Shown: one piece after another, positions 1-56,671 of the stretch
How the letters are laid out: every line of letters starts with the position of its first letter
Numbering within the stretch: the stretch's first letter is position 1
Source: Bacteroidota bacterium
GTDB lineage: Bacteria; Bacteroidota; Bacteroidia; Chitinophagales; Chitinophagaceae
Direction of reading: 5' to 3'
DNA: 56,671 nucleotides
Assembly (NCBI GenBank): GCA_026391455.1
Contig: JAPLEH010000007.1
Location: forward strand, 1 to 56,671
Notes under the pieces: model-generated
What the model was told of the DNA's origin: nothing
The model's input: the letters and a program-made list of their open reading frames with translations, nothing else
The model's database searches: none
Translations under genes and position numbers: made by a program

Positions 1-86
1 AGGCAAGCTGGATTCGAACCAGCACATCCGCCGCGGCGGACAACACCACCTCAAAGTGGTGCGTCTACCAATTTCGCCACCCGGGC
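1..86 (-). tRNA. tRNA-Leu, probably anticodon GAG, cut by the window edge
   Basis: Read on the minus strand this has GCCCGGG as 5' acceptor strand, TG at positions 8-9, a D-arm (GGTAGAC), an anticodon loop containing TTGAGG, a long class II variable arm and a T-arm GCTGG-TTCGAAT-CCAGC, which is the plan of a leucine tRNA. The best reading of the anticodon is GAG, although the anticodon stem pairs imperfectly. The variable arm is the perfect palindrome TCCGCCGCGGCGGA. The six bases after the T-arm do not pair with the 5' acceptor strand, so the gene may be damaged or the sequence at the window edge unreliable. Confidence 0.8.
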
Positions 87-188
87 ATGGTAGTAAAAAA
101 ATGCAAAAAAGAGCTTTTCTTAACTTGGGAGTGCAAATATAGCTGATATGTTGAAATATCAGAAATTCAAAAGGAAGGCAGGCCGGAA

Positions 189-1343
189 TTATTTTTTCAA
201 TACCACCCGGAAGGTGGTGCCTTTTCCGATCTCTGAATGTTTCACATAGATCTGCCCCTTATGATATTGTTCAATGATACGGCGGGATAAACTCAATCCC
301 AGGCCCCAGCCCCTTTTCTTGGTGGTAAAACCGGGTTTGAACACATTCGCGATATGTTGCTTGGAAATACCTTTCCCGCTATCAGTCACATCAATAAGTA
401 CCGAAGCTGCCTCTTCGCGGATATCAACGGTAATGGACCCCTTCCCTTCCATGGCATCGAGGGCATTTTTGAGGAGATTTTCAATCACCCAATCGAAAAG
501 CGGAGCCGATATGCCAGCCACTACGGTGGGATGATCGTGCGTATTCACCGTAAAGATGATCTTACCCGTGGCCCGTTTGCGCATATAATCCACCATGCTG
601 TTAATCTGTTTGATCAGATCGGTGGGTTCGAGATGCGGGGTGCTGCCGATCTTTCCGAAACGGTCCGATACCAGCCGCAAACGGTTCACATCCTTTTCCA
701 GTTCGGTCGCTATTTTTTCACTGCCGGGTGTATCCTTCAGCATTTCCACCCATCCTTCGAGTGAGGATACCGGCGTACCCAACTGGTGGGCCGTTTCTTT
801 GGCCATGCCCGCCCAAACCTGATTTTGCACCGAACGATAATTACTGCGCAGGGAGAACAATGTAATAATGATAAAAAGGGCCACTATACAAAGCTGTACA
901 ATGGGATAATAGCGCACTTCATACAATAATTTAGAATCACCATAATAATACCGGTTGCGGATCTTCGGATTCTTCGGGTCCGTCCACTCGATGGGTGAAT
1001 GAATGCCTTTGAATTGCTGAATTTTCCGGGGCAGGTATCCGCTATCGTGTGCAGCCGCAAACGTATCTACGTTAATATAATTGACCGTAGGTTTATCATT
1101 CTCATCCGTCTCTATAATGGGAATGGATTTGTTTTTCGTGAGTATCATGGATGCCAGCCGGGTATCCGCATCCAAATCAGAATTTACGATGTAATTCACG
1201 GCTTCCACCCATTGCTCCACTTTCTCTTTTTCTTCGCGGGCAATTTTCTTGGCCAGGTATTGCGAATAGAGAATGGTACCACTCACGATCATGATGGCCA
1301 CCAGGGCAAGCGCCGTTCTCCAATTAAGTAATTGCCTCAACAT
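189..1343 (-). CDS. Membrane sensor histidine kinase
   Basis: A two-component sensor kinase of 384 residues that should autophosphorylate on histidine and pass phosphate to an unidentified response regulator. Two membrane segments (about 11-30 and 147-165) bracket a roughly 115-residue periplasmic sensor region. The H-box carries His186 in ETAHQLGTPVSSLEG, and the C-terminal ATPase shows an N-box (ENLLKNALDAM, about 288-298), a G1 box (DSGKGI, about 321) and a G2 box (GWGLGLSLSRRI, about 345). Family and catalytic competence are clear; the signal is unknown. No regulator gene lies beside it: the next gene, on the other strand, is a glycosyltransferase, so this is an orphan kinase here. Confidence 0.93.
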   Translation of the reverse strand: MLRQLLNWRTALALVAIMIVSGTILYSQYLAKKIAREEKEKVEQWVEAVNYIVNSDLDADTRLASMILTKNKSIPIIETDENDKPTVNYINVDTFAAAHDSGYLPRKIQQFKGIHSPIEWTDPKNPKIRNRYYYGDSKLLYEVRYYPIVQLCIVALFIIITLFSLRSNYRSVQNQVWAGMAKETAHQLGTPVSSLEGWVEMLKDTPGSEKIATELEKDVNRLRLVSDRFGKIGSTPHLEPTDLIKQINSMVDYMRKRATGKIIFTVNTHDHPTVVAGISAPLFDWVIENLLKNALDAMEGKGSITVDIREEAASVLIDVTDSGKGISKQHIANVFKPGFTTKKRGWGLGLSLSRRIIEQYHKGQIYVKHSEIGKGTTFRVVLKK

Positions 1344-1404
1344 GTGCCGAATTTAGCAATGATATACCGGCTTCCCGTATTTTTGAATAAATATTTTCTT
1401 TCCC

Positions 1405-2436
1405 TTGAATGTATTGCCCAAAGTTGCGATTGTGATCCTGAACTGGAATGGCCAGAAATTCCTCGGGCAATTTTTGCCTGGGGTGATCGCTACTGCGGGT
1501 GAACTTGCCGAAGTGATTGTTGCCGACAATCATTCTACCGACGATTCCCTCTCTTTTTTGCAACAGGAATATCCATCTATGCGGGTGATCGCGCTCGATC
1601 AGAATTATGGATTTGCCGGCGGGTATAATAAAGCGTTGCAGCAGGTGGAATCGGAATATTATGTGTTGCTGAATTCAGATGTGGAAGTAACGCCGGGTTG
1701 GCTGGAACCGATGGTACAATTGCTGGATGGCGACCCGGGAATCGGGGCCTGTCAGCCCAAATTGTTATCGTATCATCATCGTCATTTATTTGAATATGCC
1801 GGTGGTGCGGGGGGCTGGATCGATAAATATGGGTATCCATTTGCCAAAGGGCGCGTTTTTGATACCTGTGAGGAAGATAAAGGCCAGTATGATGCGTCGG
1901 AACCCATCTTCTGGGCAAGTGGTGCGGCCCTGTTCATCCGCTCAAGGGTATTTCATGAATTGGGTGGGTTTGATGACTATTTTTTTGCCCACCAGGAAGA
2001 GATCGACCTCTGCTGGCGGATGCAATTGGCCGGGCACCGGGTCTATTCCTGCCCCGCATCGGTGGTATATCATGTGGGTGGGGGTACCTTGCCGAAGGGC
2101 AATTCATTGAAGACCTTTTTGAATTTTCGGAATAACCGGATTATGCTTTCCAAAAATCTGCCCTGGCAAAGAAAATTATGGATAATGCCGGTACGCAATA
2201 TGCTGGATGCAGCTACGGCCCTGAAGGGGCTGCTGAGCGGCGATGCCGGATACTGCTGGGCCATCGTACGGGCCGAATGGGCCTATATCGGTTGGTGGTT
2301 TTTTAGGCGGAAAAGATCTGTGTTCCCGGTGAGCCGTAAAGGCAAATTGGAAGGGCTGCTGAAACGAAATATTGTCTGGCTCTATTTTGCTAAGAAGAAG
2401 CGGATTTTTAGTGAAATAGTGGATAAAACAGCATGA
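1405..2436 (+). CDS. Family 2 glycosyltransferase (rhamnosyltransferase-like)
   Basis: A GT-A fold glycosyltransferase of 343 residues, likely adding a sugar to a cell-surface glycan. The N-terminus KVAIVILNWNG is the typical GT2 nucleotide-binding start. It is followed by ADNHSTDDS (nucleotide contact), LLNSDVEV (metal-binding DxD-like site) and EEIDLCWRM (catalytic base region), in the order of WcaE/WbbL-type enzymes. The acceptor cannot be told. No ATG fits the start: the ATG at 1409 is out of frame and closes quickly, and an in-frame stop lies at 1384, so TTG at 1405 (or 1414) is the likely start. It is divergent from the kinase gene. Confidence 0.9.
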   Translation: MNVLPKVAIVILNWNGQKFLGQFLPGVIATAGELAEVIVADNHSTDDSLSFLQQEYPSMRVIALDQNYGFAGGYNKALQQVESEYYVLLNSDVEVTPGWLEPMVQLLDGDPGIGACQPKLLSYHHRHLFEYAGGAGGWIDKYGYPFAKGRVFDTCEEDKGQYDASEPIFWASGAALFIRSRVFHELGGFDDYFFAHQEEIDLCWRMQLAGHRVYSCPASVVYHVGGGTLPKGNSLKTFLNFRNNRIMLSKNLPWQRKLWIMPVRNMLDAATALKGLLSGDAGYCWAIVRAEWAYIGWWFFRRKRSVFPVSRKGKLEGLLKRNIVWLYFAKKKRIFSEIVDKTA

Positions 2437-2454
2437 TTTTTTATACCGAAACCT

Positions 2455-2462
2455 TATTTTTG
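2455..2462 (+). promoter_or_regulatory. Bacteroidota -7 element (TATTTTTG)
   Basis: TATTTTTG matches the TAnnTTTG -7 consensus of the Bacteroidota primary sigma factor and sits 17 bases before the ATG at 2480. A T-rich stretch about 20 bases upstream could serve as the -33 region. Confidence 0.7.
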
Positions 2463-2479
2463 CACCACAAAACCAGTAT

Positions 2480-2698
2480 ATGAATAACGCGCAGGAATAC
2501 AACCAGGAATTAGCTAAAGTGCAGGACAAAGACTTTACTCACAACTGGGTATCATCATCCGCATTTCTTTTTTACCTGCAGGTGGCATGTATCGTAGCCT
2601 TTATGTTTGGTGGTTGCTATATGCTTTCAACAAAGCGTTACAGCAAGATTGATGTACCGGTACAGGAAAGCAGCCAATACACACCGAAGTATAAATAA
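2480..2698 (+). CDS. Small single-pass membrane protein, unknown
   Basis: A 72-residue protein with a hydrophilic N-terminal 26 residues, one membrane segment (about 27-49, AFLFYLQVACIVAFMFGG) and a short polar tail. It has its own TATTTTTG promoter and an ATG start, which supports it being real despite its size. I do not recognise the family. It lies between the glycosyltransferase and the tRNA-Gly gene, and its position says nothing firm about its role. Confidence 0.65.
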   Translation: MNNAQEYNQELAKVQDKDFTHNWVSSSAFLFYLQVACIVAFMFGGCYMLSTKRYSKIDVPVQESSQYTPKYK

Positions 2699-2734
2699 TC
2701 TTCGTAAAAATTTTTTTAGAAAAGGGCTATGCCC

Positions 2735-2742
2735 TATTTTTG
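2735..2742 (+). promoter_or_regulatory. -7 element (TATTTTTG) for the tRNA-Gly/tRNA-Leu region
   Basis: A perfect TAnnTTTG element lies 40 bases before tRNA-Gly. A T-rich block (2711-2717) about 17 bases upstream is a possible -33 region. Confidence 0.7.
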
Positions 2743-2782
2743 CAACCCCGTAAGGGAAACAGATCTTTAAAGAATACAATAA

Positions 2783-2855
<73 letters not shown>

Positions 2856-2894
2856 CTCAGCAGCCATAGCCCACGCGAAGGCTGTTCGAAGTCC

Positions 2895-2923
2895 TTCCTC
2901 CTCTGGTGGAGGGATTTTTTATT
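2895..2923 (+). terminator. Intrinsic terminator after tRNA-Gly
   Basis: A 7-bp stem TTCCTCC/GGAGGGA (one T-G pair) with a 6-base loop, followed by TTTTTTATTT. It may separate tRNA-Gly from the split tRNA-Leu. Confidence 0.6.
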
Positions 2924-2942
2924 TAAGGTATATATCGTACCA

Positions 2943-3267
2943 GCCCTGGTGGTGAAATTGGTAGACACGCAGGACTTAAAATTGAAATTTGAGTGCCCAT
3001 TGGGAAACCTTTGGAGCAGAACCCTTCAAATTCGGGGAAGCCTTCATCACTGAACAGTGATTGGTAATCCCGAGCCAAGTCCCGGATTATTTCGGGAAAG
3101 GTGTAGAGACTAGACGGAGGGCATCTAAACCAGGTAGCAATACCTGACAAGATGAAGGTATAGTCCAGACCACAAAACCATCATACGATGGTGCAGCGAA
3201 AGCTGTGGTAGGTAAGAAAATCCTGTGGGCAGCAATGCCCGTAACGGTTCAACTCCGTTCCGGGGCA
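2943..3267 (+). tRNA. tRNA-Leu (UAA) interrupted by a group I intron
   Basis: The exons are 2943-2977 and 3217-3267. Joined, they give acceptor GCCCTGG/CCGGGGC, D-arm, anticodon arm CAGGA-CTTAAAA-TCCTG with anticodon TAA, a long variable arm and T-arm AACGG-TTCAACT-CCGTT. The intron enters directly after the wobble base U34, the same place as in cyanobacterial and plastid tRNA-Leu(UAA). Without removal of the intron this gene cannot give a functional tRNA for UUA codons, so splicing should be essential unless another tRNA-Leu(UAA) exists elsewhere. Confidence 0.95.
2978..3216 (+). ncRNA. Group I intron in tRNA-Leu(UAA)
   Basis: A 239-nt self-splicing-type intron with no reading frame. It begins AAAATTGA and ends with G3216, as in the Anabaena tRNA-Leu intron. 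P1 forms between exon ACUU (2974-2977) and guide GAGU (2991-2994), with the conserved U-G pair at the 5' splice site (T2977, G2991). Core strands resemble the cyanobacterial ones: CCGAGCCAAGTCCCGG (3070-3085), GTGTAGAGACTAGACGG (3101-3117) and AAGATGAAGGTATAGTCC (3149-3166). P9 pairs ACCACA (3169-3174) with TGTGGT (3204-3209) and encloses ACCATC/GATGGT and a GAAA-capped hairpin. The size is close to the roughly 249-nt Anabaena intron. Splicing itself is inferred. Confidence 0.93.
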
Positions 3268-3304
3268 CAAAAAAACGACTCAAATAATTGGGTCGTTTTT
3301 TTTT
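3268..3304 (+). terminator. Intrinsic terminator after tRNA-Leu
   Basis: Starts right after the tRNA: A-run, stem CGACTC/GGGTCG extended by A/T pairs, 8-base loop, then a run of eight or more T. Confidence 0.85.
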
Positions 3305-3317
3305 GACACTTTTATTT

Positions 3318-3932
3318 TCAATGAGAGCTTCCAGTTAACAACGAAAGCTCATTTTGAGTAATGAATAAAAGCTGACCGGTAGTGTCGGTTTTATCCTGAT
3401 ACAGGTGTAAACCGGCAATGATATTCTTATTCGGAAAGTCAACTGGCTTAATGAGGGCATAACTGTAATACTTCTTTCGGTCTTCAATGTCTTTAAACAA
3501 GATAGAATCACCTTTCAATTCATAGCTGCCTTTTATAACAGAAATACCAAAACAAGCCGTTCGTTCCCTGAATGTATGGTTCTCAAATAACTTGAGCATT
3601 GTTGTGCAATCTCCTCCACCTTCGCGACCTGCTACAAGTACTTTTTTCCCCGAAAAACGGTCAAAGTCAATAAGTCCAAATGGCTGATACGCAGCTGTAC
3701 CCAGTACGAAAACCAAAAGCCCCGCCTGAAAGAGTCTTTTCTTATCCGAAAACCTTTCCTTTACCAACAGATACAGTTCCTGGACGGTTACTATGGCAAG
3801 TCCTAAAAATACAAGCCCCAGCAGCAGAAACAACAATAACGAGTAGTAGGAAAGCCATACCTCCCAATAATAATTGGTATTTATCAGCACAAAAAAGATA
3901 ATAGCCAAAATGATGATTCCCTTTTTTTTCAC
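3318..3932 (-). CDS. Membrane protein of unknown function
   Basis: 204 residues with three hydrophobic segments in the first half (about 4-18, 27-50 and 68-85), followed by a soluble domain of about 115 residues that probably lies outside the cytoplasm and ends in polar strands (SYELKGDSILFKDIEDRKKYY). The only in-frame start at this end is GTG at 3932. I do not recognise the family. It is the last gene of a run of minus-strand genes for secreted or membrane-bound proteins, which suggests an envelope role but not a specific one. Confidence 0.6.
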   Translation of the reverse strand: MKKKGIIILAIIFFVLINTNYYWEVWLSYYSLLLFLLLGLVFLGLAIVTVQELYLLVKERFSDKKRLFQAGLLVFVLGTAAYQPFGLIDFDRFSGKKVLVAGREGGGDCTTMLKLFENHTFRERTACFGISVIKGSYELKGDSILFKDIEDRKKYYSYALIKPVDFPNKNIIAGLHLYQDKTDTTGQLLFITQNELSLLTGSSH

Positions 3933-4042
3933 CGATACTTGAATTTGTGACTTTAGAGGTCTTGTATAAAAAATTAGTGAAATTATGTTTTCGCAACAAC
4001 CCGTTTTAGCTTCAAAAAATAAAACTGTCTTTCCCTTTATTA

Positions 4043-4774
4043 CTATCTATGATCATTGTTTAGATCAGACAGACGTTTCTGTATTTCAATATCGGATATC
4101 GTATATATTACACACGAATCGCTTAATGCCCTTGAATAAAATTCGGTTTTTCCTGTTTCCATTTCGAATATCTCCAGGTAAATGTGGATTGTACAATTTT
4201 GAGCATACCCATTTTTATAGATTCTTGAAACAGATGATCCTTTTTTGGCTACGAACTTATACTGACCAATCAACCTCCAATCTGGTGAGGCAGACCGCTT
4301 AATAGATACTTTTAAGACATACGAACCTAATTGCGCAGTGAATTCTAAAGGATTGGCTAACCAAATAAAATTGTCAAAGTTTTTTAACCCAGTAATGGTG
4401 TCATGCTTGAGATATTCTTCTTTATCTGCCTTGCTTAACATATTAATATCGTCCATCTGGTAACGCCCTCGTAAAAAGTCCTCTTTCATTTCACAAAGAT
4501 GTTCAGACAGCATAGAACGTAAACTCGTTTTTTCCAATGCTTTACGGCAATCCGTTCCCATTACCTTTTCCGTAAACAAAGTTATACTATCCGCGATAGA
4601 AGAGGCCGTCAAAGTAAAGGGGGCAATAATTGCATCGGTTAACAAAAAATTACTTGACTCGTCCGTATCAATTAACGCTTTATAATTCCGTTCATTTACA
4701 GGCAGCCCTTCTCTTCTGAGACGCTGACAGGATTGAAAAAATAAACCGATCGCCAAAAAACAAAACCATTTCAT
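4043..4774 (-). CDS. Predicted lipoprotein, unknown
   Basis: 243 residues from the ATG at 4774 (a TTG six codons upstream is less likely). The N-terminus MKWFCFLAIGLFFQSC is a short signal peptide ending in a lipobox, so Cys16 should be lipidated. The mature part is polar, without repeats or recognised motifs. It belongs to the minus-strand cluster of envelope proteins; the 110-base gap to the GTG start of the next gene suggests independent or weakly coupled transcription. Confidence 0.6.
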   Translation of the reverse strand: MKWFCFLAIGLFFQSCQRLRREGLPVNERNYKALIDTDESSNFLLTDAIIAPFTLTASSIADSITLFTEKVMGTDCRKALEKTSLRSMLSEHLCEMKEDFLRGRYQMDDINMLSKADKEEYLKHDTITGLKNFDNFIWLANPLEFTAQLGSYVLKVSIKRSASPDWRLIGQYKFVAKKGSSVSRIYKNGYAQNCTIHIYLEIFEMETGKTEFYSRALSDSCVIYTISDIEIQKRLSDLNNDHR

Positions 4775-4962
4775 ACCATTATTTTTATTCAACTTTTTAT
4801 TCTAATTTACGAGAATAACTGTAACTACTCTGGGATCAGATAAATCATACTCCGGAATTTTTAATAAGAGCCTGGTATTTCCCCTGAATCGCTATAAGTT
4901 TCCTGAAAAACAAGTATAAACTGAAAGCTGATTCCAGCATTCACCCAATCCGGTATCAGTGC

Positions 4963-5946
4963 TCATTTCACCGACTCACTATAATGCTGATCCACCACCA
5001 AAAAATTCTCAAAGGGTTTGAACAAGGGGTGTGGTGACTTTGCTACTGCCAGTGCCAAAAATCTGCCCAGCTTTTCCCGCCTGAATTTATTTTTTGCATG
5101 TATCGTTCGTTCAAACAACGCCACCGTTTGCGCATTCGGATAGTTGGCCAACGCTTCATACAGTATCCGCCACCTGGGAAAATCATAATTTTTTTTCTTC
5201 CACTCCTTCTCAAACACATTTACCAGGTATGGGTAAAAAGATGGATCGGGAAAATCGCGCACCGCCCAGATAGCCCAGTACATTTCCTCTTCGTTTTCGA
5301 AATAACTTTGAATGATGGCGGTATCCTCCCGCTGCTGATAACTGGCCAGCGCAGGCACTGCCGCCAATATCCGTTCATGGATAGCTATATCTCTTACACG
5401 ATCATAATAAAGACTATCTCCCCGGATATTCATCAGCCGGGATTCTTTGGCTGCAAGACGAATATTTGGCGCATATAGCAACATACTATCCAACTGTACC
5501 ATTCGATTACGATTCGCTTCGAAATAAACGCTGTCTTTTCTTCCCAATGAAAAATAGAAGGCTTCCAGGAAATAATCTCCGCACATTTGTGCAGAGATAA
5601 TGCATCCTAGCTGGGTTTCCACTTTACTGGTATCTGTCAAATGAGCCTGCACGATCGGAATCAGATCTGTACTTCCCTTTATAGCAAGCGAAATAAAGGC
5701 TGCACATTTTACCGAAGGCATTTCTTCCCGGATCAATGTAAGCAATTCCTCGTCCGTAGCCATGTCGGCCAACCTGTTCACACGGGCATTGCCGTCCGAA
5801 GGATGGAGAATCAAGTCTGTATAGTTTGCATCCAGTACCGGATATCGCGCAAAGCTGTCCGCCAGTACACGTACTTCCGTGCGAACGGACTGCCCCGGGG
5901 AGGAGAAGGGAAGAAACAATAACAGAAGGGGAATAATCCTTTGCAT
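4963..5946 (-). CDS. Secreted protein with HEAT-like helical repeats, unknown
   Basis: 327 residues starting at the ATG at 5946. A signal peptide (MQRIIPLLLLFLPFSSPGQS) is followed by a helical region. Paired amphipathic helices (DEELLTLIREEMPSVKCAAF, STDLIPIVQAHL, and later YPYLVNVFEKEW, AQTVALFERTI) recall HEAT/armadillo-type repeats. A scaffold or binding role in the periplasm is possible. The repeat assignment is by eye and the family is not recognised. Confidence 0.6.
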   Translation of the reverse strand: MQRIIPLLLLFLPFSSPGQSVRTEVRVLADSFARYPVLDANYTDLILHPSDGNARVNRLADMATDEELLTLIREEMPSVKCAAFISLAIKGSTDLIPIVQAHLTDTSKVETQLGCIISAQMCGDYFLEAFYFSLGRKDSVYFEANRNRMVQLDSMLLYAPNIRLAAKESRLMNIRGDSLYYDRVRDIAIHERILAAVPALASYQQREDTAIIQSYFENEEEMYWAIWAVRDFPDPSFYPYLVNVFEKEWKKKNYDFPRWRILYEALANYPNAQTVALFERTIHAKNKFRREKLGRFLALAVAKSPHPLFKPFENFLVVDQHYSESVK

Positions 5947-6051
5947 AGAGATAGCGTAGCGTATATATTCAAATATATTGGAAAGAATGCGGAACCTGTA
6001 TACCTATACCGTTTTTAACGGGTTCTTAATATATTCACGCAACGAAGGAAA

Positions 6052-6702
6052 TCACCAGTTTTCCCTGTCGATTTCCACCCAATTTGATACCAGTTGCGTT
6101 CGAACAAATGAACGATCATATTTTTCAGCCCAATTAACCCCTCTTCCTTTGCGATTATACAAACTATCCATGCGTATTGCTTCGCGAATACCGGAATGAA
6201 CCAGCTCCGAATCATTCTCCCGATTAACCTGATAAACAGCCCTCAGCTTTCCTCCACGAATATCCGTGTCAGGAAGCCGAAAACGGTCCGGCATGGCATA
6301 CACACAAGGACAAGGGCCGTGTTGATAACATCGTTCTACGCTCAGCTCAAATACCATCGAATCGCCGGGTTCCAATACGCTCGCCTCCGGATAATATTTC
6401 TCGCCACAAAAACTGGAATAATGCAGCGTAAATAAAGAATCATGTAATAGCAGTTCCAGCCGGATCGCCTGGTCGCCCCAGGGATTATCTGGTTTATAAA
6501 ATGCCGCGGCTGTGTCTGTATTGTTATGAATCACCAGCTTCAGGTGAGGATGCGGGCGAGAAACACGCTCTATGTCTGATGACATATCCATTAATAAGGA
6601 AAGCCGGAGTGAAAGAACCTTCTCCGGTAAAGTTTGCGCAGCCACTGATTGTATCCATAACAGGAAACAAAGAAAAAACAATTTAATTCGTGCCATACTC
6701 AT
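6052..6702 (-). CDS. Secreted protein, unknown
   Basis: 216 residues from the ATG at 6702; a second ATG at 6696 is equally possible. The signal peptide MARIKLFFLCFLLWIQSVAA is clear. The mature protein looks like a beta-rich domain (LKLVIHNNTDTAAAFYKP, then SMVFELSVERCY) with a cysteine cluster (CYQHGPCPC). That pattern recalls small intracellular-proteinase-inhibitor-type beta sandwiches, but this is only a resemblance. It is part of the minus-strand envelope cluster. Confidence 0.55.
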   Translation of the reverse strand: MSMARIKLFFLCFLLWIQSVAAQTLPEKVLSLRLSLLMDMSSDIERVSRPHPHLKLVIHNNTDTAAAFYKPDNPWGDQAIRLELLLHDSLFTLHYSSFCGEKYYPEASVLEPGDSMVFELSVERCYQHGPCPCVYAMPDRFRLPDTDIRGGKLRAVYQVNRENDSELVHSGIREAIRMDSLYNRKGRGVNWAEKYDRSFVRTQLVSNWVEIDRENW

Positions 6703-6766
6703 ACAGGAACGGATAAACAAAGCAGATATTATAATTTATATGGCAATTAAATCACGCCAATCCTTA

Positions 6767-7498
6767 TCATGGAATATCATTGATCAATACCTGTGCAATC
6801 AATTTGCCTTTCCGGAAAAACAACACAACCTGATGCCCGAAATTATCTTTCACCACCGGTTTGCCCTTCAGGTCGGATTTACCATCATATAGCTTATCCC
6901 CCACAAAGTTCCATTCCAGTTGATCAATACCGCCTTTGGAAGATCGCTTATCCGGTTCGCCATATAGTTTGATCGCTTTTGGTAATGTATCCCCCAATAG
7001 CATCCATTTATTTGTTCTAAAATAACTGGCATCGGTTGGCACACCTTGCGCAATAAATCCCTTAAAATATCTTTTCTTTTCAGCAACGGATGCCATTTCT
7101 CCGGCATTGTTCTGCAGTTCCATCCTTTCTATGATGTAGGAAGGAATATCCTGGTTTAAGAAATGATAAGAGGCTACCCGGAAATGATCCGTGTATAATT
7201 CAATCACGAGTGTTTGCCCCAGTCTGTCGTTGCGAAACCATGCCTTATCCGACGATACAAGTGTGCCGCTTTTCTTCGTGTAAGAGCCGGTTCCCTTTTG
7301 TGCATCCAGCATATCGATTGTAACCGGGTATTCATCTGTGATGAGTGTGTCAACCCACCCCTTTTTGGGATGGGCCTGTGTGTCTGTTTTTATTGTAGTG
7401 ATGGAAGTGGAATCCGTATTCGGTGTTTTTCCTGCCTGACCCGTACAGGAATACAGGCCAATAAGCAGCACAAATGTCAACTGTTGGTATTTGCGCAT
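6767..7498 (-). CDS. Predicted lipoprotein, unknown
   Basis: 243 residues starting at the ATG at 7498. The longer open frame to 7723 overlaps the upstream gene and has no signal peptide, so the inner start is preferred. MRKYQQLTFVLLIGLYSC gives a lipobox with Cys18. The C-terminal half holds KAIKLYGEPDKRSSKGG and LEWNFVGDKLYDGKSD, reminiscent of small SmpA/BamE-like or META-type beta folds but not assignable. The start lies one base past the stop of the preceding gene, so the two are probably co-transcribed and translationally coupled. Confidence 0.65.
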   Translation of the reverse strand: MRKYQQLTFVLLIGLYSCTGQAGKTPNTDSTSITTIKTDTQAHPKKGWVDTLITDEYPVTIDMLDAQKGTGSYTKKSGTLVSSDKAWFRNDRLGQTLVIELYTDHFRVASYHFLNQDIPSYIIERMELQNNAGEMASVAEKKRYFKGFIAQGVPTDASYFRTNKWMLLGDTLPKAIKLYGEPDKRSSKGGIDQLEWNFVGDKLYDGKSDLKGKPVVKDNFGHQVVLFFRKGKLIAQVLINDIP

Positions 7499-7499
7499 A

Positions 7500-7991
7500 T
7501 CAATAGTTTGATTCAAAATTATATCCCATGTAAATCTGTTTTCGTACAGGGTAAATGATGCCCTTCGGCTTCTGTTGCAAAATCGTATCAATTCGTTGAA
7601 AGATTTCCTTGTCCAATGCAGTAAAGGCAACCATATAATTGTTGTCTGTAGTGGTACGTAAGCGAATGGTATCCTTTTGCTTTGTAGCTTCATTGATACG
7701 ATATACCGTTTTACGGGCCACATTATCCATATAATCTATCCGGAAATCAATGACGCCATGCTTATGATTCACCACTGAAAGTTCGGTACAGCCGCAATGT
7801 GAAATGGTGGTGGCTTTCACGATATAATAATTCTTCTTATCCGGTGCACTTCGGTAAACCGTTTCTGTTTTGGATCCTTTGTAGAAAAGCAGCATGCCAA
7901 TGGTATTACATCCGGACAGCAGTGCTACAAGCAGGATAAAGAAAATCGTTACTACCCTGCCAACAATGCTGTTATGAATGAATAGACCCAT
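7500..7991 (-). CDS. Predicted lipoprotein, unknown
   Basis: 163 residues. The hydrophobic N-terminus ends in the lipobox LLSGC (Cys28). The mature domain contains TTISHCGCTELSV, with a closely spaced Cys pair, followed by alternating polar/hydrophobic strands. Family not recognised. It directly precedes the lipoprotein gene that starts at 7498 and ends 15 bases downstream of the next gene's stop, so the three probably form one operon. Confidence 0.6.
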   Translation of the reverse strand: MGLFIHNSIVGRVVTIFFILLVALLSGCNTIGMLLFYKGSKTETVYRSAPDKKNYYIVKATTISHCGCTELSVVNHKHGVIDFRIDYMDNVARKTVYRINEATKQKDTIRLRTTTDNNYMVAFTALDKEIFQRIDTILQQKPKGIIYPVRKQIYMGYNFESNY

Positions 7992-8006
7992 TGCTATGCT
8001 TTTGCC

Positions 8007-8939
8007 TTATTTTTTCCGAACGGTCATGGTCAGTTTTTCAAACTCCGCGATATAGGTTTCGTTTTTATCCGGGATTACCCCCTGCATGATCACAATCGTT
8101 TCACCGATCATTACCAGATGCTGGTATAATATACCAGGTTTGCCATTGATGGTGCCGCGTACCACCCGTTTATAAGAAGGCAGGCCATTTACAGGTGTTT
8201 CCACCACACTGCCCGCAGTGCCGCCAGTTACCACATCCGCCATATCCGCAGCCATAGATGCCATAGAAGTCCCTTCAGCAGGGCCCGAAATCACCATCAG
8301 GTAAGGCTCATTTTCATACGCTTTTTTATCCACCCCGTTGATGGAATACATATAGATGGACGCGGCCAGTTTGGCAAACTTGAATACTGATGCAGATTGA
8401 TTGAGATGAAAGGGTGCAGCGGCAAACGGATCAATGGTGAATGCTTTATCATAATACAGGGATTGCATTGCTTCCGTTACCTGTTTTTTCAATTCTTTGT
8501 CAGCTGCGGGGTACATGCCGATCACGGAGGCGGAGAACGAGGTATCGCCAAACACCATATTGATCATATTCGTTTGTGCGTCCTTTTCAATACAAGCCAT
8601 TTTAGCCGGAAAATTATTGAGGGTAAATTCTTTATACTCGATCACTTTCAACCCTTTCTCTTCAAATCGCTTTTTTGTAAATGTAGCGGCATTGGTATAA
8701 AAATTACCTCCCACGAGATCCATTACCTGCACCATGGAGGAATTCCCTTTTTCAATAGCCGGCATGGAGGAAGAAAGGGAAAATCCGGCCGGTTTGAGCA
8801 GGAAGGCCCGGGTGCCGGGAATGTTCACATACTGAGCGGACCTGGTGGTGTTCAGTTTATCCGGCCATTGCTGGGCAGTGGTATGCGAACAGGAAATAAG
8901 GGCTGTACTTAAAAGCAATAGGGTCAGGTATTTTGCCAT
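8007..8939 (-). CDS. Predicted lipoprotein, unknown
   Basis: 310 residues. MAKYLTLLLLSTALISC is a lipoprotein signal with Cys17. The mature part is an alpha/beta domain with the repeated theme of a hydrophobic strand followed by a helix, and ends in AEFEKLTMTVRKK. Its layout (GFSLSSSMPAIEKGNSSMVQV early, then a predicted two-lobed body) is like uncharacterised PsbP-like/Mog1-like stress proteins, but I cannot claim that family. It heads the 8939-6767 gene run. Confidence 0.6.
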   Translation of the reverse strand: MAKYLTLLLLSTALISCSHTTAQQWPDKLNTTRSAQYVNIPGTRAFLLKPAGFSLSSSMPAIEKGNSSMVQVMDLVGGNFYTNAATFTKKRFEEKGLKVIEYKEFTLNNFPAKMACIEKDAQTNMINMVFGDTSFSASVIGMYPAADKELKKQVTEAMQSLYYDKAFTIDPFAAAPFHLNQSASVFKFAKLAASIYMYSINGVDKKAYENEPYLMVISGPAEGTSMASMAADMADVVTGGTAGSVVETPVNGLPSYKRVVRGTINGKPGILYQHLVMIGETIVIMQGVIPDKNETYIAEFEKLTMTVRKK

Positions 8940-9034
8940 GGCTAATGTTTAGAATATGAAATTAAAAATTAATTTTCAGAAAACAGGGTGCTTCAAAATA
9001 TGTAACAGACTAACCCGATTCGCACAAAAAGCCC

Positions 9035-9442
9035 CTATTCACCATCACCAAAGATCTTCCTTTCTACACGATGAAATCCGTGCCAACTGCACCCTCCGTC
9101 TGATTTCTTTACTGTTTTGCCATCTATCCGCAGAATATAATCTTCTACAGTGGTGCAGCCATCCCGTTCCTTCAAATTACGGAGCTCGTTGGTAACATTT
9201 TGAAAATCCTTTAATTGCTCCGGGGTTAGTTTCGTTTCCCGTGTATAATTCCCGTTTTTTACCAGCTTCGCAAAAGTTACACCCTGCTCTTCATACACTG
9301 TAAGCTGGTTCATTTCACTTGCAAAGCAACCGGAAAGAGTATGATCCAGCCGGGCCACTATCCGTTTATCAGGATGGCCGCAGGCTGTCAGCATGGCAAA
9401 CAGCAGATATAAAATCATTCTTTTGAGTATTTTGATATTCAT
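9035..9442 (-). CDS. Small predicted lipoprotein, unknown
   Basis: 135 residues with a lipobox (LLFAMLTAC, Cys21). The mature domain carries GCFASE, DGCTTVEDYILRIDGK and GGCSWHGFHRVER, so three cysteines remain after the lipidated one. No family recognised. It shares orientation with its neighbours but is about 100 bases from the next gene. Confidence 0.55.
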   Translation of the reverse strand: MNIKILKRMILYLLFAMLTACGHPDKRIVARLDHTLSGCFASEMNQLTVYEEQGVTFAKLVKNGNYTRETKLTPEQLKDFQNVTNELRNLKERDGCTTVEDYILRIDGKTVKKSDGGCSWHGFHRVERKIFGDGE

Positions 9443-9495
9443 CTGACTTAATATTACAATCCGGGTTTAGTGGAGAAAGTTAAAGAGTTATTTAG

Positions 9496-9768
9496 TTAGT
9501 TTATCGATTCCGTTTCCAGATGGCACAGCAAAAATATTTTCAGATTTGTATATTTACAACCTGTCCTAAAAAGGGGGAGGTTACAATTTTGCCTGGCATT
9601 TACTTTAACACTATCCATAATTTCTGCCTTTACCGTACCATCAGGCAACAAGATTTTCAGGTCCGTTTGAATATTCCCGGTCAGAGGCTTTGGGGGTGCG
9701 GTGGTTTTTACATTGTGGCAACTGATACACCAAAAGAAAAGTATAAGATAGAAAAGTACTGGCTTCAT
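9496..9768 (-). CDS. Very small predicted lipoprotein, unknown
   Basis: 90 residues. MKPVLFYLILFFWCISC is a convincing lipoprotein signal (Cys17), and the next 45 residues look ordinary. The tail after about residue 60 (QNCNLPLFRTGCKYTNLKIF) is Cys-rich and less typical, so the 3' end might be frameshifted or decayed. It is the last recognisable gene before AT-rich sequence. Confidence 0.45.
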   Translation of the reverse strand: MKPVLFYLILFFWCISCHNVKTTAPPKPLTGNIQTDLKILLPDGTVKAEIMDSVKVNARQNCNLPLFRTGCKYTNLKIFLLCHLETESIN

Positions 9769-9995
9769 GATTGGCTGGCTTTACTTTTGAAAAGATGATT
9801 GTAAAAGTTTGCCAGAAGACTTTGGGAAAAACTGGCTATTCTTTCAATAAAGTTAATACGAAATTTTCAGACTCGTAAACCTGTTTTATTGCCGCTGTAA
9901 TTTCTTCAAATAATATTGCGAAGGCAAAAAAATAAGCATGTTCGAATGAAAGCTAAACAAAGCAGATTGCACTTAAAATAACGCACTTTTAATAA

Positions 9996-10850
9996 TCATA
10001 GAACTAAGTTCCTTCTTAATAATTCTATTATCCTATCGCGCAAATTTCCTGTCGCATAAGTAAATTTACCAGTATGGTGACCAAAATAATAAGACAAATC
10101 CGCTGTATAAATTTTTGATTGAAATTTATCTGTGTAAGAACCCTTCAAATAAATACAAAACCCTTTAGTAGAATTTAAATTGATATCGCCCAAGTCAATT
10201 TCATTTGTAATTATATTTTCTTCAGTAATCTCCCGACCGTTTGTTGGAAATTGCCATGATTTTAAAAAATATAATTCGTTCAAAGTATCAACAAGAATAA
10301 AAGAAGTACTCATGTTAATAATCTTTGCCCATGCTCCCATACTAGTGTAAGAAATAAATAAAATCTTTTTCTTATCTCTTATTTCCAATCTAGGACCAGG
10401 AGGCAATAATTCAATGGTAGGCCTTTTGTCGACAGGTATTATTATAGTCCTATTACTTGAATCTCGTAGTTTATGGATTTCTTTTTTAAATGTATCAAGT
10501 TGCATATTCTGCTTACCAAATGCAATTGAAATATCCTCATAAAGTTTAAATCGGTTTGAATCTACGGCAAGCTTAACTCTTGATTCAAAAATAGAATCTC
10601 TTACCCGATTGTTGATTTCAACTTCTTTGTCTCTAATTTTATTTATGACTTGGGAATTATATTCTTGGAAAACCAATAATGTTGCCATAATAAAAAGTAC
10701 ACATAAGACAATCCGACCTCTCTTTGTAAATTTTTTCCAAAAAGATGAACGTCTATTATCTGTTAAACTACCTTTCGTGGTTAAAAATGTCAAATAGATA
10801 GTAGATAAGCCTATTAATACAACAAATAAAATATTGGGTAGTGGGAACAT
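9996..10850 (-). CDS. Membrane protein with two N-terminal helices, unknown
   Basis: 284 residues from the ATG at 10850. Two membrane segments (about 3-23 and 47-62) are followed by a coiled-coil-prone stretch (EVEINNRVRDSIFESRVKLA) and a C-terminal beta-rich domain. The gene is clearly more AT-rich than those beyond 12000 and sits at the edge of an AT-rich intergenic block, which may mean acquisition from elsewhere. No known motif; function unknown. Confidence 0.6.
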   Translation of the reverse strand: MFPLPNILFVVLIGLSTIYLTFLTTKGSLTDNRRSSFWKKFTKRGRIVLCVLFIMATLLVFQEYNSQVINKIRDKEVEINNRVRDSIFESRVKLAVDSNRFKLYEDISIAFGKQNMQLDTFKKEIHKLRDSSNRTIIIPVDKRPTIELLPPGPRLEIRDKKKILFISYTSMGAWAKIINMSTSFILVDTLNELYFLKSWQFPTNGREITEENIITNEIDLGDINLNSTKGFCIYLKGSYTDKFQSKIYTADLSYYFGHHTGKFTYATGNLRDRIIELLRRNLVL

Positions 10851-11341
10851 AACAGAATTCAATAAAATATTTTAATAATCATTACTTAAAGTTACTGAAA
10901 AAGAACTTGTTTTAGTAGGATAACCAAATCGACTTTTAATTCCTATTAAAAAATCGCGGCCATTTTGCCCTTCATAAAGGACAAAAGAAAAATAATTTTT
11001 ATTAAACAATTCTATTAACCAAATGCGGAGTATAAACAAAATCCCATCGATAACTTAAAAATATTATTACAACTTATCGATACTGGCAAATATCCAAGAT
11101 TTTTTTTCATTATTTAAAGCGCTTTTACAAGCATACGCGTTAGTAAATTCATTATTCATGCCTTTTTCTTACACACTTTATTTTATTTAAAAATCTCAAA
11201 ACCCTTGATGTTTTATTAAATCAATCCTAAATCAAAACTGTAATCTGATCACTACAAGTCCAAAACAAATTCTTAAAAACACCCTACGTAGTTTTTGCAT
11301 TTCTATCATTCTATTCCTTACTTTTATCCTGCTTTTCTAAA
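10851..11341. other. AT-rich intergenic stretch without a recognisable gene
   Basis: About 490 bases, strongly AT-rich, with stop codons scattered through all frames and no RNA gene that I can recognise. Confidence 0.6.
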
Positions 11342-11500
11342 CACCGAAGACGGGTAACACCCGCCATAAAAATGTTGCGGGCTTTTTTGTGCCTGCAACA
11401 TTTTACAGATAATACGGTTCTGCACCCCCGTGCAAGCTTGTAATGGGCTTGCTGTCTTCGGTGACGAAAAGCAACGGGACAGGCAGAACCGTATTTTTTT
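11342..11500 (+). ncRNA. Possible pseudoknotted RNA or leader ending in an intrinsic terminator
   Basis: Four nested or crossing inverted repeats. A: CACCGAAGAC (11342-11351) with GTCTTCGGTG (11454-11463). B: 14-base arms at 11369-11382 and 11391-11404, with one G-T pair. C: AATACGGTTCTGC (11411-11423) with GCAGAACCGTATT (11483-11495), perfect. D: GCAAGC/GCTTGC (11432-11452). Helices A and C interleave, so they form a pseudoknot if both exist. C is followed directly by seven T, as in a terminator. A small hairpin CGGGT/ACCCG lies next to A. The element ends 24 bases before a 66-codon ORF, so it could be a stand-alone small RNA or an attenuator-like leader. No known RNA family is recognised. 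Confidence 0.5.
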
Positions 11501-11524
11501 CTGCCAACTTAAATACCTTACACT

Positions 11525-11725
11525 ATGGCTACCCCCAACCCACAACGGGTGTATGAAGCACTCCTCAATGGAAACAAAGACCTCTTCCTGCTCGACAACC
11601 TCATTTCCACCGGCAAAGCCGTGTTTTGCTTTCTCCGCGCAGCCGACTTGGACGATGAAATGAAGTACGCTTTCTTCGAACTGGAAAAACGGTTTCACTT
11701 CTATGCATCGCTGCTGGAAGAGTAA
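11525..11725 (+). CDS. Small helical protein, unknown
   Basis: 66 residues, no signal peptide, predicted mostly helical (VYEALLNGNKDLFLLDNLIS, then MKYAFFELEKRFHFYASLLEE). The frame is more GC-rich than its flanks, has an ATG start, and lies between the structured element ending at 11500 and a terminator hairpin at 11773, which argues for a real expressed gene. Family not recognised; a possible single-gene unit controlled by the upstream RNA. Confidence 0.55.
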   Translation: MATPNPQRVYEALLNGNKDLFLLDNLISTGKAVFCFLRAADLDDEMKYAFFELEKRFHFYASLLEE

Positions 11726-11772
11726 CAACCTTACGCAACAATTCAACTAACCATATTTTATACTTCCGCCTT

Positions 11773-11810
11773 AGCTATGCGAAACTTCCGTTTTGCATAG
11801 CTATTTTATT
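11773..11810 (+). terminator. Intrinsic terminator after the 66-codon ORF
   Basis: 13-bp stem AGCTATGCGAAAC/GTTTTGCATAGCT (one G-T pair) with a 4-base loop, followed by ATTTTATT. Confidence 0.6.
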
Positions 11811-11814
11811 CACA

Positions 11815-11924
11815 GCTATACGAAACTTGTAGTTTCGTAAGCCTATTCTATTGCCTGTGGCAATGTTTACAATCTTTATTGCCAAAGGCAATAGAATAAA
11901 CGTGTTCGGCTGCAAGCCGAACAC
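11815..11924. repeat. Cluster of short inverted repeats
   Basis: Three further hairpins in 110 bases: TACGAAAC/GTTTCGTA (11819-11839); a 12-bp pairing of TATTCTATTGCC (11844-11855) with GGCAATAGAATA (11887-11898), which also contains two local ATTGCC/GGCAAT hairpins; and GTGTTCGGC/GCCGAACAC (11902-11924). The string AGCTATRCGAAACTT occurs at both 11773 and 11815. Confidence 0.7.
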
Positions 11925-12066
11925 AGCGATCTCAAAAGGAAAAAAAGTAACACAATTAAATCGTATTACTTTTTATTATAAATTGTTTTAATAGCCCCAT
12001 TCTTTACCAACAATCCCCCACAAATACAACCGCAGAATCGTAGTTTTGAACCAAAGGAAATCCTAC

Positions 12067-13257
12067 ATGACCACACAAGTAAAATGCCCCAATTGCGGCA
12101 CCCAGTTCGAACCCAACGATGCCATTCGCGAAGAAGTGGAAAAAGAACTGCGCACCAAGGCCGCCGACTGGCAACGGAAAAAGAACGAAGAATTTGCCCA
12201 AAAACTGGAAGATGAAAAGAAACGCATCCAGCAATCCCTCGAAGAGAATATCCGCAAGAATATAGCCGGCGACTTTGAAAACAAACTCCGCCTGCTCGAA
12301 CAAAACAATAAAGACAACGAAGAAAAACTGAAAGAGTCCCGGCAAAAAGAACTCACCTTTTTAAAGAAAGAACAGGAACTGCTCAATAAAGAAAAAGAAA
12401 TAGAAATTCAGTTGCAAAAAATGCTGCTCGAAGAACGCAGCAAACTCACCGACGTGATCCGTAAGGAAGAAGCAGACCGCAACTCCCTGAAGGAAACAGA
12501 ATTTCTGCTGAAACTGAAAGAAAAAGAAGAGCAACTGGAAGCCCAGCGCAAACTCACCGAAGAAATGAAACGCCGCTTCGAACAGGGCTCCATGCAAAGC
12601 CAGGGCGAAGCACAGGAACTGGCCCTCGAAGAAATGCTGCGCTCCGCCTTCCCCTTCGACCTCATTGCCGAAGTGGGCAAAGGCGTACGCGGGGCCGATT
12701 GCATACAAACCGTGCGAAACGGCTTTGGGCAGGAATGCGGCAAGATCATTTTCGAAAGCAAACGAACCAAAGATTTTTCCAACGACTGGATCGAAAAACT
12801 AAAAGCCGATATGCGCAGCCAGGGCGCCGATGTAGCCGTAATCGTAACGCAGGCCCTCCCCAAAGACATGAACAGCTTTGGCGAAAAAGATGGCGTATGG
12901 ATCTGCTCCTTCGCCGAAGCCCGCGCCGTAGTGGCCATGCTCCGCGATGCGGTGATCAAGATCGCCACTGCTGCCAAAAGCCAGGAAAACCGTGGCGATA
13001 AAATGCACCTGCTCTACGATTACCTCACCAGCCGCGAATTTGCCGAACAATGGAAAGCCATCCGCGAAGGATTCATGAGCATGAAACTCTCCATTCAACG
13101 CGAACGCGATGCCATGGAAAAACTCTGGAAAGCACGCGAAAAACAACTGGAAAAAGTATTGCTCAACGCCGCCCATATCCGCGGCTCCATCGAAGGCATT
13201 TCGGGTACAGATGTGGATTTGAATTTACTCGAAGAAGGAGATATAGATAATAGTTAA
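12067..13257 (+). CDS. DUF2130 family protein (nuclease-like fold)
   Basis: 396 residues from the ATG at 12067, which has AAAGGA upstream; a TTG at 12046 in the same frame is less likely. An N-terminal CPNCGTQF zinc-knuckle-like motif is followed by a long charged coiled coil (about 20-185) and a C-terminal globular domain. That domain shows GADCIQTV and IIFESKRTKDFSNDWIEKL, a D...ExK arrangement typical of the PD-(D/E)xK nuclease superfamily, to which DUF2130 is thought to belong. Biological role unknown. Heptamer repeats overlap its stop codon. Confidence 0.88.
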   Translation: MTTQVKCPNCGTQFEPNDAIREEVEKELRTKAADWQRKKNEEFAQKLEDEKKRIQQSLEENIRKNIAGDFENKLRLLEQNNKDNEEKLKESRQKELTFLKKEQELLNKEKEIEIQLQKMLLEERSKLTDVIRKEEADRNSLKETEFLLKLKEKEEQLEAQRKLTEEMKRRFEQGSMQSQGEAQELALEEMLRSAFPFDLIAEVGKGVRGADCIQTVRNGFGQECGKIIFESKRTKDFSNDWIEKLKADMRSQGADVAVIVTQALPKDMNSFGEKDGVWICSFAEARAVVAMLRDAVIKIATAAKSQENRGDKMHLLYDYLTSREFAEQWKAIREGFMSMKLSIQRERDAMEKLWKAREKQLEKVLLNAAHIRGSIEGISGTDVDLNLLEEGDIDNS

Positions 13258-13279
13258 AAGTTAACAGATAAAAGTACGG
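13245..13279 (+). repeat. Degenerate 7-bp repeat (unit AGWTAAW) across the DUF2130 stop
   Basis: Five 7-base units: AGATAAT, AGTTAAA, AGTTAAC, AGATAAA, AGTACGG. The stop codon TAA (13255-13257) lies in the second unit. Confidence 0.75.
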
Positions 13280-13324
13280 GCTGTTAAAACCGGGCAACTC
13301 TATTTAGGGATGTACACTTATTTA

Positions 13325-13387
13325 CAACCTACAACTTACAACCTACAACTTAAAACTTACAACCTACAACTTACTACTTTCAACTCA
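13325..13387 (+). repeat. Degenerate 7-bp repeat (unit CAACYTA)
   Basis: Nine 7-base units alternating CAACCTA and CAACTTA, drifting at the right end, which overlaps the stop codon of the minus-strand phosphopantetheinyl transferase gene (13380-13382). It fills most of the gap between convergent genes. Confidence 0.9.
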
Positions 13388-13979
13388 CCACCCAAGCCAG
13401 CACCACCTCATCAAACGCATGCGGATGCAGAATAAGCTGATCGCCGGTTTTGGTAAAATGACATTGAATGGTTTCCTCCTTCGCATCGCCGGGGGATAAT
13501 TGTATTTCTTTTTTAAAGTCCACGCCACCATTGCCATACCATTTAAACACGGCTTCTTTGCAACTCCAGAGTGTAGTGGCCATTTGCAGATCGCCCTCCT
13601 CTCCCGCCTGATCAAACAATTGCTGCTCGCGATCTGATAAAAACTTGTTGCGCAGCGCCAGCACTTTGGGGTGAGGTATCTCCACATCGATGCCCACGCG
13701 GTAGCGGCTGCTCACAATGGCTGCCGCATAATCCCCGCAATGCGAAATAGAGAAATGATATTTCTCATTGAGCAGGTAGGGCTTGCGGGTGTCGGCCACC
13801 TTTATCTGCTCATACGGAAAATCGGGATAGAGATACTGCAATAAGAAACGCCCCGCCAGGTGTTGCACCCGTTTGTGAGGATGCGTTACATCCCGGTGCT
13901 GCGGCACATTGCCCTTAAAATAGTCTTCCGGCTCTTCGATCTTCCACACCCCGAGGCGGGTGGTGTCATTGATGGGCAT
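13380..13979 (-). CDS. 4'-phosphopantetheinyl transferase (Sfp type)
   Basis: Transfers the phosphopantetheine arm of CoA to a serine of carrier proteins, activating fatty-acid or natural-product synthases. 199 residues from the ATG at 13979, with a GTG six codons earlier as alternative. Diagnostic motifs are HFSISHCGDY (His80), GIDVEIPHP (Asp98 and Glu100, Mg binding) and WSCKEAVFKWYG (Lys141, Glu142). Length fits a compact Sfp-family enzyme. No carrier protein or synthase gene is near, so its target is not shown. It is convergent with the DUF2130 gene. Confidence 0.92.
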   Translation of the reverse strand: MPINDTTRLGVWKIEEPEDYFKGNVPQHRDVTHPHKRVQHLAGRFLLQYLYPDFPYEQIKVADTRKPYLLNEKYHFSISHCGDYAAAIVSSRYRVGIDVEIPHPKVLALRNKFLSDREQQLFDQAGEEGDLQMATTLWSCKEAVFKWYGNGGVDFKKEIQLSPGDAKEETIQCHFTKTGDQLILHPHAFDEVVLAWVVS

Positions 13980-14004
13980 TTGAAAAAAAACAGGCACTGG
14001 GGAA

Positions 14005-14032
14005 TTAAAAATTTAAAATTAAAAATTAAAAA
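14005..14032 (+). repeat. Degenerate 7-bp repeat (unit TTAAAAA)
   Basis: Four units TTAAAAA, TTTAAAA, TTAAAAA, TTAAAAA, 26 bases upstream of the transferase start. Confidence 0.7.
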
Positions 14033-14040
14033 TCAGGACC

Positions 14041-14075
14041 CTATAGTTCATAGGTTCGATTCCTATTCAGTGAAT
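14041..14075 (+). other. tRNA T-arm-like fragment
   Basis: ATAGG-TTCGATT-CCTAT (14050-14066) is a perfect T-arm with consensus loop, but no D-arm, anticodon arm or pairing acceptor is present around it. It may be a decayed tRNA 3' end or a chance match. Confidence 0.3.
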
Positions 14076-14194
14076 TTCTAACTGGAATAAATACGGCTGT
14101 AATTTATACCATTCAGCCCAAAGAAAGCGAGCCTTCCCCACCCGATCACTAACGCGTCACCTTGTATAGCCTAAAACCTATTTCAGGACAAGAC

Positions 14195-14222
14195 ACTTAT
14201 AACTTAAAACTTATCACCTTAT
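14195..14222 (+). repeat. Degenerate 7-bp repeat (unit ACTTAWA)
   Basis: Four units ACTTATA, ACTTAAA, ACTTATC, ACCTTAT in the roughly 370-base gap between the transferase and dcd. Nothing else in that gap is recognisable beyond the other repeats, the T-arm fragment and the dcd promoter region. Confidence 0.65.
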
Positions 14223-14299
14223 ACGTAAACCCTCCCGAATTGTTGAAAAAATGGGGGCAGCGGAACGGCCCGGGATCATCAATACCCCGATTTTTGATT

Positions 14300-14307
14300 T
14301 ATACTTG
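14300..14307 (+). promoter_or_regulatory. Possible -7 element (TATACTTG) for dcd
   Basis: One mismatch to TAnnTTTG, 48 bases before the dcd ATG. No clear -33 element at the usual distance. Confidence 0.4.
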
Positions 14308-14355
14308 CACACAAATTGACAGGGCCGAAACCCCCTTGTTTTAAACCCCTTTCAC

Positions 14356-14892
14356 ATGATCCTTTCCGATACACGTATACTGGAAGAAATAGAAAAAGGT
14401 ACTATCAAAATTGTACCGTACAGCCGGGAATGCCTGGGCAGCAATTCGTATGATGTACACCTGGGCAAAACGCTCGCCACCTACAAAGAGCATATGATCG
14501 ATGCCAAAAAGCACAACCAGATCGAATATTTCGAAATACCCGACGATGGCATTGTACTCTACCCGCATATCTTCTATCTCGGCGTTACCGAAGAATACAC
14601 GGAGACCCATGCCCATGTACCCTTTCTCGAAGGAAAATCATCCACCGGCCGCCTCGGTATCGATATCCACGCCACCGCCGGCAAAGGTGATGTGGGCTTC
14701 TGCGGCAACTGGACCCTCGAGATTTCTGTAAAACAACCCGTAAAAGTATATAAAGGAATGCCCATCGGCCAACTGATCTACTTCCCCGTAGAAGGCCCGA
14801 TTGAAATTGCCTACAACCAAAAAAAGAATTCCAAATACAGCAACCAACCCGATAAGCCAGTGGAGAGTATGATGTGGAAGAACAAATTTTAA
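14356..14892 (+). CDS. dcd: dCTP deaminase
   Basis: Deaminates dCTP to dUTP (or directly to dUMP in bifunctional forms), feeding dTMP synthesis. 178 residues, the usual length. The N-terminal MILSDTRILEEI, the substrate-binding loop GKSSTGRLGID (Ser95, Ser96, Arg99) and the catalytic Glu122 in WTLEISV match the trimeric Dcd/dUTPase fold. The C-terminal tail (YSNQPDKPVES) is the part that closes over the active site. It stands alone, preceded by repeat-rich spacer and followed at once by octamer repeats. Confidence 0.95.
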   Translation: MILSDTRILEEIEKGTIKIVPYSRECLGSNSYDVHLGKTLATYKEHMIDAKKHNQIEYFEIPDDGIVLYPHIFYLGVTEEYTETHAHVPFLEGKSSTGRLGIDIHATAGKGDVGFCGNWTLEISVKQPVKVYKGMPIGQLIYFPVEGPIEIAYNQKKNSKYSNQPDKPVESMMWKNKF

Positions 14893-14924
14893 TTAGCTAA
14901 TATGCTAATTTGCTGATGTGCTAA
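14893..14924 (+). repeat. Degenerate 8-bp repeat (unit TWTGCTAA) directly after the dcd stop
   Basis: Units TTAGCTAA, TATGCTAA, TTTGCTGA, TGTGCTAA begin on the base after the TAA stop (14890-14892). Confidence 0.8.
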
Positions 14925-15060
14925 TTGAACAGCCATTTTTTCCAACATGAAAGTGGTTTTTATATTCTGATATTCGTTTGTTTTAGAAATCAGCAAATTT
15001 AGAATTTATACAATTTTGATTTTAAGTGTTGATAATCTGTATTTCACTAGCAAATTAGCA

Positions 15061-15234
15061 CCCGGGTGTTCTGTATTTCACTAGCAGAATAGCACATTAG
15101 CTAATTATCAAATTAGCACCCGGCTGTTCTGTATTTCATTATCAGATTAGCACATTAGCTAATTATCAAATTAGCACCCGGCTGTTCTGTATTCCATTAG
15201 CAGATTAGCAAATTAGCTAATTAGCTAATTAATT
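15061..15234. repeat. Three tandem copies of a 58-bp repeat
   Basis: Units at 15061-15118, 15119-15176 and 15177-15234 start CCCGG(G/C)TGTTCTGTAT and continue into octamers such as ATTAGCAC and ATTAGCTA; the first two differ at a few bases and the third drifts at its end. A partial copy precedes at 15031-15060. The last unit overlaps the TspO stop codon. There are no unique spacers, so this is a minisatellite and not a CRISPR array. Confidence 0.9.
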
Positions 15235-15695
15235 TTCCAGATTGTATAATTAAGTATCGCCGCAAAGCTCACCCAACTGATATAAGGTACGAGCAGCCAG
15301 GCAGCCGTTTTATTTACCTGCGCGAAAGCGAAAATGGTGAGGATGATAAAAATCCAGAGGGCCAGCATCTCGGCCAAAGCCCAACCCGGTTGGTGAAGCC
15401 GGAAGAAAATGAAGGACCAGAAAAAATTCAGCGCCAATTGCACGGCAAACAATACAAAGGCGATCTTCTTTAATTCTATACTGGTATCTGCTTTCCATAC
15501 CAGGAAGAGCGCAATACCCATCATGAAATAAAGGGTGGTCCACACGGGGCCAAATATCCAGTTAGGCGGATTCCAGGATGGTTTATTGATGGTGGCATAC
15601 CAACTCTCTACACCGGATACAGTAAAGAATCCACTGGCGGCTCCGATCACCACGGGAATAGCAACGGCAATGATGAACTTGATAGTATTCGTCAT
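15225..15695 (-). CDS. tspO: TspO/MBR family tryptophan-rich membrane protein
   Basis: 156 residues with five membrane helices, the fold of the TspO/peripheral benzodiazepine receptor family, which binds porphyrins and takes part in stress or light signalling. The conserved loop KPSWNPPNWIFGPVWTTLY and the Trp-rich helices (ALNFFWSFIFF, VPYISWVSFAAILNY) are diagnostic. Membrane-embedded. Its stop overlaps the 58-bp minisatellite. The DUF3810 gene upstream is 31 bases away in the same direction, so they may be co-transcribed. Confidence 0.93.
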   Translation of the reverse strand: MTNTIKFIIAVAIPVVIGAASGFFTVSGVESWYATINKPSWNPPNWIFGPVWTTLYFMMGIALFLVWKADTSIELKKIAFVLFAVQLALNFFWSFIFFRLHQPGWALAEMLALWIFIILTIFAFAQVNKTAAWLLVPYISWVSFAAILNYTIWKIN

Positions 15696-15726
15696 AGGTT
15701 TATAACAAACGAGCGCCCCCTATTGT

Positions 15727-16803
15727 TCAGAGTGCTTGTAGTCCGTATTTTTTATAATAAGCGATCAACCAGGCCACTACTTCATTGTAGGTTTGTTTGC
15801 CGGAGGGTTGGTTATTGGCCCGTAAGAACTGACCATAACCCCAGGATACAACGGGCTCAATGGGATTGCGGTATTGCCGGTAAAATTGCCGAAGCTCCGC
15901 CCTGTCCTTTTTATATTGGGGATGCAGGCTGTTTATCAGGCTGCGGGTAAGACCTGTATCGCGTACTGCCAGTTCACCGATAGCATAATTTATCATATCG
16001 AAATACACAGAATAACGGAAGGCATTATTGGGATAGGCCCGGCAAGCGAGAAACCCTACAAAGTTGGCCTCGTTCTCCTTGCCATACCCCAACTGGTGGG
16101 CTATTTCGTGCGTGGTTACAAAGGGTTCTAAGAACCGGGGCACGGTGGTATTTACCTGCCCCTCTCCGGAAAAGGGATTATAATATCCCTGAAAGCCCAG
16201 ATAGTTGCCCAGGTAGCTGAACAGAGACGGTTTTACCGAGCGGTGCGGGTACGACAGAAAGCCAAATTGCTGATGAGCATAGTCATAGGCTTCGGCCCCG
16301 CTTTTGAATAATCGCCGTTTTTGATTGAACGAATCCCGTTGTGCTTCAGTAACAGTCGTAGCATAAAAGTTCAACCGGTCGCGGAGGGTGGCCGTGAGCG
16401 TATCGAGGTCGGCCACGGTATAGGGTTTTACTTCGAGCTGAAGCTGTCGGGCAATACCGACCCGGTTATAATTAAGCCCCCATAGCAGGTTGAAAAATAC
16501 ATATACGAACAATACAAAGAAGATGGCTTGCTGCAGCCCGGTGCCGAAATACTTGCGGGTAAGGCGGCGCTGAAACAATAATTTAAAGAACTTTACCGTC
16601 CTGAACAGGATTATGAGTACCAGGAAGGCGTAAAACAGATCACCTACGCTGATAGGGATCCATCCAAATAGGATACGCTGCACCCGGGCAATGACCGGAT
16701 ATATGCCGAGACTGTAATTTTTCTCCACCCAACCAGGGTACCAGGAGGCCCATTTGATGAGAATCGTGGCGATAATAAGCAATACCCAGCTCCAGCTTTT
16801 CAT
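15727..16803 (-). CDS. DUF3810 membrane protein with HExxH motif
   Basis: 358 residues from the ATG at 16803; a TTG twelve codons upstream is possible. Three hydrophobic segments at the N-terminus (about 3-20, 50-67 and 83-105) anchor a larger soluble domain. It contains VTTHEIAHQLGYGKENEANF, an HExxH zinc-binding motif with a downstream Glu, as in gluzincin metallopeptidases. DUF3810 is widespread in Bacteroidota and Firmicutes; substrate unknown. Peptidase activity is an inference from the motif. Confidence 0.88.
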   Translation of the reverse strand: MKSWSWVLLIIATILIKWASWYPGWVEKNYSLGIYPVIARVQRILFGWIPISVGDLFYAFLVLIILFRTVKFFKLLFQRRLTRKYFGTGLQQAIFFVLFVYVFFNLLWGLNYNRVGIARQLQLEVKPYTVADLDTLTATLRDRLNFYATTVTEAQRDSFNQKRRLFKSGAEAYDYAHQQFGFLSYPHRSVKPSLFSYLGNYLGFQGYYNPFSGEGQVNTTVPRFLEPFVTTHEIAHQLGYGKENEANFVGFLACRAYPNNAFRYSVYFDMINYAIGELAVRDTGLTRSLINSLHPQYKKDRAELRQFYRQYRNPIEPVVSWGYGQFLRANNQPSGKQTYNEVVAWLIAYYKKYGLQAL

Positions 16804-16844
16804 GAGCCGGGTAAAAAGTCGGGTGAGAAATTGTTGCAAGTGAC

Positions 16845-16872
16845 TAATTATTAATGATTAAGGATTAAAGAT
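16845..16872 (+). repeat. Degenerate 7-bp repeat (unit TAADRAT)
   Basis: Units TAATTAT, TAATGAT, TAAGGAT, TAAAGAT lie between the divergent DUF3810 and yceD genes. Confidence 0.7.
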
Positions 16873-16933
16873 AAAACTAATAGTATTTCCGCAAAAAAAG
16901 CGAAAATACTAATTCCGGTTCCTCTTTTTACCT

Positions 16934-16941
16934 TACCTTTG
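16934..16941 (+). promoter_or_regulatory. -7 element (TACCTTTG) for the yceD-rpmF-plsX operon
   Basis: Perfect TAnnTTTG, 22 bases before the ATG at 16964. Confidence 0.75.
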
Positions 16942-16963
16942 CACACTCTTAAAAAGTTGACCC

Positions 16964-17539
16964 ATGAACCGCCGACGGGAGTTTGAAATAGCTTTTGTGG
17001 GGTTAAAGCCCGGAATTCATGAGTTTAGCTATGAGATAGACGACAGGTTCTTTGAAGCATTTCAGCAGCAGGATTTCCGCCACTGCAAAGCCACAGTAAA
17101 GCTGACCCTCGATAAAAAGAGCAGTTTTATGTTACTCAAGTTTGAGATTGGTGGAGCTTTGGAAGTTACCTGCGATCGTTGCAGCAGTGATCTCCCCCTG
17201 GATCTATGGGATGAATTCAACATCACCGTAAAGATGGTGGAGGAACCCGAACTGATGAATGAACAGGAAGAGGATCCAGATATGTACTATATCGCGCAGG
17301 GAGAAAGTCATCTCTCTGTGTCCGAATGGATCTATGAGTTCATCAATCTTTCCATACCCATGCAAAAAGCCTGTGAGTATGAGAAAATGGATGGCCCGCA
17401 TTGCAATAAGAACGCGCTGGATGTGCTGAAAAAGCTGGAACACCGACCGGATGAATCGGAATCGGCTGGCGATGGAAATGAATCCACAGGAAATCCGATC
17501 TGGAAAGGATTGGATAAGTTTAAGAACCTGGGAAAGTGA
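16964..17539 (+). CDS. YceD family (DUF177) protein
   Basis: 191 residues. DUF177/YceD proteins sit before rpmF in most bacteria and are linked to ribosome or 23S rRNA metabolism, with the exact role unsettled. The conserved core is LEVTCDRCSSDLPL (CxxC near residue 70) followed by acidic strands; a second cysteine motif CEYEKMDGPHCNK occurs near the C-terminus. The order yceD-rpmF-plsX is the conserved one and supports the call. The stop TGA is part of the first unit of a TGAATAG repeat. Confidence 0.9.
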   Translation: MNRRREFEIAFVGLKPGIHEFSYEIDDRFFEAFQQQDFRHCKATVKLTLDKKSSFMLLKFEIGGALEVTCDRCSSDLPLDLWDEFNITVKMVEEPELMNEQEEDPDMYYIAQGESHLSVSEWIYEFINLSIPMQKACEYEKMDGPHCNKNALDVLKKLEHRPDESESAGDGNESTGNPIWKGLDKFKNLGK

Positions 17540-17578
17540 ATGGTGAATAGTCAATTGTGAATAGTGAATAGTTAATTA
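17537..17578 (+). repeat. Degenerate 7-bp repeat (unit TGAATAG) starting at the yceD stop
   Basis: Six units TGAATGG, TGAATAG, TCAATTG, TGAATAG, TGAATAG, TTAATTA; the first begins with the stop codon TGA itself. Confidence 0.85.
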
Positions 17579-17613
17579 CAGAACATAATTTTTGATAAAG
17601 TAAACTTTGAAAT

Positions 17614-17808
17614 ATGCCAAATCCCAAACGCAGACACAGTCAGCAAAGAAGCGCGAAGCGCAGAACACATTATAAAGCTACTGCTGCTACACTCACCACT
17701 GACAGCGCTACCGGCGAAACACATGTTCGTCACCGCGCCCATGTAAGTGAAGGCAAGCTGTATTACAAAGGAAAAGTGGTTGCTGAAAAGGCCCCGCTCA
17801 AAGCCTGA
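17614..17808 (+). CDS. rpmF: 50S ribosomal protein L32
   Basis: 64 residues, basic, starting MPNPKRRHSQQRSAKRRTHY, the diagnostic L32 N-terminus. The zinc-type CxxC pairs of some L32 paralogues are absent, so this is the zinc-independent form. Second gene of the yceD-rpmF-plsX operon. Confidence 0.97.
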   Translation: MPNPKRRHSQQRSAKRRTHYKATAATLTTDSATGETHVRHRAHVSEGKLYYKGKVVAEKAPLKA

Positions 17809-17912
17809 TTGTAACGCTTCGCAATATGTAAATTCCAGGTCCCTGTTGGCTACCCGCCAATGATGGATTTGGAATTTGTTGTTTTGTAACAGCATCAAAG
17901 CTAATTTTACGT

Positions 17913-18860
17913 ATGACCATAGGGATAGATATGATGGGTGGCGACTATGCCCCGCTCGAAGCGGTAAAAGGTGTGCATGCCTACCTGCAAACAGCCAACG
18001 CCCCTGTCACGCTCATCCTCATCGGCGATAAAACAGCCATCGATTCCCTGCTGGCTGAACATAGCGTTCCTGCCGATCGTATACTGGTGGTACATGCCGA
18101 CGAAGTCATCGGCATGCATGAACACCCCACGAAAGCCTTACGGGAAAAGCAACGCTCTTCCATTGCCATCGGCTTCCATTTATTGGCCAGCGGCAAAATG
18201 GATGCCTTCATCAGCGCCGGAAATACCGGTGCCATGCTGGTTGGCGCACTTTTCAGCATCAAAGCGCTGGAAGGTGTAATCCGCCCCACCATTTCCACCA
18301 TCATTCCCAAAGCTGGCGGCGGTACCGGCCTCTTACTCGACGTAGGCCTCAACGCCGATTGCAAACCCGAACAACTGAACCAGTTTGCCATCATGGGCAG
18401 TGTATATGCCCGGCATATACTGGGTATCGATACTCCCAGGGTGGGACTAATCAATGTGGGAGAAGAAGAAGGCAAGGGCAATATACTGGCACAAGCCACT
18501 TATCCCCTGCTCAAAGAGAATAAACATATCCACTTCATCGGCAATATAGAAGGGCGCGACCTGCTGATGGATAAAGCAGATGTAATGGTATGCGAAGGTT
18601 TTACCGGTAATATACTCCTCAAGATGGCCGAATCACTCTACGATATCGGGCAACAACAAAGCCCCGGCAATGCTTATTTCAACCGCTTCAATTTCGAGAT
18701 TTATGGCGGCACCCCGGTACTGGGGGTTGCCAAGCCGGTGATCATTGGTCATGGTATATCCGGCGAAAAAGCCTTTATGAACATGATCTCCCTTGCTCAA
18801 CTGATGCTGGAGAAAGAAGTGATGGAGAAGATGAAGACGGAGCTGAACGCTAATTCATAA
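17913..18860 (+). CDS. plsX: Phosphate acyltransferase PlsX
   Basis: Makes acyl-phosphate from acyl-ACP for phospholipid synthesis with PlsY. 315 residues, slightly shorter than the usual 330 or so. The start MTIGIDMMGGDYAP, the SAGNTGAML loop (about 103-111), INVGEEEGKGN (about 181) and the C-terminal GVAKPVIIGHG are characteristic. Cytoplasmic, peripheral on the membrane. The usual operon partner fabH is not downstream; instead a repeat-rich gap follows, with a heptamer repeat running through the stop codon. Confidence 0.96.
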   Translation: MTIGIDMMGGDYAPLEAVKGVHAYLQTANAPVTLILIGDKTAIDSLLAEHSVPADRILVVHADEVIGMHEHPTKALREKQRSSIAIGFHLLASGKMDAFISAGNTGAMLVGALFSIKALEGVIRPTISTIIPKAGGGTGLLLDVGLNADCKPEQLNQFAIMGSVYARHILGIDTPRVGLINVGEEEGKGNILAQATYPLLKENKHIHFIGNIEGRDLLMDKADVMVCEGFTGNILLKMAESLYDIGQQQSPGNAYFNRFNFEIYGGTPVLGVAKPVIIGHGISGEKAFMNMISLAQLMLEKEVMEKMKTELNANS

Positions 18861-18895
18861 TTCAGAATTATGAATTATGCATTATGAATTATGAA
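18854..18895 (+). repeat. Degenerate 7-bp repeat (unit TTATGAA) across the plsX stop
   Basis: Six units TTCATAA, TTCAGAA, TTATGAA, TTATGCA, TTATGAA, TTATGAA; the first contains the stop codon TAA (18858-18860). Confidence 0.85.
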
Positions 18896-19033
18896 TGAAT
18901 ACAACAGCACATCGTTTTCCTCTTGTAACGCAGATACTTATTAGTTCTATTTCAATATTTATATATACGATTAATTCCATCTCAACAAAAATCACAAATA
19001 AGAAAAAGGACTCGTTATTTCTTGATAACATTC

Positions 19034-19068
19034 TTAACTCTTAATTCTTAACTTTTAACTCTTAAAAA
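19034..19068 (+). repeat. Degenerate 7-bp repeat (unit TTAACTC)
   Basis: Five units TTAACTC, TTAATTC, TTAACTT, TTAACTC, TTAAAAA in the gap before the gene at 19139. Confidence 0.75.
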
Positions 19069-19138
19069 ATACCCGCTAATGGGTAGTTGCATTCCCAAAA
19101 GGGAAAAGTATCTTTAATGCCTGAACATCAACCACCGC

Positions 19139-19972
19139 ATGAAAGTACACCGCCTTTTTACTACCTTTCTTTGCCTGTTTACACTGACCGCTATCGGGCA
19201 GCCGGGTACGCCTAACACAGATGTTTCAACCCCGTTCTTTGTACCCACTGAAAACATCGGCTATTATTCACTCGCAGGAAAGTCCATCCCTGTACATGTA
19301 TTGCAATACGGCGATCGGACCAATCTTGTATGCATCAACCTGCACAGCAATGAAGATGCTTCCGTAAAAGCCGCTATGTCCATACTGGAAAAAACGGGTG
19401 GTACACTTATCCGAATTGAAAACCGGGGACAACGCGTGATCCGTTTTAAACTGAAAGGCATCACTTATGCTTTTGACCCCAACCGGATGTTTTCTTCCGA
19501 AGGCATACAACAAACGCTTCGCGAAAACAGCCGTGTACAGGCTGCTGCTGCTGCCGAAATAGAAAAATTTGCTGCACATATTCTCGATAAACTAACCGAT
19601 ACCGCCGCCTGTGTGGTGGCCCTGCATAATAATACGGAAGGTGCTTACTCTATCCGTACCTATCTCGAAGGTGGGCAACGCCAATCGGATGCGAAAGCAG
19701 TATATGCCAATGAAAATGAAGATCCCGATGATATCATTCTTACTACCGACAGTCTGCTCTACCAGGCCATGTCCGATCAGGGATATAACAGTATCTGGCA
19801 GGACAATGAACGCGTAAAAAAAGATGGCTCCCTCAGTGTACATTTTGGCATCATTGGCCGGCGATATATCAATATCGAAACACAACATGGCAAAGTAGAA
19901 CAGTACGCCGCCATGCTGGAAAAACTCATCGCCATACTGGATGAAGAAAAAAAACTACCGGAATTACAATAA
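19139..19972 (+). CDS. Secreted protein, possible hydrolase, unknown
   Basis: 277 residues with a signal peptide (MKVHRLFTTFLCLFTLTAIG, cut near QPG). The mature part has an alpha/beta pattern with histidine-bearing loops after strands: VCINLHSNEDAS (about 63-74), VVALHNNTEGAYS (about 159) and YINIETQHGK near the end. Strand-HxxE/D motifs of this kind are seen in zinc-dependent carboxypeptidase/amidase folds, so a periplasmic hydrolase is possible, but no family is assigned. Single gene, convergent with the helicase gene. Confidence 0.6.
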   Translation: MKVHRLFTTFLCLFTLTAIGQPGTPNTDVSTPFFVPTENIGYYSLAGKSIPVHVLQYGDRTNLVCINLHSNEDASVKAAMSILEKTGGTLIRIENRGQRVIRFKLKGITYAFDPNRMFSSEGIQQTLRENSRVQAAAAAEIEKFAAHILDKLTDTAACVVALHNNTEGAYSIRTYLEGGQRQSDAKAVYANENEDPDDIILTTDSLLYQAMSDQGYNSIWQDNERVKKDGSLSVHFGIIGRRYINIETQHGKVEQYAAMLEKLIAILDEEKKLPELQ

Positions 19973-20037
19973 GCGAAACGCAGTGCTGATACTATCATTT
20001 CAATTAACTACTACGCAACCAGATCGGCGCCCTCACC

Positions 20038-22896
20038 TTATCCCAGCAAATACTCAATATCCTCTTCTGTCAATGCTTTTACAAATCCTTCTTCTTCGCT
20101 GATGAGTGAACCGGCCAGGGTTTTCTTTTGTTCCTGCAATTGAATGATCCGCTCTTCAATGGAGTCCTTACAGATCAATTTATAGGCAAACACATTCTTC
20201 GTTTGTCCGATACGGTGCGTGCGATCTATGGCCTGTTGCTCTACCGCATTGTTCCACCATGGATCAAATAGAAAGACATAATCTGCCGCTGTCAGGTTCA
20301 GTCCCGCATTGCCGGCTTTGAGGCTCAGCAGGAATACGCGGGCGTCCGATCCTTCCTTGTTGAATTCCTGCACCATCCGGTCACGCTCTTTGGCCGGAGT
20401 GGCACCCGTAAGCAGCAGAAAAGGAATATGTCGCTGCTTTAATTCCTGTGCGAGTATATCCAGCATGGTGGTAAACTGTGAAAACACGAGCGCTTTATGA
20501 TCGGACAGGTTGTTTTCGATCTCTTCCAGCAATTCCATAGTCTTTACCGAATCCGTACAATCATATTCGCTGTTTTTCAGCAATGCCGGGGAATTACATA
20601 CCTGTCTTAATTTTAATATCCCCTGTAGTACCTGCAGTTTGCTTTTTCCCAATCCCATTTCTTTGATGGATGCCTGCAATTCGCCGCGCACCTGCCCCCT
20701 GATCTCATCATATACCTGCCGCTGCCCTTCTTCCATCTGGCACCAGAGTATCATCTCTGTTTTGGGTGGCAGGTCTTTGGCTACCTGCTCTTTGGTGCGC
20801 CGCAATATAAAGGGGGCGGTCAGTTGATTGAGATCTTTGATGCGTTGCTCATTTTTATCGCGGTCAATCGGATCGGCATATTCTTTCTTAAAGAAAGGTT
20901 GTGAGCCAAACATACCCGGCAAAATGAACTGCAATTGGCTGTAGAGATCGAATGTATTGTTCATTACCGGTGTACCACTCAGCGATACCCGATGATCGGC
21001 CAGCAGCGCATGGGCTACACGGGCCACCTGCGAAGAAGGGTTTTTAATGGCGTGGCTTTCATCCAGAATTACGGCGAGGAACCTGTGCTGGTAAAAGAGA
21101 TCCGCATCCGAGCGAAGCGTACCATAGCTGCTGATGACAATAGCAATTTTATTATCCGTAAACACCTGCTTATTTCGTCCTGTACCGTGGTATACATTTG
21201 CAGAAAGAGAAGGAGCAAATTTTTTCAATTCATGCTCCCAGTTATAAATCAGCGACGCCGGGCAAATGATGAGCAGTTGTCGTCCGGGATGTTGTTGCAA
21301 TAAGCTGGCGGCAAAACAGATGGTTTGCAATGTTTTTCCCAATCCCATATCATCCGCCAGAAACATACCGGCACCTGCTTCCTGTAATAATTTCAGCCAT
21401 TCGTATCCCTTTTGCTGGTAAATGCGCAGGCTGGCCTGTATGGCGGATGGTAATGGATAGAGGGGCGCTTCGGATGTTTGCCATTGTTTCCATTTGGCTT
21501 TCCATTCTTCTTTCATAATCCCGGGCAATCCGGTGCTGTGGGTTTCACGTTGCTCCAGCGAAAGAGCCAGCCATTTGGGAATACGGATCTTTCCTTTTTC
21601 CGCCACCGCATGTTTTACCGGTATCGCATACCGGAGCAACCAATCTTCTTCGAGCAAAGCGATGGAACCATCTTTGAGCGGCAGGGCTTGCTGCCCGGCC
21701 CGTATTACTTTTTGTAATTCAGTAAAAGGTATTTCCTCTTTACCAAAATTCAGGGTGAATTTCAACCAGAGTTGATCGCCTTCTTCGCTGATCATTTCCA
21801 CATGGGTGATCGGTTTATCCGGGCAATACCGGAAATGCTGCAGCATATCCATTCCCATTACCTGGATATCCAGTTCCAGCAATTTGCGAAAGGCTTTCAG
21901 AAACCAGTTTTTCTTTCGGGCCTCATCGAAGGATAAATAATAATATCCGTTTACCTGCTTGCTGAAATTGGTATGCAGGGATTCCACTTGTGCGATGATA
22001 TGCTGCTCTTCTTCTTTATTTCGGGTAAGGGTGTATTCTTTCCCCTCTCGTTGAAATACGGCTTTTGCTTCAAATTTTCCGTCCACTACAAATCCGTCGT
22101 ATTCAAATTGCGGGGTGAGCATGAGGAACTGTCCGCTTATTTCGCTCAGCAAAACCTGTCCTGCCGGTGAGGCCGTTATCTCTACTGTACCCAGTAATGC
22201 ATTGCGCGATACAGGGTAATCTTTTCCGAGATGCGCAAGAATGGAATGAGAAAATGCCATGGGATCTGCACCTTCTTTTTGCCAATCGAGTTGTTGCACC
22301 CAGCAAAGTGTTTTGTAATCGGTAAAGCGAAGCACAAAATATTCGCCTTTGTGTTCAATGAGAAAAGCCGATTGGGTAAAACTATCCAGCGGATAGAAAG
22401 ATCCGTTCAGTTCCACTTCCGTTTCCAGGTATAAATAACCGTCGTTGTGCTTACGCACCTGAAAACGCAAGCCCGGAGTATAACTGCTGAAGGCACAGGG
22501 CCCGGTTGTAAAACGATTTTTATCGGCTGTGGATGGCACCTGGTGATAGCATTGCACCATTGGCAAAAGAGGACGCAGGGCGGTAAGTTCCTGATGCAGT
22601 TTCCGTTCAAATGCCTGTTCGATCCAGTTATCGGGTTCGTCGTTGCGGGCAGCCCGGGCAGTTGCGATGATCTCCAGTCGGGTGGCAATCATATTTTTTT
22701 CAGAAAAACGGCTCACCTGGCTACTGAAGGTATCGGGTAGTTTGGGAAAATATTTGCGGATGGCGATGGTACTCACGGGTTCTTTTGCATAAGCCGTGGT
22801 ATTTTTTTCTTTGGTAATATGCAGCAACTCCCAAATACGCCCGCTTTTCTGCAAGTGATGCGGACTTAATAATAACACTGTCTTCTTTGTACTCAT
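20038..22896 (-). CDS. SNF2-family DEAD/DEAH helicase
   Basis: A 952-residue Swi2/Snf2 ATPase that would translocate on double-stranded DNA and remodel protein-DNA complexes. The C-terminal motor holds motif I DDMGLGKTLQTI (about 513), motif II DESHAIKNP (about 609), motif III VSLSGTPVMNN, and motifs V-VI LSLKAGNAGLNL and QAIDRTHRIGQ (about 893). The N-terminal 480 residues are an unassigned module, mostly beta-strand, as in many bacterial members of the SNF2/HepA group; no SWIM cysteines are visible. A free-standing gene with no nuclease or methylase beside it, so a defence role is not indicated. Confidence 0.93.
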   Translation of the reverse strand: MSTKKTVLLLSPHHLQKSGRIWELLHITKEKNTTAYAKEPVSTIAIRKYFPKLPDTFSSQVSRFSEKNMIATRLEIIATARAARNDEPDNWIEQAFERKLHQELTALRPLLPMVQCYHQVPSTADKNRFTTGPCAFSSYTPGLRFQVRKHNDGYLYLETEVELNGSFYPLDSFTQSAFLIEHKGEYFVLRFTDYKTLCWVQQLDWQKEGADPMAFSHSILAHLGKDYPVSRNALLGTVEITASPAGQVLLSEISGQFLMLTPQFEYDGFVVDGKFEAKAVFQREGKEYTLTRNKEEEQHIIAQVESLHTNFSKQVNGYYYLSFDEARKKNWFLKAFRKLLELDIQVMGMDMLQHFRYCPDKPITHVEMISEEGDQLWLKFTLNFGKEEIPFTELQKVIRAGQQALPLKDGSIALLEEDWLLRYAIPVKHAVAEKGKIRIPKWLALSLEQRETHSTGLPGIMKEEWKAKWKQWQTSEAPLYPLPSAIQASLRIYQQKGYEWLKLLQEAGAGMFLADDMGLGKTLQTICFAASLLQQHPGRQLLIICPASLIYNWEHELKKFAPSLSANVYHGTGRNKQVFTDNKIAIVISSYGTLRSDADLFYQHRFLAVILDESHAIKNPSSQVARVAHALLADHRVSLSGTPVMNNTFDLYSQLQFILPGMFGSQPFFKKEYADPIDRDKNEQRIKDLNQLTAPFILRRTKEQVAKDLPPKTEMILWCQMEEGQRQVYDEIRGQVRGELQASIKEMGLGKSKLQVLQGILKLRQVCNSPALLKNSEYDCTDSVKTMELLEEIENNLSDHKALVFSQFTTMLDILAQELKQRHIPFLLLTGATPAKERDRMVQEFNKEGSDARVFLLSLKAGNAGLNLTAADYVFLFDPWWNNAVEQQAIDRTHRIGQTKNVFAYKLICKDSIEERIIQLQEQKKTLAGSLISEEEGFVKALTEEDIEYLLG

Positions 22897-23262
22897 AGGT
22901 TCGTCAAAAAGTTAAACACCGTAAACCGGACAAACGACAATGTTACTGTGTAATCAGTTATGAAAGCGCAATCTATTTTAGTTTTTTTATCCCCCGAAGA
23001 AGGATAAACCTTGTATATAATAGTTGCCTGAAGTAGCGAAACGGAAGGCTTGAAAATAAGTAAGTGTCTGCCAAAAGACAATTCAAAAAAACAGCACCGA
23101 CCAGCTCCATGATACGACCTGTTTGTATGGAAATGGGTAAAATGGGAGTAATTTTCAAATAAAAATCGCCGGAGCGGGATTTTGGGGCAAAAAATCTTCA
23201 CAACCGGCCAAAAGCTGTTGATAATTAATCGAAAAAGTTTTGGCGCGATTCCATAAACCCTG
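22897..23262. other. Intergenic stretch without a recognisable gene
   Basis: About 365 bases between the helicase gene and the tRNA-Lys promoter. Small ORFs here lack coding character; I see no RNA gene. Confidence 0.5.
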
Positions 23263-23270
23263 TATTTTTG
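23238..23270 (+). promoter_or_regulatory. Promoter of tRNA-Lys (TTTTG and TATTTTTG)
   Basis: TTTTG (23238-23242) and TATTTTTG (23263-23270) are 20 bases apart, the spacing expected for the Bacteroidota -33/-7 promoter, 34 bases before the tRNA. Confidence 0.8.
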
Positions 23271-23304
23271 CACTCCCAAAACTGAAAAGTGAGGGAAAAA
23301 GGCT

Positions 23305-23377
23305 GATTCCGTAGCTCAGTTGGTAGAGCAATACACTTTTAATGTATGGGCCCTGGGTTCGAGTCCCAGCGGGATCA
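23305..23377 (+). tRNA. tRNA-Lys (UUU)
   Basis: 73 nt: acceptor GATTCCG/CGGGATC (one G-U), D-arm GCTCAGTTGGTAGAGC, anticodon arm ATACA-CTTTTAA-TGTAT with anticodon TTT, T-arm CTGGG-TTCGAGT-CCCAG. Its 3' half is repeated in the tRNA-like remnant at 23643-23731. Confidence 0.96.
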
Positions 23378-23378
23378 C

Positions 23379-23407
23379 AAAAGCTTCCAAAAATGGAAGC
23401 TTTTTTT
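23379..23407 (+). terminator. Intrinsic terminator after tRNA-Lys
   Basis: Perfect 11-bp stem AAAAGCTTCCA/TGGAAGCTTTT with loop AAAA and a T7 tail; ends six bases before the nuclease start codon. Confidence 0.85.
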
Positions 23408-23412
23408 ATTAT

Positions 23413-23652
23413 ATGCCATGGATGTATGTTATTTATTCATTCAAACTGAACAAATATTATGTAGGTGCCTGTATTGACCTTGACAGGAGATTATACGAAC
23501 ATAATATTGGTCATTCAAAATTCACCTCAACGGGTTTACCTTGGGTGTTAAAACACAAAGAGGAATTCCAGGATTTACCTTCCGCTAAGAAAAGAGAATT
23601 ACAGGTCAAACGGATGAAGTCCAGAAAATACATTGAGAAGCTTTTTCAGTAG
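23413..23652 (+). CDS. Small GIY-YIG nuclease domain protein
   Basis: 79 residues from the ATG at 23413; the open frame extends upstream through the tRNA but that part is not protein-like. It is essentially one GIY-YIG domain: MYVIYSFKLNKYYVG (the two signature strands, with VIY in place of GIY), the catalytic Arg region DLDRRLYEHN, and C-terminal helices rich in Lys/Arg. Similar short stand-alone GIY-YIG proteins are common in Bacteroidota. It lies between tRNA-Lys and a tRNA-like remnant, and its TAG stop forms bases 8-10 of that remnant. A homing or mobility role is an inference. Confidence 0.88.
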   Translation: MPWMYVIYSFKLNKYYVGACIDLDRRLYEHNIGHSKFTSTGLPWVLKHKEEFQDLPSAKKRELQVKRMKSRKYIEKLFQ

Positions 23653-23731
23653 CTCAGTTGGAAGAGCATCCCGATCTGCAAGATCGGGAGGGCCCTGGGT
23701 TCTCCCGATAGCTATCGGGACAGCGGGATCA
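23643..23731 (+). pseudogene. tRNA-like remnant with palindromic insertions
   Basis: It has the D-arm AGCTCAGTTGGAAGAGC and a 3' half GGCCCTGGGTTC...CAGCGGGATCACA nearly identical to tRNA-Lys just upstream. The anticodon arm is an over-long palindrome (TCCCGATCT-GCA-AGATCGGGA, GCA in the loop), the T-loop is replaced by the perfect palindrome TCCCGATAGCTATCGGGA (23703-23720), and the 5' acceptor strand (end of the nuclease gene) does not pair with the 3' strand. Not a functional tRNA. Confidence 0.8.
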
Positions 23732-23736
23732 CAGAG

Positions 23737-23764
23737 AAAAAGTCACTCAAACGAGTGACTTTTT
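23737..23764 (+). terminator. Intrinsic terminator after the tRNA-like remnant
   Basis: Perfect 12-bp stem AAAAAGTCACTC/GAGTGACTTTTT with loop AAAC. Confidence 0.85.
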
Positions 23765-23964
23765 CATTTTGCAATGGTTCGAGAAATTTATCCCGCCTTT
23801 GCACCGAGAAAATATTTTTAACTCAACTATAAAGAAAAAAAGACATCTCAAATCTGGAAAATAGGTTGGTGGGAAGTACCTGCGGAATCATTTCTTCTTC
23901 ATATTACGAAACGGATTTTCAACCAATTTTTCTTCACTTTATCATGTTCAATAAACAGCTAACG

Positions 23965-24612
23965 CTACGATGCAACCGGCGGCAATATCGTTCCCGGGGG
24001 CAACGGCGCCTCCCGGTTATACACCATGATATCTGCTACCGTTTTAGCCAATTCCGGTCCATCCAACACACTGATCAGATACAAGGCACCGTCTATACCG
24101 GACGTAACGCCACCCGTGGTGATATAATTTCGATCTGCGACAAAGCGCACGTTTTTTATAAACGTGATATCGGGGTATTGCTTTTGCATCGCTTCAAGGG
24201 CCAGCCAATGCGTGGTGGCATCACGGCCGCTGAGCAGTCCTGTTTTTGCAAAAATATACGCCCCCACGCATACCGACATGATGACCACTCCATCCCTCGT
24301 AGCCTGTTGCTGTAGCCAGGCGATCAACCCATCTGACCCACTACCAAACTGGTTTGCACTTCCGGCGGGCATGATCTGACCCGGGATAACGATAATATCT
24401 GGTGGCGGGCAGTCATCGAACGTATAATCAGGGATCATCCGCACCACCGCCCGTTCACTGTCCGTTTCACCGGATTTTTCTGCCAGCGTATAGATTTTGT
24501 ACCGGTCATTGTTGTAACGATTGGCTTTTACAAATACATCGAGCGGGCCATTCATATCGATCATTTCAACGCCGGGATAAAAAAGGACTGCTACATTCAT
24601 TTTTGAGGCCAT
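23965..24612 (-). CDS. DJ-1/PfpI family protein, isonitrile hydratase-like
   Basis: 215 residues, a single DJ-1/PfpI domain. Nucleophile-elbow Cys115 lies in MSVCVGAYIFAKTGLL, the partner acid is Glu16 in YPGVEMIDMNGP, and RDATTHW follows, a combination typical of the isonitrile hydratase (InhA) and GlxA-type branch. Isonitrile hydratase hydrates isonitriles to N-formamides; the substrate here is unknown. No AraC-type DNA-binding domain is attached, unlike GlxA regulators. Cytoplasmic, single gene. Confidence 0.88.
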   Translation of the reverse strand: MASKMNVAVLFYPGVEMIDMNGPLDVFVKANRYNNDRYKIYTLAEKSGETDSERAVVRMIPDYTFDDCPPPDIIVIPGQIMPAGSANQFGSGSDGLIAWLQQQATRDGVVIMSVCVGAYIFAKTGLLSGRDATTHWLALEAMQKQYPDITFIKNVRFVADRNYITTGGVTSGIDGALYLISVLDGPELAKTVADIMVYNREAPLPPGTILPPVAS

Positions 24613-24869
24613 ATTGGTGGAGTTTTGAGGTAATAAATGCGCAGGTGTGTATGTGCTTTTTCAAATATAATCTTTTGAGGCCGATATTAAAAACCCGGCC
24701 ACCTCTGAAATTGAAGTTTCACCTGCCACGCTGATTCCCTTTTACTTCAGCACCAGATATGTCCGCTTCAGCCTGTAGTTTGTCCTGCCCGGACCTCTTA
24801 ACATTTTTTTATCCCATTGCAAATGCAGATTGCACCCGCAATCAACTTTAAATACCAGGAACAAAACAA

Positions 24870-25925
24870 ATGAGTATGACAATAAAAAATCACGTTGGTA
24901 CAAACCTCCCTTTCTCCATTCTTTTTTCATCGCTGTTATTTCTTGTATTCATTCAACTGACCAGCTGCGAAAAAAACACGTCAGATAGCAGCGATCTGGT
25001 AGGTAACTGGAAACGTCGGTCCGAGTTTGAAGGAGTGGGACGCACAGAGGCTGTATCCTTTACCATTGGCACAAAAGTATTTGTCGGTGGCGGTTATGAT
25101 GGCAGTGACCGTCTTAATGACTTTTGGTCTTTCGATCAGAATACCGGCACATGGTTACGCATTGCCGATTTCCCGGGTAATTCGCGAAATTCTGCTGTAG
25201 CCTTTGCCATCAATGGAAAGGGATATGTAGGTACAGGGTATGATGACAATGATACTAAACTGAAAGATTTTTGGGAATATGATCCGGGTACCAATATCTG
25301 GACAAGAAAAGCAGACTTTGGAGGTACTGGCAGGTATAATGCCATCGGATTTTCCATTGGTGATAAAGGATATGTAGGCACAGGATACGATGGCAATTAC
25401 CTCAAAGACATGTGGCAATATGATCCCTCAGCCAATACCTGGACGCAAGTGGCCAGCCTGACCGGATCTAAAAGAAGTGAGGCCTCTGTTTTTGTATACA
25501 ACAGCCTTGCATATGTCGTTACGGGCCTCAATAATGGCAGCTATCTAGCGGATATGTGGATGTACAACCCCGCGACAAATACATGGACCGAAAAAAGAAA
25601 GATCAATGATGCTACCGATGAAGATTATGACGACGATTACGATAGTAATATACAGCGGGCAAACGGCACCATTTTTATTATCGCCGATAAAGCCTATCTC
25701 ACCTGCGGCACCAATGGCAGTACCACCGCCGGTACCTGGGAATATGATATTGTGAATGATCAATGGTACCAAAAAACCAGTTTTGAAGGTAGTGCCCGTG
25801 AAGGGGCCATCGGATTCACGATCACAAACAGGGGGTACATTGTGACAGGCAGCAACAGCAGTTACCGCTTTGATGATCTTTGGGAATTTCTTCCCAATGA
25901 AGAACAATCCGATAGTGATAATTAA
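24870..25925 (+). CDS. Kelch-repeat lipoprotein
   Basis: 351 residues. The signal peptide ends in the lipobox FIQLTSC (about Cys33), so it is likely surface- or periplasm-anchored. About six kelch repeats follow, each with a GYVGTGYDG-like strand and a WEYDP-N-WT strand, predicting a beta-propeller. Kelch propellers bind proteins or glycans. An acidic run (DEDYDDDYDS, about 250) sits in one loop. The next genes in the same direction encode a DUF4270 lipoprotein and an outer-membrane barrel, suggesting a shared cell-surface function. Confidence 0.9.
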   Translation: MSMTIKNHVGTNLPFSILFSSLLFLVFIQLTSCEKNTSDSSDLVGNWKRRSEFEGVGRTEAVSFTIGTKVFVGGGYDGSDRLNDFWSFDQNTGTWLRIADFPGNSRNSAVAFAINGKGYVGTGYDDNDTKLKDFWEYDPGTNIWTRKADFGGTGRYNAIGFSIGDKGYVGTGYDGNYLKDMWQYDPSANTWTQVASLTGSKRSEASVFVYNSLAYVVTGLNNGSYLADMWMYNPATNTWTEKRKINDATDEDYDDDYDSNIQRANGTIFIIADKAYLTCGTNGSTTAGTWEYDIVNDQWYQKTSFEGSAREGAIGFTITNRGYIVTGSNSSYRFDDLWEFLPNEEQSDSDN

Positions 25926-26016
25926 CCTGGCAAAGGAGGGCCTGTACACAGATACCGGAATGTCCACGGAAGTGGCAGCATATAGTCAGTACAAATCAAG
26001 GTACCGGTATCCTATC

Positions 26017-26055
26017 AAGGCAGGCAGTACCTGCTGCCTGCCTTCTTTTATATAA
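26017..26055 (+). terminator. Intrinsic terminator after the kelch gene
   Basis: Perfect 11-bp stem AAGGCAGGCAG/CTGCCTGCCTT with a 6-base loop, followed by CTTTTATATA. T-run short. Confidence 0.55.
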
Positions 26056-26072
26056 TAAATATATATACACCC

Positions 26073-27383
26073 ATGCTGCGAATCATATGCCTCATATGCC
26101 TCCTCTGCGAAATAACAGGCTGCACTAAAACAGAGGTGGACCTGCGAGATAATCAAACTACAGAAGACCCTAACATAGTGTATTATGAAAATTACCCGCT
26201 GGATATCGGTACCTATAAAACGGATTCATTCCGCACATCGGGCCACAGCATATTTACTGCCGGATACCACCGTGACCCTATCACTGGAAATTTTCATGCA
26301 GCCACATTTGCTGAACTGGTATTACCTGCCGTAAATCCATTGCTGAATCAGGATGTAAGTTTTGATTCGCTTGTATTGGTAATCAAGCCCAATGGGCAGT
26401 ATTATGGAGACACATTACAGCCCATCCGGTTATCTGTTTTACGGCTCGAGGAAAATATCCGTAATGAAGACGATGCCGATGTCGCTTTCTACAGCCCCCG
26501 TTACTTTGCCACTTCAGCAGTACCCCTTGCACAAAAAACAATGTTGATACGACCTGCTAAAGACACACTCATCAACTTACGGTTGCCGGATGCTTTCGGT
26601 GCAGAGCTGATGCAAAAACTAAAGACCAATGCCGCAGAAATTCAGGATAATACCGCTTTCATCAAATACCTGAAAGGTTTCTGTATTGATGTCGACACAG
26701 CCCTATCCAATACTCTTTTTTACTTTTCAGCAACTGGAGGCACTACGTTAATGCGGCTCCATTATAAACTGAACAGCACGGTGTCGGTGCAGAAAGTGCT
26801 GAACTTTCAATACAATAGTAACCGGCAGACTAATTATTTACATACTAATCACCCGACCGGTTTGTACAGCCTGTTCACCCCGTATAAAAAACAATTTAAA
26901 ACAAGTGAGCAGTTGGGACACAAAGCCATACTGAACAGTAATGCGGGTAGTTATATCCGTTTCAATTTTCCGGAAATACTGAATATCCGTGAAAAATTTC
27001 CCTTTGTAAAAATATTAAAGGCTGAACTGGTGATAAGACCCGCAGCAGGAACTTACAGCTATCCCTATAGCCTTCCGCCTGCTCTCCATCTTTACACGTC
27101 GGGCGAGAACAATCTCCCTTCCGAAATTTTACTGGATCCAACGGGACAATATCAGCAAACCGGCGACCTCCGCATCGACCCTTTATACAGCAATGGTATC
27201 AAATACACTTACGATATTACTTCATTTTTATCTGCATTGACAGATGCCGGACCATTTAATAAAACGGGACTCGTATTGGTTCCACCCACTACCTTTTCAG
27301 ATGAAGCCATGCATCGGCTCATTGTGAACGACCAGTTGGGAGGAAATGGAATACAATTGAAACTTTATGTTTTAGGAATATAA
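26073..27383 (+). CDS. DUF4270 family lipoprotein
   Basis: 436 residues. MLRIICLICLLCEITGC is a lipoprotein signal (Cys17). The mature protein begins with the DUF4270 pattern: TKTEVDLRDNQTTEDPNIVYYENYPLD split over several strands, a TSGHSIFTAGYHRDPITG motif around residue 60, then SFDSLVLVIKPNGQYYGD. DUF4270 is a Bacteroidota family of surface lipoproteins, probably beta-sandwich modules; function unknown. It is 12 bases before the outer-membrane protein gene and probably co-transcribed with it. Confidence 0.85.
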   Translation: MLRIICLICLLCEITGCTKTEVDLRDNQTTEDPNIVYYENYPLDIGTYKTDSFRTSGHSIFTAGYHRDPITGNFHAATFAELVLPAVNPLLNQDVSFDSLVLVIKPNGQYYGDTLQPIRLSVLRLEENIRNEDDADVAFYSPRYFATSAVPLAQKTMLIRPAKDTLINLRLPDAFGAELMQKLKTNAAEIQDNTAFIKYLKGFCIDVDTALSNTLFYFSATGGTTLMRLHYKLNSTVSVQKVLNFQYNSNRQTNYLHTNHPTGLYSLFTPYKKQFKTSEQLGHKAILNSNAGSYIRFNFPEILNIREKFPFVKILKAELVIRPAAGTYSYPYSLPPALHLYTSGENNLPSEILLDPTGQYQQTGDLRIDPLYSNGIKYTYDITSFLSALTDAGPFNKTGLVLVPPTTFSDEAMHRLIVNDQLGGNGIQLKLYVLGI

Positions 27384-27395
27384 AAAATACCTGTA

Positions 27396-28643
27396 ATGAA
27401 ATACCGTTATTATATTTTGATCCTCCTGATGCAGGCCCGGGTTGGGTTCAGCCAAAACGTAACTTCCCCCTACTCTATTCTGGGTATTGGAGACCTGGAA
27501 ACGAGAGAGTTTTCGCGGTACAGCAGCGCCGGCCATACCGGTCTGGCACAGCGCAACCCTAATGGCATAAGTCTTAACAATCCTGCTTCGCTTACCGCAC
27601 TCCCATATAAAACAATTCATTTTGATGTAGCCATGCGTGGTAAAGTGAGCCATTTTCAATTTCCCGGAGAAGATACCGGAACTGCTGCTTCAAAAGACTA
27701 TGTAATAAAACAGGTATCGTTGGCCTTTCGGCTGAATAAAAAAACGGGTATAAGCGCTGGTATCCGGCAATACAGTGCCATCAATTATAAATACAACTAT
27801 GACAAACTTTTCCTTGATGGAAACACCACTTATACTAAATCCGTAGAAGGAAACGGAGGCATTAATCAGGTATTCTTATCGGCAGGGCGTACGGCAGGAA
27901 CGCACTGGTCCGTGGGCATTACCGCATCCTGGCTTTTTGGTACGCTGCAACGAACCACAACTTATACAGGATCATCCATTTCACTCAATCTGTTGCAGCA
28001 GGAAGATAATTTCCTGAATGCAGTAAAAGCAGAGGCCGGTATTCAATATTATACCGGTACAGCGCGCAGGTGGCAGCATACCGCGGGTGCCACTTTTTCA
28101 GCAGCCACCTCTTTAAAGGGTCAGCTCACCAGCAGTTATAGCGAAAACGGTACGGCAATTACAGAAGTGCTTGCTGGTGGGTTGCAGTTCAAGTTGCCGG
28201 TTACGGCCGGCTTAGCCTATACTGCCACCTGGAGAGGACAGCTTCAACTGAGTATTCAGGCCAATTATGCACATTGGGAAAAACAGAAAGTGAATTACAA
28301 AAATGCATATACGGCTCCGGCTGCAGGATTTGGCGCAGGGGTGCAATACGCTTTTTTTAAGAACGTATTCCAGGGAAAAATAGAACGCAGTTTTCTTTCA
28401 ATGGGTGTACATACCAGCACGTCATATATCCGTATCAATAATCAGCCACTACGTGACTATGCCATTACAGCAGGAGGTGGCTTCAATCCATTTCCACAAA
28501 TATCCCTCTATACTGGTTTTGAATGGGGCGTAAAAGGGCAGTTAGCAGTGAATCAGGTACGTGAAAACTATATGCAATTCAATCTGGGCATTACCCTTAA
28601 AGATATCTGGATGGGAACCCAAAAAACAGGCCGCTTCCGTTAG
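27396..28643 (+). CDS. Outer-membrane beta-barrel protein (FadL-like)
   Basis: 415 residues with a signal peptide ending near VGFSQ. The N-terminal SPYSILGIGDLETREF and the NNPASLTALPYKTIHFDV motif are typical of Bacteroidota barrel proteins related to FadL-type transporters; the rest alternates amphipathic strands with turns, ending in a strand with aromatic residues. Likely an outer-membrane channel partnered with the DUF4270 lipoprotein just upstream. Substrate unknown. Confidence 0.75.
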   Translation: MKYRYYILILLMQARVGFSQNVTSPYSILGIGDLETREFSRYSSAGHTGLAQRNPNGISLNNPASLTALPYKTIHFDVAMRGKVSHFQFPGEDTGTAASKDYVIKQVSLAFRLNKKTGISAGIRQYSAINYKYNYDKLFLDGNTTYTKSVEGNGGINQVFLSAGRTAGTHWSVGITASWLFGTLQRTTTYTGSSISLNLLQQEDNFLNAVKAEAGIQYYTGTARRWQHTAGATFSAATSLKGQLTSSYSENGTAITEVLAGGLQFKLPVTAGLAYTATWRGQLQLSIQANYAHWEKQKVNYKNAYTAPAAGFGAGVQYAFFKNVFQGKIERSFLSMGVHTSTSYIRINNQPLRDYAITAGGGFNPFPQISLYTGFEWGVKGQLAVNQVRENYMQFNLGITLKDIWMGTQKTGRFR

Positions 28644-28672
28644 GGACATTCATAAATATCAATTCATACCAC

Positions 28673-29089
28673 ATGGAGAAAATGAAATTAATGTTATTAG
28701 TCATACTGGAGCTGTGTTTTTATTGTTCTGTACATGCACAGAAAATAACCGGCTACTGGCAATCAGCAGATGCTAAAAGGGTGTATCTGCTTTCTTTAGC
28801 AGATGGTAAACTAAACGGAATACTGGCACATTCACAACTGCCCGAAGACAGCACCGGGAAAAAGATACTGTTATCGCTGGACAGCTGCCGTGGCAAATAC
28901 AAAGGCTGGATGGCCTCTCCGGCAGATGAAGACAGTATACGAACTATCCTACGCCTGAAAAACCCTGACACTATCCAGCTCAGAATATATCACATGTTCT
29001 TCTTGCCGGTTACTATTTACTGGCATCGTTTACATTCGTGGGGCACTGAGCAGACTGCAGCCATAAAAACAGAGAGGTCTATCCTTTAA
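28673..29089 (+). CDS. Small secreted protein, DUF2147-like
   Basis: 138 residues (start ATG at 28673 or 28682). The signal peptide ends at VHAQ. The mature part begins ITGYWQSADAKRVYLLSLADGKLNGILA, with the GYW...G.I pattern of DUF2147 periplasmic proteins, a beta-barrel-like fold; the second half is less typical and ends in a polar tail. It closes the kelch/DUF4270/OMP group and lies 68 bases before the LytS-type kinase. Confidence 0.6.
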   Translation: MEKMKLMLLVILELCFYCSVHAQKITGYWQSADAKRVYLLSLADGKLNGILAHSQLPEDSTGKKILLSLDSCRGKYKGWMASPADEDSIRTILRLKNPDTIQLRIYHMFFLPVTIYWHRLHSWGTEQTAAIKTERSIL

Positions 29090-29157
29090 CAATTTATTGC
29101 TATTCTGTTTCATTTTTACTAACAACATAGCAATACTCATTCATATACATTTGCGCG

Positions 29158-30243
29158 ATGCTTCTTGAGATTTCCGGTGTAAGGCTTCTAAAGTTATCCC
29201 TCCTTACCAGCATTTTATTTGGCATGCTGGGGGCTGTGCCCTTTATCAATAACGCGGTACTCCAATATTCCCTGATTTGGAATGGGTTTTTAGTATTGTT
29301 CCTGCTGGTATTGGTCCAATGGGGTGTCAATATTGCATTGCTGATTTCATTCCGGCGCCATCGTACAGCATGGATACTCGCATACCGTTTTCTGCTAAGT
29401 ACGATTATCTGCATGATACTTTTCTATGCCGGATTTGAATTGCTCATCAGCGGTATGATGCCGCAGATGGCTCTACCGCCGGTAAAACAGTTGCCACCGG
29501 ATATGCCCGACATGAAAAGACCCCCGGAAGGTATCCGGTACATTTTCCCAATGATTCAATCGCTATCCATAAATGCCTGTATCCTGGTGATTCTCGAACT
29601 GCTTTTGCTGGATTCGCGGAAGCAAAAAATAGAAAAAGAAAATAATACATTGCGGATTGCTTCACTGGAGGCACGGCATAGTCAGTTGCAACAACAATTG
29701 CATCCGCATTTTATTTTCAATGCATTGAACATATTAAAATCACTGATCAGAAAAAAACCGGACCAGGCTGAAGAATACCTGATCCAATTATCTGAAATAC
29801 TCCGGTTTTCTATTTACACGAATAAGAAAACCGTAATCCCCCTCGAAAATGAACTGGAACTGGTAAAACATTACCTGAGTATGCAACAATTGCGTTTTGG
29901 CGAAGCCTTGCAAACGGAAATCATTTTACCTCCGGAAATGCCGGGAGGATATGTACCCGTTTACTCCATTCAGTTACTGATCGAAAATGCGATCAAACAC
30001 AACCGGCTGTTGCCGGAACAACCCCTGTCCGTTCGGATTTTCGGAAACGCTGCCAGCAATACAATCACTGTTCAAAACAATTTACAAACCCGGCTCACGG
30101 TAGAAACCGGAAGTGGCGTGGGCCTTTCCAATTTATCGGAGCGCTATCAATTATTAGGGAATCTCCCGGTAATGATTCATCGTGACAAAGAAAAATTTAA
30201 CGTCACCATAAAAGTGTTGCAGGATGAAAATAGTAATCATTGA
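29158..30243 (+). CDS. LytS/YehU-type sensor histidine kinase
   Basis: 361 residues. Four hydrophobic segments (about 8-32, 37-60, 68-90 and 120-145) form the membrane sensor. HPHFIFNALN (182-191) is the His_kinase domain signature, with the phosphorylated His expected at 184. The ATPase shows IQLLIENAIKHN (N-box) and GSGVGLSNLSERY (G-box). A TACATTTG element (29146-29153) lies so close to the ATG that the transcript could be leaderless. The gene overlaps the downstream response regulator by 20 bases, so the two form a coupled pair. Confidence 0.92.
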   Translation: MLLEISGVRLLKLSLLTSILFGMLGAVPFINNAVLQYSLIWNGFLVLFLLVLVQWGVNIALLISFRRHRTAWILAYRFLLSTIICMILFYAGFELLISGMMPQMALPPVKQLPPDMPDMKRPPEGIRYIFPMIQSLSINACILVILELLLLDSRKQKIEKENNTLRIASLEARHSQLQQQLHPHFIFNALNILKSLIRKKPDQAEEYLIQLSEILRFSIYTNKKTVIPLENELELVKHYLSMQQLRFGEALQTEIILPPEMPGGYVPVYSIQLLIENAIKHNRLLPEQPLSVRIFGNAASNTITVQNNLQTRLTVETGSGVGLSNLSERYQLLGNLPVMIHRDKEKFNVTIKVLQDENSNH

Positions 30244-30985
30244 AGACGAGCCCCTCACCGCTGAAGACCTTGCCAGTACGATCCGCGAGGTATCGGCAGG
30301 CTCGCAAATCATAAAAACACTGCAATCCGTATCGGAATCAATCCGTTTTTTTGAAACGGGAGAAAATCCGGATATTATTTTTTGTGATATTCAGTTGGGG
30401 GATGGACATAGTTTCGAGATTTTTTCTGCTGCATCGGTTGCGGCCCCGGTCATTTTCTGCACAGCTTACCATGAATACGCGATGGAAGCATTCCGCAATA
30501 ATGGCATAGATTATATTCTGAAACCATTCACCAAGCAATCCGTAAGACAGTCAATTGAAAAATACCATAATCTCCTCGGCCATAGGGATATTTCCTCCTC
30601 ACAGGTGACCCATTTTCTCCGTAAAATTCAAAGTGACTATTCCGGCAGGAAAAAAAATACATTATTGGTGCATTGGAAAGACCGGATCATTCCCGTAAAA
30701 GTGAAGGAAGTAGCCTATGTGTTCATTGATATGAAAATGGTTTATCTGACCACTTTCCAGGGACAAACCTACTATATAAATCACTCACTGGAAGAAATCG
30801 AAGAATTATGCGGCCCGGCATTTTTCAGAGCCAACCGGCAATACCTTATCAACCGCGAAAGCATCAACGAAGTACGGCAATACCATACCCGAAAATTATC
30901 CCTGCTGGTAAAGCCAGCCGCCAAACATGATATTCTTATCAGCAAAATCAATATCACCGCTTTTATGGACTGGCTGAAACAATAG
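30224..30985 (+). CDS. LytTR-family response regulator
   Basis: 253 residues: an N-terminal receiver domain (phospho-acceptor Asp in PDIIFCDIQLGDG, about residue 52; Lys in YILKPF, about 105) and a C-terminal LytTR DNA-binding domain (about 145-253; FFRANRQYLINRESI, SRKLSLL-type strands). It should be phosphorylated by the overlapping LytS-type kinase and regulate transcription. Target genes are not shown; the kelch/DUF4270/OMP genes just upstream are natural candidates. Confidence 0.94.
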   Translation: MKIVIIEDEPLTAEDLASTIREVSAGSQIIKTLQSVSESIRFFETGENPDIIFCDIQLGDGHSFEIFSAASVAAPVIFCTAYHEYAMEAFRNNGIDYILKPFTKQSVRQSIEKYHNLLGHRDISSSQVTHFLRKIQSDYSGRKKNTLLVHWKDRIIPVKVKEVAYVFIDMKMVYLTTFQGQTYYINHSLEEIEELCGPAFFRANRQYLINRESINEVRQYHTRKLSLLVKPAAKHDILISKINITAFMDWLKQ

Positions 30986-31083
30986 TCGCGGCTCATACAA
31001 AATAGGGCGGGCTGGCGAGATATTTTTCCAATCGCTCTTTTTTGTCAACGATTTTGAAGTAGGTTTGCGTACAAATTAATTGT

Positions 31084-31893
31084 ATGTCTTCGTATTTCAA
31101 GGATAAAAGTGTAGTCGTAACCGGGGGTACCGATGGTATCGGTAAAGCGCTGGTGGATGCATTGTTGCAGATGGGTGCCCGGGTGGCTACCTGTGGCCGC
31201 AATCACGATAAACTATACGCATTGCAATCCTCCTATCCCTCCTCTTACCTGCATACCATGGTAGCCGATGTGAGCAATGAGAATGATTGCCGCCGGTTTA
31301 TCGAAAGTTCTATCAAAGCATTGGGGGGTATTGACATACTCATCAACAATGCCGGGGTGTCGATGCGGGCACTGCTAAAAGAATCGGATACAGAGGTGAT
31401 CAAAAAAGTAATGGACATCAATTTCTATGGCGCTGTATGGTGTACCAAATATGCGTTGAATGCCATCATTGAGCGGAAGGGCACTATTGTGGGGGTATCA
31501 TCCATTGCCGGCTACCGGGGTCTGCCCGGTCGAAGTGGGTATTCCGCCAGTAAATTTGCCCTGCAGGGATGGCTCGAATCCATTAAGACCGAACTGATGG
31601 GCGATGGGGTACATGTAATGTGGGTATGTCCCGGCTTCACCACGTCGAATATACGGGTGGCAGCACTTAATAGCAAAGCTGAATCGCATGGCGATACCCC
31701 CATGGATGAAGGCAAGATGATGAGTGCAGAAGAATGCGCCGGTCATATTCTTACCGCCGTCCGTAAGAAAAAACGCACATTGGTTCTCACCTTTAACGGC
31801 AAACGAACCGTTTTCATGCAAAAATTTTTTCCAAAACTCGCAGATAAATTAATCTATAAATTTTTCTTTAAAAACGGCAAACTTGTCAAGTAA
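31084..31893 (+). CDS. Short-chain dehydrogenase/reductase
   Basis: 269 residues, classical SDR. Cofactor loop TGGTDGIG (13-20), NNAG (88-91), and catalytic Ser140, Tyr153 and Lys157 (YSASK). The CGRNHDK stretch after strand 2 suggests NADPH preference. Substrate unknown. A TAGGTTTG box (31060-31067) lies 16 bases before the ATG and may be its -7 element. The C-terminal tail (KLADKLIYKFFFKNGKLVK) is basic and hydrophobic, hinting at membrane association as in DHRS7-like members. Confidence 0.92.
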   Translation: MSSYFKDKSVVVTGGTDGIGKALVDALLQMGARVATCGRNHDKLYALQSSYPSSYLHTMVADVSNENDCRRFIESSIKALGGIDILINNAGVSMRALLKESDTEVIKKVMDINFYGAVWCTKYALNAIIERKGTIVGVSSIAGYRGLPGRSGYSASKFALQGWLESIKTELMGDGVHVMWVCPGFTTSNIRVAALNSKAESHGDTPMDEGKMMSAEECAGHILTAVRKKKRTLVLTFNGKRTVFMQKFFPKLADKLIYKFFFKNGKLVK

Positions 31894-31911
31894 TTAACTA
31901 ACAATCCGCCA

Positions 31912-31935
31912 CGGTTTACCTGCCGTAATGAAATG
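31912..31935 (+). repeat. Left copy of a 24-bp inverted repeat flanking the SAM-dependent gene
   Basis: Matches the reverse complement of 32860-32883 at 23 of 24 positions (core TTTACCTGCCGTARTGAAAT). Confidence 0.8.
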
Positions 31936-31967
31936 CAGGCAGGCGTACACGCAAACAAACAGCAACA

Positions 31968-32777
31968 ATGCCCCTCATCACCCTCACATCAGATATTGGC
32001 AGCCCGGATTACCTGGTGGGGGCAGTGAAGGCGCAATTATTGCAGGCCAATCCTGCATTCAGTATTGTAGACATATCTCATAATATTCCGCCTTTCAATT
32101 ATCCCCAGGCCGCTTATGTGTGCAGGGCAGCCATCAAAAACTTTCCGGAGTTTTCTTATCACCTGATACTGGTCAATCTTTTTGAAAAAAAACCGGAACA
32201 ATTGCTGTTGGCATTTCACAATAATCAATACATCCTTTGTGCCGACAATGGTTTACTCACCATGATTCTGGAAAGCGATCCCGAGATGGTGATCGGTTTA
32301 CCCCTGGATAAATCAGTAGTTAAAACCACCACCTATCTCACCGCCGTGATGGCAAAAGCGATCAATCAACTGGTAAATGGTGATCCCATTCGCAGCATCG
32401 GCGAACCCGATGTGAAATATGCGGAGAAACGGCACTTACGACCCGTATTGGAACAAAATTCCATTGAGGGACAAATCATTTTTATTGACAGCTTTGAAAA
32501 CGTAATTGTCAATATCACCCATGAACAATTTGAAGAACAACGCAAAGGCCGGAGTTTCCGGATTGTCTTTAAACGCGATGAAATGATCGACCGCATCAGC
32601 GAGACCTATGCCGATGTGCCCGAAGGTGAAAAACTGGCCCTCTTCAATAGCGCGGGCTACCTTGAAATAGCGATCAACAAAGGCAATGCCGCAGGATTAT
32701 TTGGCCTCAAAGGCTTTTCAGAAAAAATGCGCCAGGGGCAATTGTCGTACCAGACGGTGAAAGTGTATTTTGAATAA
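31968..32777 (+). CDS. SAM hydroxide adenosyltransferase / SAM-dependent halogenase family protein
   Basis: 269 residues of the DUF62 family, which attacks SAM with water, chloride or fluoride to give adenosine-type products and methionine. The N-terminal LTSDIGSPDYLVGAVKAQL holds the conserved Asp and Tyr/Asp that bind the SAM ribose; VDISHNIPPFN and ADNGLL follow in the usual order, then FIDSFENVIVNIT. Most genomic members are hydroxide adenosyltransferases rather than true halogenases, and nothing here argues for halogenation. A 24-bp inverted repeat flanks the gene on both sides. Confidence 0.92.
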   Translation: MPLITLTSDIGSPDYLVGAVKAQLLQANPAFSIVDISHNIPPFNYPQAAYVCRAAIKNFPEFSYHLILVNLFEKKPEQLLLAFHNNQYILCADNGLLTMILESDPEMVIGLPLDKSVVKTTTYLTAVMAKAINQLVNGDPIRSIGEPDVKYAEKRHLRPVLEQNSIEGQIIFIDSFENVIVNITHEQFEEQRKGRSFRIVFKRDEMIDRISETYADVPEGEKLALFNSAGYLEIAINKGNAAGLFGLKGFSEKMRQGQLSYQTVKVYFE

Positions 32778-32783
32778 GCACGG

Positions 32784-32825
32784 GTACGATGTTAGATGTA
32801 CGGTGTTAGATGTACGGTGTACGCG
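32784..32825 (+). repeat. Degenerate 7-bp repeat (GTACGGT/GTTAGAT)
   Basis: Six units GTACGAT, GTTAGAT, GTACGGT, GTTAGAT, GTACGGT, GTACGCG begin six bases after the stop of the SAM-dependent gene. Confidence 0.85.
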
Positions 32826-32859
32826 GATTCCCTTTTTTTAGGCCTGAATGCCGTACCTC

Positions 32860-32883
32860 CATTTCACTACGGCAGGTAAACCG
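32860..32883 (-). repeat. Right copy of the 24-bp inverted repeat
   Basis: Inverted copy of 31912-31935. It also forms a local hairpin, TGCCGTA (32849-32855) with TACGGCA (32868-32874). Confidence 0.8.
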
Positions 32884-32892
32884 GTAGGCTGG

Positions 32893-32927
32893 TTTTAGAT
32901 TTTCGATTTACGGTTTTAGATTGATTC
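32893..32927 (+). repeat. Degenerate 7-bp repeat (unit TTTTAGA)
   Basis: Units TTTTAGA, TTTTCGA, TTTACGG, TTTTAGA, TTGATTC. Confidence 0.65.
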
Positions 32928-32938
32928 AACATTCACAA

Positions 32939-32954
32939 CCCAATAGCTATCGGG
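32939..32954. repeat. Palindrome CCCAATAGCTATCGGG
   Basis: One mismatch from the palindrome CCCGATAGCTATCGGG found at 23704-23719; a half copy is at 48530-48540. Confidence 0.7.
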
Positions 32955-33082
32955 TCTTCCCGACTTTCGGACTCTCTGTCTTCCGGTCTTTCGGTCTTTC
33001 CGTCTTTCCGTCTTACGGTCTTTCCGCCACGGCGGACACGCCCGACTTTCGGACTTTCCGACTTTCCGTCTTTCGGTCTTCT
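32953..33082 (+). repeat. Degenerate 8-bp repeat (unit SGWCTTTC) with an embedded palindrome
   Basis: Nine octamers (GGTCTTCC, CGACTTTC ... GGTCTTTC) are followed by an 18-base interruption containing TCCGCCACGGCGGA (33023-33036), then five more in the same register. It fills much of the 450-base gap before the DUF2723 gene. Confidence 0.9.
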
Positions 33083-33144
33083 CTCTACCCTCCATAAATT
33101 TCCTAAAAGTGGATATCCGGAAATGAAATCTACCCCTGAAACCC

Positions 33145-33152
33145 TATTTTTG
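33145..33152 (+). promoter_or_regulatory. -7 element (TATTTTTG) for the DUF2723 gene
   Basis: Perfect TAnnTTTG, 76 bases before the ATG at 33229, implying a 5' leader of about 70 bases. Confidence 0.7.
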
Positions 33153-33228
33153 CTAACCCTACGACCTGTCTCGTAGCTGAACAATAAAACAGGCGTTTAA
33201 GAGGGTATCATTCAAATCCGTTTTATAT

Positions 33229-36200
33229 ATGAATTTCAGAAAAGTCAATAACATTACCGGCTGGTTTATCTTTCTAATCGCAATGGGTACCTATTTTCTG
33301 ACCCGGGAGGCCCGGGGTAGTTTATGGGATTGCGGAGAATTTGTGGCTTCAGCTGATAAGATGCAATTACCCCACCCTCCCGGAGCGCCATTATTTGTGT
33401 TGCTGGGCCGCTTCTTTATCATACTTTTTGGTGGCGATAGCCGTACGGCCGCGAGTGCTATTAACTTTATGAGTGCTCTGGCAAGCGCCGGTACGATTTT
33501 ATTCCTTTTCTGGAGTGTAACCCACTTTGCCCGTAAAATGATGGTGGGCGTGGGTGAAGAACTGAACAAAGACCAATTATTTACCACCATGGGTGCCGGT
33601 ATCGTAGGCGCTCTCGCTTATACATTCTGCGATTCATTCTGGTTCAGTGCTGTGGAAGGTGAGGTATATGCCCTGTCTTCTTTCTTTACTGCGTTGGTAT
33701 TCTGGTGTATGCTGAAATGGGAACATGCCGATGAACGTGCCGGTACTGATCCCGGTGCCAGAGCCCGGAGCGACCGCTGGATCGTTTTCCTCTTCTTTAT
33801 GATGGGATTGTCTATCGGTGTTCACCTGCTGAACTTGCTGACCATACCTGCTGTGGTAATGGTGTATTACTACCGCCGTTATGAAGCCAGTACCAAAGGT
33901 GCGATCATCGCTTTCATCATTGGTTGTTTGATTACAGGCCTTGTACAGGTGGGCGTTATTCAATACTCCATGAAAGCAGCCGGTCTGTTTGATGTGTATT
34001 TCGTGAATAAAATGGGCATGCCCTTCTTCTCTGGTTTCGCCATTTATTTCCTGGCGCTTACCGCCCTGATCGCATGGGCGCTCAGCTTCCGCGAAAAAAG
34101 TTATTCATCTGTCAAAATGATCACCTGGTTCGTATTGTTCCTTTTATTGTCAGCCCTTCCCTTCTTTGTGGCTAAAGGGTCAGACGGTTCGAATATCCTG
34201 AAGTTCCTGCTGATCGCTTCTGTTGCTGGCGTGGCAGGTTATTTCCTGAAACCCACCGCTCTCAAAATCGTAAAGCTTTCCCTCTGGTGCTATGCCTTTA
34301 TGATGCTGGGATACTTCATGTATTTCACCACCATGATCCGTTCCAATGCCAATCCCTCGATTGACATGAACAACGTGGATAATCCCATCAACCTGGTATA
34401 TTACCTCAGCCGTGAGCAATATGGTGAAGCACCCCTACTTTATGGCCCGCACTTCTCTGCTGACTACAAATACGACAGCGAAGGAAATGTGGAATTTGAA
34501 GAAGGTGAAATGAAATATGTAAAAGGTAAAGACAAATACATTCCGATTGGCATTGAGCGTAAGCCCAAATACCAGAGCGATGATATGCAGCTATTCCCCC
34601 GTATCTGGGATGGCAGCAATGATCAGTACCATGCCGAATTCTATGCCGACTGGCTGGGAATTGAAATGGAAAAAAGCCCGGTTACGGGTCGCGACCGCTA
34701 CATTCCACCAACCTTCGGTCAGAATATGCGCTGGTTCTTTACCTACCAGATGAGCCATATGTACTGGCGCTACTTTATGTGGAATTTTGCGGGTAAACAA
34801 AATGATATCCAGGGCTATGGCAATAAACGGGATGGCAACTGGATCAGTGGCATCTCTTTCATCGATAATAAACGTCTGGGCGATCAGTCCAAAATGCCTG
34901 ACAGTATTCGTCATAACAAAGCCCATAATCAGTTGTATATGCTGCCCTTCATCCTGGGCATCTTGGGTTGTATCTACCAGTTTGTCAAAAATCGTAAAGA
35001 CTGGGTGGTCAACTTTCTGCTGTTCTTTTTTACCAGTATCGCCGTCGTGTTGTACCTGAATCAACCGGGTAATCAACCCCGTGAGCGTGACTATGCCTAT
35101 GTAGGATCCTTCTATGTGTTTGCCCTCTGGATTGGTCTGTCGGTAGTAGCACTGGTACGACTGGCCCGTGATAAAGCAGACCTCGTGAGTTTCCAGAACA
35201 CCATGATCTATGGAAGCATACTCACTTTCCTGATAACTTATATGAGTTCGTTCCCGGGTACAATACCGGATGCTGTTTTCGCATCACTCATCGTTACGCT
35301 GATGTTTGCACTCATCACAGCCGGATTGGTATTCCTGATACGGGCTATTTCCGGGGGCGGTACCAATATGAAAATCGCCAATGCTACCGCCACTGTAGTC
35401 GGCATAGCTGTAACCTTACTGATGGCCCAGCAGGTATGGGATGACCATGATCGGAGCAACAAGACCACCGCGCCTGACATGGCCAAAGACTACCTGGAAA
35501 GCTGTGCACCCAATGCCATCATCTTCACCTTCGGTGATAATGATACCTACCCCCTCTGGTACGCCCAGGAAGTGGAAGGCATACGCCCCGATATACGCGT
35601 AATCAATAACAGCCTCCTCGGTATCGACTGGTATATTAACCAGCTTCGGTACAGTGTAAATAAAGCCGATTCCGTAGATGTATTGTGGACACCCGAACAA
35701 ATCGAAGGACATAACCGGGAATACTTGCGCTATCGTCAGCAGGGCGACCCGAACAATTTCTACGATCTGTATCAGGTAATGAAAGATGTATTGGGCAAAC
35801 CTAACTATGATGAAGAAACCGGTCGCGATGTGGGCTATGGATACTTCCCGGTATCTAAATTGAAAGTACCGGTGAACCGTGATGTATTGCTCAAAAACGG
35901 AACAGTGAACCCCACCGATACCGTATTGCCGGAATTGCAATTTGAAATTCCGCAAAATAAACTGAGCGGTGGATTGGTACGCAGTGATCTGATCATCCTG
36001 AACATCATTGCCAGCAATGCGGCCAATGGATGGAAGCGTCCCATCTACTTTACTGCATCGGGCGTGGGCATGGGCTTCGATCAATACCTGCGTAAAGACG
36101 GATTGGCTTATCGCCTTGTACCGGTAGTGAATAAATACCCGCAACAAAACTGGGTGGTAGACCAGGTAATGCGCCAGGTGAGAATGGGCGGCACACAGAT

Positions 36201-36783
36201 CCGCGATAACAATACGGACTTCATGCTGAACAATATGCTGACCAAATTCGAATTTGGCGGTGCAAATAAGAAAGGCGTATATTTTGACGAAGAAAACCGC
36301 CGTCATATCCTGAACCTGCGTGCCCTCTATGGGGAAGCCGCCGGTAACCTGGCTGATCTGGGCAGAAAAGAAGATGCTATTAAACTGCTCAACAAAGCAG
36401 AAGCTGGCATACTTCCGGAAAATCTTCCCTATGCCATGACCAGCCGCTACAACGGACATAATCAAACGGGATTACTTTACCTGGAAGCCTGCTATAAAGC
36501 GGGCAAAACTGAACTGGCAGAAAAGATCCGCAAAGCCATTAAAGCAGACCTGGAACAACAACAAGCCTATTACGAGTATATCCGCACCAGTAAGCCGGAT
36601 TATTATAATGGATTCGAACGTTCCGAAGCGCCCATCAATGAAGCGATGATGGCGGTGCTGAGCGCCATTGAAGCCAAATACACCAAACCGGCAACGAATG
36701 GCCCCACTCCTCCCATTGAAGGTGGTGGAACTATAGATAATACTAAACCCGACACCGGCGCCAATAAGCCCAAGAATCCCTGA
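33229..36783 (+). CDS. DUF2723 (GT117-type) membrane protein
   Basis: 1184 residues. The N-terminus is a polytopic membrane domain of the protein O-mannosyltransferase (GT-C) type; the loop REARGSLWDCGEFVASADKM with Asp/Glu after the first helix and LPHPPGAPLFVLLGRF are the DUF2723 signature, where the catalytic acid is expected. About ten helices reach residue 730. The C-terminal 450 residues are soluble, with helical repeat-like segments (AGNLADLGRKEDAIKLLNKA) and a Pro/Thr/Asn-rich tail. The family, called GT117, is nearly universal in Bacteroidota and probably O-glycosylates exported proteins. Confidence 0.93.
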   Translation: MNFRKVNNITGWFIFLIAMGTYFLTREARGSLWDCGEFVASADKMQLPHPPGAPLFVLLGRFFIILFGGDSRTAASAINFMSALASAGTILFLFWSVTHFARKMMVGVGEELNKDQLFTTMGAGIVGALAYTFCDSFWFSAVEGEVYALSSFFTALVFWCMLKWEHADERAGTDPGARARSDRWIVFLFFMMGLSIGVHLLNLLTIPAVVMVYYYRRYEASTKGAIIAFIIGCLITGLVQVGVIQYSMKAAGLFDVYFVNKMGMPFFSGFAIYFLALTALIAWALSFREKSYSSVKMITWFVLFLLLSALPFFVAKGSDGSNILKFLLIASVAGVAGYFLKPTALKIVKLSLWCYAFMMLGYFMYFTTMIRSNANPSIDMNNVDNPINLVYYLSREQYGEAPLLYGPHFSADYKYDSEGNVEFEEGEMKYVKGKDKYIPIGIERKPKYQSDDMQLFPRIWDGSNDQYHAEFYADWLGIEMEKSPVTGRDRYIPPTFGQNMRWFFTYQMSHMYWRYFMWNFAGKQNDIQGYGNKRDGNWISGISFIDNKRLGDQSKMPDSIRHNKAHNQLYMLPFILGILGCIYQFVKNRKDWVVNFLLFFFTSIAVVLYLNQPGNQPRERDYAYVGSFYVFALWIGLSVVALVRLARDKADLVSFQNTMIYGSILTFLITYMSSFPGTIPDAVFASLIVTLMFALITAGLVFLIRAISGGGTNMKIANATATVVGIAVTLLMAQQVWDDHDRSNKTTAPDMAKDYLESCAPNAIIFTFGDNDTYPLWYAQEVEGIRPDIRVINNSLLGIDWYINQLRYSVNKADSVDVLWTPEQIEGHNREYLRYRQQGDPNNFYDLYQVMKDVLGKPNYDEETGRDVGYGYFPVSKLKVPVNRDVLLKNGTVNPTDTVLPELQFEIPQNKLSGGLVRSDLIILNIIASNAANGWKRPIYFTASGVGMGFDQYLRKDGLAYRLVPVVNKYPQQNWVVDQVMRQVRMGGTQIRDNNTDFMLNNMLTKFEFGGANKKGVYFDEENRRHILNLRALYGEAAGNLADLGRKEDAIKLLNKAEAGILPENLPYAMTSRYNGHNQTGLLYLEACYKAGKTELAEKIRKAIKADLEQQQAYYEYIRTSKPDYYNGFERSEAPINEAMMAVLSAIEAKYTKPATNGPTPPIEGGGTIDNTKPDTGANKPKNP

Positions 36784-36803
36784 TCATATTCGACGATCCG
36801 ATA

Positions 36804-36841
36804 CAAAGACAAAACCCTCCATACGGAGGGTTTTGTCTTTG
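36804..36841 (+). terminator. Strong intrinsic terminator after the DUF2723 gene
   Basis: Perfect 17-bp stem with loop ATAC; left arm CAAAGACAAAACCCTCC. A/T-rich ends make it usable on both strands. Confidence 0.9.
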
Positions 36842-37032
36842 TAAACAATTGTGTATCGGGTTTGTTATTTTCCTATAAGTTGAGCGGACAACGCTGATCA
36901 GTCAACAGCATGTTATTTTTTGGGGTATATCATCCCCGGTAATCTATACGCGCACAAATTGTCGTAAATTGCTAATGACCGGAATATACCGGCCACTTGA
37001 TTTTCTGATTCAGTTCAGCCAGCAACATTATT

Positions 37033-38130
37033 ATGAAAGGATACCATTTTTCCCGGTTCGATCCGGACAGTGAGGGCAAGGGCCGCTTTGAGCAACTGTT
37101 GGATATATTCACTCAATTGCTAACTTATACCAGCGGCGATGTGAGCGAAGCCCTGCAATGGATGAATGAACTCGACAAACAATACCAGCTTACCGATAGT
37201 GAATACGGCATGGGTGATTTTATTGATGAACTGAAAGAGAAAGGATACCTGTCTGATAAAAATGAACAGGGCGAGATACGCATTACCCCCAAAACTGAAC
37301 AAAGCATCCGCAAAAGAAGCCTTGAAGAGATATTTGGCAAACTGAAGAAAACCAGGCAGGGCGATCACCATAGTTTTAAACCCGGACAGGGAGATGAACA
37401 AAACCCGGAGACCCGTCAGTTCCAGTTTGGTGATATGCTGGAGCAAATTGATTTTACGGAGAGCATTCGCAATGCACAGGTGAATCATGGCATTGAAAGT
37501 TTTCATATGCAGGAGGATGACCTGAGCATTCGCGAAACGGATTTTAAAGCGCAAACCTCCACCGTACTGATGATCGATATTTCCCACTCCATGATCTTGT
37601 ACGGAGAAGACCGGATCACCCCGGCCAAAAAGGTTGCTATGGCGCTGAGTGAACTGATCAAAACCCGCTATCCCAAAGACACACTGGATATTGTGGTGTT
37701 TGGCAATGATGCCTGGCCAATCGAAGTAAAAGACCTCCCCTATTTACAGGTAGGGCCTTATCATACCAATACGGTGGCCGGCCTCGAACTGGCGATGGAC
37801 ATTTTGCGGAGGAGAAAAAATCCCAATAAGCAGATCTTCATGATCACCGATGGCAAACCTACCTGCCTCAAGATCGGTAAACGCTATTATAAGAACAGTT
37901 TTGGGCTGGATAGAAAAGTGGTGAACCGATGTATCAATTTGGCGGCACAATGCAAAAAACTGAAGATACCGATCACGACATTTATGATCGCAACAGATCC
38001 GTATTTACAACGGTTTGTGCAGGAGTTTACCGAAATGAACCAGGGCAAGGCCTTTTTTGCATCGCTGGATAAATTGGGAGCTTTTATTTTTAAAGATTTT
38101 GAGAGTGGAAAACGGAAAACAGTGTATTAG
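37033..38130 (+). CDS. von Willebrand factor A domain protein (ChlD/BatA-like)
   Basis: 365 residues. The N-terminal half (1-170) is helical and charged. The vWA domain follows, with a MIDAS metal site in LMIDISHSM (DxSxS, about 182-186), a distal Thr (PYHTNTVAG) and MITDGKPT near the end. vWA proteins of this kind pair with MoxR/ChlI-type AAA+ ATPases, and the next gene 112 bases downstream encodes exactly that, so they probably act as one chelatase- or chaperone-like machine. Client unknown. Confidence 0.88.
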   Translation: MKGYHFSRFDPDSEGKGRFEQLLDIFTQLLTYTSGDVSEALQWMNELDKQYQLTDSEYGMGDFIDELKEKGYLSDKNEQGEIRITPKTEQSIRKRSLEEIFGKLKKTRQGDHHSFKPGQGDEQNPETRQFQFGDMLEQIDFTESIRNAQVNHGIESFHMQEDDLSIRETDFKAQTSTVLMIDISHSMILYGEDRITPAKKVAMALSELIKTRYPKDTLDIVVFGNDAWPIEVKDLPYLQVGPYHTNTVAGLELAMDILRRRKNPNKQIFMITDGKPTCLKIGKRYYKNSFGLDRKVVNRCINLAAQCKKLKIPITTFMIATDPYLQRFVQEFTEMNQGKAFFASLDKLGAFIFKDFESGKRKTVY

Positions 38131-38242
38131 TATAATAAATATATTACTCGTACAAATCCCGCATATTGTTTCAGCCTTTCAGTATAAGTTTGAAACTTTC
38201 TAATCCTATAGCCAATAAAATCATTAAAAGGAATTATTTTAT

Positions 38243-39772
38243 ATGAATATCAATAATATTAAAACGTTAGGTGAACTGAAAAAGAGCGGCTATCGGTACA
38301 GATCTATCAAAGATGAAGTAAGGGAAAACCTGATCGCCAAACTAAAAGCACATGAACCAACTTTTTCCGGAATCGTAGGCTATGAAGATACAGTAGTACC
38401 CGATGTGGAAAGGGCCTTGCTGAGCAAACATAATATGCTATTTCTCGGATTGCGCGGTCAGGCCAAGACCCGCATGGCCCGCCAGATGACTTCCCTGCTC
38501 GACGAGTATATTCCCAGTGTGGCCGGCAGCGATATCAACGATGATCCCATGCACCCGATCTCCCGGTATGCACAGGAAGAGATCGCCACCCATGGCGATG
38601 AGACCGCCATCCACTGGATACACCGCAGCGAACGCTATGGGGAGAAACTGGCCACCCCCGATGTGAGTGTGGCCGACCTGATCGGTGATATCGATCCCAT
38701 TAAAGCCGCCAATCTGAAACTCAGTTTCGCCGATGAACGGGTATTGCATTACGGCATCATACCCCGGAGCAACCGCGGCATATTTGTGATCAACGAACTG
38801 CCCGATCTGCAGGCTCGGATACAGGTGGCCCTCTTCAATATTCTCGAAGAAGGAGATGTGCAGATACGGGGATTCAAACTCCGTTTACCGCTCGATATAC
38901 TCTTTGTATTTACGGCCAACCCCGAAGACTATACGAATCGCGGTTCGATTGTTACTCCGCTGAAAGACCGGATACAAAGCCAGATACTGACCCACTACCC
39001 CAAAACACTGGAAGATGCACTGGAGATTACTGAACAGGAGGCCGCTATCAGCAGCGAACAAAAACAAATCGTAGATATCAGTGATCTCGTAAAACGCCTC
39101 ATTGAACAAATCGCCTTTGAAGCCCGCAACAGTGAACTGGTGGACAAGAAAAGCGGAGTAAGTGCAAGGCTTACTATTTCAGCACTCGAAAATGCGGTGA
39201 GTGCCGCCGAACGAAGGGCCATTCTCAACAATGAAAAGCATACTCAGATATGGATGAGCGACCTGGCGGGTATCATTCCTTCCATTACCGGCAAAGTTGA
39301 ATTAGTATACGAAGGCGAACAGGAAGGACCTTACCAGGTAGCTATGAATTTGGTGGACAAAGCCATTCGCACCCAGTTTGTAGAATATTTCCCAAACCCG
39401 GATCAACTGAAAAAAAGAAAGAATACCGGAAAGGCTTCCATGCAGGCGGAAAAAGAAGAGGAGAATCCCTATCGCCCCATCACCGCCTGGTTCGACAAAG
39501 GCAATACGCTCAACCTCCCCTTTTCCACCACGGATAAAGAAAAAGTACTTTCACTCTATCAAGTGGATGGACTGCATGCACTGGTAAAGAAATTTTTTCC
39601 GAAGGCCAATGAAGCCCAATCAGCTTTCCTGATGGAATTCGTGCTGCATGGGTTATCGAGTTATTCCCTCATAAGTAAAAAAATCTTTGAAAACAAAGTT
39701 GAATTCAAAGACCTTATGGGCAGCATGATGAACTTTAGTGAAAAGGATTTTGAATTCGATGAAGAAGCTTAG
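38243..39772 (+). CDS. AAA+ ATPase of the ChlI/MoxR type
   Basis: 509 residues, annotated in many Bacteroidota as magnesium chelatase subunit I-like. The P-loop is GLRGQAKTRMAR (about 69-80), with Walker B GIFVINELPDL (about 175) and a sensor region ILFVFTANPEDYTNRG (about 220). The insert RYGEKLATPDVSVADLIGDIDP is characteristic of the ChlI clade. The C-terminal 150 residues are a helical lid plus a variable domain. It should partner the vWA protein just upstream. True magnesium chelation is unlikely, since no bacteriochlorophyll or cobalamin genes are near. Confidence 0.9.
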   Translation: MNINNIKTLGELKKSGYRYRSIKDEVRENLIAKLKAHEPTFSGIVGYEDTVVPDVERALLSKHNMLFLGLRGQAKTRMARQMTSLLDEYIPSVAGSDINDDPMHPISRYAQEEIATHGDETAIHWIHRSERYGEKLATPDVSVADLIGDIDPIKAANLKLSFADERVLHYGIIPRSNRGIFVINELPDLQARIQVALFNILEEGDVQIRGFKLRLPLDILFVFTANPEDYTNRGSIVTPLKDRIQSQILTHYPKTLEDALEITEQEAAISSEQKQIVDISDLVKRLIEQIAFEARNSELVDKKSGVSARLTISALENAVSAAERRAILNNEKHTQIWMSDLAGIIPSITGKVELVYEGEQEGPYQVAMNLVDKAIRTQFVEYFPNPDQLKKRKNTGKASMQAEKEEENPYRPITAWFDKGNTLNLPFSTTDKEKVLSLYQVDGLHALVKKFFPKANEAQSAFLMEFVLHGLSSYSLISKKIFENKVEFKDLMGSMMNFSEKDFEFDEEA

Positions 39773-39804
39773 TTAATTAGCTAATTTGCTAATGTGCTAA
39801 TTCG
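39773..39804 (+). repeat. Degenerate 8-bp repeat (unit CTAATKTG) directly after the AAA+ gene stop
   Basis: Units TTAATTAG, CTAATTTG, CTAATGTG, CTAATTCG begin on the base after TAG (39770-39772). The unit resembles the one after dcd at 14893. Confidence 0.8.
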
Positions 39805-39892
39805 ATAATTTTCTTTTCCATTTTGGAAAAGATTTTTGATTCGTGATTAGATGAGTATGGAGATCTCTTTTCAAAAGGTTACTCCTTTTACA

Positions 39893-39936
39893 CATCAGCA
39901 CATTATCACATTATCATATTATCACATTATCCAATT
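39893..39936 (+). repeat. Degenerate 8-bp repeat (unit CATTATCA) across the murB stop
   Basis: Units CATCAGCA, CATTATCA, CATTATCA, TATTATCA, CATTATCC, then AATT. The murB stop (minus strand, 39927-39929) lies inside. Confidence 0.85.
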
Positions 39937-40958
39937 ATATTGACTTCGCGTTCCAGCATCACACCAAATTTATCATTGACTGATTGCAGGATTTGTTCGC
40001 TGAGGTCATATATTTCTTTACCGGATGCGTGGCCATAATTGACCAACACCAATGCCTGTCTCGCATGACAACCCGCATCACCCTGGCGATAGCCTTTCCA
40101 ACTGATACCTTCCTGCGGGCCGCAGTGTTCGATGAGCCAGCCGGCAGCCAGTTTCACCGATCCATCTGCATTGTCGTACCCAACGATGGAGGGATGCAGG
40201 GTTTGCAACTGCCAGTATTTTTCTTTTGATACGGAGGGATTTTTAAAGAAGCTGCCAGCATTGCCTGTTTCCGCCGGATTGGGCAATTTGGATGAACGGA
40301 TATGAATCACCGCGTCGGATACCGCTTTGATGGAAAGTTCCTGTACACCCATACGCTCCAGTTCCTGCTCAATGGCACCATAGCTGGTATGAAAGCGTGG
40401 CTTTTTGCGAAGCTGGTAGGTAACGTTCAGGATCACAAACTGATCTTTGTAAATATTTTTGAACACACTTTCGCGGTAGGCAAAAGCACAATCGCTGTTG
40501 GTAAACGTTACCTTTTTTTTATCCGTTATATGCCAGGCTTCCAGGCTATGAAACACATCATCTATTTCCACCCCGTAAGCACCGATATTCTGCATGGGAG
40601 ATGCGCCCACATTGCCCGGGATGAGTGACAGGTTCTCGATACCCGCCCAATTCCGTTCAATGCAATACAAGACAAATTGATGCCAGTTCTCTCCCGCTCC
40701 CGCCCGGATATATACATACTCGCTGTCTTCATGCAATTCGGTAATGCCTTTGATTTCATTTTTCAGTACAATACCATTGAAATCGCCGGTCAGCAACAGA
40801 TTACTGCCGCCACCAAGAATGAGATACTTGTCAGGTGAAAGGTCAGCAAGCAAAGTAGCCAGTTCATCTTCTGAAGTAAAGCTGGCAAATCGGGCTGCCC
40901 TTACATCTATCCCAAAACTATTATAGGGCCTTAATGAAATATTTTCCTGAATTTGCAT
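39927..40958 (-). CDS. murB: UDP-N-acetylmuramate dehydrogenase
   Basis: Reduces UDP-N-acetylenolpyruvylglucosamine to UDP-MurNAc with NADPH and FAD in peptidoglycan synthesis. 343 residues from the ATG at 40958 (MQIQENISLRPYNSFGID); the longer frame to 41006 runs past the divergent gene's start. LGGGSNLL binds FAD; the catalytic Ser is in GNAGSFFKNP and the C-terminal Glu in LEREVNI. Length and the complete C-terminal region fit the E. coli-like type I enzyme. The last codons and the stop lie inside an octamer repeat. Confidence 0.96.
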   Translation of the reverse strand: MQIQENISLRPYNSFGIDVRAARFASFTSEDELATLLADLSPDKYLILGGGSNLLLTGDFNGIVLKNEIKGITELHEDSEYVYIRAGAGENWHQFVLYCIERNWAGIENLSLIPGNVGASPMQNIGAYGVEIDDVFHSLEAWHITDKKKVTFTNSDCAFAYRESVFKNIYKDQFVILNVTYQLRKKPRFHTSYGAIEQELERMGVQELSIKAVSDAVIHIRSSKLPNPAETGNAGSFFKNPSVSKEKYWQLQTLHPSIVGYDNADGSVKLAAGWLIEHCGPQEGISWKGYRQGDAGCHARQALVLVNYGHASGKEIYDLSEQILQSVNDKFGVMLEREVNIIG

Positions 40959-40980
40959 ACTGCAAACATCCTGAATTTTT

Positions 40981-41619
40981 ATGAGAGCTGTACTGATTGG
41001 CGCCACCGGACTGGTGGGAAATTATTTACTGGAAGCCTTATTGGCTGATGATTATTTCGACCAGGTACGCATACTGGTGCGCAGGCCTTTTGCACAAACG
41101 CACCCCAAACTCGAAAATGTATTGGTGGATTTCAACGACGGGGATTCCATTCTCGTAGCGCTGAATAATTGTGATGTAGCTTTTTGCGCCATTGGTACCA
41201 CACAACAAAAAGTAAAGGGCGACAAAGCAGCTTACCGGAAAGTGGATTATGATATTCCGGTAAATCTCGCCCGCTTCTGCAAAATGACTGGCTGTGAAAA
41301 ACTGGTATTGGTATCAGCCGTTGGTGCCAATGCAAAGAGTGGCAATTTTTACCTGAAGCTGAAAGGGGAAGTGGAAGAAGCGGTGATAAAAGAAGGATTA
41401 AAGAGCATACATATCATGCGCCCTTCCGTTTTGCTGGGTGAACGAACAGAAAACCGTACTGGTGAACGAATCGCCAAAGCCCTGATAAAAACCTTTTCCT
41501 TTCTGGTTCCCTCCCGCTACAAAGCCATTCATGGACGCGATGTAGCCAACGCCATGATCCGCGCCGCAAAAAAAGGGACACCCGGCGTTACTATCTATGA
41601 ATATAAAGAAATGATATAG
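40981..41619 (+). CDS. NAD(P)-binding oxidoreductase (TIP30/HTATIP2-like atypical SDR)
   Basis: 212 residues with a Rossmann start MRAVLIGATGLVGNYL (GATGxxG loop at 8-14). The middle CDVAFCAIGTTQQK and VSAVGANAKSGNFYLKLKGEVEEAV (Tyr/Lys pair) match the atypical SDRs related to human HTATIP2 and bacterial nucleoside-diphosphate-sugar epimerase-like proteins. Substrate unknown. It starts 22 bases from murB in the opposite direction, so the two share a promoter region. Confidence 0.88.
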   Translation: MRAVLIGATGLVGNYLLEALLADDYFDQVRILVRRPFAQTHPKLENVLVDFNDGDSILVALNNCDVAFCAIGTTQQKVKGDKAAYRKVDYDIPVNLARFCKMTGCEKLVLVSAVGANAKSGNFYLKLKGEVEEAVIKEGLKSIHIMRPSVLLGERTENRTGERIAKALIKTFSFLVPSRYKAIHGRDVANAMIRAAKKGTPGVTIYEYKEMI

Positions 41620-41700
41620 CGATTTTGAAAACCAACCAGCTATAATGCCAACCAATCGTAATCTACCCATTGAAGTGAAACTGTGCATTCACATCCTCCC

Positions 41701-41735
41701 CACTATTCACTTTTCACTTTTCACTATTCACTAAA
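41701..41735 (+). repeat. Degenerate 7-bp repeat (unit CACTWTT) across the priA stop
   Basis: Five units CACTATT, CACTTTT, CACTTTT, CACTATT, CACTAAA; the last contains the priA stop codon (minus strand, 41731-41733). Confidence 0.85.
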
Positions 41736-44274
41736 CCGCGTCCACATCCGCCACCACCGTCACACTTCGATAGCTTTTATGCTGGTGTAAAATGGCCACT
41801 TGTTCCAGCAGGTCTTTTTTACATTGACTGATCGTCTTTCCGTCGCGGGGCAGCTTGAGCAAGAGTTCCATCAGGTGTTGATTGCGGATACGTCCGATCA
41901 CTGGTTCGGCAGGACCCATGATATAATTCCCGTATTTAATTTTTAAAGCATCAGCATAGGTATGTGCGGCCCGCTCTACCACTTCTTTGATCTTATGTTT
42001 GAATTGTATGTGAATAATGCGGGTGAAAGGCGGATAGAAGAATTCTTTTCGCTTTTTTAATTCTTCCGCATACATTTTTTTGTAATCATGTTGCTGTACA
42101 AATTGCAGTACCGGATGCGATGGTTGTGAAGTTTGTACCAGTACTTTGGCCAGGTGAATTTTGCCTTCTTCTGTTTCTACAAAGGAGGGTTTACGGCCCG
42201 CGCGGCCACTCACCTGCTCCATCAGTTGAAAGGCCCGTTCATTTACCCGGAAATCGGCGAAGTGGAGTAATCCGTCTGCATCCAGGATACCCACGAGATC
42301 TACATTATCAAAATCGAGCCCCTTTACCACCATTTGGGTGCCCACGAGTATATCGATCCGCTGCTGCTCAAACTGCTGAATGAGTACATCATGCGCATTT
42401 TTCCCTTTTACGGTATCAATGTCCATGCGGGCCACTTTTGCGTTCGGAAAAGTTTCCTGTAATTGCTCTTCTATTTTTTCCGTACCAAAATTCCGTTGTA
42501 GAAATTTATCACTGCCACAGGCCGCACAGGTATGTATGGGCGGATAGGTGGTACCGCAATAATGGCATACCAGCCTGTTGGTCAGTTTATGAAAGGTAAG
42601 CGATACATCACAGTATTTGCATTGGGGTATCCAGTTGCATACACTGCATACCTGATAAGGCGAATAACCCCTGCGGTTTTGGAAAAGGATCACTTGTTTA
42701 TTTCTACCAATTACTTCATTCACGGCATCTACCAACGGTGGCGACAGCATCACTTTACTGCGGTCTTTCTGCATGATCTTGCGTGTATCCACCAATTCGA
42801 TGGGTGGTAATTGTAATCCGCCATAGCGTTCGAGCAATTCCACCAGCCCGTATTTACCGGTGCTGGCATTGTAATAACTTTCTACAGAGGGCGTGCCACT
42901 GCCGAGCAAGGTGCGGGTGTGATTTCCGAATAAGGAAGCAAGATAAATAGCTGCATCCCGTCCATTGTAGCGCGGGGCCGGTTCCTGTTGCTTAAAGGAT
43001 GAATCATGTTCTTCATCGCAGATTACAAGGCCCAGTTGCTGATAGGGTAGAAATACCGAGGAGCGGGCACCGAGTATCACGCGAAGCTCCCCTGTCTTTA
43101 CTTTATTCCATATCTCTACCCGTTCATTCTGCGAAAATTTGGAATGATAGATACCGATATATCCCCCGAAATGTTTTTGCAGCCGGCGTATGATCTGCGA
43201 TGTGAGCGCGATCTCCGGCAGCATATACAATACCTGTTTGCCCTGCCGGATATATTCTTCAATGAGTTTGATATAGATATTGGTCTTACCACTGGACGTA
43301 ACTCCATGGAGCAAACAAACAGGTTTACTTTTCTCACCAAACAAATGAGCCTTCACTTCATCGAGCGCTTTTTGCTGGGGTGCTGATAATTCAAAATCGA
43401 TCTGTACATTTTTGGGCAGGAATTGCAAGCGGTCGATGACCCTTTTTTCTGTCCAGAGAATTTTCTTTTCCACCAGCGCCTTGAGCTGCGCATCGGAGGC
43501 ACCGGATTTTTTGAGCAGGGCAGCCTTCGTCACTTCACCATCCGTTTTCATAAAATGGAGATAGCTCAGCAGCAATTCCATTTGTTTGGGGGCTTTTGAC
43601 CAGTTGTTCAGCAGATCCGCTAATTGCTCTTCATTATCGTATACCGGATTGAGCAATACATAAGTTTCTTTTTTGGGCGTATAGGTTTGCTTCAGCGCTT
43701 CCCATACATAGCAACATTTCTTTTGTATCAGGCGATTGATAACGGGATATACATGCGAGGAATCCAGCAATTGCTGCACTTCGGTAAGCCCCAGTTCTTT
43801 TTTGATGAGCAGGGCTTCGGCCACGATATATTCATCGTGATCAAGGGCTGAAAAATCATCGCCATATTCTTCATTGAAAACGATGATCGTTTCGCTGGAA
43901 AGTTTAAAATGCGCGGGAAGGGCAGCTGCCATTACTTCCCCTTCGCTGCACATGTAGTAAGTGGCGATCCATTCCCATAATTTTAATTGTTCCTCAAATA
44001 CCACGGGGTCGGCATCCAAAACATTCAGAACATCTTTCGTTTCGAAGAGTTCCGGTTTTTCCTGGTGAAGGCGTTTTACCACACCCGCGTATTTTTTTGT
44101 TTTGCCCAGGTTTACTTCCACGCGGCAACCGGGCCGGATAGTATCGAGCAGGCGAGCTGGTACTGACCATGTATAATTCTTGGGCAAGGCGGCCGGAATG
44201 ATCACTTCTGCATACCAGGATGCGGCAGGCGAATGGGTATCGGGAAAGATGATATCGTGTGTAGTATCCGCCAT
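41731..44274 (-). CDS. priA: Primosomal protein N' (replication restart helicase)
   Basis: 847 residues. PriA recognises stalled forks and reloads the replicative helicase. Visible parts: an N-terminal DNA-binding domain; motif I LLHGVTSSGKT (about 325) and DEEHD (about 420); zinc-binding cysteines in CSVCNWIPQCKYCDVS, CHYCG and CAACGSDKF (about 540-595); and motifs V-VI VGTQMVVKGLDFDNV and QVSGRAGR. All eight cysteines are present. Convergent with the gene ending at 41619 across a repeat-bearing spacer. Confidence 0.96.
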   Translation of the reverse strand: MADTTHDIIFPDTHSPAASWYAEVIIPAALPKNYTWSVPARLLDTIRPGCRVEVNLGKTKKYAGVVKRLHQEKPELFETKDVLNVLDADPVVFEEQLKLWEWIATYYMCSEGEVMAAALPAHFKLSSETIIVFNEEYGDDFSALDHDEYIVAEALLIKKELGLTEVQQLLDSSHVYPVINRLIQKKCCYVWEALKQTYTPKKETYVLLNPVYDNEEQLADLLNNWSKAPKQMELLLSYLHFMKTDGEVTKAALLKKSGASDAQLKALVEKKILWTEKRVIDRLQFLPKNVQIDFELSAPQQKALDEVKAHLFGEKSKPVCLLHGVTSSGKTNIYIKLIEEYIRQGKQVLYMLPEIALTSQIIRRLQKHFGGYIGIYHSKFSQNERVEIWNKVKTGELRVILGARSSVFLPYQQLGLVICDEEHDSSFKQQEPAPRYNGRDAAIYLASLFGNHTRTLLGSGTPSVESYYNASTGKYGLVELLERYGGLQLPPIELVDTRKIMQKDRSKVMLSPPLVDAVNEVIGRNKQVILFQNRRGYSPYQVCSVCNWIPQCKYCDVSLTFHKLTNRLVCHYCGTTYPPIHTCAACGSDKFLQRNFGTEKIEEQLQETFPNAKVARMDIDTVKGKNAHDVLIQQFEQQRIDILVGTQMVVKGLDFDNVDLVGILDADGLLHFADFRVNERAFQLMEQVSGRAGRKPSFVETEEGKIHLAKVLVQTSQPSHPVLQFVQQHDYKKMYAEELKKRKEFFYPPFTRIIHIQFKHKIKEVVERAAHTYADALKIKYGNYIMGPAEPVIGRIRNQHLMELLLKLPRDGKTISQCKKDLLEQVAILHQHKSYRSVTVVADVDAV

Positions 44275-44293
44275 GCGGGCACAAAGCTAATTC

Positions 44294-45055
44294 TTAATTG
44301 GTTGATATGGCAGTACGCCGGGCGGCTCCATACTCCACCAGTTTTTGTTCCATAATTGCATATACTTCATCCCTCAGTTTCTTTACATCGGCTGTGGTAT
44401 AGCCGGCCACCGGTATCTCATCCAGGTATACGATACGGCTGCGGCCCGGGGTCATTAAAAAAAGACTTTCATAAGGCATGCGCCGGTAAGCATCGAGAAA
44501 CAAAACCGGTTTTACCGGTGTTTGCGTTTCAATGGCCACCCGGAATGCCCCATCGTAAAATTCTTTCAGCGGTGTGGTACCCATATTAAAGGTTCCTTCC
44601 GGAAACACCATCACCGAAATGCCTTTATTGATCAGTGATTTCAGTACACGCACACTATTGGCCCTGTTGGCAGCACTGCTGCGGTCTACAGTTACGATAG
44701 CATTGCGGTAGATATATCCGAATATAGGCACCCGGGCCATTTCCACTTTTCCCAAGGGTCGAAACGGTTGCCGGTAAGCTTTTACAATAATGGCAGCATC
44801 CAGATAAGAGATATGATTGCTTACAAAAATGAAAGAGCGCTTCTTATCGTGCGGGCTTTCATAAATCTTACTATGCCTTATAAAGATGAGGGTAAACCAA
44901 ATATCAGCCCACAGCATACAGAGCCGTATCATCAAATTGCCGCCTCTGATGCGCCCAAAAAACCCGGCAATAAGTGCAAACGGGAAAACCACCAGCATCA
45001 CGGCTATAAAAGTGATACAGGCGTAAACAGAATATATGGCTTTGAATAGTTTCAA
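44294..45055 (-). CDS. plsC: 1-acyl-sn-glycerol-3-phosphate acyltransferase family
   Basis: 253 residues. Transfers an acyl chain to lysophosphatidic acid or a related lipid. A hydrophobic N-terminal segment (about 8-35) is followed by the HX4D motif NHISYLDAA and the FPEGTFN substrate motif with an intervening VDRSSAA block, in the standard PlsC order. The predicted start is a TTG at 45055; no ATG lies nearer than residue 20. PriA follows 19 bases downstream, so the two are probably co-transcribed. Confidence 0.9.
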   Translation of the reverse strand: MKLFKAIYSVYACITFIAVMLVVFPFALIAGFFGRIRGGNLMIRLCMLWADIWFTLIFIRHSKIYESPHDKKRSFIFVSNHISYLDAAIIVKAYRQPFRPLGKVEMARVPIFGYIYRNAIVTVDRSSAANRANSVRVLKSLINKGISVMVFPEGTFNMGTTPLKEFYDGAFRVAIETQTPVKPVLFLDAYRRMPYESLFLMTPGRSRIVYLDEIPVAGYTTADVKKLRDEVYAIMEQKLVEYGAARRTAISTN

Positions 45056-45099
45056 GTTGTGCGCAAAGATAGCGGTATGAGCAGATGGCCGTTGATGAA

Positions 45100-45582
45100 T
45101 CAGTTGCGGTTTTTATATTTATCATCATCACCCGGGCAGTGACAGGTATAGTCGGTTTCCAGATCAATCACGGTTACCACCACGGTTTTATCATTACATT
45201 GAGCAAATACGATACGCACCCGTTGATCGTCGTGGGTAACTCCCTCTACGGCATAACGCGGGCAGCGGGCATTTTGCAGTTCGCTTTTATTGTAATTGAT
45301 CTTTCCATCGCGCATGATTTCTTCCACTTCATCCTGTGCAATCTTGCGGCATTGCATTCTGCATTTTGCATGATTGCTGTATTCGAGATAACTCGTTTGC
45401 CGGTCGAACCCTTTATCCCGATCTGATTTGTTGGTGGCCGGGTCTTTGGGCCGGTTGTTATCGGTTACATCGGTTTTGGGTTTAGGGGCAGGCGCATCGC
45501 CTTTTTTGCATTGCCGGATCACAAAGATGGCAACCAGCATGAGTACCATCAGGATATAGGGGGCCCATTTATTATTTTTCAA
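45100..45582 (-). CDS. DUF4258 domain membrane protein
   Basis: 160 residues: one N-terminal membrane segment (about 7-22), a Pro/Lys/Asp-rich linker and a C-terminal DUF4258 domain with YSNHAKCRMQCRKIAQDEVEEI and RVRIVFAQCNDKTVVVTVI. DUF4258 is a small alpha/beta fold related to RelE/BrnT-like toxins, but the membrane anchor, the extra cysteines (CRMQC) and the lack of an antitoxin gene argue against a simple toxin role. Start is probably TTG at 45582. Confidence 0.85.
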   Translation of the reverse strand: MKNNKWAPYILMVLMLVAIFVIRQCKKGDAPAPKPKTDVTDNNRPKDPATNKSDRDKGFDRQTSYLEYSNHAKCRMQCRKIAQDEVEEIMRDGKINYNKSELQNARCPRYAVEGVTHDDQRVRIVFAQCNDKTVVVTVIDLETDYTCHCPGDDDKYKNRN

Positions 45583-45674
45583 CGCCTGAATTTTGGGCTA
45601 AAATAATGCTAAATACCGGAGAGTCAGCCAGTTTCAGCCCCATCTTTTTAGCGGTTCGGCCCTCATTTATTTTG

Positions 45675-45682
45675 TATCTTTG
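45675..45682 (+). promoter_or_regulatory. -7 element (TATCTTTG) for mtaB
   Basis: Perfect TAnnTTTG, 34 bases before the ATG at 45717, with a T-rich block (45644-45649) about 25 bases upstream. Confidence 0.7.
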
Positions 45683-45716
45683 CAGGCCCTAAAAAAGGGT
45701 AAAAACAAGTTCGAAT

Positions 45717-47009
45717 ATGGCGGAATCACGCACCGTGGCTTTTCACACTTTGGGTTGCAAGCTCAATTTTTCGGAGACCTCTTCTCTCTCGCGTATGCTG
45801 GAGAACGAAGGCTTTGAAAAAAAGGATTTTGACGACCTGGCCGACGTGTATGTGATCAATACCTGTTCCGTTACAGATAATGCAGATAAAGAGTGCCGTC
45901 AGCTCGTACGCCGTATACAGCGCAAATCGCCACAAAGCCTGGTGGTCATCACCGGATGCTATGCCCAGCTTAAGCCCAAAGAGATTGCGAATATACCGGG
46001 GGTGGACCTAGTATTAGGGGCTGGTGAAAAATTCAATATGGCCCGTCATATCCGTGAACTGGCAAAAGGCGATTCTGCCCGCATCAGCAGTTGCGATATC
46101 GAAGAAGTGACCGGCTTTCATGCTTCCTGGTCGGTGAATGACCGCACCCGTACCTTTCTGAAAGTGCAGGATGGCTGTGATTATAATTGTTCCTTTTGCA
46201 CCATACCGATGGCAAGAGGAAAAAGCCGGAGTGATAGTATTGCAAATGTGGTACGGAATGCAGAAGAACTGGCCGCAGCCGGTGTAAAGGAGATCGTTCT
46301 CACCGGGGTGAACCTCGGCGATTTTGGCAAAGGGCCCGATGGGAATGGTGTGCCGATGAGCATCAGCGGGCGCGAAGAAAATTTCTTTGAACTGGTACAG
46401 GCCCTTGAAAAAGTGGAAGGCATCCAACGCTACCGGATCTCTTCCATAGAACCCAACCTGCTGACCAATGAGATCATTGAATGGGTGGCGAACAGTGACA
46501 AATTCATGCCCCATTTTCATATCCCCCTGCAAAGCGGCAGCAATAAAATACTGGGTATGATGCGCCGTCGCTATAAACGCGAATTGTATGCAGAAAGGGT
46601 GCAACTCATCAAAAAATTAATGCCACATTGTGCCATTGGTGTGGATGTGATCGTGGGTTTTCCCTGCGAAACAGCAGAAGAATTCAAAGAGACATTCGAT
46701 TTCTTACATGCATTGAATATTTCCTACCTGCATGTGTTTACCTATTCCGAACGGGACAATACCCATGCACTCACGCTCGATCCCGTGGTACCCATGCAAA
46801 CCCGCTATGAACGGAACAAATCGTTGCGGAATCTGTCGTATATGAAAATGCAGTATTTTACAGAACAGCATGCCGGGCAAACCAGAAAGGTATTATTTGA
46901 AGGGCAGGACAAGCATGGCATGATGGAAGGATTTACCGACAATTATATCAAGATCACCACCCCTTACCGGCCCGAATGGGTGAACGAGGTGGTGGAGTGG
47001 AAAATATAA
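45717..47009 (+). CDS. mtaB: tRNA t6A37 methylthiotransferase MtaB
   Basis: Adds a methylthio group to N6-threonylcarbamoyladenosine at position 37 of ANN-decoding tRNAs, a radical SAM reaction with two iron-sulphur clusters. 430 residues. N-terminal cluster cysteines are in HTLGCKLNFSET, INTCSVTD and ITGCYAQ; the radical SAM motif CDYNCSFC is at about 153; a TRAM-like C-terminal domain ends FEGQDKHGMMEGFTDNYI. The order of cysteines marks MtaB rather than MiaB or RimO. It is followed 31 bases later by the Fic gene. Confidence 0.95.
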   Translation: MAESRTVAFHTLGCKLNFSETSSLSRMLENEGFEKKDFDDLADVYVINTCSVTDNADKECRQLVRRIQRKSPQSLVVITGCYAQLKPKEIANIPGVDLVLGAGEKFNMARHIRELAKGDSARISSCDIEEVTGFHASWSVNDRTRTFLKVQDGCDYNCSFCTIPMARGKSRSDSIANVVRNAEELAAAGVKEIVLTGVNLGDFGKGPDGNGVPMSISGREENFFELVQALEKVEGIQRYRISSIEPNLLTNEIIEWVANSDKFMPHFHIPLQSGSNKILGMMRRRYKRELYAERVQLIKKLMPHCAIGVDVIVGFPCETAEEFKETFDFLHALNISYLHVFTYSERDNTHALTLDPVVPMQTRYERNKSLRNLSYMKMQYFTEQHAGQTRKVLFEGQDKHGMMEGFTDNYIKITTPYRPEWVNEVVEWKI

Positions 47010-47040
47010 ACAATCCGCTGCAATCCATTAATTTTAGGGT

Positions 47041-48375
47041 ATGGAATTGGATACCCTTTTACAGCAAATTGACTCCCTTAAAAAAGAAGCCGAATCTCTG
47101 CAACCGGTAAAGCCGGAATACGAGCGCGTATTCTGGGAAAAATTCCGGCTGGAGTTTAATTTTAATTCCAATCATATCGAGGGAAATACCCTCACATATG
47201 GGCAAACTCAGTTGTTACTGCTCTTTGACCGGGTAAGCGGTGAAAATACTGGCAGAGAAATAGAAGAAATGAAAGCGCATGATGTGGCATTATCAATGAT
47301 TCAAGAAATAGCAAACGACAAAGAAGGCAAGTTAACTGAGAAATTAATAAAGGAAATTAATAAGTTGATACTGGTAAGACCCTATTATAATAAAGCCATA
47401 ACATCTGACAGGAAACCTACTCGAAGGTTGATCACCCCAGGCAATTATAAAAAGTATCCCAATTCAGTGCTTTTACAAACCGGTGAAATGTTTTTTTATG
47501 CAAGCCCTGAAGAAACACCCGCCCTAATGGGAGATTTAATAGACTGGTATAATACAGAAAAGGCGAATGCTCATGCTGTTGAATTAGCGGCACAGTTTCA
47601 TTACAAAATGGTACGAATTCATCCTTTTGACGATAGCAATGGAAGGACTACCAGACTAATGATGAACTTTATTTTAATGCAAAACGGCTACGCCCCGATT
47701 GTGATCGAAAGCAGTAAAAAAGAGGAGTACCTTACTGCTTTAAACAAAGCTGACTTGGGTAATATTGACGACTTTATTGAATACATTTCTGGGATTACTT
47801 TAAAATGGCAAAATTTATACCTCAAAGCAATAAGAGGTGAACGTATTTCTGAACCCGGAGATTTTGAAAAAGAGGTAGAAATAATTAAAAGAAATGCAGA
47901 GGCCGGAAAGAAAGCCAAAATTAAAAAATCAGAAAAACTTATAACTGAGCTGTTTAATCAATCCCTTTTCCCGTTGATTAAAAGAGTAAATGCAAAGTTA
48001 TCCCTATTAAATCCGTTGTTTAAAAAAACAACAATTGAATTTTCAATGAACGGAAATAACTTTTCAGAAAGTAATATCGAAAATTTAATTTCAAGAATCA
48101 ATCATCAACTACCCGGATTACTGATACATGAACAAATTGAAATCACATATCGCTTCCAACATTTCATAGGAACAGAAGAGAAAAGAATAAATCTTATTTT
48201 TTGTTTAATTTTTAAATTATCTGACTACTCTTATGAAATAAACCTGAATAATGATAATTCCAAAATTATCAGAAAAAAGTATGGCCAACATTTAACAGAG
48301 CCTGAAACTGAGAATTTTGCTGAAATGGCAGCAAGGACAGCTTTAGATGAAATAAAAAACAGAGGAATAAACTAG
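47041..48375 (+). CDS. Fic family protein with N-terminal inhibitory motif
   Basis: Fic enzymes usually transfer AMP to hydroxyl side chains of target proteins. 444 residues. The active loop is HPFDDSNGRTTR (His194 to Arg205), close to HPFx(D/E)GN(G/K)R but with Ser199 instead of the first Gly. SNHIEGN (43-49) is the (S/T)xxxE(G/N) inhibitory helix of class II Fic proteins, with Glu47 expected to block ATP. The C-terminal 180 residues are Lys-rich and encoded by more AT-rich DNA than the Fic core, with no recognised domain. Its stop touches the tRNA-Val gene on the other strand. Confidence 0.9.
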   Translation: MELDTLLQQIDSLKKEAESLQPVKPEYERVFWEKFRLEFNFNSNHIEGNTLTYGQTQLLLLFDRVSGENTGREIEEMKAHDVALSMIQEIANDKEGKLTEKLIKEINKLILVRPYYNKAITSDRKPTRRLITPGNYKKYPNSVLLQTGEMFFYASPEETPALMGDLIDWYNTEKANAHAVELAAQFHYKMVRIHPFDDSNGRTTRLMMNFILMQNGYAPIVIESSKKEEYLTALNKADLGNIDDFIEYISGITLKWQNLYLKAIRGERISEPGDFEKEVEIIKRNAEAGKKAKIKKSEKLITELFNQSLFPLIKRVNAKLSLLNPLFKKTTIEFSMNGNNFSESNIENLISRINHQLPGLLIHEQIEITYRFQHFIGTEEKRINLIFCLIFKLSDYSYEINLNNDNSKIIRKKYGQHLTEPETENFAEMAARTALDEIKNRGIN

Positions 48376-48450
48376 TGGAACGTACTGGACTCGAACCAGT
48401 GACCCCTGCTCTGTCAAAGCAGTGCTCTAAACCAACTGAGCTAACGTTCC
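48376..48450 (-). tRNA. tRNA-Val (GAC)
   Basis: 75 nt: acceptor GGAACGT/ACGTTCC, D-arm, anticodon arm CTGCT-TTGACAG-AGCAG with anticodon GAC, T-arm ACTGG-TTCGAGT-CCAGT. It lies on the minus strand, between the Fic gene and the conflict operon. Confidence 0.96.
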
Positions 48451-48524
48451 CGGGGCGACAAAAATAATCGTTTTCCCCATTCCTCCCTATCCCAACCGTG
48501 AATTCACCCACCCGGCTTCGGTGA

Positions 48525-48576
48525 TTACCCCCGATAGCTAATTCAAAAAATACCCTTTTTTTGGTATTGGGGGTAA
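48525..48576. promoter_or_regulatory. Interrupted inverted repeat upstream of the conflict operon
   Basis: The continuous arm GGTATTGGGGGTAA (48563-48576) pairs with AATACC (48549-48554) and TTACCCCC (48525-48532), which are separated by 16 bases containing the half palindrome CCCGATAGCTA. It could be an operator, a terminator or a damaged hairpin; about 100 bases before the first operon gene. Confidence 0.45.
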
Positions 48577-48680
48577 CCCCGCTTAAGTTTATCTTACGCT
48601 AAATACCACAAGCTAAGTCCGGGTTTATCCGGGTGCCGTTGGTGTATCTAGGATTTATTAAACCCCATTAAACTACCTGT

Positions 48681-49838
48681 ATGTCGCTGGTTGATGCCGT
48701 TAGCGCGGGAAAAGTGATCGAGACGCTCGAAAATTACGCCGTCAACAGTGATACGGCTGTGGCTGAGGATATCACATCCACAGAGGCATACCCTGATTTC
48801 TATTCAGACGAAAGTTTTTGGAAGCGCTTTTTTAAAACCCCCGAACAGTTCTGGAATAAACCCCTTTCCTTCTACTACGTTACCCTTACCGAATGGGTGG
48901 CAAGGGTACCCGGGCTTTTCTGGAGTGAAAACGCAGCCCGCTATCGAAACGCCGCCGTCAATAATGTGGAATTTATCAGTGAAGCCTGGAAAACGTATAC
49001 GCCACAGGGCAAATCCAGCATTGTAATGGGTGGTATCGGTGATTTCATTTTGCCACCGGCAGAAAACGGAGCCGTGATCATGACCATCAGTTTTTCCAAC
49101 AATGCTTCCACCGGAATACCCGTATTGATACAACCCCATGTGGTGGAACATCACCAGTTGAAACAAGGCGATAATCTGAATATCTCCCAAGCCGTGTTCC
49201 GTAAAATGACGCAGGAATGGTCATCCCGTTTCCCTTCTTTTAACTCGATCAAAAGAGGTTACCTTGTCGTAGATGACCCTGCTCAAATAAAAGTACGGAA
49301 TCGTGATCAGCCCGTTGAATTTCATCCCTGTACCATTATGGAATATAATGCCGGCGATGCTATCTTATACGATTATGTATTTTGTACAGCCGATACCCGC
49401 TTTGCCAACTCCCGAAAAAGATTGGAAGATTTTTTTACAGCTTATAAAAATGATAAAGAACGGTATGGCCGCTACCTCATTGCAGCGGATGCCAATGATC
49501 CCCTCTTCGAAGCGGATTATATCAGCCCGCTTGATCTGCAACGGGCAGAACCTGACGGTCGTTCACAACTTGCATTAATAACAGAACGCGTACAAAACAG
49601 CTTTTATCACCGCGGCGAAACCATCAATACACTGCTGGAGAAAATTCCGGCCTTGTATGCTAACAGCGATGCAGTGCTGGCACTGGCTGTAGAAACCGGT
49701 CTGCCGCTTGCAGCTATACAGCCTGCTTCACCCGCAAAAATGTCGGTGCAACTGGTAGATCTCTGTATTGAAAGGAGAATACTGGAAGTGCTGGTAGACA
49801 GATTATTGTCAGATAACCCTTCAATCATTCACCAATAA
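48681..49838 (+). CDS. Unknown domain plus EAD-like C-terminal region (conflict system component)
   Basis: 385 residues, no signal peptide or membrane helix. Residues 1-290 form a globular alpha/beta domain I do not recognise: WNKPLSFYYVTLTEWVARVPGLFWSE near 55-85, then KSSIVMGGIGDFILPP (about 110) and a conserved-looking FHPCTIMEYNAGDAILYDY (about 220). Residues 297-385 have the length and spacing of an effector-associated domain (INTLLEKIPALYANSDAVLALAVETGL...VDRLLSDNP). First of five tightly packed genes; the next starts 10 bases after its stop. It may be a sensor, an adaptor or a new effector. Confidence 0.65.
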   Translation: MSLVDAVSAGKVIETLENYAVNSDTAVAEDITSTEAYPDFYSDESFWKRFFKTPEQFWNKPLSFYYVTLTEWVARVPGLFWSENAARYRNAAVNNVEFISEAWKTYTPQGKSSIVMGGIGDFILPPAENGAVIMTISFSNNASTGIPVLIQPHVVEHHQLKQGDNLNISQAVFRKMTQEWSSRFPSFNSIKRGYLVVDDPAQIKVRNRDQPVEFHPCTIMEYNAGDAILYDYVFCTADTRFANSRKRLEDFFTAYKNDKERYGRYLIAADANDPLFEADYISPLDLQRAEPDGRSQLALITERVQNSFYHRGETINTLLEKIPALYANSDAVLALAVETGLPLAAIQPASPAKMSVQLVDLCIERRILEVLVDRLLSDNPSIIHQ

Positions 49839-49848
49839 ATATATACAT

Positions 49849-50823
49849 ATGTGGAAATACACTCAACTTAGCGACACCCTTTCCGGACTTTACTACCGGA
49901 CAAAGGAAATTACCGAACTCATTATCCGTGCTGGCTTCTCCCCTGCCAAATTCGATCTGGATGGCTCTGCAAATGTTGTATGGACACTTGCGGTAAAAAG
50001 AATGGAACAGATGGGCCAGGTGATTAAGATCGTAGATGCTGCTTTGACCGATTACCCGGAAAATCCTGTATTGCTGGATTATAAATCGGATAAAGCCGTT
50101 GTTACCAAGTCTGTTTATGCTGGCGATCAGCCAGACTGGAAAGGATCATCGGGTTTGCCTGCCTTCGAAAAGATTACCGGAGAACAAAGCACATTACTTC
50201 CGTTCAGCTTTTTTGAAAAAGGCACCATCAAAGGTAAAGCTGTAGCCAGGGTATTAACCCCCGATGGCATGGGTACTGGATTTCTGATCAGTGAAGACGG
50301 GTTATTTCTTACCAATAACCATGTATTCCCCGATGAGAACACAGCGTTTAACAGTTCCGTTCAATTCAATTATCAGCAAACCATAAAAGGACTGCCCGCA
50401 TCAGACATCAAACTAAAAGTGAGCAATACCGTATTTGCTACCAGTCCGGATGATGACTGGAGCATTGTAAAGATCGAAGGGAACCCTGCCAAAGATTTTG
50501 GATTTCTGAAACTCACTAATCAGGTCGTGGCAAAAGATGATTTTGTAAATATCATTCAGCACCCCGGTGGAGAATTCAAGCAGATTGGTATCTACCATAA
50601 TGTAGTGACAAATGTGAGCAATAACCGGGTGCAGTACCTCACCGACACCATGCCGGGATCATCCGGTTCGCCGGTTTTCAATTCCAATTGGGAGGTAGTG
50701 GCCCTTCATCATAGCGGGGGATTTTTTGCAGAGCCGGGAAGTAATAACCGAGTATTGCGCAATGAAGGCATCGATATTAACAAAGTCATTTCTGATTTAA
50801 AAGCAAAAGGGTTTAATATATGA
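49849..50823 (+). CDS. EAD1-trypsin-like serine protease
   Basis: 324 residues. The N-terminal 80 residues match effector-associated domain 1 (LSGLYYRTKEITELI, AGFSP, WTLAVKRMEQMGQ, DYPENPVL), an adaptor found on effectors and NTPases of NTP-dependent conflict systems. A chymotrypsin-fold protease follows with a complete triad: His158 (LTNNHVF), Asp203 (DDDWSIVKI) and Ser272 (MPGSSGSPVF). No signal peptide, so it should act in the cytosol. Its stop overlaps the next start by four bases (ATGA). It probably cleaves a cell or invader protein once recruited. Confidence 0.88.
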   Translation: MWKYTQLSDTLSGLYYRTKEITELIIRAGFSPAKFDLDGSANVVWTLAVKRMEQMGQVIKIVDAALTDYPENPVLLDYKSDKAVVTKSVYAGDQPDWKGSSGLPAFEKITGEQSTLLPFSFFEKGTIKGKAVARVLTPDGMGTGFLISEDGLFLTNNHVFPDENTAFNSSVQFNYQQTIKGLPASDIKLKVSNTVFATSPDDDWSIVKIEGNPAKDFGFLKLTNQVVAKDDFVNIIQHPGGEFKQIGIYHNVVTNVSNNRVQYLTDTMPGSSGSPVFNSNWEVVALHHSGGFFAEPGSNNRVLRNEGIDINKVISDLKAKGFNI

Positions 50824-51608
50824 TCAAACGACTAAAAGATGACATCTTTAATACACTCTGGAAAGAAGTGTCCGAATTGTATCCCACACAGGCCAACATT
50901 CAGGTATTAATGGCCAATGCGGGTTTTAAATGGCAGCAGGTACAGTTACAGGGCACCGGCGAAAATATGGTCTATTCCTTACTCAGTCTGGCAGAAAAAG
51001 AAGGCCGCATTTCCGATATTGTGAATACGGTACTCTCACCCGGTGAATTTCCAGGCAATGCCACACTCGCATCCATACAGAAAGGGTTACAGGACGATTC
51101 GGCATACCTGCCTGCTATGAAAGATTTACCATTGGCCAACCCCGATACCGGGAAAGATGTAAAGGTGATGCTTATTTATGACCGGCAGGATCATGAAATT
51201 GCCGGCGACTTAAATAAACAACTTTATCCTTTTGAAGCTTTTGCGAAAAAATTTACCGTATTCGATATGCATACTTCACCGGAAGTATCCGGTGGTGTTG
51301 ATGCAAAACAGGTCATTGATACCAAACTGAAAGAAGCACAGATCGTATTACTTTTACTAACACCCAATTTTTTGGGTACGCCGGGTAACGATTGCGCCAA
51401 ACTGGCCTTTAATGCTTTCGAATTGGGAAAAAGAGTAATTCCGGTATTACTCAAGCCTTGCATGTGGGACCGCATTGCCATGTTGGAAAACATCGTTCCC
51501 CTTCCCAAGAATAAAGAATATGTATCCAATGCTAAACATAAAGACAATGTGCTGTTGCAGATCGCATACGGGGTGGAAGAAGTGGCCAATGCTTTAAAAG
51601 TAAAATAA
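50820..51608 (+). CDS. EAD-like domain plus TIR domain protein
   Basis: 262 residues. Residues 1-95 resemble an effector-associated domain (VSELYPTQANIQVLMANAGF, GRISDIVNTVL, FPGNATL). Residues 113-262 are a TIR domain: VKVMLIYDRQDHEIAGDLNKQL, AQIVLLLLTPNFL and RVIPVLLKPCMWD, with the C-terminal helix GVEEVANAL. TIR domains often cleave NAD or act as adaptors. By eye the expected catalytic Glu after the NFL motif is not obvious (GNDCAKLAF occupies the place), so it may be adaptor-like. Translationally coupled to the protease upstream. Confidence 0.85.
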   Translation: MIKRLKDDIFNTLWKEVSELYPTQANIQVLMANAGFKWQQVQLQGTGENMVYSLLSLAEKEGRISDIVNTVLSPGEFPGNATLASIQKGLQDDSAYLPAMKDLPLANPDTGKDVKVMLIYDRQDHEIAGDLNKQLYPFEAFAKKFTVFDMHTSPEVSGGVDAKQVIDTKLKEAQIVLLLLTPNFLGTPGNDCAKLAFNAFELGKRVIPVLLKPCMWDRIAMLENIVPLPKNKEYVSNAKHKDNVLLQIAYGVEEVANALKVK

Positions 51609-51615
51609 AGAATAC

Positions 51616-52911
51616 ATGCCACTAACCGATGATAACTGGAATGCCTTTTTAACAGAGCTGCGCTCTGGCCAATGCTGCCTGCTGCTGGGACCGGAAATAA
51701 AATGTATTCCGGATGAACAGGATAAAGACTTGCATCATTCGGTTACTGATCTGTTTGCAGCATTCCTTAAAAAAAAGCTGGATGCGGCAAACACAAAGTA
51801 CAATAACGAAGAAAATGATTTTTTTTACTTGGCCAACCGGTATATCAATACCAACTACCCGGGACAGGAAACCAAATTTGAATCCGAGATCAACGCTTTT
51901 AAAGAACAACTCACAACCAAAGATCCACCCTTTTTCAAAAAAATAGCAAGGCTGCCTTTCAACTCGGTGGTGAACCTCGTGCCGGATAATTTCTTATCTG
52001 CACAACTCACCAGTATCGGTTATGAATTTGTGGACGATTATTATGATTATACCGTTAGCAGAGATATCGACATCACCAATGAAATGCAATTGGTGTATAA
52101 TCTGTTTGGCTCCTTTGAAAATAGCGCTTCTATAGCAGTAACCGAACAGCAACGGCTCAACCTGCTGAAGAACCTGATCTCCGGATCGCCAAAGATCCAG
52201 GATAAGATCACCAACCGTTTCTCCGATAAAAAGAAATCCTTTCTCTTTCTCGGATTCAATTTCAATGACTGGCATTTCCGGCTGGTGATGGATGCGTTAA
52301 AAATTTCCAAACCGAATAATTTTTCCTTTTCTCCGCTCATCGGCAAAGAACAATCTGTAGGGTTTCTGACACGCGAATTCTACTCTGAAAAATTAGGACT
52401 GAACCTGGTGGATCAAACCACCGAAGAATTCACCGATGAACTGGCCAATCGGTACCAGGCAAAATTTGGCGACTTTGACCGCAAGCTGAAAGTAGTACTC
52501 GATTATCTGGATGCGGATACTACCCAGGTGGAAGAATTTAAAACTGCATTGGATGTAAGCGGATTATCCACCCGCATTGAACTTTGGCATAAGGGGCTGC
52601 TGAAAGGTGGAGATACTATCAAGGAAACGGAAGAGAAAGTACAAGAAGCCGAAGTATATATCGCATTTCTGAGTAATGCCTTCTTAAAAGAACCCGGTTA
52701 CAAAGAACGGGTAACCGCATCGCTGAATGAGGAAAATAAAAAAGTGATACTGGTCTATACCAACTTTTGCCCCTTCGAAAAAATATTGCCGGTAAAAAAA
52801 GCACGGATCATTCTTCCGCGCAATAATGTACCGCTCTCTTCGAAAACAGGTACCGATCTGGCACAGGTATGCCACGAAGCAGTTCGCATCATTAATTCTG
52901 TAGTACGATGA
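51616..52911 (+). CDS. SIR2-like plus TIR-like domain protein
   Basis: 431 residues. The N-terminal 280 residues follow the SIR2-like layout of defence proteins: GQCCLLLGPEI, a SVVNLVPDNFL strand where active SIR2 domains have TxNxD, VYNLFGSF where the catalytic HG is expected, and FLFLGFNFNDWHFR. The Rossmann core is present but the catalytic Asn-Asp/His residues look replaced. Residues about 290-431 are TIR-like (KLKVVLDYLDAD, RIELWHKG, AEVYIAFLSNAFL, KKVILVYTNF), with Glu in GYKERV as a candidate catalytic acid. Starts 7 bases after the previous stop and overlaps the NTPase gene by four bases. Confidence 0.78.
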   Translation: MPLTDDNWNAFLTELRSGQCCLLLGPEIKCIPDEQDKDLHHSVTDLFAAFLKKKLDAANTKYNNEENDFFYLANRYINTNYPGQETKFESEINAFKEQLTTKDPPFFKKIARLPFNSVVNLVPDNFLSAQLTSIGYEFVDDYYDYTVSRDIDITNEMQLVYNLFGSFENSASIAVTEQQRLNLLKNLISGSPKIQDKITNRFSDKKKSFLFLGFNFNDWHFRLVMDALKISKPNNFSFSPLIGKEQSVGFLTREFYSEKLGLNLVDQTTEEFTDELANRYQAKFGDFDRKLKVVLDYLDADTTQVEEFKTALDVSGLSTRIELWHKGLLKGGDTIKETEEKVQEAEVYIAFLSNAFLKEPGYKERVTASLNEENKKVILVYTNFCPFEKILPVKKARIILPRNNVPLSSKTGTDLAQVCHEAVRIINSVVR

Positions 52912-55900
52912 GTACACAACGAAAAATAGAAACCGATCGCTACCCCGGCCCCAAACCCTATGAGGAGTCTGAAAAGGATCTCTTCTTCGGACGCTCTCAG
53001 GAAACAGAAGCCCTCTTCGAATCGGTATCAGTGAATAATGTATTTGTTTTGCATGCCGAGTCGGGATTAGGAAAATCATCACTCATCGCGGCAGGCCTGA
53101 TGCCCCGGCTGCGCACCGGAAATTTTCTTCCGGTACTCATCCGGTTTAAAAACAGGAAGACATCTCCGATGAAGGCCGTAACCGATGCCATACATGAAGC
53201 TTATAAAAAAAATTTGAGAGATACCCAATCAACCTCAGACAACAACGCGTTGTTGACCGATGAAGAAACAGATACCTGGAAAATGGTAAAGAAGATCAAT
53301 TTTCAGGGTTTTGTACCGGTGCTCATCTTCGATCAGTTTGAAGAGTTCAATTATTTCCCGGCTGAAACCAGAAAAGAAACCATACTCAAACTGGGTGAAC
53401 TCACTGCCCTGCGCTTGCCGGATCATATACGAAGAGAGACTAACAATGCCAACAGGTCTGTGCCTGAAAACTGGTATTCACAACCGGAGGTAAAACTGAT
53501 CTTCAGTATCCGTACAGACCGTATCGGCATTATGGAAGAACTGGCCGATGCCATACCTGACACCCGTACCAACCGCTACGAACTCTCCCCCATGATGGCC
53601 GAGCAGGGTGAGCAGGTGATCATATTGCCTGCAGCGATGGAATCGTCTGAAGATATATTTTTCAATAGTCAGCCCTTTCAATATGAACCGGGTTTGATAA
53701 AAACGATACTCGACATTGTACGAAGGAAAAACAATACGATCGACACCACGCAACTGCAGATCATTTGCCTGGAAATACAGGAACGGGTAAAAAGTAAGAT
53801 TACGCAGGAGGAGATGCTGGTGGTAACAGAAAAAGAACTCGGTGGCAAAACCGGACTGGAGGACCTGGTAAAGAATTTCTATGTAAAACAATTAGCCAAA
53901 ATTTCAGAGAAAGAGAATATCGATCCGGTTGAATATCAATCTATCCGTGTTTTACTTGAGAAAAAAATGATCGTACAGGGTAAGAAAGACCGGCTCAGTG
54001 AAGATGCCATTTTCCAGCATTTTCGAAATCGCGATATAAAGGAAGACAGGATAAAGCCCTTGTTGGATGAATTACTGAGCCTGCGTTTGATTCGTGGTAT
54101 TGATTTTGAAGAATCCACTTTTTATGAAATAGCACATGATACCCTGATCTCTCCCATTCTCCAGGAAATGGAAAACCGCGAACGGAAGGAAGCTGTGGAG
54201 AAAGAAAAGAAACAGGCGGAGGAACAGGCCAAAACGCAGGCGGAGGAATTGCGAAAGCAACGGCTCCAAACGGCCAAAGAAGTAGAACTGCGCAAAAAAG
54301 CCACAGAAGCAGAGATACATGCCCGCGAAGAAGAACGCAAAGCCAAAGACGCGGAAGAAAAAGCAAAGGCCGCAGAGCGAAAGGCCAATGAAGTAGCCGC
54401 AGAACTCAGTAAAAATGTGGCCAAGCTGGAAGATGCGGTAAAGCGAAAACGCCGCATGCAACGGTTCGTTTTTGGCGCCGTAGTAATCTTTTTTCTGCTT
54501 TCCATTTTCCTGGTGTATTATCTTCTGCAAACACGCAACAGCCGCCGGGAAGTGAGTGTGCTCACCGCCTATAAAAATTATATTACTGGAGACAGTGCAT
54601 ATGAAAAAGCAAATCATAAAATAGCTGCGAACAATTATATATGGTCTGCCGATGCGGGTAATGCTGATGCAGCAGAAAAATTAAACCAACTGCCGTTTTC
54701 TCTACTGGCCTGGACAGATAGTGCTAAAATGAAAACCAGTTTTACCGATCCATTCAGCAGCAGGATCGTTTATTCCAACGACAAAAGCAAATGCCTGATA
54801 CTGAACAGTGACCGTACTGCCATGTTATGGAATATACAAAATGAAAAGCCGGAATTTATTTCAAGTGTACCCAATACGGTGAATCCTGTTTTTTCTGATG
54901 ACAACCGTTACCTTCTTTATTTTCGTCCCGATACCACACCTGTTTTGTATGATATTACTGCAAAGCAAGTACGCAACATTGCAGCGGCCAAAGAGGGAAT
55001 GGAACCACTACCCTCCTATAAACTAACTATTAACCCTGAAATTTATATGGGTACGCCGAAACTATTCGCGCTCGGCGGCAGTTATATGATCGTTACCACC
55101 AATGCAGGACTTCCTTACCTGATCACCCCACCCGATAGTACGGGGGTGGCATATTATCATCGCTTAACCGATTATATAAGGGCTAACCCACTGGACCAGA
55201 TGGCTTCATTTAGCAGTGTCCGTGGTGAGATCAAATACAACATGATAAGTCCGACGGGGATAACCAATAATAAGCTGTACGCATTATCTCCCGATGGGAA
55301 ATACCTGGCAACCTATAATCCCGGCAATTCATGGTTATTTATTTATGATTTCGAAAGTAAGAAACAGGTATTTGCCAAACGGAATATTTCCGATTATGTA
55401 TTTACCAATACCAATTCCGGAATAGCATTACTGGAGCGATCAGGTAATGTTTTTTGGGGCGATTGTAAATCACCGGCACAAATTACTGCTATTACAGACC
55501 AACGACAACTTTCACCAATTAACAAAATATTGCTCTCGCCGGACAAGAAAAAACTCTATCTCGAAAGCTTCAACAGTGAAACTTTTGACTTCTACTTTCA
55601 GTTCAGCGATTCGACATTATATTCCATTGGCGACAAGTTAAAAGCAAAAGGAAAATCAGGGATTTCCTTCTATGCCTTCTCACTTGGTGATATTTATATA
55701 TCCCCCCGGGATAACTATTATTCAAGTTTCTTCCTGATGAATCTAAACTCAGGAGATACAGCCTTAATATATACACAAGCAACCAACAATATACTTTACA
55801 ATACCAACTATAACCGGCTGGTATTTGTTGATGATTCTGCGAGGCTCCATATTCTCAACGCTTCCAATTTTACCCAAACCGGACTGATTGAGCAGGTAAA

Positions 55901-56195
55901 CGCCACCCAAATATATCAGAATGAAAAAACGGGCAGCTTCTATTACTCCGATGAAAGTACACATGAAATAATGGAAATAGATCCCGTCAGTAATCAAAAA
56001 AAATCACTGGGCCATACATCCGCTGAAATAAAGGGCATGGTTAATAGCTTTATTGAACTGGAACTGGTCAAACCCGGCACGCTTACCGGCACCCATTGCC
56101 TGGTAAACCCTGGTAACCTTGCATTGAAGGGCGAAGAAAAAATTAAACACCTGCTGAATCTGTTCAAAATCAGCCGGCAGCCACGAAAAAAATAG
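52908..56195 (+). CDS. nSTAND NTPase with coiled coil, membrane helix and C-terminal beta-propeller
   Basis: 1095 residues, the likely signal-sensing hub of the operon. Order: nSTAND1-type P-loop ATPase starting PGPKPYEESEKDLFFGR (13-29), Walker A AESGLGKSS (50-58) and Walker B VPVLIFDQFEEF (136-147), then a helical arm with winged-helix-like segments to about 410; a long Glu/Lys/Ala coiled coil (about 414-511); one membrane helix (about 520-542); and a C-terminal region (about 600-1060) with WD-like strands (AMLWNIQNEKPEF, KYLATYNPGNSWLFIYDFESK), probably a beta-propeller. The topology suggests a cytosolic ATPase with a propeller beyond the membrane. No EAD of its own is visible. Confidence 0.87.
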   Translation: MSTQRKIETDRYPGPKPYEESEKDLFFGRSQETEALFESVSVNNVFVLHAESGLGKSSLIAAGLMPRLRTGNFLPVLIRFKNRKTSPMKAVTDAIHEAYKKNLRDTQSTSDNNALLTDEETDTWKMVKKINFQGFVPVLIFDQFEEFNYFPAETRKETILKLGELTALRLPDHIRRETNNANRSVPENWYSQPEVKLIFSIRTDRIGIMEELADAIPDTRTNRYELSPMMAEQGEQVIILPAAMESSEDIFFNSQPFQYEPGLIKTILDIVRRKNNTIDTTQLQIICLEIQERVKSKITQEEMLVVTEKELGGKTGLEDLVKNFYVKQLAKISEKENIDPVEYQSIRVLLEKKMIVQGKKDRLSEDAIFQHFRNRDIKEDRIKPLLDELLSLRLIRGIDFEESTFYEIAHDTLISPILQEMENRERKEAVEKEKKQAEEQAKTQAEELRKQRLQTAKEVELRKKATEAEIHAREEERKAKDAEEKAKAAERKANEVAAELSKNVAKLEDAVKRKRRMQRFVFGAVVIFFLLSIFLVYYLLQTRNSRREVSVLTAYKNYITGDSAYEKANHKIAANNYIWSADAGNADAAEKLNQLPFSLLAWTDSAKMKTSFTDPFSSRIVYSNDKSKCLILNSDRTAMLWNIQNEKPEFISSVPNTVNPVFSDDNRYLLYFRPDTTPVLYDITAKQVRNIAAAKEGMEPLPSYKLTINPEIYMGTPKLFALGGSYMIVTTNAGLPYLITPPDSTGVAYYHRLTDYIRANPLDQMASFSSVRGEIKYNMISPTGITNNKLYALSPDGKYLATYNPGNSWLFIYDFESKKQVFAKRNISDYVFTNTNSGIALLERSGNVFWGDCKSPAQITAITDQRQLSPINKILLSPDKKKLYLESFNSETFDFYFQFSDSTLYSIGDKLKAKGKSGISFYAFSLGDIYISPRDNYYSSFFLMNLNSGDTALIYTQATNNILYNTNYNRLVFVDDSARLHILNASNFTQTGLIEQVNATQIYQNEKTGSFYYSDESTHEIMEIDPVSNQKKSLGHTSAEIKGMVNSFIELELVKPGTLTGTHCLVNPGNLALKGEEKIKHLLNLFKISRQPRKK

Positions 56196-56261
56196 CTGTG
56201 TATAAACAAAAATGTACGGATAACCACAAGTTCCCTACTTTTATGGTCTCATACACACCTT

Positions 56262-56552
56262 ATGCAAAAATATCAGGTTACATTACGGTTTGAAATGAGC
56301 GATGAATTTATGGAACTCGTGCCACCACACCGTACCTATATTAACTTTCTCATTAATAAAGGCACCATCGATCATTATGCCGTGAGCATGGAAACACAGC
56401 GATCCTGGATCACCCTGAACGCCGAAAATAAAAAAGGCGTGGAAAAAATTCTCAAAAAATCACCTTTGTATAAATTCTGGACCATCGAGATCGATGAACT
56501 ATTCGTACTCGACGGACAACACTACCGCCTGCCCGAAGTTAACCCGAATTGA
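56262..56552 (+). CDS. Small ferredoxin-fold protein (YCII/muconolactone isomerase-like)
   Basis: 96 residues with the beta-alpha-beta pattern of dimeric alpha/beta-barrel proteins: MQKYQVTLRFEMSDEFMELV, then INFLINKGTIDHYAVSM and a C-terminal strand WTIEIDELFVL. Similar small proteins are called YCII-like or muconolactone isomerase-like in Bacteroidota. It starts 66 bases after the NTPase gene, so it may be separately transcribed; a link to the conflict operon is not supported beyond position. Confidence 0.65.
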   Translation: MQKYQVTLRFEMSDEFMELVPPHRTYINFLINKGTIDHYAVSMETQRSWITLNAENKKGVEKILKKSPLYKFWTIEIDELFVLDGQHYRLPEVNPN

Positions 56553-56641
56553 CGATCCATCACGGGTTTAAACCCTTTATGAAAGCACCGTTTCAGCGTA
56601 CGCGATATGCACAATGAAATGTTGAATGCATCGGGAATAAT

Positions 56642-56671
56642 TTCCATTTTCAATTTTCAACTTTCCACTTT
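56642..56671 (+). repeat. Degenerate 7-bp repeat (unit TTCMAYT), running off the window
   Basis: Units TTCCATT, TTCAATT, TTCAACT, TTCCACT, then TT at the window end. Confidence 0.75.

Follow-up and report, generated by a model that had tools for sequence, protein, structure and literature searches.

Bacterial TIR and SIR2 domains are usually taken as NAD-destroying effectors, and an operon that combines both with a protease and a STAND NTPase raises the question of which of its proteins are working enzymes and how the others are connected to them. Such an operon lies in a stretch of 56,671 nucleotides of a Bacteroidota contig (JAPLEH010000007.1), the whole of which is referred to here as the window. 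A preliminary description of this locus had placed two kinds of effector chemistry under one sensor: proteolysis and, possibly, the cleavage of NAD.

Operon structure and genomic site

The five ORFs, g1 to g5, follow one another with intergenic gaps of 10, -4, 7 and -4 nt (Table 1), and their lengths, strand and gaps match the preliminary description exactly. Relatives exist elsewhere for g1, g2, g3 and g4 and for the nSTAND1 part of g5, indicating that the five ORFs are genes and not chance ORFs. The domains assigned earlier (EAD1/trypsin, EAD1/TIR, SIR2/TIR and nSTAND1) have profile support in Pfam, and the EAD-like nature proposed for g1 and g3 was confirmed, for g3 by Pfam and for g1 by its relatives and by profile-profile comparison. 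Related EADs occur in two or more of the five genes, in one of them joined to an effector, as expected of an EAD-coupled conflict system. The earlier assignment to this class, as a single operon, stands.

Table 1. Position and content of the operon genes, their domains and the left edge of the insertion
Feature	Position in window	Strand	Description
tRNA-Val	48375..48450	-	left edge of insertion
g1	48681..49838	+	385 aa; conserved N-terminal peptide, OB-like beta-barrel, C-terminal EAD
g1 OB-like barrel	48792..49325	+	residues 38-215; AlphaFold2, whole-model mean pLDDT 86.9
g1 EAD	49569..49835	+	residues 297-385; related to EAD1/EAD7
g2	49849..50823	+	324 aa; EAD1 and trypsin-like protease
g2 catalytic span	50320..50664	+	H158 50320-50322, D203 50455-50457, S272 50662-50664
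g3	50820..51608	+	262 aa; EAD1 and TIR-fold domain without catalytic Glu; proposed adaptor
g4	51616..52911	+	431 aa; putative pseudo-SIR2 (1-281) and pseudo-TIR (286-431)
g5	52908..56195	+	1095 aa; nSTAND1 NTPase, charged linker, one TM, probable WD40-like propeller
g5 nSTAND1	52941..54188	+	residues 12-427; Walker A near residue 53, Walker B near 141
g5 TM helix	54468..54524	+	residues 521-539
g5 post-TM C-terminal region	54543..56192	+	probable propeller; no close relative found

A MIase-like flank is present in 5 of the 12 same-genus genomes searched (the window's genome counted). In the other four, tRNA-Val and MtaB lie beside this flank (MtaB being a contig-edge fragment in one of them) and the operon is missing; the operon profiles matched nothing at these four sites (best E 0.35). 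Between tRNA-Val and the MIase-like gene, the operon therefore fills a site at which four relatives lack it. Its GC content, 0.42-0.44, is close to that of most of the window. The site is otherwise variable: Fic is found beyond the tRNA in the window, three other ORFs lie there in L140, and L141 has one 396-aa ORF beside MIase. A single-sequence search with g1 found 1 of 295 genomes of the class, the window's own, and a profile search found 9 of 396 genomes of the order, counting the window's own and one partial match.

g5 combines an nSTAND1 NTPase with a membrane anchor

g5 matches Pfam nSTAND1 at 1.9e-25 (90.7 bits vs a cut-off of 27.1). Walker motifs are present in 22 of 22 nSTAND1 partners of the SIR2 proteins, with FEQ instead of FEE in L089. 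A TM helix follows nSTAND1 in 19 of these 22 (window counted), and K/R residues are richer on its N side in 18 of the 19; g5 itself has seven K/R in the 15 residues before the helix and three after it. The remaining three proteins comprise two from Spirosoma that peak just under the TM cut-off and the one of L098, which has none. The preliminary description had g5 as a membrane-anchored nSTAND protein with a propeller. The anchoring holds, and the C-terminus is probably a WD40-like propeller, judging from a WD40-type Pfam match (0.025) that lies far under the cut-off and from three weak WD40-type relatives of this region among 7999 candidates. Compared with 4,468 ORFs (E <= 10), the C-termini of the nSTAND1 proteins from the window, L089 and Spirosoma matched only themselves or the sister Spirosoma. 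Most naturally, the region would be a variable sensor placed beyond the membrane, in an extracytoplasmic position.

The SIR2 and TIR domains lack canonical catalytic residues

g4 is matched by SIR2_2 (6.5e-10) and TIR_2 (5e-7), and g3 by TIR_2 (2e-6) and, marginally, by EAD1 (PF19955; 4.2e-5, 24.3 bits vs a cut-off of 24.2). The catalytic His and Asn of SIR2 NADases of the ThsA/DSR/Avs5 type are both missing from g4, which has F164 in the His column and V122 in the Asn column. Across 45 SIR2 rows, which include near-identical pairs (e.g., the window and P0107, one residue different), the His is kept in none and the Asn in seven, being gone in 38 including g4; the Asn column is variable, with T, V, N, S, A and Q. 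The columns were controlled with PDB entries 9v0g, 9v12 and 7uxt; in 9v12, as compared with 9v0g, Ala replaces both Asn and His at the same columns. The catalytic Glu of TIR NADases is absent from both TIR proteins. In g4, and in 15 of 15 rows (P0107-P0121), the column aligned to the catalytic Glu of Cat1 is Arg (R365 in g4), and the relevant helix has no Glu in g3, for which confidence in the TIR model is moderate, or in its L089 orthologue. The structure matches listed for g3 cover its TIR part only. A Glu close to the TIR position occurs in two distant SIR2-TIR relatives (L104 and L098). The residues of g4 point to pseudoenzyme scaffolds for both its SIR2 and its TIR domain, with the caveat that loss of canonical residues is no proof of inactivity.

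These results go against the two effector chemistries of the preliminary description, in which the trypsin would cut proteins and SIR2 and/or TIR would deplete NAD or make cyclic ADP-ribose, all controlled by the STAND protein. The SIR2_2 and TIR_2 matches, weak PADLOC matches to ThsA (5.6e-4) and ThsB (8.3e-10) and the Glu of L104 and L098 favor such a scheme. Nevertheless, the missing His, Asn and Glu residues make it unlikely. A different role for the same domains would be that of receptors, instead of adaptors, that bind NAD or an NAD-derived signal (the product of another TIR, or a phage-altered one) and thereby gate the STAND protein. The SIR2 profile match is retained over all 45 rows despite the loss of the catalytic His, and G213, F214 and W219 are invariant across 23 aligned rows; however, the operon has no signal-making enzyme and the catalytic Asn column varies, and this role is equally improbable.

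In the PDB, the g4 TIR profile matches the catalytic Cat1 best; the TIRs of MAL and MyD88 rank lower, as weak matches (E 0.0066-0.25). The fusion partner of the SIR2 domain in the 45 rows is TIR in 37, EAD in four and neither in four. No row has both, which suggests that TIR and EAD1 substitute for each other as couplers on one and the same putative pseudo-SIR2.

EAD1-trypsin and its OB-like partner

g2 is matched by Trypsin_2 (1.8e-22) and by EAD1 (3.4e-7, 31.1 bits vs a cut-off of 24.2). The His-Asp-Ser triad is complete in 28 of 28 full rows (window and near-duplicates counted), while one further row ends at a contig end. Two of the enzymes named in the operon, the trypsin and the STAND ATPase, have intact motifs and the others do not, and the g2 trypsin appears to be the only evident effector enzyme.

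g1 itself matched nothing in Pfam above cut-off. Among its 52 aligned relatives, 12 were matched by EAD1 and 14 by EAD7 (Pfam E <= 0.5), and its last 89 residues aligned with the EAD1 of g2 homologues with an hhalign probability of 96.2 (P 2.4e-9), as compared with a best value of 2.1 for 30 column-shuffled control profiles. The N-terminal residues, a stretch of low pLDDT ahead of the barrel, are conserved, and N18 is nearly invariant.

The preliminary description had suggested comparing the neighborhoods of homologues of the 385-residue protein, and in this comparison an EAD1 gene starts directly after g1 (at most 15 nt) in 24 of 28 GTDB loci, which represent one genome per species, some of them near-identical (e.g., L013 and L031). 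Trypsin is present in 20 of these 24 EAD1 genes, three are cut by the contig end (L007, L027 and L030), and in L016 g1 is followed by a short EAD1 protein without trypsin. The four exceptions among the 28 loci are two that carry EAD1-trypsin upstream in the locus (L014 and L025), one contig edge (L015) and one fragment (L032). The surroundings of this pair differ widely. In Flavobacterium (L005), Pfam identifies GASH, DO-GTPase2, DO-GTPase1 and GAP1-EAD1 upstream and a NucA nuclease downstream; in Mesorhizobium (L029), a trypsin-NucA protein lies upstream and a NucA protein downstream of g1-g2. An alpha/beta hydrolase (L008) or a GDSL lipase (L018 and L022) is found downstream of g1-g2 in other loci, and a Sinorhizobium plasmid has a g1 relative with a trypsin-like peptidase gene. 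We propose that g1 is a constant partner of EAD1-trypsin, acting as its substrate, cofactor or specificity factor.

A more specific possibility is that g1 is the real killing effector, and that trypsin cleavage after clustering releases either the OB-like barrel or the conserved peptide at the N-terminus. The conserved N-terminus, the low pLDDT before the barrel and the tight pairing with a protease gene agree with this, as does the existence of protease-activated pro-nucleases (PMC12799240). However, no enzyme or pore signature was found in g1, L089 has g2-g5 without g1, and other loci bring their own nuclease or lipase beside g1-g2. This role for g1 is improbable, if somewhat less so than NAD-directed roles for SIR2 and TIR.

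Two recurrent modules are joined in the operon

The operon is composed of two separately recurring modules, g1-g2 and SIR2(-TIR)-nSTAND1, joined together. The second module was examined in 20 SIR2 loci fetched from roughly 50 among the matches listed (348 genomes of the order). In 16 of these, nSTAND1 starts within 51 nt of SIR2(-TIR) on the same strand; in the other four it lies at a distance of 277 nt (L105), 1373 nt (L104) or 7.3 kb (L097), or was not found (L092). EAD1 or an EAD1-type trypsin is missing by profile from the fetched stretch in 19 of the 20 loci, all but L089. Ten genes near SIR2/nSTAND1 pairs were scanned with Pfam, and most look unrelated to immunity; the three possible immune members are a Sel1-TIR gene (L105), a nucleoside-phosphorylase-type gene (L103) and an FGE-sulfatase-type gene (L108). 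In L098, an LRR-Roc-COR-TIR gene lies directly upstream.

No other genome searched has the exact five-gene order, but four-gene variants exist. Co-occurrence of the homologues in other genomes, on which the preliminary description depended, was found in L089, which belongs to the same family but to another genus and holds g2-g3-g4-g5 in the same order, without g1. Its SIR2-TIR protein has 475 aa and its nSTAND1 protein 1011 aa; the SIR2 domain is matched by a custom profile (1.7e-43) and missed by Pfam SIR2_2, and the TIR_2 matches are under cut-off. Two Spirosoma species (L019 and L024) have g1-g2-(EAD1-SIR2)-nSTAND1, and a subtilase lies upstream in L024, the one scanned for it. Moreover, one relative of g1 (71%) and one of g4 (67%) come from metagenome contigs (jgi) of the same length, 20736 nt, which suggests another joined locus.

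The joined loci are of two kinds: (i) in the window and L089, SIR2 carries TIR and an EAD1-TIR gene is present; (ii) in Spirosoma, SIR2 carries EAD1 and there is no EAD1-TIR. EAD1-TIR thus occurs where SIR2 carries TIR and EAD1-trypsin adjoins. Full-length EAD1-TIR was found in 2 of 394 genomes of the family, so this rule depends on two loci plus Spirosoma. In the window, neither g4 nor g5, the core proteins, carries an EAD; in Spirosoma, SIR2 carries EAD1.

Among nine EADs compared, that of Spirosoma SIR2 is closest to the EAD of its own g2. The EAD of the window g3 is not closest to its own g2 (62), but to L089 g3 (99) and C69 (79). For g1 and g2, EAD similarity within loci shows no excess over that between loci (mean rank 10.9, expected 10.5, permutation p 0.24; 20 loci after removal of 6 near-duplicates). 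Lineage-specific EAD pairing is therefore not seen between g1 and g2 or for the window g3. Likeness of EADs within a locus has been described as a tendency and not a strict rule (PMC7159879).

Alternatively, the operon could consist of two separate but adjacent systems, a g1-g2(-g3) protease cassette and a SIR2-TIR/STAND pair (g4-g5), with nothing in common but the place of insertion. Most fetched loci do have one module without the other, and g4 and g5 of the window lack an EAD. Nevertheless, gaps of 7 and -4 nt, an identical order in L089, the EAD1-bearing Spirosoma SIR2 between g2 and nSTAND1, and the presence of TIR in both g3 and g4 argue against this, and there is little likelihood that the modules are independent.

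A possible pathway from sensor to protease

From the genes, domains, residues, gene order and recurrence of modules described above, we infer a set of interactions, a topology, a mode of activation, a target and an antiviral role that would make the operon a single inducible self-harm or abortive-defence pathway, with g5/g4 as sensor, g3 as adaptor and the g2 protease as output; the chances of this being correct are about even. In this scheme, g5 would sit in the inner membrane, its STAND NTPase facing the cytosol and a rapidly diverging, propeller-like sensor following the TM helix. g4, having lost catalytic residues in both domains, would provide the STAND complex with a platform that has no catalytic role. 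Upon activation, g5/g4 would oligomerise, the g4 TIR would recruit the TIR of g3, and g3 would in turn gather g2, and g1 as well, by contact of its EAD1 with their EADs. The g2 trypsin would be switched on by clustering, and protease clustering would be the output. Counting against this pathway are the lack of a within-locus excess in EAD similarity between g1 and g2, the small number of loci with EAD1-TIR, the 19 of 20 fetched SIR2 loci with no EAD gene nearby, for which inactive SIR2 and TIR domains would leave no evident output, the Glu residues of L104 and L098, the rank of the catalytic Cat1 above MAL and MyD88, and the lack of g1 in L089.

In animal TLR-MyD88 signaling, a membrane sensor is coupled to a non-catalytic TIR adaptor that is fused to a helical homotypic domain. 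g3, as a helical homotypic domain joined to TIR with recruitment running from TIR to EAD, would by analogy work like MyD88. A full bacterial counterpart of TLR-MyD88 would go further: the sensor of a TM STAND receptor would face outward, and the signal would pass by non-catalytic contacts between the TIRs of g4 and g3, both purely assembly modules, to a protease clustered by EADs and to the OB-EAD protein that accompanies it. This tentative extension is more doubtful than the pathway itself. The likeness lies in the wiring (a membrane sensor and a TIR adaptor with a homotypic domain), and no descent is claimed; moreover, the receptor here is a STAND NTPase, the output is a protease, and EAD1 is known by profile and not as a death fold.

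Relationship to known systems

Thoeris also has SIR2 (ThsA) and TIR (ThsB) in adjacent genes, and the weak PADLOC matches are to these two. However, in this operon SIR2 and TIR are fused in one protein, a STAND protein and a protease are added, and the catalytic residues are absent. Classification as Thoeris, defined by a ThsA SIR2 with SLOG or macro and a catalytic ThsB TIR, was rejected, as no SLOG/macro match was found and the catalytic residues are missing. CARD-NLR systems, the NTPase family of which differs from nSTAND1, show another partial likeness. They combine a death-type domain, a trypsin and an NLR-like NTPase, and in Caulobacter LypABC both the trypsin Ser and the ATPase are required for lysis (PMC13236601, where a Lysobacter system is cited as another CARD-NLR system). 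The homotypic domain there is CARD, whereas here it is EAD1 by profile, and TIR occurs 0 times in the text of PMC13236601. Protease-driven outputs are documented by LypABC and by nuclease-protease pairs (PMC13236601, PMC12799240).

The closest relationship is to EAD-coupled systems (PMC7159879, PMC8195603), in which EAD1 is common to effectors and core, the cargo includes trypsin and TIR, and the cores are STAND or GTPase proteins. EAD1 coupling was described for GAP1-N1 and NucA systems (Kaur 2020, PMC7159879), and g1-g2 relatives are found in a GAP1-N1 GTPase locus and beside NucA genes. In contrast, the core of this operon is pseudo-SIR2-TIR plus nSTAND1 without EAD, to which EAD1-TIR would form a bridge via TIR. 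SIR2 is mentioned 0 times in the main text of the 2020 paper (PMC7159879) and once in that of 2021 (PMC8195603), and the g1 family is not recognisable in the main-text descriptions of either. In Thiohalocapsa, an EAD8-nSTAND1 protein is thought to recruit EAD8-trypsin via matching EADs (PMC10907252). That system shares the nSTAND1 sensor and the EAD-borne trypsin, but its STAND protein carries the EAD together with a diversified C-type lectin sensor, and a SIR2 protein, an EAD-TIR adaptor and g1 were not found in its description (PMC10907252). The general class of EAD-coupled STAND/protease conflict systems is already known, including EAD8-nSTAND1 with EAD8-trypsin (PMC10907252). New, as far as the literature searched shows, are three elements: the recurrent pairing of pseudo-SIR2-TIR with nSTAND1, an EAD1-TIR protein in the position of an adaptor, and an OB-like-EAD protein that accompanies EAD1-trypsin in several systems.

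For annotation, a SIR2(-TIR) family without the catalytic His warns against calling NADase effectors from domain names. g1 often pairs with EAD1-trypsin in GTPase, nuclease, lipase and STAND settings, and its role would therefore account for many loci. Finally, should g3 prove to be a bridge from TIR to EAD, bacteria would have MyD88-type adaptor wiring, in a form that can be tested with five genes.

Genomic setting of the operon and other features of the window

The interval around tRNA-Val that lies between the MtaB and MIase-like genes (positions 47010–56261 of the window) varies in both length and content among genomes of the same genus (loci L138–L141), and is an insertion hotspot. GC content drops to 0.333 at positions 10001–12000 of the window, against 0.41–0.485 in the rest; one ORF lies in this stretch, and positions 10863–12045 contain no further ORF of at least 150 aa. 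A match to the group I intron family lies about 110 nt downstream of tRNA-Gly (2783–2856).

Relatives and partners of the operon genes

A further EAD1-trypsin of the same genome (L033) has a complete triad and adjoins a HAD/hemerythrin gene, with no match to g1 (the OB-like-EAD gene) in the fetched 18 kb around it. It is possibly an additional client of the EADs of g1 or of g3 (EAD1-TIR). A g1 relative and a trypsin gene are also carried by the Sinorhizobium meliloti plasmid pCpl, typed as conjugative, where S8 peptidase and CHAT-domain genes lie 5' of them.

Features of the window and of related loci
Feature	Location	Strand	Remarks
ORF, 288 aa	window 9996–10862	-	in low-GC stretch
Group I intron match	window 2968–3189	+	RF00028, 61 bits (gathering 50)
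EAD1-trypsin, g2 relative	L033:8250–9233	-	another contig, same genome
LRR-Roc-COR-TIR protein, 1126 aa	L098:6141–9521	+	immediately 5' of SIR2-TIR + nSTAND1 pair
FGE-sulfatase-type gene	L108:11540–12841	+	4-nt overlap with nSTAND1 gene of SIR2 + nSTAND1 pair

The TIR domain of the LRR-Roc-COR-TIR protein harbors Glu in the expected helix, and this protein and the neighboring SIR2-TIR represent a further candidate for a TIR-TIR contact. The FGE-sulfatase-type gene is perhaps a sensor placed on a swappable gene of its own.
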